Assembly (NCBI GenBank): GCA_002686835.1
Contig: NYYP01000027.1
Location: 1-40,258 of the forward strand
Length of the DNA stretch: 40,258 nucleotides
DNA from: Opitutia bacterium
GTDB lineage: Bacteria; Verrucomicrobiota; Verrucomicrobiia; Opitutales; Seribacteraceae
Direction: 5' to 3'
Both the position numbers and the translations under genes were made by a program. Positions 1 to 40,258 of the stretch are shown here, one piece after another (the stretch's first letter is position 1; every line of letters starts with the position of its first letter). Under the pieces are notes generated by a model that was not told the DNA's origin, searched no databases, and was given only the letters and a program-made list of their open reading frames with translations.

Positions 1-545
1 AGTACCGTGACCAATGGAATCAAGTGGCGCCTCATGAAATATTGGAAATCGATCTGGCAACTGGAGAGTATGAGGTTTTAACAGCTGGCAAATTAGAGTG
101 GGATTGGTCTTTATATTCGCTTTCCGCGTATGATGACTTTTCCACGGTCTCTGTCTTTTATCCGGACGGGACGGAGCAACCCCCTCAAGCGATTACCGAT
201 TCCGATGGGGATGGGCTTCCTGATGATGTAGAAATTGCCGCGGGAATGGATCCCAATTCCAGTGACAAGGCGGTCGTCGATGCAGTCTACGATTATTTTT
301 TCAGTTCGGGCAGCGGGCCGGTCAAATCCCTGCAAAAGTCCAATCCTTATACCCATAGTTGGTACTATCAGCCGGGAATGGGTTGGATGTGGACAAGCGG
401 CAATGCCTTTCCCTACATTTTCAAATCTGGATCGGGCGATCAGACTGGGAGCTGGATGTTTTACAGCGAGGAATCATCCGATCCCATCCGGATGTACGAC
501 TTCGAACGAACTCAGTGGATTAGTCTGGGGGAGGTAAGAGATTGA
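1..545 (+). CDS. 3' end of a secreted protein with TSP3-like repeat and Trp-rich C-terminus (partial)
   Basis: The reading frame is open from base 3 and has no stop before the left edge, so this is the C-terminal part (about 180 residues) of a longer protein. In the middle is an Asp-rich calcium-binding type-3 repeat (DSDGDGLPDDVE...DPNSSD), common in exported proteins of this phylum. The last 67 residues are rich in Trp and aromatics (SWYYQ, GWMWT, FPYIF, GSWMFY, QWIS). They align by eye with the end of the giant protein encoded at 16147-23256 (DWFWT, YPYLH, GSWYFV, EWLS). The protein is probably exported and attached to or displayed at the cell surface. Its full role cannot be told from the fragment. 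It converges on aroQ with only 7 bases between stop codons. Confidence 0.75.
   Translation, partial: YRDQWNQVAPHEILEIDLATGEYEVLTAGKLEWDWSLYSLSAYDDFSTVSVFYPDGTEQPPQAITDSDGDGLPDDVEIAAGMDPNSSDKAVVDAVYDYFFSSGSGPVKSLQKSNPYTHSWYYQPGMGWMWTSGNAFPYIFKSGSGDQTGSWMFYSEESSDPIRMYDFERTQWISLGEVRD
342..542 (+). other. Trp-rich C-terminal module, copy 1
   Basis: This is the terminal domain of the partial protein at the left edge, with pattern GWMWT-x5-PY...GSWMFY...YDF-x4-QW. The same order of aromatic landmarks ends the giant repeat protein (16150-16428). Terminal position in two otherwise different exported proteins suggests an anchoring, sorting or display role, which is inference. Confidence 0.6.
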
Positions 546-552
546 ATTAATT

Positions 553-987
553 CTAACTTGCTTCAGCCAAATGCCTCAGGGCAAATTCATATCCCCTTGT
601 TCCCATACCTGCGATCACTCCCTGAACGATTCCAGAGATGAGAGACTTGTGCCTGAAGTCCTCACGGGCATGAATGTTGGACAGGTGTACCTCAATCGTG
701 GTTAATCCGGAGGCAATGACTGCATCTCGCAGGGCCACACTGGTATGAGTGAACCCTCCCGGATTGATAATCAGTCCGGAAAATCCGGCATCCGACCACT
801 CGTGAATTTTATCAATCAATGCACCTTCATGGTTGGATTGATACGCCAGTATTTCACATGCAAGCTGTTTGCCTAGAGTTCCTGTTTCCTCAACGATTTG
901 CTCGAGTGTTTTAGAACCGTAAATCTCTGGTTCTCTTTTGCCTAATCGGTCAAGGTTGGGTCCATTAAGTAGGCCTATTTTTTTCAT
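553..987 (-). CDS. aroQ: type II 3-dehydroquinate dehydratase
   Basis: This encodes 144 residues, the usual length of the family. It dehydrates 3-dehydroquinate to 3-dehydroshikimate in the cytosolic shikimate pathway. All type II signatures are present: N-terminal [10 protein letters not shown], the flexible loop REPEIYG with the catalytic Tyr, the [16 protein letters not shown] segment, the [11 protein letters not shown] segment with the catalytic His, and the C-terminal [12 protein letters not shown]. The ATG start matches the family N-terminus [11 protein letters not shown]. It lies 51 bases downstream of the Nif3-family gene on the same strand and may be co-transcribed with it. Confidence 0.95.
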
Positions 988-1038
988 AGTGTCTCAGTAA
1001 AATTGAAAAGCATAGAATGAGCAACGGTGGATGTTGGA

Positions 1039-1794
1039 TCACAAAGGACAGTTAGTCTCTATAAATTCATAGGGCAGATCGAATTGCCCGGAAACTTCTT
1101 TGGCCAAGGCATCCACCCCGAATCGTTCAGTTGCGTAATGACCACATGTATACAGATTAAGCTCTAATTCCTGGGCGAGATTGAAGTGGTGTTGCTTGAG
1201 TTCACCCGTAATCAAGGTATCAGCCCCTGATTGAAGGATCTTATCCACCGCACTCTGCCCGGAACCCGTAAGAATGGCAATTTTCTCGGGCTTCCCCATA
1301 CCGTATTCCATCGCCCGAAATCCATCTGGAAATAAATCATTCAATCGCTCTCTCAATTCCTGGCGGTCATAAGAACTGGTGGTCAGTAAACCAATATCAA
1401 CTCCTTGGAAGGGGAGGAAAGTCCCGCATTGTTCAAGACCAAGTTTGTTTGCAAGAATAGAATTATTCCCAATTTCAGGATGACAATCCAGGGGCAGGTG
1501 TGATCCATAAACAGCTAAGTTTCCATCGATACATAGCTTAATCTTTTCATAATTTGATCCGGTAATTGGTATGGGAGGAGTCCAATACAATCCATGATGG
1601 CAAATCAACAGGTCGATCTTTTTTTCCTTGGCAATACGAAAGGGCACGAGACCGGCATCTACACTGGCACCGATTTTGGAAACTTCTCCGTTGTTGTCAA
1701 TTTGCAGACCATTATGAGCTCCATCAAAGTCGGTAATTTCGTCGAGACATAGTCGATGGTCGCAAAAGTTAATTACATCATTTAGGTCGACCAT
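1039..1794 (-). CDS. Nif3-like dinuclear metal-centre protein (YbgI/NIF3 family)
   Basis: This encodes 251 residues of the Nif3/YbgI family, hexameric toroids with a two-metal site. Cellular function is uncertain in bacteria, with proposed roles in cyclohydrolase-like chemistry or metal handling. Family landmarks are the N-terminal DGAHNGLQID, LLICHHGLYW (metal-binding His pair), YGSHLPLDCHPEIGNN, and C-terminal LYTCGHYATERFG with the second metal-ligand group. The frame is open further upstream to 1920, but that would run over the tRNA gene. The ATG at 1792-1794 (MVDLNDVINF) fits the family start, so I chose it. The upstream region is shared with the divergent tRNA promoter. Confidence 0.88.
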   Translation of the reverse strand: MVDLNDVINFCDHRLCLDEITDFDGAHNGLQIDNNGEVSKIGASVDAGLVPFRIAKEKKIDLLICHHGLYWTPPIPITGSNYEKIKLCIDGNLAVYGSHLPLDCHPEIGNNSILANKLGLEQCGTFLPFQGVDIGLLTTSSYDRQELRERLNDLFPDGFRAMEYGMGKPEKIAILTGSGQSAVDKILQSGADTLITGELKQHHFNLAQELELNLYTCGHYATERFGVDALAKEVSGQFDLPYEFIETNCPL

Positions 1795-1844
1795 GAAAAT
1801 CAGATTAAAGGGGGAATTAGACCGAGCGAGAAAAAAGTTTTTCG

Positions 1845-1870
1845 TTGCACTTATTATTAGAATATATACT
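1845..1870 (+). promoter_or_regulatory. putative promoter for initiator tRNA and rpsB-tsf
   Basis: A TATACT -10 element at 1865-1870 sits 13 bases before the mature tRNA 5' end, a good distance for a tRNA promoter. TTGCAC at 1845-1850 is a possible -35, but the 14-base spacing is shorter than the usual 17, so the -35 assignment is weak. Confidence 0.4.
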
Positions 1871-1883
1871 TTGGTCCTTTTGC

Positions 1884-1960
<77 letters not shown>

Positions 1961-2003
1961 AAATCTAACCATCAACCCAAACCCAAAAAAGAAAACTATT
2001 TCT

Positions 2004-2027
2004 CCCGTCCATACGTTCTCGGGCGGG
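2004..2027 (+). promoter_or_regulatory. GC-rich hairpin in the rpsB leader
   Basis: CCCGTCC (2004-2010) pairs with GGGCGGG (2021-2027) through 7 base pairs including one U.G, with a 10-base loop. It ends 18 bases before the rpsB ATG. It could be an S2 autoregulatory structure, a processing site between tRNA and mRNA, or a weak attenuator. There is no U-tract after it. Confidence 0.35.
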
Positions 2028-2045
2028 CTTTGAACCCACAGTATT

Positions 2046-3008
2046 ATGAACGTTTCTGTAAAAGATCTTCTGGACGCTGGCGTCCATTTTGGCCACCAAG
2101 TACGTCGCTGGAATCCCAAGTCCAAACCATTTGTTTATGACAATCGTCATGGTATTTCCATTATCAATTTGGAAAAAACCTATGACTTATTGGAAAAAGC
2201 GGCCCAAGCAATTGAGGAAATTGTCGCATCCGGCAAACAGGTATTGCTTGTCGGCACTAAAAGGCAGGCAATTGAACCAATTCGGGAACTCGCAGCTGCC
2301 ACGAATATGCCATTCTGTGTGAATCGCTGGATGGGCGGCACACTGACCAATTACGCAACGGTTTCAAATAGCATTGCTAAGTACAAGAAGTACTTACGGA
2401 TGGAAGAGGATGGAAGTCTAGATAAAATGCACGGCAAAGAAAGTGCAGCGATCAAGCGACAAATGACTCGTATGAACCGTGATTTTGAAGGGCTCTTAAA
2501 CCTACAGGGTCTTCCAGGTGCTTTGTTTGTTGTGGATTCTTTCAATGAGGAGATTGCTGTAGCGGAGGCAAATCGTCTCAAAATTCCTGTCATTGCTCTG
2601 GTTGACAGTAATTCTGATCCATCTGTGCTTTCCCATCCCATTCCCGGAAATGATGACTCAACCAAATCTATTCGTATTATTGTGGATGTAGTTTTGGATG
2701 CTATCCAAGCGGGGGCATCCAAAAGAGTGCAGGCACCAACAAAGCGAAAAGACATAACCCCTGTAGCTCAGGAACCAGACTTTCTCGCAAATGAGGATGA
2801 GCCAGAAGTCACACTTCCTGAAGGGTATGATGAAATGGATTTTGATGATCGCAAAAAATCCGAAAATGCAACGGAAAGTAAAAGCCCTGAACCTGTTGCC
2901 GATGCTACTTCTGCTCAGGAGGAATCTGGCAAAGAAGATGCCGGTCAGAGTAAAGATACCCCGGATTCTTCCGAAGATGAACCTGTCGCTGAGGAAGCGA
3001 AGAGTTAA
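2046..3008 (+). CDS. rpsB: 30S ribosomal protein S2 with long acidic tail
   Basis: This encodes 320 residues. The first ~235 are a standard S2: VKDLLDAGVHFGHQVRRWNPK, FVYDNRHGISIINLEKT, NRWMGGTLTN, PGALFVVDS, IPVIALVDSNSDP, IPGNDDS. S2 joins the 30S subunit late, near the platform/head, and helps recruit S1. Residues after about 245 form an acidic, Ser/Glu/Asp-rich low-complexity extension (through 3008) that most S2 proteins lack. It starts at ATG 2046, which gives the canonical N-terminus. It is followed after 51 bases by tsf, the conserved rpsB-tsf pair. A leader hairpin at 2004-2027 may take part in feedback control. Confidence 0.97.
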   Translation: MNVSVKDLLDAGVHFGHQVRRWNPKSKPFVYDNRHGISIINLEKTYDLLEKAAQAIEEIVASGKQVLLVGTKRQAIEPIRELAAATNMPFCVNRWMGGTLTNYATVSNSIAKYKKYLRMEEDGSLDKMHGKESAAIKRQMTRMNRDFEGLLNLQGLPGALFVVDSFNEEIAVAEANRLKIPVIALVDSNSDPSVLSHPIPGNDDSTKSIRIIVDVVLDAIQAGASKRVQAPTKRKDITPVAQEPDFLANEDEPEVTLPEGYDEMDFDDRKKSENATESKSPEPVADATSAQEESGKEDAGQSKDTPDSSEDEPVAEEAKS

Positions 3009-3059
3009 AAATTTAAATTCCTTACCGAAAACAGTTAAACCCACTTCAGATTATACAAA

Positions 3060-3887
3060 ATGTCTATTACCAAAGATAGTGTTATGGCCTTGCGCGAGAA
3101 AACCGGTGCAGGTCTGATTGATTGCAAGCGTGCCCTTGGCGAAAGCAACGGAGATATGGATGAGGCAATTTCCATCCTTCGCAAAAAGGGGGTGGCTACG
3201 GCTGCAAAAAAATCTGGTCGTAGTGCTAGTGAGGGAATTATTGCACAAGCCATAGCAACCGATCGTTCGAAGGGGATTTTAGTTGAAGTAAATTGTGAGA
3301 CTGATTTCGTTGCAAAAAACGAAGATTTTGTGGCTTTTTCTTCCGAAATTGCTGGTGAGTTGCTCGGAAATCCCGAATCTGACCTAGAGGAAAAAAGAAC
3401 CGAACAGGTGGCGAAAATTGGGGAAAATATTCAAATTTCACGCTCCGAAATCTTAACCCCTGGGTCTTCCGGTCTGGTTGAATCTTATGTGCACACCGGT
3501 GCTAAAGTTGCGGTTTTACTATCGGTTGGTTCCGATTCCGATATCTCTTCCAACGACCAGGTGGTTACAATGGCTAAGGATATATGCATGCATATTGCTG
3601 CTGCATCTCCCGTGTGTGTTAACAGGAATGAGGTGCCTGCAGAATTGGTTGAAAAGGAGAAAGAAATTGCCTTGGCTCAGGCAGAAGGGAAACCACCCCA
3701 GGCAATCGAAAAAATTGTCACTGGGAAATTAGAAAAATACTATGCCGGGGTCTGTTTGCTTGAACAACCTTTCGTTAAAAACCCAGATCAATCAATTCAA
3801 CAGTATGTTGATCAGGTGGGTAACGAGGTTGGTTCCTCTCTGCAGGTAGAAAAATTTCTCCGCTTTCAGGTGGGAGAAAAAGCTTAG
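3060..3887 (+). CDS. tsf: elongation factor Ts
   Basis: This encodes 275 residues. EF-Ts is the GDP/GTP exchange factor for EF-Tu in translation elongation. It has the N-terminal UBA-like domain with the EF-Tu-contacting sequence ALREKTGAGLIDCKRAL, then SEGIIAQA, and the core signature TDFVAKNEDF. The C-terminal part contains LLEQPFVKNPDQSI, as in full-length EF-Ts. It is downstream of rpsB in the classical order. A strong bidirectional hairpin terminator follows within 15 bases of the stop. Confidence 0.97.
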   Translation: MSITKDSVMALREKTGAGLIDCKRALGESNGDMDEAISILRKKGVATAAKKSGRSASEGIIAQAIATDRSKGILVEVNCETDFVAKNEDFVAFSSEIAGELLGNPESDLEEKRTEQVAKIGENIQISRSEILTPGSSGLVESYVHTGAKVAVLLSVGSDSDISSNDQVVTMAKDICMHIAAASPVCVNRNEVPAELVEKEKEIALAQAEGKPPQAIEKIVTGKLEKYYAGVCLLEQPFVKNPDQSIQQYVDQVGNEVGSSLQVEKFLRFQVGEKA

Positions 3888-3899
3888 TTCAGACTGACT

Positions 3900-3937
3900 C
3901 TATTTGCTCATCCAGATTTTGATGGTTGAGCAAATAG
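3900..3937. terminator. bidirectional terminator between tsf and the exchanger gene
   Basis: CTATTTGCTCA (3900-3910) and TGAGCAAATAG (3927-3937) form a perfect 11-bp stem with a 16-base loop that can pair further (CCA/TGG). It sits exactly between two convergent stop codons (3887 plus, 3940 minus), the expected place for a shared terminator. Flanking T-runs are short. Confidence 0.75.
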
Positions 3938-3939
3938 AA

Positions 3940-4962
3940 TTACGAGTTAAGCACCCATGTGCAAACACTTGCAGTTAGATAAATTAAAAGTAATATCAAG
4001 CCCTCGATTTTTGTTAAGGTTTTCCCTTTCAGCCAATTAAATAGCATCAGGGTGGTAAGGAGCAGAAAAAGATAGTCTATCCACGGATAGGGAGATCCAC
4101 TACGAACGGGGCCCAATATCCCAGCTAAACCACCAATAAGGGCAATATTGAAGAGGTTGGACCCAACAATATTCCCTAACAGCATAGAAGTTTGCTTTTT
4201 CCGAACCAAGCTTATCGATGCGGCTAGTTCTGGCAGACTAGTCCCGATTGCCAATAAGGTAAAACCGATTAACTCTTCGGGCACCCCTGCGAGTTGGGCT
4301 AAGTTTTTCGACCCATAGACGAGGGTATCTGCTCCTATCCACAATGCAACTGTGGAGACCACAAGCATGAAAGCAGAAAAGTAGATATTGGCGGATAAAG
4401 AACCGGGCACTTCACAAATTGCTTGGTCGGAAGAGGATTTTTTTTTGCGAATAGCATGAAGGGGAATGATGATGAGATAAAGGGCAATGAAACTGAGAAA
4501 AAGCATGCCTGCAGAAATTCCGATTTCCTGCATAGGGGATAAAAATAAAAACATGCAAAATCCCAAAGTTATAACTAGTAGACAAATTCGTTGAGTAAAA
4601 GATACCGCATCTTTGGTCGGCACATTGCCAACTAACAGGGCAATCCCAAGAATTAATGCAATGTTAGCGATATTTGATCCAATAATATTTCCATGTATTA
4701 AACCGGGAGAATCACTTCTTATTGCGGAAAGAGAGGTAAAAAGTTCAGGAGTGGAAGTAGCTATGGATACAATGGTTAATCCTACAACCACAGGGGGTAC
4801 ACCAAGCTTAGAGGCCACATTGGTACTGTGGTCACTCAACCAGTCCCCACCTTTGATGAGTAAATAAAACCCAGCTAGGATACTTAAAAATAAACTGAGC
4901 AGATAAAGTCCGAAGGACTGTTCGAACCATGGAGTAATATAACTGTCCAATAAAGCGTACAT
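3940..4962 (-). CDS. Na+/Ca2+ exchanger-type antiporter (CaCA family, YrbG-like)
   Basis: This encodes 340 residues and about ten hydrophobic segments, arranged as two homologous halves around a hydrophilic middle loop (IRKKKSSSDQAIC). Each half has the alpha-repeat signature of the CaCA family. In the first half these are GLTIVSIATSTPELFTSL and GNIIGSNIANIALILG. In the second they are GFTLLAIGTSLPELAAS and GNIVGSNLFNIALIGG. The conserved acidic (PE) residues and GSN motifs that line the ion path are intact. It probably exchanges cytosolic Ca2+ for Na+ or H+ across the inner membrane. The start codon at 4960-4962 gives a short periplasmic N-terminus. It stands alone, divergent from ileS and convergent with tsf. 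Confidence 0.92.
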   Translation of the reverse strand: MYALLDSYITPWFEQSFGLYLLSLFLSILAGFYLLIKGGDWLSDHSTNVASKLGVPPVVVGLTIVSIATSTPELFTSLSAIRSDSPGLIHGNIIGSNIANIALILGIALLVGNVPTKDAVSFTQRICLLVITLGFCMFLFLSPMQEIGISAGMLFLSFIALYLIIIPLHAIRKKKSSSDQAICEVPGSLSANIYFSAFMLVVSTVALWIGADTLVYGSKNLAQLAGVPEELIGFTLLAIGTSLPELAASISLVRKKQTSMLLGNIVGSNLFNIALIGGLAGILGPVRSGSPYPWIDYLFLLLTTLMLFNWLKGKTLTKIEGLILLLIYLTASVCTWVLNS

Positions 4963-4979
4963 CTATAGAAAATTTGGCT

Positions 4980-5041
4980 AAGGGTGGATGTTGGCTTCTG
5001 AAAGGCAAGTAGAATCGGGAGGGGTAGGGGTATCCACCCTT
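4980..5041. repeat. 10-bp perfect inverted repeat upstream of ileS
   Basis: AAGGGTGGAT (4980-4989) and ATCCACCCTT (5032-5041) are exact inverted copies separated by 42 bases, between the divergent exchanger and ileS genes. This may be a long-loop RNA hairpin in an ileS leader or two operator half-sites. TTGACG at 5045-5050 could be a -35 element, but I see no convincing -10 at the right spacing. Confidence 0.45.
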
Positions 5042-5095
5042 GACTTGACGGCTTATTCCTACATCTTTTTTCCCCTTGCGCGCGACAATGTTAAA

Positions 5096-7885
5096 ATGAA
5101 ATCACCTGAAAACCTAAAGGATACCTTAAACCTTCCCAAAACAGACTTTCCTATGCGGGCAAACGCAGTGGAGAGGGAACCTGCTCGTATGAAGCATTGG
5201 GAAGAAAAGGAGGTGTATTCTAGAATGCAGCAAAAGAATTCACAAGGTGAACCATTTGTTCTGCACGATGGCCCGCCTTTTACAAATGGTGATGTTCATG
5301 TGGGTACTGCCTTGAACAAAGTGCTGAAGGATTCGATTTTACGTTTCAAAAATGCCCGAGGATACCGGACCCCCTACATTCCTGGATGGGACTGTCATGG
5401 ACTTCCTATTGAGCACAAAGTGACAAAAAAATTACGGGCGTCCAAGATTGATTTTGATTCCGTTAAGCTTCGAAAAGAATGTGAAGAATTTTCGCAATCC
5501 TACATCGAGACTCAACGGGCACAGTTTAAAAGGTTGGGGGTTGTTGCAGATTGGAATCAAGAATACCGAACCATGAACCCAACCTATGAGGCAGAAATCC
5601 TGCGAACATTTGCCGACTTTGTTGATCAGGGTTTAGTCTACAGGAGTAAAAAACCTGTTTATTGGTCAATCCCATGCCAAACTGCACTGGCAGAGGCAGA
5701 GATTGAATATCAGGATCATACCAGTCCCTCCATTTTTGTGCGTTTTCGAATAAAGGGGGAGCAAAATACCTTCCTGGTCATATGGACAACCACACCCTGG
5801 ACCTTGCCGGCTAATCTCGCCGTTGCGGTGCATCCCCGTGAGAAATATTGCAAGGTACATTCTGGTGACAGCATTTACTGGGTGGCAGAACAGCGGATTG
5901 AAGAATTTGTAAAGGAGTGTGAACTCGAAGATGTTTCCAAAAGCGATACCTGCCTGGGTTCAGACCTTGTTGGTCTATTAACTCATCATCCCTTTATCGA
6001 TAGAGACAGTCCCGTGGTTGCTGCGGAATATGTAACAATGGATACGGGAACCGGTTGTGTGCACATTGCACCGGGGCATGGGCTTGACGACTATCTTACT
6101 GGATTGGAGCATAATTTGGAAATCTATTGCCCCCTAGACGATGGAGGGAAATACATTGATGACGGGCAAATTCCGAATGAGTTGGTGGGGATTTCAGTCC
6201 TGACAAAAACAGATGGTTCCAAGGCAAATCGTGCAGTTATGGAAATTCTTTCCCGCAAAGGAGCCTTATTGAAGCAAAAAAAGGTTCATCATCAATATCC
6301 CCACTGTTGGCGTAGTAAATCACCCGTAATTTTCCGTGCGATGGATCAATGGTTTGTATCTTTGGACAAAGATGATTTAAGGAACCGTTGCCTGGATAGC
6401 TTATCCAATGTATCCTTCACTCCTGAATGGGGAAGAAATCGAATTCATGGATTTCTTGAAGCCCGTCCGGATTGGTGTATTTCCAGACAACGTGCTTGGG
6501 GAGTTCCCATTCCGGTATTTTTCGACGAGGAAGGAAATGCATTGTTGGACTCGAAACTTATCCAATTTTTGGCAGACAAAATTTCTCGGGATGGGTGCAA
6601 TCTGTGGTTTTCGAAATCTGCCGAAGAATTGCTCGATGGCTTTGACCTGCCTGATCCATGGAAGTCCCGCAAACTATCAAAGGGCCAAGATACTTTGGAT
6701 GTATGGATAGATTCTGGTTGCAGTCATCGTGCTGTGCTTAAGGACAATGATGAGGCATCATGGCCGGCAGATTTATATCTGGAAGGAAGTGATCAACACC
6801 GTGGATGGTTTCAAAGTTCTTTATGGACAAGCATGGTCTCTGCGAAAGCACCTCCTTACCGCCGAATTTTGACCCATGGGTTTGTGGTAAATGGGGAGGG
6901 TAAGAAAATTTCCAAAAGTGATGGTAAGCCCCAGACTGCAGATTCTTATGTCACCAAATATGGTGCGGATGTTTTGCGCCTTTGGGTATGTTCGGAAGAT
7001 TTTCGCCGAGATATTCCTTTATCAGATGAAATTTTGGATCAGGCGGTACGTGCTTATCGCACATTACGCAATACGATCCGGTTTCAACTCGGTGCATTGC
7101 ACGATTTTTCAGACGATGAAAATGCAGTCCCTATAGATAATATGTCACCAGTTGATCTTTGGGCACTATCCATGACCAACGACTTGATTAATGAAGTCAC
7201 AAGTTTTTGTGACAAATACGAATTTCATCGTGCTATTCAGTCAATAAACCGTTTTTGCTCTGGTGTACTTTCCTCAACATACCACGATATTATCAAGGAC
7301 CGTTTGTACACCCTTGGTATCAATGATCCCTTGAGAAGATCCACTCAATCCGCCCTCTATGTAATTGTTCAGTCATTAATCAAGTTGGTTGGTCCTTTTA
7401 CCCCATATATTTCAGATGAAGCCTGGTCCTTTTTGGTCAGCGGGGAGGAATTGGGCGAAAACTTTCTTTGTCTGCAAGATTGGCCCGTTGTTCGAGAACT
7501 TGCAGAAAAAAGCCAGACAGTCGAAGATATTCAAACCCTGCTTCATTTGAAAGAGTCGAAAGTGAACGAAGCCTTGGAAAGCCTAAGGGTCAAAAAAGAA
7601 ATTGGGCAGTCTTTGGATGCTGAAGTGGAAATACAAATTTGTGAGAACAGCCCAATACGGGCAATTCTTGACCGTTATAACCAAGATGAATTGTCTGAGC
7701 TTTTCATTGTATCTTCTGTAAGCGTTAGTATTCTCTCTACGAGCAAAGAAGATCAAGTCCTTGCCCGTCATGCTTCTGGGGTCCGGTGTCCCCGTAGTTG
7801 GCGTTGGGTACCTGAACTTGTCAATGTAGAACCATGGGGAGAAGTATCTCCCCGATGTGCTGAAGTGCTTGCCAACCTTCGTTGA
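5096..7885 (+). CDS. ileS: isoleucyl-tRNA synthetase
   Basis: This encodes 929 residues, near the usual ~935 of class I IleRS. It charges tRNA-Ile in the cytosol and edits misactivated valine. The HIGH-type motif is HVGT in GPPFTNGDVHVGTALNK. The CP1 editing domain has WTTTPWTLPANLAV and TGTGCVHIAPGHG. The catalytic DQHRGWFQSSLW segment and the KMSKS loop (GKKISKSDGKP) follow, then an anticodon-binding helical domain. The frame is open from 4988, but the ATG at 5096 (MKSPENLKDTLNLPKTDFPM) is the family start. At the C-terminus the zinc ribbon that is normally CxxC...CxxC reads CPRSW...GEVSPRC, so two of the four Cys are Ser. The next gene begins 30 bases on. Confidence 0.97.
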   Translation: MKSPENLKDTLNLPKTDFPMRANAVEREPARMKHWEEKEVYSRMQQKNSQGEPFVLHDGPPFTNGDVHVGTALNKVLKDSILRFKNARGYRTPYIPGWDCHGLPIEHKVTKKLRASKIDFDSVKLRKECEEFSQSYIETQRAQFKRLGVVADWNQEYRTMNPTYEAEILRTFADFVDQGLVYRSKKPVYWSIPCQTALAEAEIEYQDHTSPSIFVRFRIKGEQNTFLVIWTTTPWTLPANLAVAVHPREKYCKVHSGDSIYWVAEQRIEEFVKECELEDVSKSDTCLGSDLVGLLTHHPFIDRDSPVVAAEYVTMDTGTGCVHIAPGHGLDDYLTGLEHNLEIYCPLDDGGKYIDDGQIPNELVGISVLTKTDGSKANRAVMEILSRKGALLKQKKVHHQYPHCWRSKSPVIFRAMDQWFVSLDKDDLRNRCLDSLSNVSFTPEWGRNRIHGFLEARPDWCISRQRAWGVPIPVFFDEEGNALLDSKLIQFLADKISRDGCNLWFSKSAEELLDGFDLPDPWKSRKLSKGQDTLDVWIDSGCSHRAVLKDNDEASWPADLYLEGSDQHRGWFQSSLWTSMVSAKAPPYRRILTHGFVVNGEGKKISKSDGKPQTADSYVTKYGADVLRLWVCSEDFRRDIPLSDEILDQAVRAYRTLRNTIRFQLGALHDFSDDENAVPIDNMSPVDLWALSMTNDLINEVTSFCDKYEFHRAIQSINRFCSGVLSSTYHDIIKDRLYTLGINDPLRRSTQSALYVIVQSLIKLVGPFTPYISDEAWSFLVSGEELGENFLCLQDWPVVRELAEKSQTVEDIQTLLHLKESKVNEALESLRVKKEIGQSLDAEVEIQICENSPIRAILDRYNQDELSELFIVSSVSVSILSTSKEDQVLARHASGVRCPRSWRWVPELVNVEPWGEVSPRCAEVLANLR

Positions 7886-7914
7886 AGCCATATCCTGCCG
7901 AAAATTCCTTCCTT

Positions 7915-8997
7915 ATGACCGCAAAAAAGAAAGTATCTTCCACAAACAAAAGCAAAACAACTAAGGCCAAGGCTGCTCCTGCCAAAGCGGTTGCCAAGAA
8001 AGCAGTTAAAAAAGCAACACCTGCCCAAAAGAAGACCGTCAATTCACCGGTTAAAAAAACTGCTGTAGCCAAAAAAGTTGCGGTTTCTAAAGCGAGAAAA
8101 CCCGCAAAAGCAAAAAAGCCTTCTTCCTCTAAAGCGGTTGCCAAGTCCCCGGTAAAGAAAACAACCAAAACTGCATCCACTAATCCAGCTAAAGTGAAGG
8201 GCAAAGCGACCCCCAAAAAAGGCTCAGTTAAAAAGGCTCCTGTTCAGAAGGAGGAGTCCAACACTATCAGTAAGGTTAAGGAAATTGTCAGTAAATCGAT
8301 AAAGAAGACCCTTAAAGAAGACAGCAAGGCAGAGAGTCATTCTTTCTCCTTTGATGATGTTATTGGATTTTTAAAATCGAAAAAGAAAGAGAAGCCCAAA
8401 AAGCAAGCTAAGCAAAAACCTGATAGTACCAAGGTTACTAAAGTTCAAAAGACAAAGGAGGCAAAGACAGCTAAGTTAAAGAAACTTACCACCGCTTCGA
8501 TTGATGATATTCTAGGTTTTGGAGCTCCAGTCGTTGGGGTTAGCCGACCAGTGCGGGATGAATCAAAAGTGCCCAAGCAATGGCTTCCCTATTACAATGC
8601 TTTGATGTCTTTGAGAACCGCACTCAAAGGTTCTTTGGGCGAAAGGTCGAGTGAAACAATCGGTGCTTCCGCTCGTGAGTCCGGAGAGTTATCGATTAAT
8701 TCAAGCGATGCTGGTACCGAAACCTTTGACCGTGACCTTGCTCTTTCGATGGTTGCCAATGATCAGGAAGCCTTGGAGGAAATTGAGGATGCCATTGACC
8801 GGATATTTGCAGGCACCTATGGTGTATGTTTAGAGACTAAAAAACCCATCAATAAAAACCGGCTCAAGGCAGTTCCCTTTACCCGTTTTTCGGTGGAGGG
8901 ACAAAATCAGTTTGAGCGTGGGAAAATTAAGGAAAGGGACTTAGGTGCCGGTTCTTTTGCCACCTTGGCAGATTCGACCATGGGTGAAGAGGACTGA
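7915..8997 (+). CDS. DksA/TraR-like protein with histone H1-like lysine/alanine-rich N-terminus
   Basis: This encodes 360 residues. Residues 1 to ~105 are Lys/Ala/Pro-rich (KKK, KAK, AVAKK, SPVKK), like bacterial H1-type DNA-binding tails, followed by another basic stretch up to ~190. The last ~110 residues look like a DksA/TraR domain. They include the helical pair (DRDLALSMVANDQEALEEIEDAIDRI) and the degenerate finger YGVCLETKKPINKNRLKAVP. The zinc-finger Cys are lost except one. DksA-type proteins bind RNA polymerase in the secondary channel. A gene of this type between ileS and lspA occurs in other phyla, which supports the call. Two short copies of DD(V/I)(I/L)GF sit at residues ~147-152 and ~197-202. 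The ATG at 7915 is preferred to an upstream TTG overlapping ileS. Regulatory function is inferred. Confidence 0.75.
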   Translation: MTAKKKVSSTNKSKTTKAKAAPAKAVAKKAVKKATPAQKKTVNSPVKKTAVAKKVAVSKARKPAKAKKPSSSKAVAKSPVKKTTKTASTNPAKVKGKATPKKGSVKKAPVQKEESNTISKVKEIVSKSIKKTLKEDSKAESHSFSFDDVIGFLKSKKKEKPKKQAKQKPDSTKVTKVQKTKEAKTAKLKKLTTASIDDILGFGAPVVGVSRPVRDESKVPKQWLPYYNALMSLRTALKGSLGERSSETIGASARESGELSINSSDAGTETFDRDLALSMVANDQEALEEIEDAIDRIFAGTYGVCLETKKPINKNRLKAVPFTRFSVEGQNQFERGKIKERDLGAGSFATLADSTMGEED

Positions 8998-9033
8998 GCC
9001 TCTCTCCTTTTTTTAGCTTACTCTTTTTCTGTT

Positions 9034-9573
9034 TTGGCCAGATATTTTAGGTTGTGGATTGTATTGGTTGGGGTATTGGCCCTCGATCAGTGGACCAAGA
9101 CATGGGTGGTAAATCATGCGGTTGAATTACGAAGAAATCCAATAGTTGTGGTTGATGGATTGGACGGTCCACAAGCCTTGCTTGAATTTACCTATGTTAC
9201 CAATCCCGGTGCAGCATGGAGTCTATTCTCCGACTATCCTGGAGCTCTCACTCTGTTAGCTATTCTTGCCCTTGTTTGTATTTTCTTTTTTCGTAAACAT
9301 CTGGAGCTTTTCCGACACTCGCTACAGTTTGTATTTGGTTCAATTTGTGGAGGGATTCTTGGTAACCTGGGTGATCGATTATTTCGCCAACCAGCAGAAG
9401 TTGTGGACTTTATCGATGTATTTCTGCCTTTGATAGAATATGACTACCCAATTTTTAACATCGCAGACTCGGCGATTTTTATTGGGGCTATTTTCTATTT
9501 GTTTATCGGGCTGAAGGATTCGAAAAGTAAAGGTAGTTCTCAGAATATTGCTGAGCAGAAAATATCCTCTTAA
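9034..9573 (+). CDS. lspA: lipoprotein signal peptidase (signal peptidase II)
   Basis: This encodes 179 residues and four membrane helices. LspA cleaves signal peptides of diacylated prolipoproteins at the inner membrane. The family signatures are LDQWTKTWVV near the N-terminus, TYVTNPGAAWSLFSD, the first catalytic Asp region GNLGDRL...VVDFIDVF, and the second, FNIADSAIFIGA. The start is TTG at 9034 because no ATG/GTG gives the conserved first helix. It is 36 bases after the DksA-like gene, so probably in the same transcript as ileS. Its clients in this window include the LysM lipoprotein (35862-36593). Confidence 0.93.
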   Translation: MARYFRLWIVLVGVLALDQWTKTWVVNHAVELRRNPIVVVDGLDGPQALLEFTYVTNPGAAWSLFSDYPGALTLLAILALVCIFFFRKHLELFRHSLQFVFGSICGGILGNLGDRLFRQPAEVVDFIDVFLPLIEYDYPIFNIADSAIFIGAIFYLFIGLKDSKSKGSSQNIAEQKISS

Positions 9574-9608
9574 TGATAAAAGAGGGGAATGAGTCTACCT
9601 CAATCCAT

Positions 9609-10487
9609 TCATTCAATATTCATTACTTGTTCACGAATCTTTTCAATTTCCACTTTAGCATCAATCACAAGGCTGGAAACATTGGACTGCACAGACTTTG
9701 AACCAAGGGTATTAAATTCCCGTCCCATTTCCTGCACAATAAATTCCAACTTTCGCCCGATTGGCTTGGTATGGTTTAACCCAGATTCAAATTGTTCAAG
9801 GTGACTGTGGATTCGAGTGATTTCCTCGGAAATATCTGACTTTTCTGAAAATACAGCAAACTCCCGACGGACCGCCTCATTTTCACAATCAATTTCCAGA
9901 CCACTTTCCGATAATCTCTGAAGTAATTTATCTCTCCATGCACTTGCGATTCCCTTGGATTGCTGCTCGATTTGATAAACGAAATCCCGTAGGGTTTTGC
10001 ACCGAATAACCAAGTCTTTTGATAGCGAGAGACCTTCCTTTTTTCTCATGGTAATCATCTCACTAAGGGCAAGTTCTGTCGAATGAACCAAAATTTCTTC
10101 GATATTCTCCAAAGGGGGCAATATTACTTCGCGAGGGGAGGATGAGACAATCCTTTGAATAAGATCAATTGTAGGAGCGTAGGGCACCTCGCCGAGTTCG
10201 CACAGTTTTTTTAAAACTTCCAAATGATCGTTTACCTTATGGAACTGATCGCCAGAAGATTCCAAGGTGAGAGCACTTGGTGGATGGATAAGAATCGACA
10301 GTCTAATCCTGCCTCTATCCGCACGGGTTCGTATGATTTCTTGCCCCTTTTTTTCAAAGAATTGCCATTCTTTGGGGCCGTGAAGTAAGAACTCAAATCC
10401 TTTCTTGTTGACGGATGAAATCTCGATGACCCCTGTATGATTGGGCAGTCGAATTTCTGCCCGCCCATATCCTGTCATACTTTTCAT
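9609..10487 (-). CDS. yicC: YicC family endoribonuclease
   Basis: This encodes 292 residues, the normal length of the YicC/YloC family. It begins with the near-invariant [11 protein letters not shown] and ends in the conserved block with [21 protein letters not shown] and [17 protein letters not shown]. Members from E. coli and Bacillus are ribonucleases active on RNA, with the C-terminal DUF1732 as part of the fold. The start ATG overlaps the trpB stop by 4 bases (ATGA), so the two are probably translationally coupled. It converges on lspA across a 35-base spacer. Confidence 0.93.
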
Positions 10488-11746
10488 ATTTGGGGTGTCT
10501 GAGGCAAACCACTAACCCCCATGAGTCGTGCTGCTTCCATGGCATCTTTGTCTCCTCTCCCGCTAAGGTTTACGCAAAGCAATTGGTCCTTATTCATTTC
10601 TTTTGCCCGTTTAAATGCATGAGCAAGACCGTGGGAAGTTTCCAGTGCGGGAAGAATACCTTCGGTTGAGGATAATCTTTGGAAAGCTTCGAGGGCAGCC
10701 CCGTCACCAGCATGAGCAAATTCGATTCTGTCAAGGTCCCGGTAATACGCATGCTCCGGTCCAATCGCAGCATAGTCCAGACCGGCAGAAACTGAGTGGG
10801 TCGGATTGATTTGCCCTTCTGAATTTTGCAGGATCCAGGTTTTACAACCCTGTAAAACGCCTAGTTTTCCACCTTCAAAACGGGCCGCATGATCACCCTC
10901 GTTGAGTGATTTCCCTCCTGCTTCAACTCCGGTCAGCCGAACACTGGGTTCCTCAAGAAAATCAAAAAAGAAACCAATTGCATTACTACCTCCACCCACA
11001 CAGGCAATCATTTCATCGGGCAACCGACCCTCTAATTCAAGGAACTGTCTTTTAGTTTCTTCACTGATTACCCGGTGGAAATCACGCACCATCCCTGGGT
11101 AAGGGTGTGCTCCGAGGGCGGATCCAAGGATGTAGTGGGTGGACCGTACATTGGTAACCCAATCTCTCATGGCTTCATTAATGGCCTCTTTAAGGGTTTT
11201 GCTGCCTGCTTCCACACCATGTACTTCAGCTCCACTGAGACGCATCCGAAAAACATTAAGTGCTTGTCTGCGCATATCCTCGGCACCCATGTAGATTTTG
11301 CACTCCAAACCAAATTTTGCACAAACTGACGCCGTGGCAATACCGTGTTGGCCTGCGCCAGTCTCTGCAATAATACGCTTTTTTCCCATTCTTTTCGCAA
11401 GAAGAGCCTGTCCGAGTGCGTTATTGATTTTATGAGCACCCGTATGCAGGAGGTCCTCCCGTTTTAAGTAGATTTTTGCACCACCGATTTCTTTGGTCAG
11501 GCGTTCTGCGAAGTACAATTCGGTAGGTCGACCGGCAAATTCTTTAAGCAATCGGTTTAATTCTTCTTGAAAAGACGGGTCTGATTTGGCTTCGAGATAA
11601 GAATCATTTAATTCCTTAAGCGGATGGTAGAGGGTTTCAGGTACATAGCTTCCCCCGTATGGACCAAATCGCCCCTTTTCATCGGGCAAAGAAAAACGGT
11701 CAGGCATGGACTTAGGCAGGGGGAGGTCTGGAGATTCAACTGACAT
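10484..11746 (-). CDS. trpB: tryptophan synthase beta chain
   Basis: This encodes 420 residues, slightly longer than the usual ~400 because of a 20-residue N-terminal lead. It joins indole and serine to make tryptophan using pyridoxal phosphate. Landmarks are [33 protein letters not shown] with the PLP-binding Lys, [12 protein letters not shown], the phosphate-binding [12 protein letters not shown] and C-terminal LSGRGDKD. This is the TrpB1 (alpha-interacting) type, but no trpA or other trp gene is in the window. It is followed by yicC with a 4-base overlap. Divergent from kdsB, with a 76-base intergenic spacer. Confidence 0.97.
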
Positions 11747-11822
11747 AATATAGTAATCAGTTTAGTCAGCTATTTGCTTGCGACAACCCAAGAAGTTACC
11801 CAAAACAAGGCAATCGATCTTT

Positions 11823-12557
11823 ATGGCTGATTCTTCCTCATTACCAACCATTATTGTACCTGCCAGATTGGCATCCTCACGTTTTCCCCGGAAATTACTG
11901 GCTGATGCAGGCGGGGTACCTTTAATCCTAAGAACGGCAATGCGCTTGGCCGAACAGGTGCCGGAGTATGAATTAATCTTTGCTGTTGATGGGAAGGAAT
12001 TAGCCAAGCCATTGCAGCAAAATGGATTTTACTGTATTTTTTCTGACCCTGAGTTGCCCTCAGGTACTGATCGTATTGCATTTGCTAACCAGACTTTGCA
12101 ACGGGAGGAGGTTTTAAATGTGCAAGCTGATGAACCCATGGTCACAAGAGACCACATAACAGCTTTGACTAGAGGATTAAGAAAAAAAGGGGCTGATCTG
12201 GCCACCTTAGCTACCCCCTTTTACAAATCCAAAGACTTTAAAGACCCCAATCAGGTAAAGGTGGTGATTGACCGCGATGGATTTGCCCTGTTTTTTTCAC
12301 GCAGCCCCGTGCCCTATGATCGTGACAGCCAAAGAGATATACCGCAAGCTGCTTTCAAGCATCTTGGGTTATATGGGTATCGCCGAACATTTTTGAATGA
12401 ATTTATCAAATTACCCCATGGGGTCTTGGAAAATCTGGAAAAACTTGAGCAGTTACGTGCTTTAGAAAATGGAAAGCGAATTTCTGTAGAGGTTGTCGAT
12501 CAAGGAACAATTGGGGTGGATACGGAAGAGGATCTTGCTTTGTTATCATTCCAATAA
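11823..12557 (+). CDS. kdsB: 3-deoxy-manno-octulosonate cytidylyltransferase (CMP-KDO synthetase)
   Basis: This encodes 244 residues, close to the family's ~248. It activates KDO with CTP for lipopolysaccharide core synthesis in the cytosol. The nucleotide-binding start PTIIVPARLASSRFPRKLL, the NVQADEPMV motif with metal-binding Asp, FFSRSPVPYDRD, HLGLYGYRRTFL, LEKLEQLRALENG and the GVDTEEDL end are all typical. The frame is open to a TTG at 11778, but ATG 11823 gives the correct N-terminus. It precedes the LptF/G-type permease gene by 14 bases, a sensible envelope pair (make KDO, then export LPS). Confidence 0.95.
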   Translation: MADSSSLPTIIVPARLASSRFPRKLLADAGGVPLILRTAMRLAEQVPEYELIFAVDGKELAKPLQQNGFYCIFSDPELPSGTDRIAFANQTLQREEVLNVQADEPMVTRDHITALTRGLRKKGADLATLATPFYKSKDFKDPNQVKVVIDRDGFALFFSRSPVPYDRDSQRDIPQAAFKHLGLYGYRRTFLNEFIKLPHGVLENLEKLEQLRALENGKRISVEVVDQGTIGVDTEEDLALLSFQ

Positions 12558-12571
12558 GGGCCTGAAAGGTT

Positions 12572-13720
12572 ATGGTCTCATCCAAGATAATTCACCGCTA
12601 TGTCCTTCGGGAAATTTTGGCTTCCACCATTTTATGCACATTTATCCTTACCATCATTCTTTTGTATGGAAACCTATCCAAGCATGATGAGGATTTGTTC
12701 CGTGCACTTTCCGTTTCCCCGTTGATTTTTCTTGAACTCATATCCCTGATGTTGCCCTTTGCTCTATCCCTTGGGTTGCCTTTTGGTTTTTCTTTGGGTG
12801 TGATATTTTGTGTGGGTAGGTGGTCAGCAGACCGTGAGGTTCTGGCCATGCAATCGCTGGGTATGAGACGGGCTTCCTGGACAAATCCTATTTTAATATC
12901 TTCCTTGGTCGTTTCTTTAATAGGAATTTTTGCTTCTTTGCATTGGTCTCCCATTGCCCGTGGTGCCTTTGAGCACAGGATCAGGGAGATTGCATGGCAT
13001 GACTTTCAAAACTGGATTGATAGCGGTCGGGAAATTGGGTTTAAGATTGACCAGAAAGAAGGAAAAAATCTCATCGGAGGTCTCGACACCGGATTGCATG
13101 AAAAATTAGAAAAAGCTTCTCTCTTAATTGGCCATGGCGACACAAATGAGTGGAGGAATGTTCGAATTTTGTTGTGGGGGAAGGATCGCGATTTGCTCGC
13201 AATTATGCATGCAAAAAGATCAACTGTGGTGAAAGACCGAGAAGCTGGGGCAATTGAACTTTTTCTTTACGATGTGGATTATGAATCTTTTGAGAAAAGG
13301 AATGAAAAAGGTAGTCAAAAGTCCAACTTTGTGTCTTTTCAAAAATGGAAAAAACCGATGAAGTTTATTATTGATTCACCAAGTATTGAGAAAGATATCA
13401 AGAGGTTGCCCCTGCTGGCATTCCTAAAAAAGATAAACGATAGTAGTTTAGATGAAAAAAGCTACATTCGTGGGCTTAATCATTTTAATAAATACGCATC
13501 GATCGGATGTTCACCTATTTCACTTTGTCCCTTGCTTATATTTGTAGCAATTCGAAGAGGACGGAGGGAAACCTATGCCAATCTATTTATTGGAGTTTTG
13601 ATATGTCTTCTTTATTTCACTTTGGGCACAGGTCTGGGCGAAGTGATCGGAGCCCATGGTTATGGTTGGTGGTTGAGCAATCTTTTTGCAATTTTTACAG
13701 GATTTTTTGTATTAAAATGA
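12572..13720 (+). CDS. LptF/LptG-family permease (YjgP/YjgQ)
   Basis: This encodes 382 residues. LptF and LptG form the membrane part of the LptB2FG ABC exporter that pulls lipopolysaccharide out of the inner membrane. The pattern fits. Three N-terminal membrane helices (starting IIHRYVLREILASTILC) carry the family region SVSPLIFLELISLMLPFALSLGLPF and the conserved cytosolic SADREVLAMQSLGM coupling segment. A ~170-residue periplasmic domain follows, then three C-terminal helices. Whether it is LptF or LptG cannot be settled by eye. A second partner gene is not in the window. It is downstream of kdsB and probably co-transcribed. Confidence 0.85.
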   Translation: MVSSKIIHRYVLREILASTILCTFILTIILLYGNLSKHDEDLFRALSVSPLIFLELISLMLPFALSLGLPFGFSLGVIFCVGRWSADREVLAMQSLGMRRASWTNPILISSLVVSLIGIFASLHWSPIARGAFEHRIREIAWHDFQNWIDSGREIGFKIDQKEGKNLIGGLDTGLHEKLEKASLLIGHGDTNEWRNVRILLWGKDRDLLAIMHAKRSTVVKDREAGAIELFLYDVDYESFEKRNEKGSQKSNFVSFQKWKKPMKFIIDSPSIEKDIKRLPLLAFLKKINDSSLDEKSYIRGLNHFNKYASIGCSPISLCPLLIFVAIRRGRRETYANLFIGVLICLLYFTLGTGLGEVIGAHGYGWWLSNLFAIFTGFFVLK

Positions 13721-13843
13721 TAAGGGGCAATGATTTTGACGATTTATCCCTTTACTTCCTCAAAAAATATGAAGATTGTTGTATCATAAAGAGTAGTTTT
13801 GTTAATATTATCTAAGATAGTTAACACAATCCAGTCCCTGTTT

Positions 13844-15844
13844 ATGAAAATCATTAAATTAAGCCCGTTATTCTACCCGATCTTTTTTCTCATCCCTGCT
13901 TTTCTTTATGCAAATGTAGGTGGTGCATCAGGGTCTAATATTTTCACCATTGCTGAAGGCAACTACTCTGATCCCACTTACAAGATCGTGAGTGCTGCTT
14001 CCCTTGGTGACCCTGTTTTTTCTGGCTCAGTATCTTCTTCTTCCAACTCGGATAAAAATATTACTTTCGCGACCGGCACCGACGAAAATAACAATACCAC
14101 TTATCCCTTCTTTGCGGCTGGTTCTTTTAAGCCAGATGTTCAACTTCCAGAAGTAAATCTTTCAGTAACGGTGGGCTCGGGGGCTGTGTCTTCGATTACA
14201 GCACCCACTTATCGAAATATGTTTCAAGCCTCTGGAGTCGGGTTCACCAATGCTCCTGAAGTCATTATCTCGCCATCGGATGGTGGTGGCGACACGGCAA
14301 CTGCGACTGCGAGCATTAATGCAGATGGTAAGGTAACAGGTTTTACCATCACAGCTGGAGGTACCGCCTATACAACAGCTCCTGATGTCACCATCGTGGG
14401 TGGTCCCCATTTTGCCCGTGTCGCGGATGAAACAAGTCAGTATTACGGAAGATGTTTTTTAATCACCAACAATAGCCGAACAAACCTGACTTTAGATATG
14501 TCCAACCTTGCTGACGGAGAAAGTACAAATGTTTCTACCTATTTCCCCGATGGAACATCTGTTGAGGTGATCCCTGCAGCTACACTTGGTACGATATTTG
14601 GAGCTTACTATGCACCCACAAATTGGGGGTCAGCAACGAGTTGGCGTGGAACTACCGGAAATACTGTGGACTGGGTGTATGTTTATGATCCTTCACTTGG
14701 TGGTTACACGAAGTATGTCCACATTGCAGGGAGCAACTTATACGGGTGGTATTCTCGAGACAAAAGATATGGTGTTAAATGTAATAATACCGTGGTTTAT
14801 CCAGATGAAGCGTTTATTATTGCCCGCAGAAGCTCGAACACAGTTACCTTAGAATCAGCAATTAATTTCGACGATACCCCTACGCAAATTTATCTACCCG
14901 CTGAAAATAATTCATTTATTGCGAACAATCCATTTGGTATGGATCTACTTTTAACTGAGATTATACCTTCAACGGAGATTGCAGACAGTGGAAATGCAAA
15001 ATTTCGTGCTGGAGATTCTTCTGATGATACAGATATGGATTCCATCACAGTTTTAGCGGGATCTACCTGGAAAAAGTATTGGTATAAATCCGGGGTCAAT
15101 TCTGGGATTACTACCCTAATGAAGGCGGGGGCAAAAAACCCTGGCGGTGCTATTGCCGCGAGTGACTTGTTCATCGGTTCGGGTTCAGTCACTGCTTTAG
15201 CAAGCTGTACAAATGCAGCTGGCACATCACTAGTTACCAATTATAATGATGGAAATTATACTAAGATTTCCATTTCAGGGACGACTGCTAATCTTACTGG
15301 TTTCACTGTTACTTTATCTAACATTCAGGGCTACATGCTCAGTGATGATGGAGCAAATGAGTTAAATGCGACCACACTCCAGACTGTCGATACCAATGGA
15401 ACTGGTTCTGTTGTTTACTCCAATATTTCTGGCAACTTTGAAGTTGTTGGAGGAGGTTCTGGTTACATTGTTGTAGAAAAGCAGCGTGATGTTAATTTCA
15501 AGAATGAAGGATCACCTGCTTGGAGTATCGGAAATGTAGGTGCAGGTTATGATACCTCCAGTTCCACAGCAACCTGGTATGCAATAGGAGGTGGAGGATC
15601 TGGAGGAAAGGGCACAGTTACTACCAATGGTTCGGGGCAGTATTCGAGCTTTGGTCTTACTGCGGGAGGATCTGGCTACACCTCAGCTCCGCAAATCATC
15701 ATTTCCGGAGGTGGTTGGCGATATACTGATAGTTCCTCACAAGATGATGTTGTTGTTGGTTCGTCTGACGGTCTTATAATTTACCGGGATGCCAATAGCG
15801 GAGTTAAGACTTTTATTGAGGCAAATAATCCAACTGCCGAGTAA
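13844..15844 (+). CDS. secreted TIGR02597-type protein with YTSAP-type glycine repeats
   Basis: This encodes 666 residues. ATG 13844 gives a clean signal peptide (MKIIKLSPLFYPIFFLIPAFLYA, cut before NVGG), so I prefer it to an open frame from 13799. The architecture resembles the paralogous TIGR02597 family of Verrucomicrobia: an early SLGDPVFSGSVSS segment, YYGRCFLITNNSRTNLTLD, VIPAATLGTIFG, VDWVYVYDP, and YPDEAFIIARRSSNTVTLE. Two inserts have the pattern GxGYTSAPxVxI with Gly/Thr-rich strands, one near residues 115-190 and one near the C-terminus (GGSGYTSAPQIIISGG). Other parts are not recognised. It has no PEP-CTERM or LPXTG end. Function is unknown; an outer-surface or extracellular protein is likely. 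Family recognition is from memory of the motif order. Confidence 0.65.
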   Translation: MKIIKLSPLFYPIFFLIPAFLYANVGGASGSNIFTIAEGNYSDPTYKIVSAASLGDPVFSGSVSSSSNSDKNITFATGTDENNNTTYPFFAAGSFKPDVQLPEVNLSVTVGSGAVSSITAPTYRNMFQASGVGFTNAPEVIISPSDGGGDTATATASINADGKVTGFTITAGGTAYTTAPDVTIVGGPHFARVADETSQYYGRCFLITNNSRTNLTLDMSNLADGESTNVSTYFPDGTSVEVIPAATLGTIFGAYYAPTNWGSATSWRGTTGNTVDWVYVYDPSLGGYTKYVHIAGSNLYGWYSRDKRYGVKCNNTVVYPDEAFIIARRSSNTVTLESAINFDDTPTQIYLPAENNSFIANNPFGMDLLLTEIIPSTEIADSGNAKFRAGDSSDDTDMDSITVLAGSTWKKYWYKSGVNSGITTLMKAGAKNPGGAIAASDLFIGSGSVTALASCTNAAGTSLVTNYNDGNYTKISISGTTANLTGFTVTLSNIQGYMLSDDGANELNATTLQTVDTNGTGSVVYSNISGNFEVVGGGSGYIVVEKQRDVNFKNEGSPAWSIGNVGAGYDTSSSTATWYAIGGGGSGGKGTVTTNGSGQYSSFGLTAGGSGYTSAPQIIISGGGWRYTDSSSQDDVVVGSSDGLIIYRDANSGVKTFIEANNPTAE

Positions 15845-15868
15845 TATAAGGGGTTGCGAATTAACATT

Positions 15869-15900
15869 ATTACTCATTTTAGAGTAATTCTTTTATCCTT
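15869..15900 (+). terminator. probable terminator after the TIGR02597-type gene
   Basis: ATTACTC (15869-15875) and GAGTAAT (15882-15888) form a perfect 7-bp stem with a 6-base loop, followed by a T-rich run (TCTTTTATCCTTTT), 24 bases after the stop codon. The stem is AT-rich, so strength is uncertain. Confidence 0.5.
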
Positions 15901-15960
15901 TTAAGAGTATTGTAAATCAAGGTCTGTTGACTACTTAGAATTAATTTCCACCCCTATATT

Positions 15961-15991
15961 TTGGTGAGATAGCTTACATTGGTGCGAGATA
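15961..15991 (+). repeat. short imperfect direct repeat
   Basis: TTGGTGAGATA (15961-15971) and TTGGTGCGAGATA (15979-15991) repeat with an 18-base offset in the 302-base spacer (15845-16146) between the TIGR02597-type gene and the convergent giant gene. Could be a protein site or chance. Apart from this and the two hairpins listed, I see nothing else in this spacer. Confidence 0.25.
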
Positions 15992-16068
15992 AATTAGAAT
16001 AATTTCTGCAAAATTAGAGATTTTAATTCTCAGAAAGCCTGTGTTCAACCATCTCCTTAATACATACT

Positions 16069-16101
16069 TTTGGGATGAAGCAGTTTTTGCTTTATTCCAA
16101 A
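16069..16101 (+). terminator. 14-bp hairpin with two G.U pairs, strand-biased
   Basis: Bases 16069-16082 and 16088-16101 pair over 14 positions with a 5-base loop. Two of the pairs are G.T (G.U in RNA), so the stem is continuous only in RNA made from the plus strand. In minus-strand RNA those two become A-C mismatches. It lies 45 bases beyond the giant gene's stop and 225 bases after the plus-strand gene. Back-up terminator, RNA end-protector or a small RNA element are possible. No U-tract follows. Confidence 0.4.
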
Positions 16102-16146
16102 CCAATGCTCAGGCAATGAGCTAAAGGTTTTACAAGTTGATGCTTA

Positions 16147-19100
16147 TTATTTGCTCAGCCATTCTGAGTTGGCATAATCATAAATCACTAGGCGGGTAAA
16201 GTCTGAGCTTTCTAAATTAACGAAGTACCAACTACCAACAGATGAGGAATGCAGGTAGGGGTAGTGCTCTTTGGCTGTCCAAAACCAATCTTCCATCTTT
16301 TGTATCCATACCCAGATTGATTGGTCCCCTTTTTTCTTCATGTATATCCACCCCAATTTTTCGTGAAATAACCAGTCCTCATCTCCAACTTTCCAGAAAT
16401 ACCCAAACCATGGATTTCCCCACCAACCGTTATCCAGGGATGAAGAATCATCAAAAACGCCTACGCTTTGAAAATGTGCAACCACGCTGGTGTTTTCAAA
16501 GACACTGATTTGAGTGGTGGCATCATATGCGTTTGAGAATGTGGCCCCTTCCCAGTGCGAAAATTCAAATCCCTCCTTTGCATATGCCTGGATTGTTCGA
16601 ACACCTCTAAAAAAACCAGATCCACTAGTTGTTCCTTGGCTGGTGTTATCCGAATAAACGCTAAGTAAATATAATTTATTTGAGTCTTCATTAGACGGAG
16701 GATTATCAGCATCCACCACAAAAACCGCAGTTAATTCTTTGTTGCCATCCAAAGCCAGTGATGTGGTGCTGGAATAGGCATCTTTGACTATTCCTACAGC
16801 ATCCGAGCCATTAAAGTCCCAATGCGAAAATAAATACCCTTGTTTAGGCATGGCTAAAATAGCATGGTCGGGATTGTACTCAAATGAACCTCCTCCAAAA
16901 AGATAGGAAGCTGCTCCATCAGGTTCCGAAACCAAGCTTAAATTAACCAATCCTTCGGGAGCAAAATAAGCGGTCAGTTTGATATCATTGCCAAGAGAAA
17001 AAGACTGGCTTGCCCGATTGGGAGATCCTAGGCTTACGCCTGTAGCATCCCATTTGACAAAACGATACCCTTCCTCCGCGTAAGCAGAGACATTGATATC
17101 ATCTCCATATGAAAAGTCATCCCGCAATAAAGATTCGGACACAGGGAAATCATTGAGTTGTGCATTGCCTCCCACGCTTGGACTAATTTTAAGATCAACT
17201 TCGTATTTTCTTTCAGTTACCACTGCAGTTAGGTTTAAATCGGCGAGCATTTCATGGGTGTAAATTGTCTCAGTTGATAGGACTATATCTTGGTTTGCTT
17301 CGTTCCGCCAATGGTCCAGTTTGTACCCGTTCGCCAATGAAATGTGAAATTCAACGACTTCTTCATCTTCGGCAGTTTCTCTACCCAGTATTCTACCACC
17401 AAAAATTCCATCTTGAGGTAAGCCAAATTCATCTTCCACAACAACTTGGTAGGAAATATTATATTCTTTCGATTTAAATAGCGCAGTTAGTTTAGCGTTT
17501 CCAAGGATCGTAAACTGAGCTGGGTTACTTGTATTTAAATAATTACTTGCCAGTGTGGCATTGGCATCAATTTTCCAGCCATGAAAAAGTTTTCCCGCAC
17601 GAGGAATTGCTTCTATCTCAGCAATATTTCCATAATTATATGTGTTTTCAATCGAACTATATCCACCATAACCATCGGGTTCAAAAGATACAGTCAGGGT
17701 GTAATCCTTTGGTCTAAACTCTGCGTTGATAGCCGAATCTTTTTGGATGGTGAGTGATGTGCTTGGGGAAAATTCATTTTCTAAATGTTCACTGCCCACC
17801 CCAGTCCATTTATAAAATTCCCAGTGTTCATCTGGAGTAGCAAGTAGGCTAATTGTGTCTCCCCAGTAATAGGGGTATGTTGCATTCATTTCTGAGGAAC
17901 CGCCTTCGTTTGCAGATAAATCGATTTGGTAATGATTCTTGCGTAATACGGCCTGAAAATTCCGGGAATATGTTATGACTGTGCTAAAGGCTTTCTGGGT
18001 GGTCACGATCTCTCCGCTATCGAGATCGACCCAGTATAGAAAAGTATAACCTGTAAAGGGGTTCAGTTCCAGAGCGACTGAGTCCCCATGGTAGATTACA
18101 TCTGGTCTTGATACAGATGCTCCAATATCTCCCAAAATGGCTTGGTTGTTTTGGTCTAATGAAAGCAGTTGTATGTTTAGGTCTAGAACTATTTTGGAAA
18201 AGTTTGCCTGAGCTTTTGCATCGCCAAGGACTTTGAAATCCGCAGTTTGATTAAATCGGTCCTCGGGATTATCCAATGAAAGGTTTTCCAATAAACTCCA
18301 TTCGTCAAATTGTTTGCCAATCAGGGGGGAAGCCGAAAGGGTGACATATTCTCCGTAAGTGGAAGTTTCAGTTGGTGCATTAAGGAGTCCGTAATCAGCA
18401 GGAGTTGCATTTACATCTATCCGGTACTCAACTTGTTTGAAAATAGCACGGACTTCAGTATTTTCCACGACGCTTAGGATTGTCTGCATAGCATCTGGGT
18501 TTTGAATATGGGAACTTCCTTCCCAATGTGAAAAATACCAGTGGTCGGATGGCGTTGCAGTTATGGAGATTTCGTCTCCCCAGAAATAAATATCCTGCTC
18601 CGTGTAATCCGTTGTCCCTTGGCCGCTTGAACTAACGGAAATTGTGTGTCTGGTGCGCTCAAAATTTGCTCGCAGTCCAAAGTGTTGTGTCACCCTATTT
18701 GAAAAGACAGGGTTGTTGGGATTGGGGAGTATGAAAGAATCTTCGACCGTTGAAATTTTAATGCGGTTTCCTGAATAATTACTTCCCGTGCCATGATAGT
18801 AGAGCATGCTTGGTGCATCCATAGGTACTTCAAAAGTTAGCACTCCCTCAGATGTTAAGTGTCCAGTAATTCCTGATAGATAGTAAGCATCCTGGTCGCT
18901 AGAATCAGCAGAAGTGGATATAAAGAATTCATCTGACGAACTCAAATTACAATCAAAGTGGTAGGTAAACCCTCTGGACAGGGAAAGTTCCGGGCTTTCA
19001 TGATTATTTATAAACAGCCTTGTTTCAGATGAATGGATCGATGAATTATTTCTACTGATCTGAAAGGTGGTTTCTTTAATTAATTCCCAATTAACAAAGG

Positions 19101-22100
19101 TGAAGTTTTCATCAGCAGAAGCAGTGAGAATAAGGTTGGTTCCGTAGTTAATTTCATCGGTAAATCCAGAAATTGCTCCCTGACTTTGATTGTATTCAAG
19201 GGTTAAGTAATTGATTTTTGGCTGAAAGTGAGCCCAGATTTCGGAAGTCTCTACTAGTTCAGTATCAACAGAATACAAACTCCAATGTTGGGAAAATGCT
19301 TCACCTGTTTTGCTTTCCCAACCAATGAAGCTGTAACCGGTATTTGGTTGAGCCACTAATCTTTGAAACTGGGCTGAACTGAAGGAACTATTTTCGCCCG
19401 CAGAACCAGCATAGGGCGGGGTAGCGATTAATGAATACCCTATTTCGTTGCGCTCGGTAAAGTAAGCCCAAAATGAGTAATTTGCATCAAGAAAGGGAAT
19501 GTTAAATGTGGAAGAATAAGAAAATCCTGTCTCTCCTAAAGTGTTTTCCCAATACATGTAGTTTAACATGTGGCTTTCCGCATCGAGAGGAACTGCACTT
19601 ATAGTGACACTTGAGGTTGCATTATATTCGGTTTGGTTAAGTTGAGTAATTTCATTGTGTGTTCCACTAATCTGAAAACTTCCGTTTTCATCGGATAGGG
19701 CATTGATGGAGTAAACCTTGGGCACAAAGGAAGGTTGAATTTGAACATTAAATGATGGGATTCTCAGCTTGTTATTTGCTTCACCTGGGTCATGTACCAA
19801 GTGAGTATCTCCTCCGTTCCAACGATCAAAGAGATAGTGTTCCTGAGGCGTTGCATTGATATCCACAACAGTTTCAAATAGATACACCCCACCACCGCTC
19901 GCACTGCCTCCAATTTCAGTCTGATCGATGTTCAGTGAGTAGCTGTCCCTTTCAAATTTTGCACTTATATTTATGTCTTCCACTGGAATAAAGTCGATTT
20001 GGTCATCGAGTGGATTGAGATTCGGTTCTGAGTCCCGTAAACTGTCGGATTCCGGAAGACCAAACCATTGGGAGAATTTCCAGCCATTGATGGGAAGGGC
20101 ATTGGCTCCAAATCTGGTGGCTGAGTCGATACCAATAATTTCTTGCGTTGCATCAGCTATGAAAAGAATTTCATTTTTGCTCAAATCAACCGTCCCCGAG
20201 CCTTCCGTGCTCGTGCCAATCAAATAGGACTCCAATACAAAATTCGGGGTAAAACTAAGATTTCGCAGTGGAAGAGATGTATGATCAATAGTTGTCTGGG
20301 ATGCATTTGGGTCTAACAAATATTGAGTATCTCCAGACCAATGAGAAAAATCCCACCCCGGGTCTTCCATGGCAATTAATAAAGGACTGTCATAAACATT
20401 AAAGGAGGCAGGGGCAGTGGTTTCTCCTCCTTCTTGGGCCAATATTTCGATGTCATAATCAACAATAGAAAAGGAAGCATTGATTTCCATGCCACCTTCA
20501 ATTCGTAAGCGGTTGTTAGGACTGGATGTATTATAGAGCAGTAAGGACTCTTGTGATGTATCTAGTAACCATCCATTAAATTCATATCCTTTTACCGGAG
20601 TGGCATTTAAATCATAGGAAGAAAAATGAAGAAAGTTGCCGGATTCCTCAGATTCTAGCAACACTTCGCCACCATTTCCAGAATTTACCACAATTTGGGT
20701 ATCATCATATTCGGTAATTTTGAATTCTGCGGTGATATTTAAATCGCTGGACGGATAGAAATAAATAACAGAGGAGTACTGATCTACATGGGCAAGCGGA
20801 TTGTATAGCTCAGAAATGCCAGGTAGTCCCCTCCAGTTTGAAAAACTCCAGCCGTCTTGGGCAATTGTCTCAAATACAATTTGGGTTTCGGAATCCACAG
20901 TGACCGACTGGAATGCAACCCCGTTGAATGATTCTCCACTCGATAAAATTATATCTACACTGCCATTACCCTCAGTATTCAGAGAAATTTGATAATTTTC
21001 AGGCACAAAATTGGCAATCAGGCTTAAATCCTCAGGAACTGAGTTATCTTCTAATACAATAAATGTTTCGGAAGCTAAATGATCTAATAAATATTCCGTA
21101 TCTCCTGACCAATGCGTGAAGCGGTTTCCCTGAAAAGGGATAGCTTTAATCGATGGAGTATCTTGCATGGTGAAGTTTTCCGGTCCCAAAGTAGTTCCTT
21201 CACCAGAAGATGATAGATTTAGCTCATACTCGCTTAGGGTAAATGATGCGCGAAGAGAGAGTGGGCCTTCGATTAAGAATTTATTGTTTTTCTCCTGGGA
21301 ACCGAATTCGAGTTGCTCAGTATCGCCCACCCATTGATCAAATTGATAACCTAAGCTAGCCGTGGCATTAAGCTCATAAGATGTAAAATGGGTAAAGCCT
21401 CCAGAGTCATCAGTTTGAAAAAGGATGTTTCCTCCCGCATCTGCAGTAATATTTATATCCGATTCATCATAATCATCTAATCGCAGGATTGCAGATACCG
21501 AAGCACTATCATGGGGATAAATTTTGCTAATATTTGCTTCAGTTTGTGCAAGATTTGGATTGGCTAGAATTCCAAGGGGGTCTTGCCAATAATCAAACAC
21601 AAAGCCTTCTTGCACCTCGACCTCCACAGGAACTATGCTCAGAGCAGGGAATTGCCCAGAAGAAGAAAGGGAGCTGTACCCCTGGGTCGATTCGATATTC
21701 AACTGGTAGCTAATTTCAAAGAAACTGGCTGTTATGTTAACATCTGCAGTTGGGATAAAGCTCGTGTGGGCAAAATTTTGGTTTCCCAGCATTGATATGC
21801 CATCACTTGTAGTTATCCAACTGTTAAAACCAAAGTGTTTCTCAGGGATCGATCGCAAGAAATATTCGACCCCATGCTCGATGACTTGTGGTGTCGATCC
21901 ATTGGTGTCTAGGAGTTCGTAAGATCCCCCTAACTCAGCCCCAATTAAAACATCGTATGTGTTGCGGGTGAAAACAGCGACCAAATCCAGATTTCCAGGA
22001 ATGGAAATGGTCTCGATAGCATTCGAACTGAAATGTGTGCCATTATTTTCCCAGTGGCTGAAAGAATGACCGTAATCTGGAGAAGCAAAAATATCGACTG

Positions 22101-23256
22101 AGTCTCCAAAACTAAATGAACCCCCACCAGTAACTGAACCATTTCCATTAACTTCCAAATTTAAAAAATAAGGAACCAGGGCAAATTCTGCATAAATAGT
22201 TTGTGCACCGTCAACTGTCAGGGTGGTATTTTCAGTCCATGGGTCGGATAAACCACTGCCAATCCAGCCATTAAAATAAGAATGAGGACCAGGGGTTGCA
22301 GTTATGTTGATCTCTTGACCCCATGTATAGGATCCGTTGATATCGGAAATTGTACCGGAACCAGTTGAGTTTGCATAATTTGAAACCCCAATCGTGTAGG
22401 TTGGTGACAGGGATGTTTTAAAGGGATTGGCGGGGTCTTCAAAAATAGCCCCAGTTTTCCATGAAGAAGCAATATTTGATATTTTGAAATAATGATTAGA
22501 TGGGATGCTCGACCCATTGGGGAAAGAGGGCCAGAGCCATTCCGCTCCGGTGACGGTGTTGTAGTTGGCACCACCTAATGTTGGCTTATCATAAAAGCGA
22601 ATACAAACAGGAGTACCAGGGGGCGGAGTCGTGGCTGTTATTGTAAAACCTGGACTATCTTCGAACTCTTTGGGTTCTGTGGGGAAAACCACAATATAAT
22701 CACGATTTTTGAGAAAATTAGTGGTGAAGATGAACATACCATCATTAAATCCATATCCAGAACTGGAATCACCAACATGAGTTTGGCGAGTGAGTGCAAT
22801 CCATTGACCAGAAAATGGATCGCTGGTTGTTGCGCTGGTAAAATAACCAAGTTCCACTAAGTCTCCATCCCCATTCCCTTGCACTCCAGCACTTAGTGGG
22901 TTTCCGTTTGCATCTTTTAAAACCTCTGCAGAGCCGTCAATTGTTGTTGTGCCCCAAACAATGGTAATTTGCGGAGTGGCTGAAAGTGCGGATACCAGGG
23001 ATAGTCCTGTGATGAAAAATAATAACTTAGGCCAAAGTGTTACCCCAAAAACAAAATTCAGGCACTGTTTAATTCGAAATAATGACTTGTTTTTCTTGTA
23101 TATTTTTGTGTGGCATCGACCGCGACGGGTAGGCTGCGAAATTGAAGTGAAAAGGGGAGTTGCTTTGGTGGGTGGCCAGGTGGGTTTGTAACTAATTGAT
23201 GCAAAGAGACTTAGTGCAAATCTTTTCAAAGAGCACAAATAGGTAATATAATGCAT
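16147..23256 (-). CDS. giant exported protein with ~23 InlB B-type repeats and Trp-rich C-terminus
   Basis: This encodes 2,369 residues. In order: a ~75-residue leader; a hydrophobic signal (LLFFITGLSLVSALSA); an N-terminal domain of about 130 residues with GDGDLVELGYF, FSGQWIALT, PVCIRFYD and YNTVTGAEWLW; then about 23 divergent InlB B-repeats of 70-90 residues. The repeats typically show YxLxV..G.G.....G.F..G..V.ITA.P...Y.F..W.G........T.....+L.A.F. A 93-residue module with 12 Trp closes the protein (GWIYM, WVWI, WFWT, YPYLH, GSWYFV). One repeat carries an inserted cupredoxin-like domain. Two blocks of three repeats are tandemly duplicated. Such repeats occur in adhesins and surface fibres, so adhesion or prey/particle binding is plausible but unproven. 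The ATG at 23254-23256 is chosen over a TTG three codons earlier; the start is doubtful. Confidence 0.8.
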   Translation of the reverse strand: MHYITYLCSLKRFALSLFASISYKPTWPPTKATPLFTSISQPTRRGRCHTKIYKKNKSLFRIKQCLNFVFGVTLWPKLLFFITGLSLVSALSATPQITIVWGTTTIDGSAEVLKDANGNPLSAGVQGNGDGDLVELGYFTSATTSDPFSGQWIALTRQTHVGDSSSGYGFNDGMFIFTTNFLKNRDYIVVFPTEPKEFEDSPGFTITATTPPPGTPVCIRFYDKPTLGGANYNTVTGAEWLWPSFPNGSSIPSNHYFKISNIASSWKTGAIFEDPANPFKTSLSPTYTIGVSNYANSTGSGTISDINGSYTWGQEINITATPGPHSYFNGWIGSGLSDPWTENTTLTVDGAQTIYAEFALVPYFLNLEVNGNGSVTGGGSFSFGDSVDIFASPDYGHSFSHWENNGTHFSSNAIETISIPGNLDLVAVFTRNTYDVLIGAELGGSYELLDTNGSTPQVIEHGVEYFLRSIPEKHFGFNSWITTSDGISMLGNQNFAHTSFIPTADVNITASFFEISYQLNIESTQGYSSLSSSGQFPALSIVPVEVEVQEGFVFDYWQDPLGILANPNLAQTEANISKIYPHDSASVSAILRLDDYDESDINITADAGGNILFQTDDSGGFTHFTSYELNATASLGYQFDQWVGDTEQLEFGSQEKNNKFLIEGPLSLRASFTLSEYELNLSSSGEGTTLGPENFTMQDTPSIKAIPFQGNRFTHWSGDTEYLLDHLASETFIVLEDNSVPEDLSLIANFVPENYQISLNTEGNGSVDIILSSGESFNGVAFQSVTVDSETQIVFETIAQDGWSFSNWRGLPGISELYNPLAHVDQYSSVIYFYPSSDLNITAEFKITEYDDTQIVVNSGNGGEVLLESEESGNFLHFSSYDLNATPVKGYEFNGWLLDTSQESLLLYNTSSPNNRLRIEGGMEINASFSIVDYDIEILAQEGGETTAPASFNVYDSPLLIAMEDPGWDFSHWSGDTQYLLDPNASQTTIDHTSLPLRNLSFTPNFVLESYLIGTSTEGSGTVDLSKNEILFIADATQEIIGIDSATRFGANALPINGWKFSQWFGLPESDSLRDSEPNLNPLDDQIDFIPVEDINISAKFERDSYSLNIDQTEIGGSASGGGVYLFETVVDINATPQEHYLFDRWNGGDTHLVHDPGEANNKLRIPSFNVQIQPSFVPKVYSINALSDENGSFQISGTHNEITQLNQTEYNATSSVTISAVPLDAESHMLNYMYWENTLGETGFSYSSTFNIPFLDANYSFWAYFTERNEIGYSLIATPPYAGSAGENSSFSSAQFQRLVAQPNTGYSFIGWESKTGEAFSQHWSLYSVDTELVETSEIWAHFQPKINYLTLEYNQSQGAISGFTDEINYGTNLILTASADENFTFVNWELIKETTFQISRNNSSIHSSETRLFINNHESPELSLSRGFTYHFDCNLSSSDEFFISTSADSSDQDAYYLSGITGHLTSEGVLTFEVPMDAPSMLYYHGTGSNYSGNRIKISTVEDSFILPNPNNPVFSNRVTQHFGLRANFERTRHTISVSSSGQGTTDYTEQDIYFWGDEISITATPSDHWYFSHWEGSSHIQNPDAMQTILSVVENTEVRAIFKQVEYRIDVNATPADYGLLNAPTETSTYGEYVTLSASPLIGKQFDEWSLLENLSLDNPEDRFNQTADFKVLGDAKAQANFSKIVLDLNIQLLSLDQNNQAILGDIGASVSRPDVIYHGDSVALELNPFTGYTFLYWVDLDSGEIVTTQKAFSTVITYSRNFQAVLRKNHYQIDLSANEGGSSEMNATYPYYWGDTISLLATPDEHWEFYKWTGVGSEHLENEFSPSTSLTIQKDSAINAEFRPKDYTLTVSFEPDGYGGYSSIENTYNYGNIAEIEAIPRAGKLFHGWKIDANATLASNYLNTSNPAQFTILGNAKLTALFKSKEYNISYQVVVEDEFGLPQDGIFGGRILGRETAEDEEVVEFHISLANGYKLDHWRNEANQDIVLSTETIYTHEMLADLNLTAVVTERKYEVDLKISPSVGGNAQLNDFPVSESLLRDDFSYGDDINVSAYAEEGYRFVKWDATGVSLGSPNRASQSFSLGNDIKLTAYFAPEGLVNLSLVSEPDGAASYLFGGGSFEYNPDHAILAMPKQGYLFSHWDFNGSDAVGIVKDAYSSTTSLALDGNKELTAVFVVDADNPPSNEDSNKLYLLSVYSDNTSQGTTSGSGFFRGVRTIQAYAKEGFEFSHWEGATFSNAYDATTQISVFENTSVVAHFQSVGVFDDSSSLDNGWWGNPWFGYFWKVGDEDWLFHEKLGWIYMKKKGDQSIWVWIQKMEDWFWTAKEHYPYLHSSSVGSWYFVNLESSDFTRLVIYDYANSEWLSK
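16150..16428 (-). other. Trp-rich C-terminal module, copy 2
   Basis: These are the last 93 residues of the giant protein. There are two related sub-units of about 40 residues, each with W-x-(Y/F) pairs and a LGWIYM or DWFWT turn, ending YDYANSEWLS. It matches the order of landmarks in the left-edge protein (342-542). The position and repetition suggest a cell-surface attachment or sorting unit, by inference. Confidence 0.6.
17205..18655 (-). repeat. tandem duplication of a three-repeat module (pair B)
   Basis: Within the giant gene, two consecutive blocks of about 725 bases (roughly 17930-18655 and 17205-17929) each encode three InlB-type repeats in the same order. The first member has ITATPSDHWYFSHWEG versus LLATPDEHWEFYKWTG. 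The second has ASPLIGKQFDEW versus AIPRAGKLFHGW. The third has a divergent GDIGASV versus GIFGGRI type. Neighbours within a block are less alike than equivalent members across blocks. Boundaries are approximate. Confidence 0.6.
18750..18996 (-). other. cupredoxin-like domain inserted in an InlB repeat
   Basis: About 82 residues from PELSLSRGFTYHFDC to GNRIKIST interrupt one InlB-type repeat, which resumes afterwards (TQHFGLRANF). The pattern L-x-RG-x-TY-x-F ... FxIST ... YxxGxTG ... GxLTFEVPxDAPSxLYYHG resembles the small beta-sandwich found in marine surface proteins, usually PxLxLxRGxTYxF...DAPSxLYYxC. The usual HPF and CxxHxxM metal ligands are not conserved (EFF, and HGTGSNYSG). Confidence 0.5.
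19945..21470 (-). repeat. tandem duplication of a three-repeat module (pair A)
   Basis: Two consecutive blocks of about 755-770 bases (approx. 20715-21470 and 19945-20714) each encode three InlB-type repeats in matching order. Member 1 reads GGNILFQTDDSGGF...FTSYELNAT versus GGEVLLESEESGNF...FSSYDLNAT. Member 2 reads FTHWSGDTEYLLD versus FSHWSGDTQYLLD. Member 3 reads WSFSNWRGLPG versus WKFSQWFGLPE. The blocks are about 250 residues each. Boundaries are approximate. Confidence 0.7.
22576..22977 (-). other. shared N-terminal domain, copy in the giant protein
   Basis: This encodes about 134 residues just after the signal peptide. The landmarks GDGDLVELGYF, DPFSGQWIALTRQTHVG, GMFIFTTNF, CIRFYDKPTLGGANYNTV and EWLWP occur in the same order and spacing type in the divergently encoded PEP-CTERM protein (23513-24110). 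A named family is not recognised. Confidence 0.6.
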
Positions 23257-23405
23257 TAAAACCAAGCTACAATTCGATAGGGCCTTTATGTAATAATCTA
23301 AATCTTATGGCCATTGAATTGCAAGAAAATGTCTCCTAAATTTGAGTGTTAAAAATGTGATAATTTCAAAATCATTTCGTTATTCAAAAATAATTTGACT
23401 TTGAA

Positions 23406-23420
23406 TGAACTATAAGTTCA
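23406..23420. promoter_or_regulatory. palindrome in the divergent promoter region
   Basis: TGAACT-ATA-AGTTCA is a perfect 6-bp inverted repeat with a 3-base centre, 21 bases before the chosen ATG of the PEP-CTERM gene and directly after TTGACT (23395-23400). The AT-rich spacer 23257-23440 must hold promoters for both divergent surface-protein genes. The palindrome could be an operator. No clear -10 is seen. Confidence 0.3.
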
Positions 23421-23440
23421 GATTAAATGACCCTATAATT

Positions 23441-25756
23441 ATGTTACGTAAAGTAAGATTAGCAAGTTTGCCCGTTTGCCTGATGTTGGTTGCCAGTGCA
23501 CTTTCCGGTGTCAATACTTGGGAGTTCGATTGGAGTACTCACTTAGGTTTAAGTGCACCAAACACAGTTGGTGATACTGATCCTTCTAGTATCCAGCATT
23601 TGTACGAGTTGAATGCTGCTGGTTCAACCGAATCACTACTTACCACATCAAGTGCAGGGAATTCCTATGATGGTGATTTGATCGAGCTTGGCTTTTTTGA
23701 CACGGATGGAACCATTGATGGTGGAAGCTACACTCCAAATGAGGATCATACTGATTTGTTCAAGGGGATTTGGACACCATTAACCTCCAAGACAAAAATC
23801 GGGAGAGACTGGAGTGGGACTACTGTTGATGCTGGTGAATTTTATTTTTACACAAAATTCCAGCTGGATGCAGGCAACGCTGGTAATGCCGTCAACAATT
23901 ACTCGATTTCCAATCTAAGTAGCAATCAACTTGATAACGATAATTTAGGAGATTCGAGTAATCCCAACACACTGGAATACCGCTTAAATGGATTAACCGA
24001 TGATACTTTGATCGGTATAAGATTTTACGATGCGACCTCTGCGACCAGTGGAAGCACACGATACAACACCATCATGAACCCAAACTGGGATTGGGTTGGC
24101 GGAGAAATGATGACACTTCACAAAACAGATGGAACAGGGCTGAATACTGACCTAGTCTTTGAATTTGATAATACCAGTGCAGATTCCGGTTCCAAAATTG
24201 GGACATCTGATGCTTCCATTAGTGGGCTGACCAACGGAGATTTTGTGGCTACCGTAACTTATTTCGATGGAAGTGAAACGATCAATGTGGGGGATAGCGG
24301 TGGTGGTATTGGTTCCTCGGTATTCAGCGGATTAAATGGCTCTGGGAAATTGTATGGTGGGCAGGATGGAAATGTTGTGACTATCCATTCCCAGTCAGGT
24401 AACACAGGTGCCAGTGCCTATGAATTTGACGGGGATTTTTACCGTGCGGCAACTGGTACTGATTCAACCGACCTTACCATTGTAAAATCCGGGACGGGAG
24501 ATCAAATCCTCAGCGGTAACTTGAATCTTGCCGATTCTACTGATAATGGCTCTGCGAGCGGCGGACTTAAGATTGCTGCAGGTAAGTTAACACTAAAGCC
24601 CGGTAGTAATTCTCAGACTGTGGAATACTTAGAAGGTTCCGGGACTCTTGTGCTAGACAATACTGGTGCTTCGAACAATATTGTAACCCTTGGGTTTGCC
24701 AATAATACTGCATCTTCATTTTCAGGAAATGTCGAACTTGCTGGATCTGGTAGCGAGGCTAAAATTGGAGTTTCTTCGGGTAGTACTGACGCTGATTATA
24801 ACAATGTTCAAACAATATCCGGAGTTGTTTCTGGCTCAGAAAAATTAGTTAAAGAAGGTGTTGGAGCTTTAAAATTGAGTGGTACCAATACTTTCGATAG
24901 TGATGTCGAAATAAATGGCGGTCGCATAATTGCTGCTAGTGCTCAGGCACTGGGTGATACTGGAAACACTATCGTCATCAACACTGGCAAACTTGAAGTT
25001 GCAAGTGGCACAACCCTTAACTCTGGTTATACTATTCAGGGAGACTCAGATGGAAGTGGTAGAAGTTTTGTTGGAGGTGATGGTACAATTGGAGGAAGTG
25101 TTACCATTGGTTCGGCCAACAACGAAATTGATGTTGTAGCACCTGGTGAGGGATTAAGCACATCCATAAATCACGACAAAAAACAAGCACCAAGAGGTCA
25201 TGGAGGCGATTCTACCCTTGCCGTTGGTAATTTTACTGTGGGGACCTTGACATTTAATGATGGTGGTGTTTACGATTGGGAGATTGATAATTTCGGTGGA
25301 AGTGAAGGAACCAATTGGGACCTTTTGAATTTTACTACTCTTAACCTTACCGACAAGACCGACACCTTTACCATCAATGTATTGGGTCTGGACCCAACCA
25401 CCGATCTTTCTGGTTCTCCTACTGGAGATAATCTTTGGACTCAAGGTGGTACTCAGTGGAAGTTTTTACAAGGTAGCACCATTAACTGGGGTGGTGGTTC
25501 GCAATGGAGTGATGCTGAAATTAAGTCCTATTTTGATGTTCGCTACGATGACATTGCATACCAGGAAAATATGTGGGGTGCGGATTGGTATGTATCTTAC
25601 AACAGTGGTGCATTTTACCTTCAATTCTCTGCTGTTCCTGAACCCTCTACATACATGATGGTTACTGGATTATTGATGGTCCCTGGAATATCCTATGTCC
25701 GTAGATTGAGGAATAAAAAAGCAGAAGCCAATGTGGATGAAAGTCCACTTCCTTGA
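23441..25756 (+). CDS. exported PEP-CTERM protein with autotransporter-associated strand repeats
   Basis: This encodes 771 residues. ATG 23441 gives a signal peptide (RKVRLASLPVCLMLVASALSG), so it is preferred over the open frame from 23405. It is followed by an N-terminal domain shared with the divergent giant protein (YDGDLIELGFF, FKGIWTPLT, FYFYTKF, LIGIRFYD, STRYNTIM). The middle has beta-strand repeats of the autotransporter-associated type (LSGNLNLAD, GALKLSGTNTFDSDVEINGGRIIAASAQALGDTGNTI, quoted in spirit as strand-turn units), rich in Gly/Ser/Thr/Asn. The end is a PEP-CTERM sorting signal: VPEPSTYMMVTGLLMVPG, then the basic YVRRLRNKK, then an 11-residue tail. PEP-CTERM proteins are handled by an exosortase, which is not in this window. 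Probably a surface or exopolysaccharide-associated protein. Confidence 0.85.
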   Translation: MLRKVRLASLPVCLMLVASALSGVNTWEFDWSTHLGLSAPNTVGDTDPSSIQHLYELNAAGSTESLLTTSSAGNSYDGDLIELGFFDTDGTIDGGSYTPNEDHTDLFKGIWTPLTSKTKIGRDWSGTTVDAGEFYFYTKFQLDAGNAGNAVNNYSISNLSSNQLDNDNLGDSSNPNTLEYRLNGLTDDTLIGIRFYDATSATSGSTRYNTIMNPNWDWVGGEMMTLHKTDGTGLNTDLVFEFDNTSADSGSKIGTSDASISGLTNGDFVATVTYFDGSETINVGDSGGGIGSSVFSGLNGSGKLYGGQDGNVVTIHSQSGNTGASAYEFDGDFYRAATGTDSTDLTIVKSGTGDQILSGNLNLADSTDNGSASGGLKIAAGKLTLKPGSNSQTVEYLEGSGTLVLDNTGASNNIVTLGFANNTASSFSGNVELAGSGSEAKIGVSSGSTDADYNNVQTISGVVSGSEKLVKEGVGALKLSGTNTFDSDVEINGGRIIAASAQALGDTGNTIVINTGKLEVASGTTLNSGYTIQGDSDGSGRSFVGGDGTIGGSVTIGSANNEIDVVAPGEGLSTSINHDKKQAPRGHGGDSTLAVGNFTVGTLTFNDGGVYDWEIDNFGGSEGTNWDLLNFTTLNLTDKTDTFTINVLGLDPTTDLSGSPTGDNLWTQGGTQWKFLQGSTINWGGGSQWSDAEIKSYFDVRYDDIAYQENMWGADWYVSYNSGAFYLQFSAVPEPSTYMMVTGLLMVPGISYVRRLRNKKAEANVDESPLP
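23513..24110 (+). other. shared N-terminal domain, copy in the PEP-CTERM protein
   Basis: The order YDGDLIELGFF ... LFKGIWTPLTSKTKIG ... GEFYFYTKF ... GIRFYDATSA ... RYNTIMNPNWDWVG parallels the giant protein's N-terminal domain (22576-22977). This copy is longer, with an insert of about 45 residues before GIRFYD. Confidence 0.6.
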
Positions 25757-25808
25757 TCAATTTGAATAGTCTTTCAGTCTTTTCCCAAAGAATAAAAGAT
25801 TGGATAAA

Positions 25809-28310
25809 TTAATCGTTCAGCTGGATCAATTCTTTTAGGGAAGAGAAGTGGTCAGCCAATCCACTGGGCTTTTCCAATTCTCCAATTACTTGGCGGAACG
25901 TTTCTTTCTTTTGTAATTGGAGTTGTCGTACGCGTTCTTCGATAGTTCCTTGTGCAACCATCCGGTAAATAAAGGTGGGCTTTTCTCTGCCCAATCGGTG
26001 GGCTCTGTCAATGGCCTGCTCTTCCACAGCCGGGTTCCACCATGGATCCATCAGAAAAACATAATCTGCCGATTTTAAAGTCACTCCAAGACCGGCTGCT
26101 TTTAAGGATGCAAGCATAACAACTGGGTCTTTTGAGGATTCAAACCGGTCAACCGGTTTGGCACGATCGCGGGTGGAACCAGTAAGCTCGAGCACTTCTA
26201 AGGCAGGGATTTCTATTTTGATTCTCTTTTTTAGGAGTGCAAGAAAAGTGGTAAATTGGCTAAATACCAACACCTTTGCTCCCGAACTTGATAGATCGTG
26301 TAATTTTTCGATCAATAAATCGCTTTTTGCTCCGCTTGCGGGTAAATGCTCCCTGCCGGGAAGAAGACCGAGGTCACAGCACGCTTGACGCAACCTTGTA
26401 AGCAGGGAAAAAACATGCATGGAAGACTGTCGGATGGCTTCATGCAAATCGTTGCCATGTTCTTGCAATCCTCCATCGGCAAGTGCTCGGTATGCTTTTC
26501 TTTGCTCATCATTGAGCGGGCATGGCAATTCAGTTTCGAGCTTCGGGGGTAATTCAGCGGCCACATCATTTTTCATTCTGCGCAAAACAAAGGGAGTGAC
26601 CTGTCGGCGCAGGAGTTGCAATGTCTTGGATGAATCCTCAGTTAGGCATTTTTCTAATTCCTTCCGAGCACCAAGTAATCCGGGCATTAGAAACCTAAAA
26701 ATTGTCCACAAATCGAGGGCTGAATTTTCAATCGGAGTTCCAGAAAGGGCAAGTCGGTGGTGGGCATCGATCGATAGACAGGCCTGGGTTACTTTGGCTT
26801 TTGGATTTTTAATCAACTGTGCCTCGTCAAGTACTGCATAGCGAAATTCTATCTGATCTAAGAGATGGCGATGGCGCCGCAACTGAGTGTAGCTAGCGAT
26901 CCATAAACAGGGCTCATCAGTCTGTTCAAAAGTTTCCTCCTTACAGAGCACTCGAACCTTTAGCTTTGGAAAATGCTTGGTGGCCTCTTTCTGCCAAACC
27001 GGCACAACTGAGGCCGGGCAGGTAACGAGATCTGGTAATTCCAGAGAGTCTTTTGCATGAAGCAGCGCCAGGGTTTGTACCGTTTTGCCCAAGCCCATCT
27101 CATCAGCAAGTAAGGGATGACAGCCTAGCTGATGCAAAGCATACAGATGTGCCACACCTTCTATCTGATAGGGTCGAAGAAAGGCAAATTTTTTGCCCAC
27201 TCCATTGGAACTTAGTTTTTTGATTGAGTCCCGCCAATGCTCAAGCTGTCCATCTGCACGGGTCTTGAGATATTTTCGGGCAAACAAGGAAAAAAGCATA
27301 TACCTTGGCCAGTGTGCACGCTTTGCGTCTCCCCGGTTTCGCTGCCACCATTCGAAATCTTCTACTTGGTCTTGATCGAGCTTAACCAAGCCGTATCCCT
27401 GAATGAATGTGGCTCCTTGCCTAGCCCGGGTTACTCTTCTGATTTGATGGGTGCCGAGCCTTCGGTTTCCAATATGAAAATTTTCCCGCAGGGTCATACT
27501 TTCATCATCCCTGCTTCTTGCTTCAATTTCCCAGCTTAAGGTACGCTGGCCCTGCTTGAGCAGGTGGGCATCACCTCCATATTCTATGCCAAAAGAATTT
27601 TCCCAGTTCGAGAGCGATTCCTCGGCTAATTTTGCCACTTTTTTCCAGTCATTGAGCAGGAACTCTCCCGACCCTTTTTGAAATTGAAATCCGAATTTTC
27701 CCGCTTCTGCCACGAAACGCATGAGGGCAGGGCGGTCGCAATCCTTAACCTTGGAGGCCTCGCTGGAATAAACTGGGATGCGGTTTGAATGGGTGCTTTG
27801 CCATTGAGGAATAGCACGCAATCCCTTTTGGGCAGATATTTCCATGCGTATCTGAAGTTTTACTTTCTTGGGTTTTTCCTCTGAGCTATCGGGGGAGGCG
27901 ACCGTCTCTTCTTTATCGGGAAAGTCTTCGTTTTTTTCCTCATCTATTAATCCCTCACCCAATAAAGGATCATCTTCTTGCAATTCTGCGATCAGTTCCT
28001 CAATTTCATAAAGTCCAGCTGTAGCAAGTGCGATTCCGATCTCTTCTTCGTCAAGAGATGTACGAATTTCTGGACCTTTCCCATTCCATTCAACTACCGA
28101 ATATGTTTCCTCACGGTTTATCTTCTTGGTAATCACCGCTTGGTTTTCCTGAATATCAATCGTACTGAGGTAGCCTGCCCGGTAATATTCCTGAGCTTTT
28201 TTCAACTGCTCATCAGAAAAGAATGTTTCCCAATCTGATGCGCAGAGTCGTCTGAACCAAGCCTCCACGGCTTCTTGGGTAAAGGTTCTGGACGGTCCGT
28301 TTGAGATCAT
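25809..28310 (-). CDS. SNF2-family helicase/ATPase with N-terminal SWIM-like region
   Basis: This encodes 833 residues. The SNF2 core has LRPYQIEGVAHL, Walker A DEMGLGKTVQ (about residue 403), DEAQ box II (about 495), LSGTPIENSALDLW, and the C-terminal helicase half with VLVFSQFTTFL, LKAAGLGVTL and DPWWNPAVEEQAIDRAHRLG (about 758). These enzymes move along duplex DNA and remodel bound proteins. Bacterial members act in transcription recycling or repair, and the exact role here is unknown. The N-terminal ~120 residues resemble SWIM-domain partners (AQEYYRAGYLSTIDI) but contain no CxC...CxH zinc ligands. An acidic linker follows. It lies 151 bases downstream of glgA on the same strand. Start at ATG 28310. 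Confidence 0.9.
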   Translation of the reverse strand: MISNGPSRTFTQEAVEAWFRRLCASDWETFFSDEQLKKAQEYYRAGYLSTIDIQENQAVITKKINREETYSVVEWNGKGPEIRTSLDEEEIGIALATAGLYEIEELIAELQEDDPLLGEGLIDEEKNEDFPDKEETVASPDSSEEKPKKVKLQIRMEISAQKGLRAIPQWQSTHSNRIPVYSSEASKVKDCDRPALMRFVAEAGKFGFQFQKGSGEFLLNDWKKVAKLAEESLSNWENSFGIEYGGDAHLLKQGQRTLSWEIEARSRDDESMTLRENFHIGNRRLGTHQIRRVTRARQGATFIQGYGLVKLDQDQVEDFEWWQRNRGDAKRAHWPRYMLFSLFARKYLKTRADGQLEHWRDSIKKLSSNGVGKKFAFLRPYQIEGVAHLYALHQLGCHPLLADEMGLGKTVQTLALLHAKDSLELPDLVTCPASVVPVWQKEATKHFPKLKVRVLCKEETFEQTDEPCLWIASYTQLRRHRHLLDQIEFRYAVLDEAQLIKNPKAKVTQACLSIDAHHRLALSGTPIENSALDLWTIFRFLMPGLLGARKELEKCLTEDSSKTLQLLRRQVTPFVLRRMKNDVAAELPPKLETELPCPLNDEQRKAYRALADGGLQEHGNDLHEAIRQSSMHVFSLLTRLRQACCDLGLLPGREHLPASGAKSDLLIEKLHDLSSSGAKVLVFSQFTTFLALLKKRIKIEIPALEVLELTGSTRDRAKPVDRFESSKDPVVMLASLKAAGLGVTLKSADYVFLMDPWWNPAVEEQAIDRAHRLGREKPTFIYRMVAQGTIEERVRQLQLQKKETFRQVIGELEKPSGLADHFSSLKELIQLND

Positions 28311-28397
28311 TAATTAACAAATCAAAATTTCTTTTGAAATAGGTTAGCGACTCAAAAATATCCAGGGCAAGTGGAAAGCTAACAAAAGGGAAGAAAG

Positions 28398-28428
28398 TTA
28401 TACACACCTGTTCCACAAATGTGGATTA
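28398..28428. promoter_or_regulatory. cluster of DnaA-box-like sequences
   Basis: TTATACACA (28398-28406) matches the DnaA-box consensus TTATNCACA exactly. TGTGGATTA (28420-28428) is a one-mismatch box in the opposite orientation, and TGTTCCACA (28409-28417) is a two-mismatch box between them. An AT-rich segment (28314-28340) with a small hairpin (28327-28340) adjoins it. All are in the 151-base spacer between glgA and the SNF2 gene. DnaA binding would need testing. Confidence 0.4.
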
Positions 28429-28461
28429 TTTTAACCAACTGGATCAAGGATATGACCTGGT

Positions 28462-29916
28462 TTAGTCCAAGTCCAAGGCCCAGTGATAAGTTTGTAAATA
28501 GTATTCAGCAGCTTGTTCCCAATCGCATTTTTTGGAAAGTGCATTTTTTCGCATACCGGTAAATTTTCTTTTATTTGCAAAGACTTCCAAGGCCTCCTTA
28601 GTCGCGGTCCAAAGAGACTTGGCCGAGGGGTCGTTGAAAAGAAAACCGTTGGAATTTTTTTCTCCTCTTGCAAAGGGTTTTATGGTGTCGGCTAGCCCTC
28701 CTGTTCTTCTGCAAATGGGTAAAGAACCGTATCGCATGGCGTATTGTTGAGCCAGTCCACAGGGTTCGAACCTGCTGGGCATGATGAAAAAATCAGACCC
28801 GGCAAAAATTCTTCGTGCCAATCCGTCATCAAAGCCTATGAACGAGCCTATGCGTTGAGGAAAGGATTTAGATAATTCGCGAATAGCAAGCTCCTCATTA
28901 GGGGCACCGCTTCCTAGAAGAACAAAAGATGCATGCGTCTCAGCCATTAGTTGCGGCAAAATATCGATGAGTAAGTCCAGGCCTTTTTGCTCATAAAGGC
29001 GAGAAACCACACCGAATAGCGGAGTCTCAATGTTTGGTTGCAGGTTAAATTCGTTCAATAATGCAAGTTTACAAGCTTGTTTTCCCGCTTTGGGTCGACT
29101 CGGACTAATAGGGTGGGGTAATGCTTTGTCTTTTTGCGGGTTCCATTCGTTCTGGTCGATGCCATTTAAAATGCCTATCAGGTCGGCTCCCCGATATTGG
29201 AGGCTTGCTTCTAACCCACATCCGTATTCTGGTGTTCGAATCTCAGCAGCATAAGTTGGACTGACGGTTGTAATCTTATCAGCATTCTGGATACCTCCTT
29301 TTAGCAAATTCGTTAAACCATCTTTTTCAAAGCCATCCATTGACCAATTCGCAGGGAGTAGATTGGAGCTTAGGAAGTCATCGTATGAAAAAACTCCCTG
29401 GTGTTGTAAATTATGGATCGTTAGAATCGATCGAACCTTTGTTTTCTGACCAAGCTTTAGTTTTTTATCATTAGTGTAAGCGCATACAGGAGCAGCCATC
29501 CAGTCATGTGCATGAATGATCTCAGGGTGCCAGTCGGTGATATTCTCAAGCTGCAACGCGGCTTGGCAAAGGGCGAAAGCCCGCTGTGGATTATCTTTGA
29601 AATCTCCATTCTCGTCGGAATATATTCCATCCCGGTCAAATAGTTCAGGCAGATCAATTAAATAAGCAGGCACATCACTTTGGCCCAGTCTTGTTTCACG
29701 GATGGAAGCGGTGATTGAGCGTTCTCCTATCTTGACTTTAATTTTTTTCTTAAGTGCCTGGGATTGAATTACTTTGCATGCCCTATGCAGGGGACAAATG
29801 ACCCGCACATCCACTCCCAGCTTTTTTAATGCAAGTGGCAAACTGCCGACAACATCTCCCAAACCACCCGTTCGTACTAGCGGATTTACTTCCGGACTGA
29901 CAAAAAGTACATTCAT
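28462..29916 (-). CDS. glgA: glycogen (starch) synthase, ADP-glucose type
   Basis: This encodes 484 residues, the usual GlgA length. It extends alpha-1,4-glucan from ADP-glucose in the cytosol. GT5 landmarks are MNVLFVSPEVNPLVRTGGLGDVVG (the KTGGL loop as RTGGL), HAHDWMAAPV, TIHNLQHQG, TVSPTYAAEI, NGIDQNEWNP, GVVSRLYEQKG and the GT-B C-terminal half with PSRFEPCGLAQQYAM and RTGGLADTI. It is intact with an ATG start and gives the cell a storage-glucan pathway. No glgB, glgC or glgP is nearby. The 228-base upstream spacer 29917-30144 is divergent to phoH and must contain promoters for both. I could not identify them. Confidence 0.95.
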   Translation of the reverse strand: MNVLFVSPEVNPLVRTGGLGDVVGSLPLALKKLGVDVRVICPLHRACKVIQSQALKKKIKVKIGERSITASIRETRLGQSDVPAYLIDLPELFDRDGIYSDENGDFKDNPQRAFALCQAALQLENITDWHPEIIHAHDWMAAPVCAYTNDKKLKLGQKTKVRSILTIHNLQHQGVFSYDDFLSSNLLPANWSMDGFEKDGLTNLLKGGIQNADKITTVSPTYAAEIRTPEYGCGLEASLQYRGADLIGILNGIDQNEWNPQKDKALPHPISPSRPKAGKQACKLALLNEFNLQPNIETPLFGVVSRLYEQKGLDLLIDILPQLMAETHASFVLLGSGAPNEELAIRELSKSFPQRIGSFIGFDDGLARRIFAGSDFFIMPSRFEPCGLAQQYAMRYGSLPICRRTGGLADTIKPFARGEKNSNGFLFNDPSAKSLWTATKEALEVFANKRKFTGMRKNALSKKCDWEQAAEYYLQTYHWALDLD

Positions 29917-30144
29917 AAATATGAAGAAAAAGGAAGATAGTTGATGTACAATTGAGTAAATTTGGCAATGGGAAAGAACAGACCTTGTATATATTCGATG
30001 CTTGCGAACCTGGGGGCTTAGGAGATATTTTATAGCTTTGTGATTTTTTCAGCTGACCTTTAAGAACCTATGATCGTGTTCGTAAACTCTTTCCTGTTCG
30101 ATTGATCTACTGTCACATTTTCAAATTTATCAACTGGTGTAACA

Positions 30145-31110
30145 ATGCCTGAGCGGTCAATTGAATTCGAATCTGAGCGACAGTTTCATAAGCTCTACGG
30201 CGAGGATCCGGCTAACTTGTTGTATGTAGAAAAGTTTCTTGGAGTTAAAATAGTCGCCCGTGGCAACCTTCTGCACATGGATGGCGATTCAGCAAAACTC
30301 GATCTTTGCGAAGAATTCTTCTGCCTGTTACAATCTGCGAAGGAGCAGGGCTTTGTTCATGGGAAATTTGATTTTCTACGATTTTTAGAAAAAGTAAAAA
30401 TGGGAAAGAGCCAGGAGCTCAGAGACTTACTAAAATATCCGCTGCGTCTACAAATTCGTAAAAAATCTGTGGTTCCTAGAAATCTTGGTCAACGACGGTT
30501 TTTGGATCTCATTTTAAAAAATGATCTTGTTTTCGGAATTGGTCCAGCAGGTACCGGAAAAACATTCTTGGCCATGATTGCGGCACTGCATGCCTTACTC
30601 GAAGGTGAAGTTGAAAGGATTGTGCTTGCCCGGCCCGCAGTGGAAGCAGGTGAGGCATTGGGCTTTTTGCCGGGAGATTTGGAGGAAAAACTACTTCCTT
30701 ATTTGCGCCCGCTCTACGATGCTATGGATGAGGTGCTTGGTCCAATTGAAGCAAGAAAACTTGTTGAAACTGGAGTGGTAGAAATTGCCCCACTTGCTTA
30801 CATGCGGGGGCGCACTTTGAGCAAATGCTTTGCCCTGCTAGATGAAGCACAAAACACCACCCGCTCGCAAATGATGATGTTTCTGACAAGATTGGGAGAA
30901 GGTAGTAAAATGGTAGTGACTGGCGACCTTACCCAAGTAGATCTTCCTCTAAAACAGGAATCGGGCTTGGCGGAAGCTAAGAAAATCCTTGGGGCAGTAA
31001 AGGGTTTGTACTTTCATGAATTTGATCATGGTGATGTGGTCCGGCATCCTTTGGTCAGTCGCATTATCTCTGCTTACCAAGGAGAATTGCCTTCCAGTAG
31101 AAAGGTCTGA
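30145..31110 (+). CDS. ybeZ: PhoH-like ATPase (YbeZ)
   Basis: This encodes 321 residues. It is a P-loop ATPase of the PhoH/YbeZ group, an RNA-helicase-like partner of YbeY in rRNA maturation. Walker A is GPAGTGKTFLA (about residue 132). Then come LARPAVEAGEALGFLPGDLEEK, Walker B LLDEAQNTTRSQMMMFLTR, and VVTGDLTQVDLP, all typical. The ~110-residue N-terminal domain is the usual KH-like part of YbeZ. It leads the run phoH-pgpH-ybeY, and ybeY is two genes downstream, which supports a YbeZ/YbeY pair. Confidence 0.93.
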   Translation: MPERSIEFESERQFHKLYGEDPANLLYVEKFLGVKIVARGNLLHMDGDSAKLDLCEEFFCLLQSAKEQGFVHGKFDFLRFLEKVKMGKSQELRDLLKYPLRLQIRKKSVVPRNLGQRRFLDLILKNDLVFGIGPAGTGKTFLAMIAALHALLEGEVERIVLARPAVEAGEALGFLPGDLEEKLLPYLRPLYDAMDEVLGPIEARKLVETGVVEIAPLAYMRGRTLSKCFALLDEAQNTTRSQMMMFLTRLGEGSKMVVTGDLTQVDLPLKQESGLAEAKKILGAVKGLYFHEFDHGDVVRHPLVSRIISAYQGELPSSRKV

Positions 31111-31128
31111 TTTGCAGAAATTTTACTT

Positions 31129-33603
31129 GTGAAAGAAGAAAAAAAAGAAGCAATTCGTAAAAATATTCGGGGTGGTCGGCGTCGTCGCGTTTCTCTGGAC
31201 GATGAGGTAAGAGCACAACAAATGGATGGTTTCTCAGGATTCTGGACAAGATGGGGTAAGCATTTGCTGCAGACCATTTTTTTTGGGGTTACCATCATTT
31301 TGATCTGCTTTGTGGGTCAGGAGCCACCTGGGTTAAGGACCCTTGGCGAAGTAGCACCAGAAAATGTCTACAGTGACCGGTCATTTAGTTATTTAAGCGA
31401 GGTAAGAAAAAGGGATGCCGAGGAGTGGATTCGAAGCAGTACTCCCAGGGAATTTACCCGGGATTTTGTGGGCGAGGAGAATTTTGCCAAAGCAATGGTT
31501 CGATTGCGTGAAGGATTGCTGGCGATTGCGGAAATAACTGACGATTCAAAAGAATTAGCTCTTGAATCTCTGGTGGAAGAATTAAAAATAAAGTTCCAAG
31601 TCGTTTTGTCAGAAGATGAAGCCCGTGCTCTTTTAAGTACTTCGATAATGCGTGGAGAAGCTTTTTTTAATTTGGGAAACAAGTTGCTTTCGCAATTGCA
31701 TTTAACGGGGGTAGTGAAATTTCCATCGGTCGACCAGAAATTCCTTTCCGAATCCAATGCCAGTGCACGGATCAATTCTCAGATGATCGAGTTTGCTAAT
31801 AGCTTGGTGGTTTATGACCATGAAAATAACACGAGGCTTTCAAATAGCTTAATTGATGAGTACCATTTCCTTTCAAGTTATCTGAAAGGTTTTGATACTA
31901 ATAGTACCTCCGACTTCACAGAGGTTTTGTCAGGCAAAGCTTCTGTACAGCTACGCGAAATAATTGAATTTGGGGATGAGAATGCATCTTTTGCAGCACA
32001 GGAATTCCGTAATGATATTGCGGGAGAACTTGGAGCATTTTTAGCAAAGGGATTACGGCTTCGTTCGATTGACCGCAAGGCAACTACTGCCGCTCAGGAG
32101 CGTGCCATTGCCGATATGGAACCAACGGTGATTTCGGTCCAGGAAGGGGAAATTATTCTTCGTCGTGGGGATAGGGTAACTGCAGCTGACTTGGAAAAAT
32201 ATCAGGAATATTTGGACCTCGCGTTGGAAGACAGTGTGTTGTTACCCAAGCGTATATTTGTCACCATTGTCACCCTCCTTTTTGGGGTGGTTTACATAAG
32301 TCTGGTCTTGCCCAAGTTTTGGTCAGATGGACCACGTTCGAACATTGTGGCACTCAGCATTGTTTCAAATCTTGGGATTTCCCGTTTCATTATGGAATTG
32401 GGCGAGACCGAATTATTTGGGGAAAGTCCAATACTGATTGGTTTGCTCCCTTATCTTCTGCCCATCGCTTTTGCTCCTATGATTGTTATGATTACAGTAG
32501 GACCGCGCATGGCCACTTTAACCGCTATAATGACCTGTGTCTTTCATGCAGCGATGCAGGAGATTGGTATTGAGATGCTGGTGGGTTCATTATGTACCGC
32601 ATTGGTCGGAGTTTATTTCTGCCGAGAAGTCAGACTACGAGGCAGTGTGCTCAAGGCAGGGACTATGGCAGGAATAACTGGGGGAGTAGTTGCGTTAGGA
32701 ATTGGATTTGCCTCAGGTACTGGATGGATGGTTCCTTTTAATCATGCCCTTGCGTCCTTCGTGGTTGCGGTCTTCACCGGAGCACTCGTTTTGGGTGCCA
32801 TGCCATTGATTGAAAAAGTTTTCAATGTTGCCACGGATGCCACCCTCTTTGAGTTGACCGATTATAACCATCCGCTTTTGCGGAAAATGCAAGTCGAGGC
32901 ACCCGGCACTTATCATCACAGTTTGATGGTGGCGAACTTGGCCGAAGATGCAGCTCTTGTGGTCAAAGCAAACCCCACTCTTTGTCGAGCATGTGCCCTT
33001 TTTCATGACATCGGTAAAATGGTTCAGCCAAATTACTTTACCGAAAATCAGGGCGATTTTGGCAATCCTCACAATCGGCAAAACCCTGCTATGAGTGCAC
33101 TTATTATTAAGAGTCATGTAAAAGAAGGGCTTGAGATCGCCCGAGAAAACCGCCTTCCCAAAGTGATTCGGGATGTAATTAGGCAGCACCATGGAACTAC
33201 CTTGGTTAAATACTTCTACTTCCAAGCAAAACAAAAATCGAAACAGGCGAGTTTGCCTTACGGAGACTCTGAGATGCAAGAACCTGATGAATCGACTTAT
33301 CGTTATGATGGTCCCCGTCCTCGTTTCAAGGAGAGTGCTATTATCTTTTTTGCCGATTCTGTTGAAGCGGCTGCACGCTCTCTGCCAAAGGTTACCCATC
33401 ATAGTGTCGAAGAATTGCTTGATTCCATTTTTCAGGATCGTTTAGAGGACGGACAGCTCGATGAGTGTCCGCTCACTTTGGAAGAAGTTGCCACGATCAA
33501 GAAGAGCTTCCTTAAGACCACATTGAATATGTTACATTCCAGGATTGAGTATCCTGATGAAGAAAAAGACTCGCGTCATCCATTTCCCAAAAATGCCGGC
33601 TAA
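31129..33603 (+). CDS. 7TM-HD phosphodiesterase, PgpH type (c-di-AMP hydrolase)
   Basis: This encodes 824 residues. After a basic cytosolic N-terminus (GGRRRRVSLDDE) and one membrane helix there is a large extracytoplasmic 7TMR-HDED domain (about residues 65-370). A block of about seven membrane helices follows (about 375-570). The cytosolic HD domain comes last, with YHHSLMVANLAEDA (about 594), LFHDIGKM (about 625), NPHNRQNP, and IRQHHGT. The HD metal ligands are present. Related PgpH proteins hydrolyse cyclic di-AMP to pApA, so it probably controls that messenger in response to an outside signal. The start is GTG 31129, 18 bases after phoH. Its end overlaps ybeY by 11 bases if ybeY starts at 33593. 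Confidence 0.88.
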   Translation: MKEEKKEAIRKNIRGGRRRRVSLDDEVRAQQMDGFSGFWTRWGKHLLQTIFFGVTIILICFVGQEPPGLRTLGEVAPENVYSDRSFSYLSEVRKRDAEEWIRSSTPREFTRDFVGEENFAKAMVRLREGLLAIAEITDDSKELALESLVEELKIKFQVVLSEDEARALLSTSIMRGEAFFNLGNKLLSQLHLTGVVKFPSVDQKFLSESNASARINSQMIEFANSLVVYDHENNTRLSNSLIDEYHFLSSYLKGFDTNSTSDFTEVLSGKASVQLREIIEFGDENASFAAQEFRNDIAGELGAFLAKGLRLRSIDRKATTAAQERAIADMEPTVISVQEGEIILRRGDRVTAADLEKYQEYLDLALEDSVLLPKRIFVTIVTLLFGVVYISLVLPKFWSDGPRSNIVALSIVSNLGISRFIMELGETELFGESPILIGLLPYLLPIAFAPMIVMITVGPRMATLTAIMTCVFHAAMQEIGIEMLVGSLCTALVGVYFCREVRLRGSVLKAGTMAGITGGVVALGIGFASGTGWMVPFNHALASFVVAVFTGALVLGAMPLIEKVFNVATDATLFELTDYNHPLLRKMQVEAPGTYHHSLMVANLAEDAALVVKANPTLCRACALFHDIGKMVQPNYFTENQGDFGNPHNRQNPAMSALIIKSHVKEGLEIARENRLPKVIRDVIRQHHGTTLVKYFYFQAKQKSKQASLPYGDSEMQEPDESTYRYDGPRPRFKESAIIFFADSVEAAARSLPKVTHHSVEELLDSIFQDRLEDGQLDECPLTLEEVATIKKSFLKTTLNMLHSRIEYPDEEKDSRHPFPKNAG

Positions 33604-34087
33604 TACTTCATCGTTTTTACATCCCCATGTTGAGGTGGCCAACCAGTATGCCTCTTTGCATTTTGATCCTTGTAAGATAAACAACTTTTTTGAAGTTATT
33701 TTTTCGGTTCATCGACACAGTATCACCGGTGAGTTATCAATTGTATTCATGGACCGTATATCCCATTCCAAACTGCACGGTAAGTATTTGCAGGACTATC
33801 GACCCACAGATGTCATTACATTTCCTGCGGACCAAGAAAATGGATTAGCGGGTGAGATTTGCGTATCTGTGGATCAAGCTATTGAGGAATCTGACCGAAG
33901 AAGTCTATCTTTTGAGCATGAACTTAGCTTATATTTGATTCATGGCTGGTTACACCTTGTCGGGTTTGATGATTTGGAGAAAGTGGATCGTGAAATCATG
34001 CGCTTGGAAGAGCAACGCGTGATTGACCGTGTAAAAAAACTTTCCGCTTGGCCTGATTTTCGACTCGCTCAACAGCAGTGCGACTAG
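33593..34087 (+). CDS. ybeY: endoribonuclease YbeY (rRNA maturation factor)
   Basis: This encodes 164 residues. YbeY is a metal-dependent RNase needed for 16S rRNA 3'-end processing and ribosome quality control. Landmarks are LSIVFMDRISHSKLHGKYL, RPTDVITFPA, GEICVSVDQA, and the active-site helix LYLIHGWLHLVGFDD. The family motif is HGxxHLxGxDH; here the third metal-binding position is Asp instead of His. ATG 33593 gives the normal length. An upstream ATG at 33557 would add 12 residues and a longer overlap with the PgpH-type gene, and I cannot exclude it. phoH/ybeZ upstream is the expected partner. Confidence 0.9.
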   Translation: MPANTSSFLHPHVEVANQYASLHFDPCKINNFFEVIFSVHRHSITGELSIVFMDRISHSKLHGKYLQDYRPTDVITFPADQENGLAGEICVSVDQAIEESDRRSLSFEHELSLYLIHGWLHLVGFDDLEKVDREIMRLEEQRVIDRVKKLSAWPDFRLAQQQCD

Positions 34088-34102
34088 TAACTAAAATACT
34101 CT

Positions 34103-34744
34103 GTGTCTTTACCACCTGTCAGTCTTTCTAGGCGATTCCGCAATGCCTTTCTAACTGGATTATTGGTTTTTCTTCCATTGGGGACGACCATATTTGTAAT
34201 TGATTTTCTGCTGGATTTATTCAAGGCACCCGCCCTTCGTCTCGCATATGAGCTTGGCCTGAGCGAGGAAAACTCTTTTTTTGGGTTGGAAACTCTCCTC
34301 GCCGTTGCGGGTTTAATAATAGGGATAATTTTACTCACTGCACTGGGATATTTTTCCAAGTACTTACTTGGGCGCTTCTTCATTAATTTGACCGAGCGGG
34401 TCCTGGACAAAGTACCTTTTATCAATACGGTTTACCGATCGGTCAAACAGATCGTGGAAACCTTTGGGAAAGAAAATCGTGCAGTCTTTAAGGAGGTTTG
34501 CCTGGTTGAATACCCACGTAAGGAATGTTATGTTCTGGGTTTTATCACGGCAAATGCTTCCAAGCATGTAACCGATAAGATTGCGGGGAAGTTTACCTAT
34601 GTTTTTGTCCCAACCACTCCCAATCCAACCAGCGGATTTTTGCTTTTGGTGCAGGATGAAGAAATTCACAGGATTGATGTTTCCGTTGGAGATGGCATGA
34701 AAATGTTGATCTCAGGCGGTGCGGTGGTTCCCCCAGTTTCTTAA
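34103..34744 (+). CDS. DUF502 membrane protein
   Basis: This encodes 213 residues with two membrane segments near the N-terminus (FLTGLLVFLPLGTTIFVIDFLLDL and a second one LAVAGLIIGIILLTALGY). The rest is the conserved soluble part of DUF502: VPFINTVYRSVKQIVETF, then VCLVEYPRKECYVLGF and TYVFVPTTPNPTSGFLLLV. The function of DUF502 is not known. Starts at GTG 34103, 15 bases after ybeY. The next gene probably overlaps its 3' end by 26 bases. Confidence 0.85.
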   Translation: MSLPPVSLSRRFRNAFLTGLLVFLPLGTTIFVIDFLLDLFKAPALRLAYELGLSEENSFFGLETLLAVAGLIIGIILLTALGYFSKYLLGRFFINLTERVLDKVPFINTVYRSVKQIVETFGKENRAVFKEVCLVEYPRKECYVLGFITANASKHVTDKIAGKFTYVFVPTTPNPTSGFLLLVQDEEIHRIDVSVGDGMKMLISGGAVVPPVS

Positions 34745-35375
34745 AACCTTTGCAGTTTTGGCGGACACAAACGAATTGTCAGGTATTGTTCTGTCTAGAG
34801 ACCCGGCCGGGGAACGTTTTTTAAGAATACGAATATTTGACCAGGTTCTTGGACTGAAGGCTGCACTTTTTTCTCTACCTGGTAAAAGCACTCAAAAATC
34901 AATTCCCCCTGATCTTTTTGACGATGTCAACTGCCTGCTAAACCCAAATCATACCCAATTATCCATTCCATTTGTGACAGATTTTCAAAGGGTGTTTTCC
35001 TACAGAGCATTAGCCATTGACCCCTTAATCTTCCTTACAGCCTCGCAGATTGCCAGGTTTTATCTTATCAATGGAGACCACCTTCTTGAACCAGCCCCGC
35101 GTTTAAAATTGCTTCGTTCATCGCTTGATTCATTTCAGCGGGCACAGGTTCCCCAAGTTGTTCTGCTGAAGCTGTTGTATTGTTTTGCGAGAGACGAAGG
35201 TTTGCCCGTGCGGGAATCGTGGTTGGCAGGATTACCACGAAGGTTGTCTCTTCATGCTCAGGAGGTTTTGGGTCTACCGGTGGATCGGGCAATGATTGAA
35301 TTGAGTGTGATCAATGAGATTCTGGAAAGTTTGCGCAATTGGATGAACTCAGAAACGGAACTACGCGTGGAATGA
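34719..35375 (+). CDS. recO: RecO-like DNA repair protein (short, no zinc cluster)
   Basis: This encodes 218 residues. RecO loads RecA on SSB-coated DNA and anneals strands in the RecFOR pathway. The N-terminal part fits the RecO OB-fold (SGIVLSRDPAGERFLRIRIFDQVLGL, read as SGIVLSR...ERFLRI). The remainder is helical, with LLKLLYCFARDEGLPV near the usual RecO C-domain. Sequence identity is weak and the C4 zinc cluster of many RecO proteins is absent. Position supports the call: phoH-pgpH-ybeY-...-recO is a conserved order in many bacteria, and recF lies 2.4 kb downstream. The start is GTG 34719, inside the DUF502 gene; a later TTG is possible. Confidence 0.6.
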   Translation: MRWFPQFLKTFAVLADTNELSGIVLSRDPAGERFLRIRIFDQVLGLKAALFSLPGKSTQKSIPPDLFDDVNCLLNPNHTQLSIPFVTDFQRVFSYRALAIDPLIFLTASQIARFYLINGDHLLEPAPRLKLLRSSLDSFQRAQVPQVVLLKLLYCFARDEGLPVRESWLAGLPRRLSLHAQEVLGLPVDRAMIELSVINEILESLRNWMNSETELRVE

Positions 35376-35445
35376 GTGTGTGTTGCTAAGATGCTCAACC
35401 CTTGCCATCCTTGATCTCTTTATTTTTAATATTTCTTACTTAATT

Positions 35446-35865
35446 ATGGGAGTGTGCAAAAAGAATTCCGAAGTCCGAACAGCAGGAAAAGGTACTTACG
35501 AGATTACGGAATTGGCCAAGGAGGGGTTAAAGGAGTCTGGACTCGCTGACGGATTGGTTAGTATCTTTGTTCAGCATACCAGTTGTAGCTTGGTCATCAT
35601 GGAAAATGCAGATCCTTCGGCCCGTGTAGACTTGGAAAGATTTATGGAGGAACTGGTCCCCGAGGATTATCCATATTTTGTTCATACCCATGAAGGACCT
35701 GATGATATGCCATCCCATGTAAAGATGGCACTTACGCGTACCAGTGAGCAAATTCCTTTTGCTAATGGATCCCTGCAACTTGGAACCTGGCAGGGAGTTT
35801 TTTTATGGGAGCACCGCACAACTCCTCACCACAGACGGATCACTTTCACATATATTGGCGAATGA
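35446..35865 (+). CDS. yjbQ: YjbQ family protein (UPF0047, secondary thiamine-phosphate synthase-like)
   Basis: This encodes 139 residues, the normal size. It has FVQHTSCSLVIMENADPSA, the core family signature, then YFVHTHEGPDDMPSHVKMAL, LQLGTWQGVFLWEHR and a C-terminal RRITFTYIGE. E. coli YjbQ has weak thiamine-phosphate synthase activity and its true role is unsettled. The three conserved His near the metal site are present. ATG 35446 gives the family start (MGVCKKNSEVRTAG); the frame is open further up to 35380 but adds an unrelated hydrophobic stretch. The stop overlaps the next ATG by 4 bases. Confidence 0.9.
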   Translation: MGVCKKNSEVRTAGKGTYEITELAKEGLKESGLADGLVSIFVQHTSCSLVIMENADPSARVDLERFMEELVPEDYPYFVHTHEGPDDMPSHVKMALTRTSEQIPFANGSLQLGTWQGVFLWEHRTTPHHRRITFTYIGE

Positions 35866-36593
35866 AGACCTTACTGTTTTGGCTACCCGTTTTGAATCTG
35901 CTTGTTTTTTTGCTGTGCGGCTGCGGGCCAAAGGGAAGTATTATTGAGGAAGGGGATGATCCAGCCTTTGAGCGTGGGAGGTCCTACCTTAAGGTGGGAA
36001 GGGATACGGAAGCCCTCGATGAGTTTCTTTCTGTGACTAGACGGGTGACTCAGTCTCCAAAATCACACTTGGAGGCGGGGCGTTTGCTTCTTGCTTTATC
36101 CGATCGAAAAGACCCGGTTGCGGCCATTTATCACTTTAGAAGATTTTTGCTCCTGCAACCAAATGCTCGTGAAGCTAAAATGGTTGAACAACTGATTGTT
36201 ACTGCAGAGCGTGAAATTATTCGAAAATTACCAGGTGAACCCTACGGGAATTATTTGGAAAGTATAGACCTAAAAGATGAAAATGATCGTCTGCGCACAG
36301 AGATTGCTGATTTACAGGCTCGGTTAGGATCGCCTCTTGGCCCTGCAGTTCCTCTCCCAAATGCAATCAGTCAAGCAAACGCACCGCTTCCCGAATCCGC
36401 TAAACCAGCTCAGAAATCTCCAGTGCCTTCTTCCTACATAGTCCAACCAGGAGACAGCCTCTATGGTATCAGTAAGAAAATTTACGGAGATGCATCTCAT
36501 ATCGATTCAATCTATGCGGCCAATCGGGACACCCTGAAAAGCAAAAACAATTTAAAAGTCGGTCAAACTCTTCGCTTGCCCCCAGTTCGTTAA
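35862..36593 (+). CDS. lipoprotein with C-terminal LysM domain
   Basis: This encodes 243 residues. The signal MKTLLFWLPVLNLLVFLLCGCG contains a lipobox (LLCGC or LCGC), so it is probably lipidated and cut by LspA. Residues ~30-125 form a TPR-like helical region (AFERGRSYLKVGRDTEALDEF, ...AIYHFRRFLLLQPNAREA). A short coiled coil follows (LKDENDRLRTEIADLQARLG). The end is a LysM domain (SYIVQPGDSLYGISKKIYGD...LKVGQTLRLPP) that binds peptidoglycan glycan chains. It probably sits in the periplasm linking an envelope membrane to the wall. Starts at ATG 35862, coupled to yjbQ by ATGA. Confidence 0.88.
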   Translation: MKTLLFWLPVLNLLVFLLCGCGPKGSIIEEGDDPAFERGRSYLKVGRDTEALDEFLSVTRRVTQSPKSHLEAGRLLLALSDRKDPVAAIYHFRRFLLLQPNAREAKMVEQLIVTAEREIIRKLPGEPYGNYLESIDLKDENDRLRTEIADLQARLGSPLGPAVPLPNAISQANAPLPESAKPAQKSPVPSSYIVQPGDSLYGISKKIYGDASHIDSIYAANRDTLKSKNNLKVGQTLRLPPVR

Positions 36594-36620
36594 GTTTTCC
36601 TGTGCTCCTACAGGTACATT

Positions 36621-37766
36621 ATGGCCTATTTTGACAACAATTCCACCACCCGCCCACTTCCCGAAGTTCTGGAATCATTTCTTGGTGCATCAAGGAAGAG
36701 TTGGGGAAATCCTTCTTCTCCCCATCGTTTGGGTAGTCGTGTTCGTGCACTTATCAATAGGGCAAGGGAAGAAATCGGTCAATCCTTGGAGGTGGAGCCC
36801 CATCAAGTTACCTTCACCTCTGGATCGACTGAATCAAATAATGCTATATTGTCATGGATCGCGAATAATCAGAGTAGACGTACCACCAATGTGTTAATCT
36901 CAACCATCGAGCATCCCAGCATCCTAGAAACTGCCCAATTTTATTTTTCTGATAGTATCCGCTATATACCAGTCGACTCAGATGGACTTTTGGATATCCA
37001 TGCATTTCAAAAGTTACTGGATCAAAAATTGCCCAGTCTGGTTTCTTTGATTGCTGTTCATAATGAGACTGGAGTGATGCAACCTTGGCACCAAGTGGCG
37101 CAGATCTGTCGAGACCGAGGAGTTTGGTTTCATTGTGATGCTACCCAATGGGTCGGGAAATTAGACACGGATGGATTAAATGCCTGTTCGAGCTTTTCAT
37201 TTTCAGCTCATAAGTTTGGAGGAACTAAAGGGGTGGGTGCGTTTGTCTCTAACCAACCAGTAAGTTTAATAAAAGGGGGTGGGCAGGAAGGGGAAACTCG
37301 AGGTGGAACCGAAAATTTTCCTGGTATTGAGGCAATGCGGATTGCTCTCAAGTATAGTTGCAATGCTGCAAGTGCCCAGGTTGAACAAGAAACATGGAAG
37401 AAAAGTTTTGAAGATTCTTTATTAAAGGAATTTAACAGCCTTAAAGTGATTGGGCATCCAGTCCCTCGGATGTGGAATACTTCCCTGCTGTGTCTGCCGG
37501 AATTTGATAATTTAAGTTGGGTGAGTAAGCTCGATAAATTAGGTTACACAGTCTCAACAGGATCTGCTTGCTCTACTGCCCGGGAAAAGCCGTCCGGCTT
37601 GTCCGCAGCCATAGGCCTGAGTAAATCAGAAAGTAGGCGACTGGTCAGGGTTAGTTCATTTACTGAAACAACCGAGGAAGATTGGCTGGGCTTAGCCAAT
37701 GCTTTTAAGGATGCCTTTCATGAATTGAAATTGGAGCAGGAAAATTCCGGGGTGGTTGTGCTCTAG
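36621..37766 (+). CDS. cysteine desulfurase (NifS/IscS family)
   Basis: This encodes 381 residues. It is a PLP enzyme that takes sulfur from cysteine for Fe-S clusters or tRNA thiolation. Landmarks are MAYFDNNSTTRPLPEV, FTSGSTESNNAILSW, STIEHPSILE, HNETGVMQPW, FHCDATQWVGK, the PLP-Lys motif SFSAHKFGGTKGVG, and the active-site Cys loop TGSACSTAREKPSG. The short Cys loop is of the NifS/IscS (group I) type. No iscU or isc/suf partner is in the window, so the sulfur acceptor is unknown. It sits 27 bases after the lipoprotein gene and 18 before recF. Confidence 0.93.
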   Translation: MAYFDNNSTTRPLPEVLESFLGASRKSWGNPSSPHRLGSRVRALINRAREEIGQSLEVEPHQVTFTSGSTESNNAILSWIANNQSRRTTNVLISTIEHPSILETAQFYFSDSIRYIPVDSDGLLDIHAFQKLLDQKLPSLVSLIAVHNETGVMQPWHQVAQICRDRGVWFHCDATQWVGKLDTDGLNACSSFSFSAHKFGGTKGVGAFVSNQPVSLIKGGGQEGETRGGTENFPGIEAMRIALKYSCNAASAQVEQETWKKSFEDSLLKEFNSLKVIGHPVPRMWNTSLLCLPEFDNLSWVSKLDKLGYTVSTGSACSTAREKPSGLSAAIGLSKSESRRLVRVSSFTETTEEDWLGLANAFKDAFHELKLEQENSGVVVL

Positions 37767-37784
37767 CAAAAATGATCCATTTTA

Positions 37785-38885
37785 GTGCGCTTAATAGGAA
37801 TCAATCTTCAAAACTTTCGTAACCTCAATGCTCTGAGTCTGGAATTTACGACTGATCGAGTTTTTTTTCTGGGTTCGAATGGTCAAGGAAAGTCAAATTT
37901 ACTCGAGGCAATCGGTATATGTTCCAGTTTACGTTCATTTCGTGGGGCATCCACCCAGTCAATGGTGAGGGAGGGGGATTTAGAGTCCAGTCTTTTTGCT
38001 CGTTACTTGGATGATAATGGGACCGAGCGTGAGGTGATGATAAGTTTTGCCCCAAAAGGATCCAAGGTGGTTCATGTAGATGGAGAACCAGTTAAACGCT
38101 TGGGGGATCTGTTGGGGCAGTTTCCCTCGGTTTGTCTGTCTTCCCGGGATTTTCGTTTAGTACGAGAAAGTCCTTCTGATCGGAGAAAATGGATGGATTT
38201 AGTTCTCTCTTCCACTTCGAACGAATATTTCCGTGCCTTGCAGGACTATTATAGATCGATGAAGGAAAGAAATGTATTGCTAAAAAAGCAGGGGAGCGAT
38301 TCCGAGTTGCTCGCTTTTGAGCATACACTTGCATCTTCAGCACATCTTATTCAGCAAGTTCGTTCGTCTTTCTTTCCTTCTCTTAGTCATACATTTGAAC
38401 TTTCATATGGTCGACTTAGCAGTGATATGGAAAGGGCTTCCATGGCTTATTTGCCTGATTGTCAGGCAACCAGTATCGATCAATGGACGGAGCTGTTTGC
38501 CCGGGAGCGAGGAAGAGACCGGCAAATTGGATCGACCCGAAAGGGACCGCACCGCGATGATTTCTCCCTTCTTTTAAACGGTCATGATGCCCGTCACTAT
38601 GCGTCTGAAGGCCAGCAAAAAGGAGTAGTTTTGGCCCTGCGGCTGGCAGAATTTTCTTATCTGCAAAAGAAGTTGGGCATGGTGCCTATACTTCTTGCAG
38701 ACGATGTTCTTGGAGAGTTGGATTCCGATCGACGATCAAACTTTCGTAAACTTCTACCGCCCACCGCCCAGACTTTTGCCACTGGTACCGCATTTCCTTC
38801 ACGGGAAGAAGAGGAGATATGGGAAGCCTTTCAGGTGAGTTCGGGTAATTTTACTATCTTAATTCCTTCAGCAAAAGATGAGTGA
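37785..38885 (+). CDS. recF: DNA replication and repair protein RecF
   Basis: This encodes 366 residues. RecF is an SMC-like ATPase that targets RecOR to gaps so RecA can load. Landmarks are INLQNFRNLNALSLEF, Walker A LGSNGQGKSNLLEAI, RSFRG, SPSDRRKWMDLVL, the signature RKGPHRDDFSLLLNG, SEGQQKGVVLALRLAEF, and Walker B ILLADDVLGELDSDRR. The start is GTG 37785. It is not beside dnaA-dnaN as in many bacteria but between nifS-like and TauE/SafE genes. Its 3' end overlaps the next ATG by 8 bases. Confidence 0.95.
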   Translation: MRLIGINLQNFRNLNALSLEFTTDRVFFLGSNGQGKSNLLEAIGICSSLRSFRGASTQSMVREGDLESSLFARYLDDNGTEREVMISFAPKGSKVVHVDGEPVKRLGDLLGQFPSVCLSSRDFRLVRESPSDRRKWMDLVLSSTSNEYFRALQDYYRSMKERNVLLKKQGSDSELLAFEHTLASSAHLIQQVRSSFFPSLSHTFELSYGRLSSDMERASMAYLPDCQATSIDQWTELFARERGRDRQIGSTRKGPHRDDFSLLLNGHDARHYASEGQQKGVVLALRLAEFSYLQKKLGMVPILLADDVLGELDSDRRSNFRKLLPPTAQTFATGTAFPSREEEEIWEAFQVSSGNFTILIPSAKDE

Positions 38886-39657
38886 ACTGACCACTGTCCA
38901 CTGGGGTTTCCTCGTATTGGGAGCCATAATTATGGGATTGAGCAAGGGCGGGATTCCGGGTGCTGGCAACCTGACCGTCGCTCTATTTGTCTTGGTACTG
39001 GAAGATGCATTGGGTCCTGTGGGAGTGGGCTTATCGGTGGGATTACTTTTGCCGGTTCTCATTTCTGCGGATCTTGTTTCCACAATGGTTTATCGAAAAT
39101 ATGTCGAGTGGTCACATGTCAGGCGGTTATTGCCTTATTTTCTATTCGGGGTCCTTTTGGGTTGGTGGGCATTTGACTTTTTTCAGTCAGCAGAAAGAGC
39201 CCGTTCGCTCAAGGTGCTCATCGGTGGGATTCTTTTGGGCATAACTGCACTACGATTTTTGACACATTCGAGCTTCCAAATTAAAAAGAAAGAGCCATCG
39301 AATTCGCCTTTTTTTCTAGGGCCATTCCTTGGTATTTTAGGAGGTATGGCGACTATGCTGGCAAATGCAGCCGGTCCAATTGCCCAGTTTTATTTACTAG
39401 TAATGAAACTACCCAAATATGCATTTATTGGTACATCTGCTTGGTTGTTTTTAATTATTAATCTATCCAAGGTTCCCCTGATGTGTGAGCTTGGGATTTT
39501 AAACCGGGAAATTTTCGATGTCAGTATCTGGCTATTTTTCCCTGCTGTGGCTGGGGCACTGATCGCACCCAAGATTGTTCAATACATTCGACAGGATTGG
39601 TTCGAACGCTTGATTTGGTTCTTTATCGTGATCGCCGGGTTGCGCATGATTATCTGA
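38878..39657 (+). CDS. TauE/SafE-family membrane transporter
   Basis: This encodes 259 residues and about eight hydrophobic helices. Typical landmarks of the TSUP family (sulfite/sulfoacetate/organosulfur exporters) are LGAIIMGLSKGGIPGAG in helix 1, LLPVLISADLVS, the middle LGPFLGILGGMATMLANAAGP with the second conserved half, and GTSAWLFLIINLSKVPL. The substrate cannot be told. It starts inside the recF stop (ATG 38878) and ends 3 bases before ruvC. Confidence 0.9.
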   Translation: MSELTTVHWGFLVLGAIIMGLSKGGIPGAGNLTVALFVLVLEDALGPVGVGLSVGLLLPVLISADLVSTMVYRKYVEWSHVRRLLPYFLFGVLLGWWAFDFFQSAERARSLKVLIGGILLGITALRFLTHSSFQIKKKEPSNSPFFLGPFLGILGGMATMLANAAGPIAQFYLLVMKLPKYAFIGTSAWLFLIINLSKVPLMCELGILNREIFDVSIWLFFPAVAGALIAPKIVQYIRQDWFERLIWFFIVIAGLRMII

Positions 39658-39660
39658 GAA

Positions 39661-40242
39661 ATGAACCAATCTTCCCGCAAGTTATGGGCTAAACATTTGG
39701 CTGGTCAATCGACCAAATCAAAAAAAGGATTTGATCCCAAATTATTGCTTAAAAAAGAGCCGTTCAATGGCAGGATCCTTGGAGTGGATCCCAGTTTAAG
39801 AGGGACCGGACTGGCTATCCTTGAATGCCAGGGAAGTTCTTACCGATTGCTTCATTCGGAGACACTCAAGTTGGGAAGCAAGATCTCATCAATATCCTGC
39901 CTCGGGAAAATTCATGAATTGGTAGCTCATTTAACCGACCTCTGGCAACCGCGTCATATTTCATGTGAAGAGACAATTTACGTGCAAAATTTTAAGACTG
40001 CGCAAATCATGGGTTCTGCCCGAGGAGCTGCACTCTCAGCAGCAGCAATCCGTAATATTCCAGTATTCGAGTATGCACCTCTTAGGGTTAAGCAAGCGGT
40101 GGTAGGGTTTGGTCGTGCAAGCAAGGAACAGATGTCGAGTACTCTTGCTCAAATGCTTGGGCTGCCCCAGGCATTACCTTTTGATCAGGCAGATGCATTG
40201 GGTCTTGCTCTTTGTCATGCACTTACTTGGGTTCCCGAATAG
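39661..40242 (+). CDS. ruvC: Holliday junction resolvase RuvC
   Basis: This encodes 193 residues. RuvC cuts Holliday junctions with the RuvAB motor. The RNase H-like active site is seen in GVDPSLRGTGLAIL (first Asp, residue 43), SCEETIYVQNFKTA (Glu), and DQADALGLALCHAL (terminal Asp). The first ~35 residues are a basic extension not found in the ~170-residue classical proteins. A TTG at codon 29 could be a later start, but the ATG is perfectly spaced (3 bases) after the previous stop, so I kept it. It forms a recombination group with recO and recF in this window. The gene ends 16 bases before the right edge. Confidence 0.93.
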   Translation: MNQSSRKLWAKHLAGQSTKSKKGFDPKLLLKKEPFNGRILGVDPSLRGTGLAILECQGSSYRLLHSETLKLGSKISSISCLGKIHELVAHLTDLWQPRHISCEETIYVQNFKTAQIMGSARGAALSAAAIRNIPVFEYAPLRVKQAVVGFGRASKEQMSSTLAQMLGLPQALPFDQADALGLALCHALTWVPE

Positions 40243-40258
40243 TGAAGACTGCTCTTGT

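Follow-up and report, generated by a model that had tools for sequence, protein, structure and literature searches.

Two divergently transcribed genes of the window (the whole stretch of 40,258 nucleotides that was analysed), G and P, encode exported proteins with a homologous N-terminal domain, here called the head, and in distant taxa of the Verrucomicrobiota head genes are found directly downstream of a gene of the TIGR02597 family, to which the third gene of the locus, T, is related. T, P and G may form a three-protein surface assembly in which the head would be the partner domain of TIGR02597 proteins and both heads would dock to T, a reading that we hold to be evenly balanced between right and wrong.

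Organization of the locus

The positions and strands of the reading frames of G and P were as an earlier sequence-only reading had given them. G (16147-23265, minus strand, TTG start as called) encodes a giant exported protein of 2372 amino acids, arranged as signal peptide, head (22516-22992, minus strand, head profile match 7.3e-57), InlB B-repeat body and Trp-rich C-terminal module (W module). The body (16468-22275, approximate limits, minus strand; PF18998 and PF09479 matches) consisted of 17 divergent InlB B-repeats in the Pfam scan (PF18998 5.8e-129, 17 stretches), and the W module (16153-16428, minus strand, profile 4.2e-31) was modelled as an all-beta folded domain. As annotated, G and P are separated by a divergent intergenic stretch from 23266 to 23404, which may be longer because the exact start codon of G is uncertain. 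In the start region of G (23030-23265, minus strand), no in-frame ATG, GTG or TTG was found between the codon at 23229 and the predicted signal peptide; among the orthologues of which this region was examined (L033, L041, L049, L054 and L056), several were without a standard start there and others carried an ATG immediately before the signal peptide. G may start at a non-canonical codon or possess a leader.

P (23405-25756, plus strand, ATG start) encodes a protein of 783 amino acids, arranged as signal peptide, head (23495-24103, plus strand, head profile match 2.1e-47), beta-helix stalk of autotransporter-passenger type (approximately 24272-25625, plus strand; weak TIGR02601/PATR matches and Foldseek) and PEP-CTERM sorting/anchoring signal (25634-25711, plus strand; TIGR02595). 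The TIGR02595 match scored 18.8 bits in the genome search (curated cut-off 16) and 14.0 bits, just below the cut-off, in the single-protein scan. The three elements of a PEP-CTERM end, namely the PEP motif, the transmembrane helix and the basic cluster, were found in P only, and G had none of them. Modelled with AlphaFold2 (pLDDT 81.5, pTM 0.82), P begins with a signal helix and continues with a head rich in beta structure and a long middle part made largely of beta-strands; a last helix (residues 747-776) lies at the PEP-CTERM signal. When the entire model was submitted to Foldseek, the best PDB matches were a beta-helix domain (7jvi, E 7.1e-6) and the autotransporter Ssp (8e7f, E 9.8e-4), matches that belong to the whole model and are not head-specific.

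T (13799-15844, plus strand), which is convergent with G, encodes a TIGR02597-like secreted protein of 681 amino acids. Its TIGR02597 match (14441-15109, 7.1e-8, 31.1 bits), the sole one of the window genome, did not reach the curated cut-off of 50. In profile-profile comparison, the T family of f1 (the family of the window) and f18 matched canonical TIGR02597 proteins with a probability of 99.7 and an E value of 1.8e-25 over about 290 columns, by which T is a TIGR02597 homologue, though below the membership cut-off.

Homology of the two heads

The sequence-only reading had noticed by eye a common series of landmarks in G and P, and GDL(V/I)ELG(Y/F)F, G.W, F.T, IRFYD, YNT and W.W were all found in that order in both heads. 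The N-terminal pieces of G and P were matched by BLASTP with an E value of 5e-10 (44.3 bits), and the local score was 122, against a maximum of 69 among 2000 shuffles. The profile-profile comparison that the same reading had proposed was significant, with a probability of 99.9, an E value of 2e-32 and a score of 220.5 for profiles built from 29 heads of G and 26 of P, against 18.8 for the column-shuffled control. The homology of the G and P heads was confirmed by these sequence comparisons. The head extends from the W of ITIVWGT or FDWSTH, right after the signal peptide, to a W.W(P) motif past YNT. No model of it was found in Pfam or NCBIfam, and PDB sequence searches with the head, the W module and T returned nothing convincing.

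Pairing and retention of G and P

A search of the window genome with a two-sequence head profile returned exactly two heads, those of G and P. Heads were found in 30 of the 57 relatives, nearly always as two and adjoining, and with a broader profile run on 273 genomes of the order they were confined to f1 and one further family, f18. In all 25 genomes that have G and P on a single contig the two were divergent, and G lay between T and P in every f1 genome with a contig reaching T (22/22). The gene order of f1 was constant (lptF/G-like, T, G, P, SNF2, glgA and phoH). As the whole f1 neighbourhood is collinear, adjacency within f1 is partly inherited order, and it is weak evidence for a partnership of T with the head; retention of the pair and the situation outside f1 are the stronger evidence.

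Three genomes of the same genus as the window (G002, G005 and G006) gave no head match. A true loss of the pair was ruled out in them, the end of P being still beside SNF2 and the contig breaking inside P. Two further genomes without a head match (G009 and G010) have contigs that stop at the SNF2 gene, and three incomplete genomes likewise gave none. Among the genomes where it could be checked, with the same-genus contig breaks included, there was no true absence of the pair. The proposal of a two-component surface system in the sequence-only reading fits this divergent, single-copy retention of one G with one P.

The same facts bear on the reading that G and P go back to an old tandem duplication followed by slow rearrangement, have separate functions and stay together as frozen gene order in f1. 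The collinear flanks across the whole of f1 agree with it; it is made improbable by the retention just described, neither G nor P having been seen lost alone even where absence was apparent, and by the linkage of T with the head, which persists with different flanks in distant taxa. In one genome (L035 in G007:C19, and L146) both G and P were split into several frames, where sequencing error and decay are indistinguishable.

Fixed tails of the two paralogues

Wherever the contig included an unbroken end, that end was the Trp-rich module in G and PEP-CTERM in P. G and P were placed apart in a tree of 45 head sequences (branch between the sides 78/83; P group 95/91; G as a whole weak, 48/25), the f18 copies stood beside their own kind and no tail swap was observed; the G-like gene of f18 already carries InlB repeats and a Trp module. 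The separation in the tree, the placement of the f18 copies and the f18 G-like tail together argue for one old duplication after which tails were not exchanged between G and P. Within the pair, the tails are those of fixed paralogues, and the interchange implied by alternative tails on a common head was not borne out.

Across the whole phylum, the idea of a modular family in which one head is combined with different tails held good. Bodies fused to heads were PEP-CTERM alone, a beta-helix with PEP-CTERM, InlB repeats with the Trp module, and He_PIG or I-set Ig domains; among head-bearing giants of 2678-3185 amino acids, the one scanned had MBG and CFAP65-like Ig domains.

The Trp-rich module and the PEP-CTERM end

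The sequence-only reading had further taken the head for a common targeting unit, with PEP-CTERM and the Trp-rich end as alternative C-terminal sorting signals. PEP-CTERM itself is a real sorting signal (PMC1569441), and the Trp module, present in eight ORFs of the window genome of which G is one, mostly closes its protein, usually within 10 residues of the end. Neither half of the proposal fared well. G and P each already have a signal peptide, and seven of the eight Trp-module proteins, as well as the other PEP-CTERM protein of the genome, are headless. The Trp module of G was predicted with confidence as a folded domain (AlphaFold2, pLDDT 91.6, pTM 0.82), and more than 200 residues come after the module in L116, L119 and L126. 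The head as targeting unit with dual sorting signals is accordingly very improbable. The idea that the W module serves as a C-terminal sorting signal was rejected because the module is internal in these three proteins; on its model, the term folded surface module suits it best.

No PDB fold match of the W module was better than E 0.44, and no PDB sequence match fell below E 0.1. Its carriers in the window genome include a trypsin-type protease-like protein and Ig/cadherin-like proteins (both by eye) and another InlB-repeat-like protein, and copy numbers of 8-13 were found in genomes of other families of the order. The C-terminal part of a further Trp-module protein, truncated at the window start, was found at 3-545 of the window (E 2.3e-6). 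In L119 (1357-2526) and L126 the module stands before a domain like the formylglycine-generating (sulfatase-modifying) enzyme, by eye only, and in L144 (14750-15340) two matches follow in succession at the end of one giant.

For the PEP-CTERM end of P, two TIGR02602-like exosortase ORFs were found in the genome, each at about 57 bits and under the cut-off of 105.55, and they carry the Cys, Arg and His motifs (ACSGI, N..RA and His-Asp, respectively). PEP-CTERM proteins over the cut-off were only two in the window genome. Processing of P by the PEP-CTERM route is plausible, given these exosortase-like ORFs, whose motifs are those expected, and the two proteins that pass the PEP-CTERM cut-off. 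The only other protein over the cut-off (L251, in G000:C34) has 455 amino acids, is headless and bears the same pre-PEP motif as P, SAVPEPSTY.

Linkage of T to the head across the phylum

T, which was missing from the account of the sequence-only reading, gave the strongest clue to the role of the head. The head was rare, being found in two genomes other than its own among the 388 of the phylum sample. In genomes G412 and G460 it lies within a PEP-CTERM protein of 219-238 amino acids, with a TIGR02597 gene directly upstream and gaps between the two genes of -4 (a 4-base overlap) and +38 bases. When the order of G412 was searched with nothing but the head profile, 13 further head genomes came to light, of family f102, and each of the 15 regions read in f102 has a TIGR02597 gene immediately before the head gene and in the same orientation. 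This result is a blind test of the link between T and the head, since T was absent from the query. In the class of G460 (198 genomes), the search for more head genes returned none besides that of G460. The T-head operons of the distant genomes include TIGR02597 members over the cut-off. In f18, P genes come directly after T (L057 and L166), and the G-like genes are located elsewhere. Gly-rich repeats of the 'SGYTSAPTVTISGGG' type are common to the T of f1 (window 13799-15844) and the f18 P proteins (L057:7437-9617 and L166:4797-6971), and it is probably because of these repeats that the f18 P ORFs match the T profile.

From the side of TIGR02597, 22 of the 29 loci taken from the phylum had a PEP-CTERM gene as their immediate downstream neighbour in the same orientation; among 130 other ORFs of these stretches, which served as a control, this held for 1. 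In HMMER searches, most of these PEP-CTERM partners gave no match to the head. When the two main partner types were compared with the head profiles, the best scores were 32-38 and the weakest 18.7 and 25.5, with probabilities of up to 72, and reversed or shuffled controls gave at most 19.4. On these profile scores, which are only suggestive, the head and the ordinary TIGR02597 partners are likely to be distant homologues; the claim that the head family comprises all TIGR02597 partners was dropped on that account.

The head might instead be a ligand-binding domain in its own right, the ligand being, for instance, a polysaccharide from algae or from the matrix of the cell itself; G and P would then be two adhesins for one ligand, and T would be co-expressed only, making no contact with the head. 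This would account for the position of the head right after the signal peptide in both proteins, for heads that stay similar while stalks differ, and for head genes with no T nearby, namely the G-like tandem copies of f18 (L051, L164 and L165) and an Akkermansiaceae gene (L157) whose upstream neighbour encodes a nidogen-domain protein. We consider it rather unlikely, as the linkage to T is near-perfect in f102, G412, G460, the P genes of f18 and f1, and the gaps, being of the translational-coupling kind, fit an obligate partner better than a common ligand.

Proposed assembly and comparison with known systems

In the assembly proposed for T, P and G, the older unit would be a two-gene operon of T followed by a short head-PEP-CTERM protein, with the head and T jointly active in the extracellular space. 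A duplication of the head gene would have followed in the Opitutales, and one copy would have become the giant fibre, which in f1 now lies between T and P in inverted orientation. On the gene order, the simplest reading is that G ended up within the older T-P unit. Both heads would dock to T, or to each other with T, and one surface site would present a short exosortase-anchored stalk (P) and a long adhesive or matrix fibre (G). Somewhat more tentatively, TIGR02597 and the head family may constitute an unrecognised surface-display module of the Verrucomicrobiota, in which T as receptor or scaffold would present any body fused to a head; here one T would serve two paralogous heads and so give a paired surface organ of short stalk and long fibre.

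PEP-CTERM proteins are numerous and their function is mostly unknown. A constant partner, TIGR02597, with a head that carries exchangeable bodies would turn unsorted exported proteins into a testable two-part module, which would also be the first functional handle on TIGR02597. The head and the W module are two domains outside Pfam and NCBIfam, and for the W module a confidently predicted structure goes together with the lack of any fold match.

The PEP-CTERM/exosortase (EpsH) surface-protein system (TIGR02595/TIGR02602) was described by Haft et al. in 2006 (PMC1569441), in a text without mention of TIGR02597. P resembles its substrates in the PEP motif, hydrophobic helix and basic cluster at its end and in the exosortase-like genes of the genome, but differs in being tied to a TIGR02597-like gene and to a fixed paralogue, G, that has no PEP-CTERM, in a genome with so few proteins over the cut-off. 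The TIGR02597 family itself is an uncharacterised NCBIfam entry of type 'paralog', and no paper naming it was found in the literature searched. T shares with it the homologous columns given above, whereas the T of the window is longer, scores below the cut-off and is separated from P by the inverted G.

The middle of P, modelled as a beta-helix, is like the passengers of autotransporters (PATR/TIGR02601; Ssp and Ag43), but unlike these type V secretion proteins P has no C-terminal beta-barrel in Pfam and ends in a single PEP-CTERM helix. The 17-repeat body of G is shared with InlB B-repeat or Listeria-Bacteroides repeat proteins (PF18998 and PF09479); in contrast to internalin InlB, G showed neither leucine-rich repeats nor GW modules in the Pfam scan and has no known anchor, and its head and W module lie outside Pfam. 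Literature searches on InlB repeats in Verrucomicrobiota, on adhesins of Opitutales and on a Trp-rich companion of PEP-CTERM found nothing. The names of the isolates suggest a marine habitat for f1.
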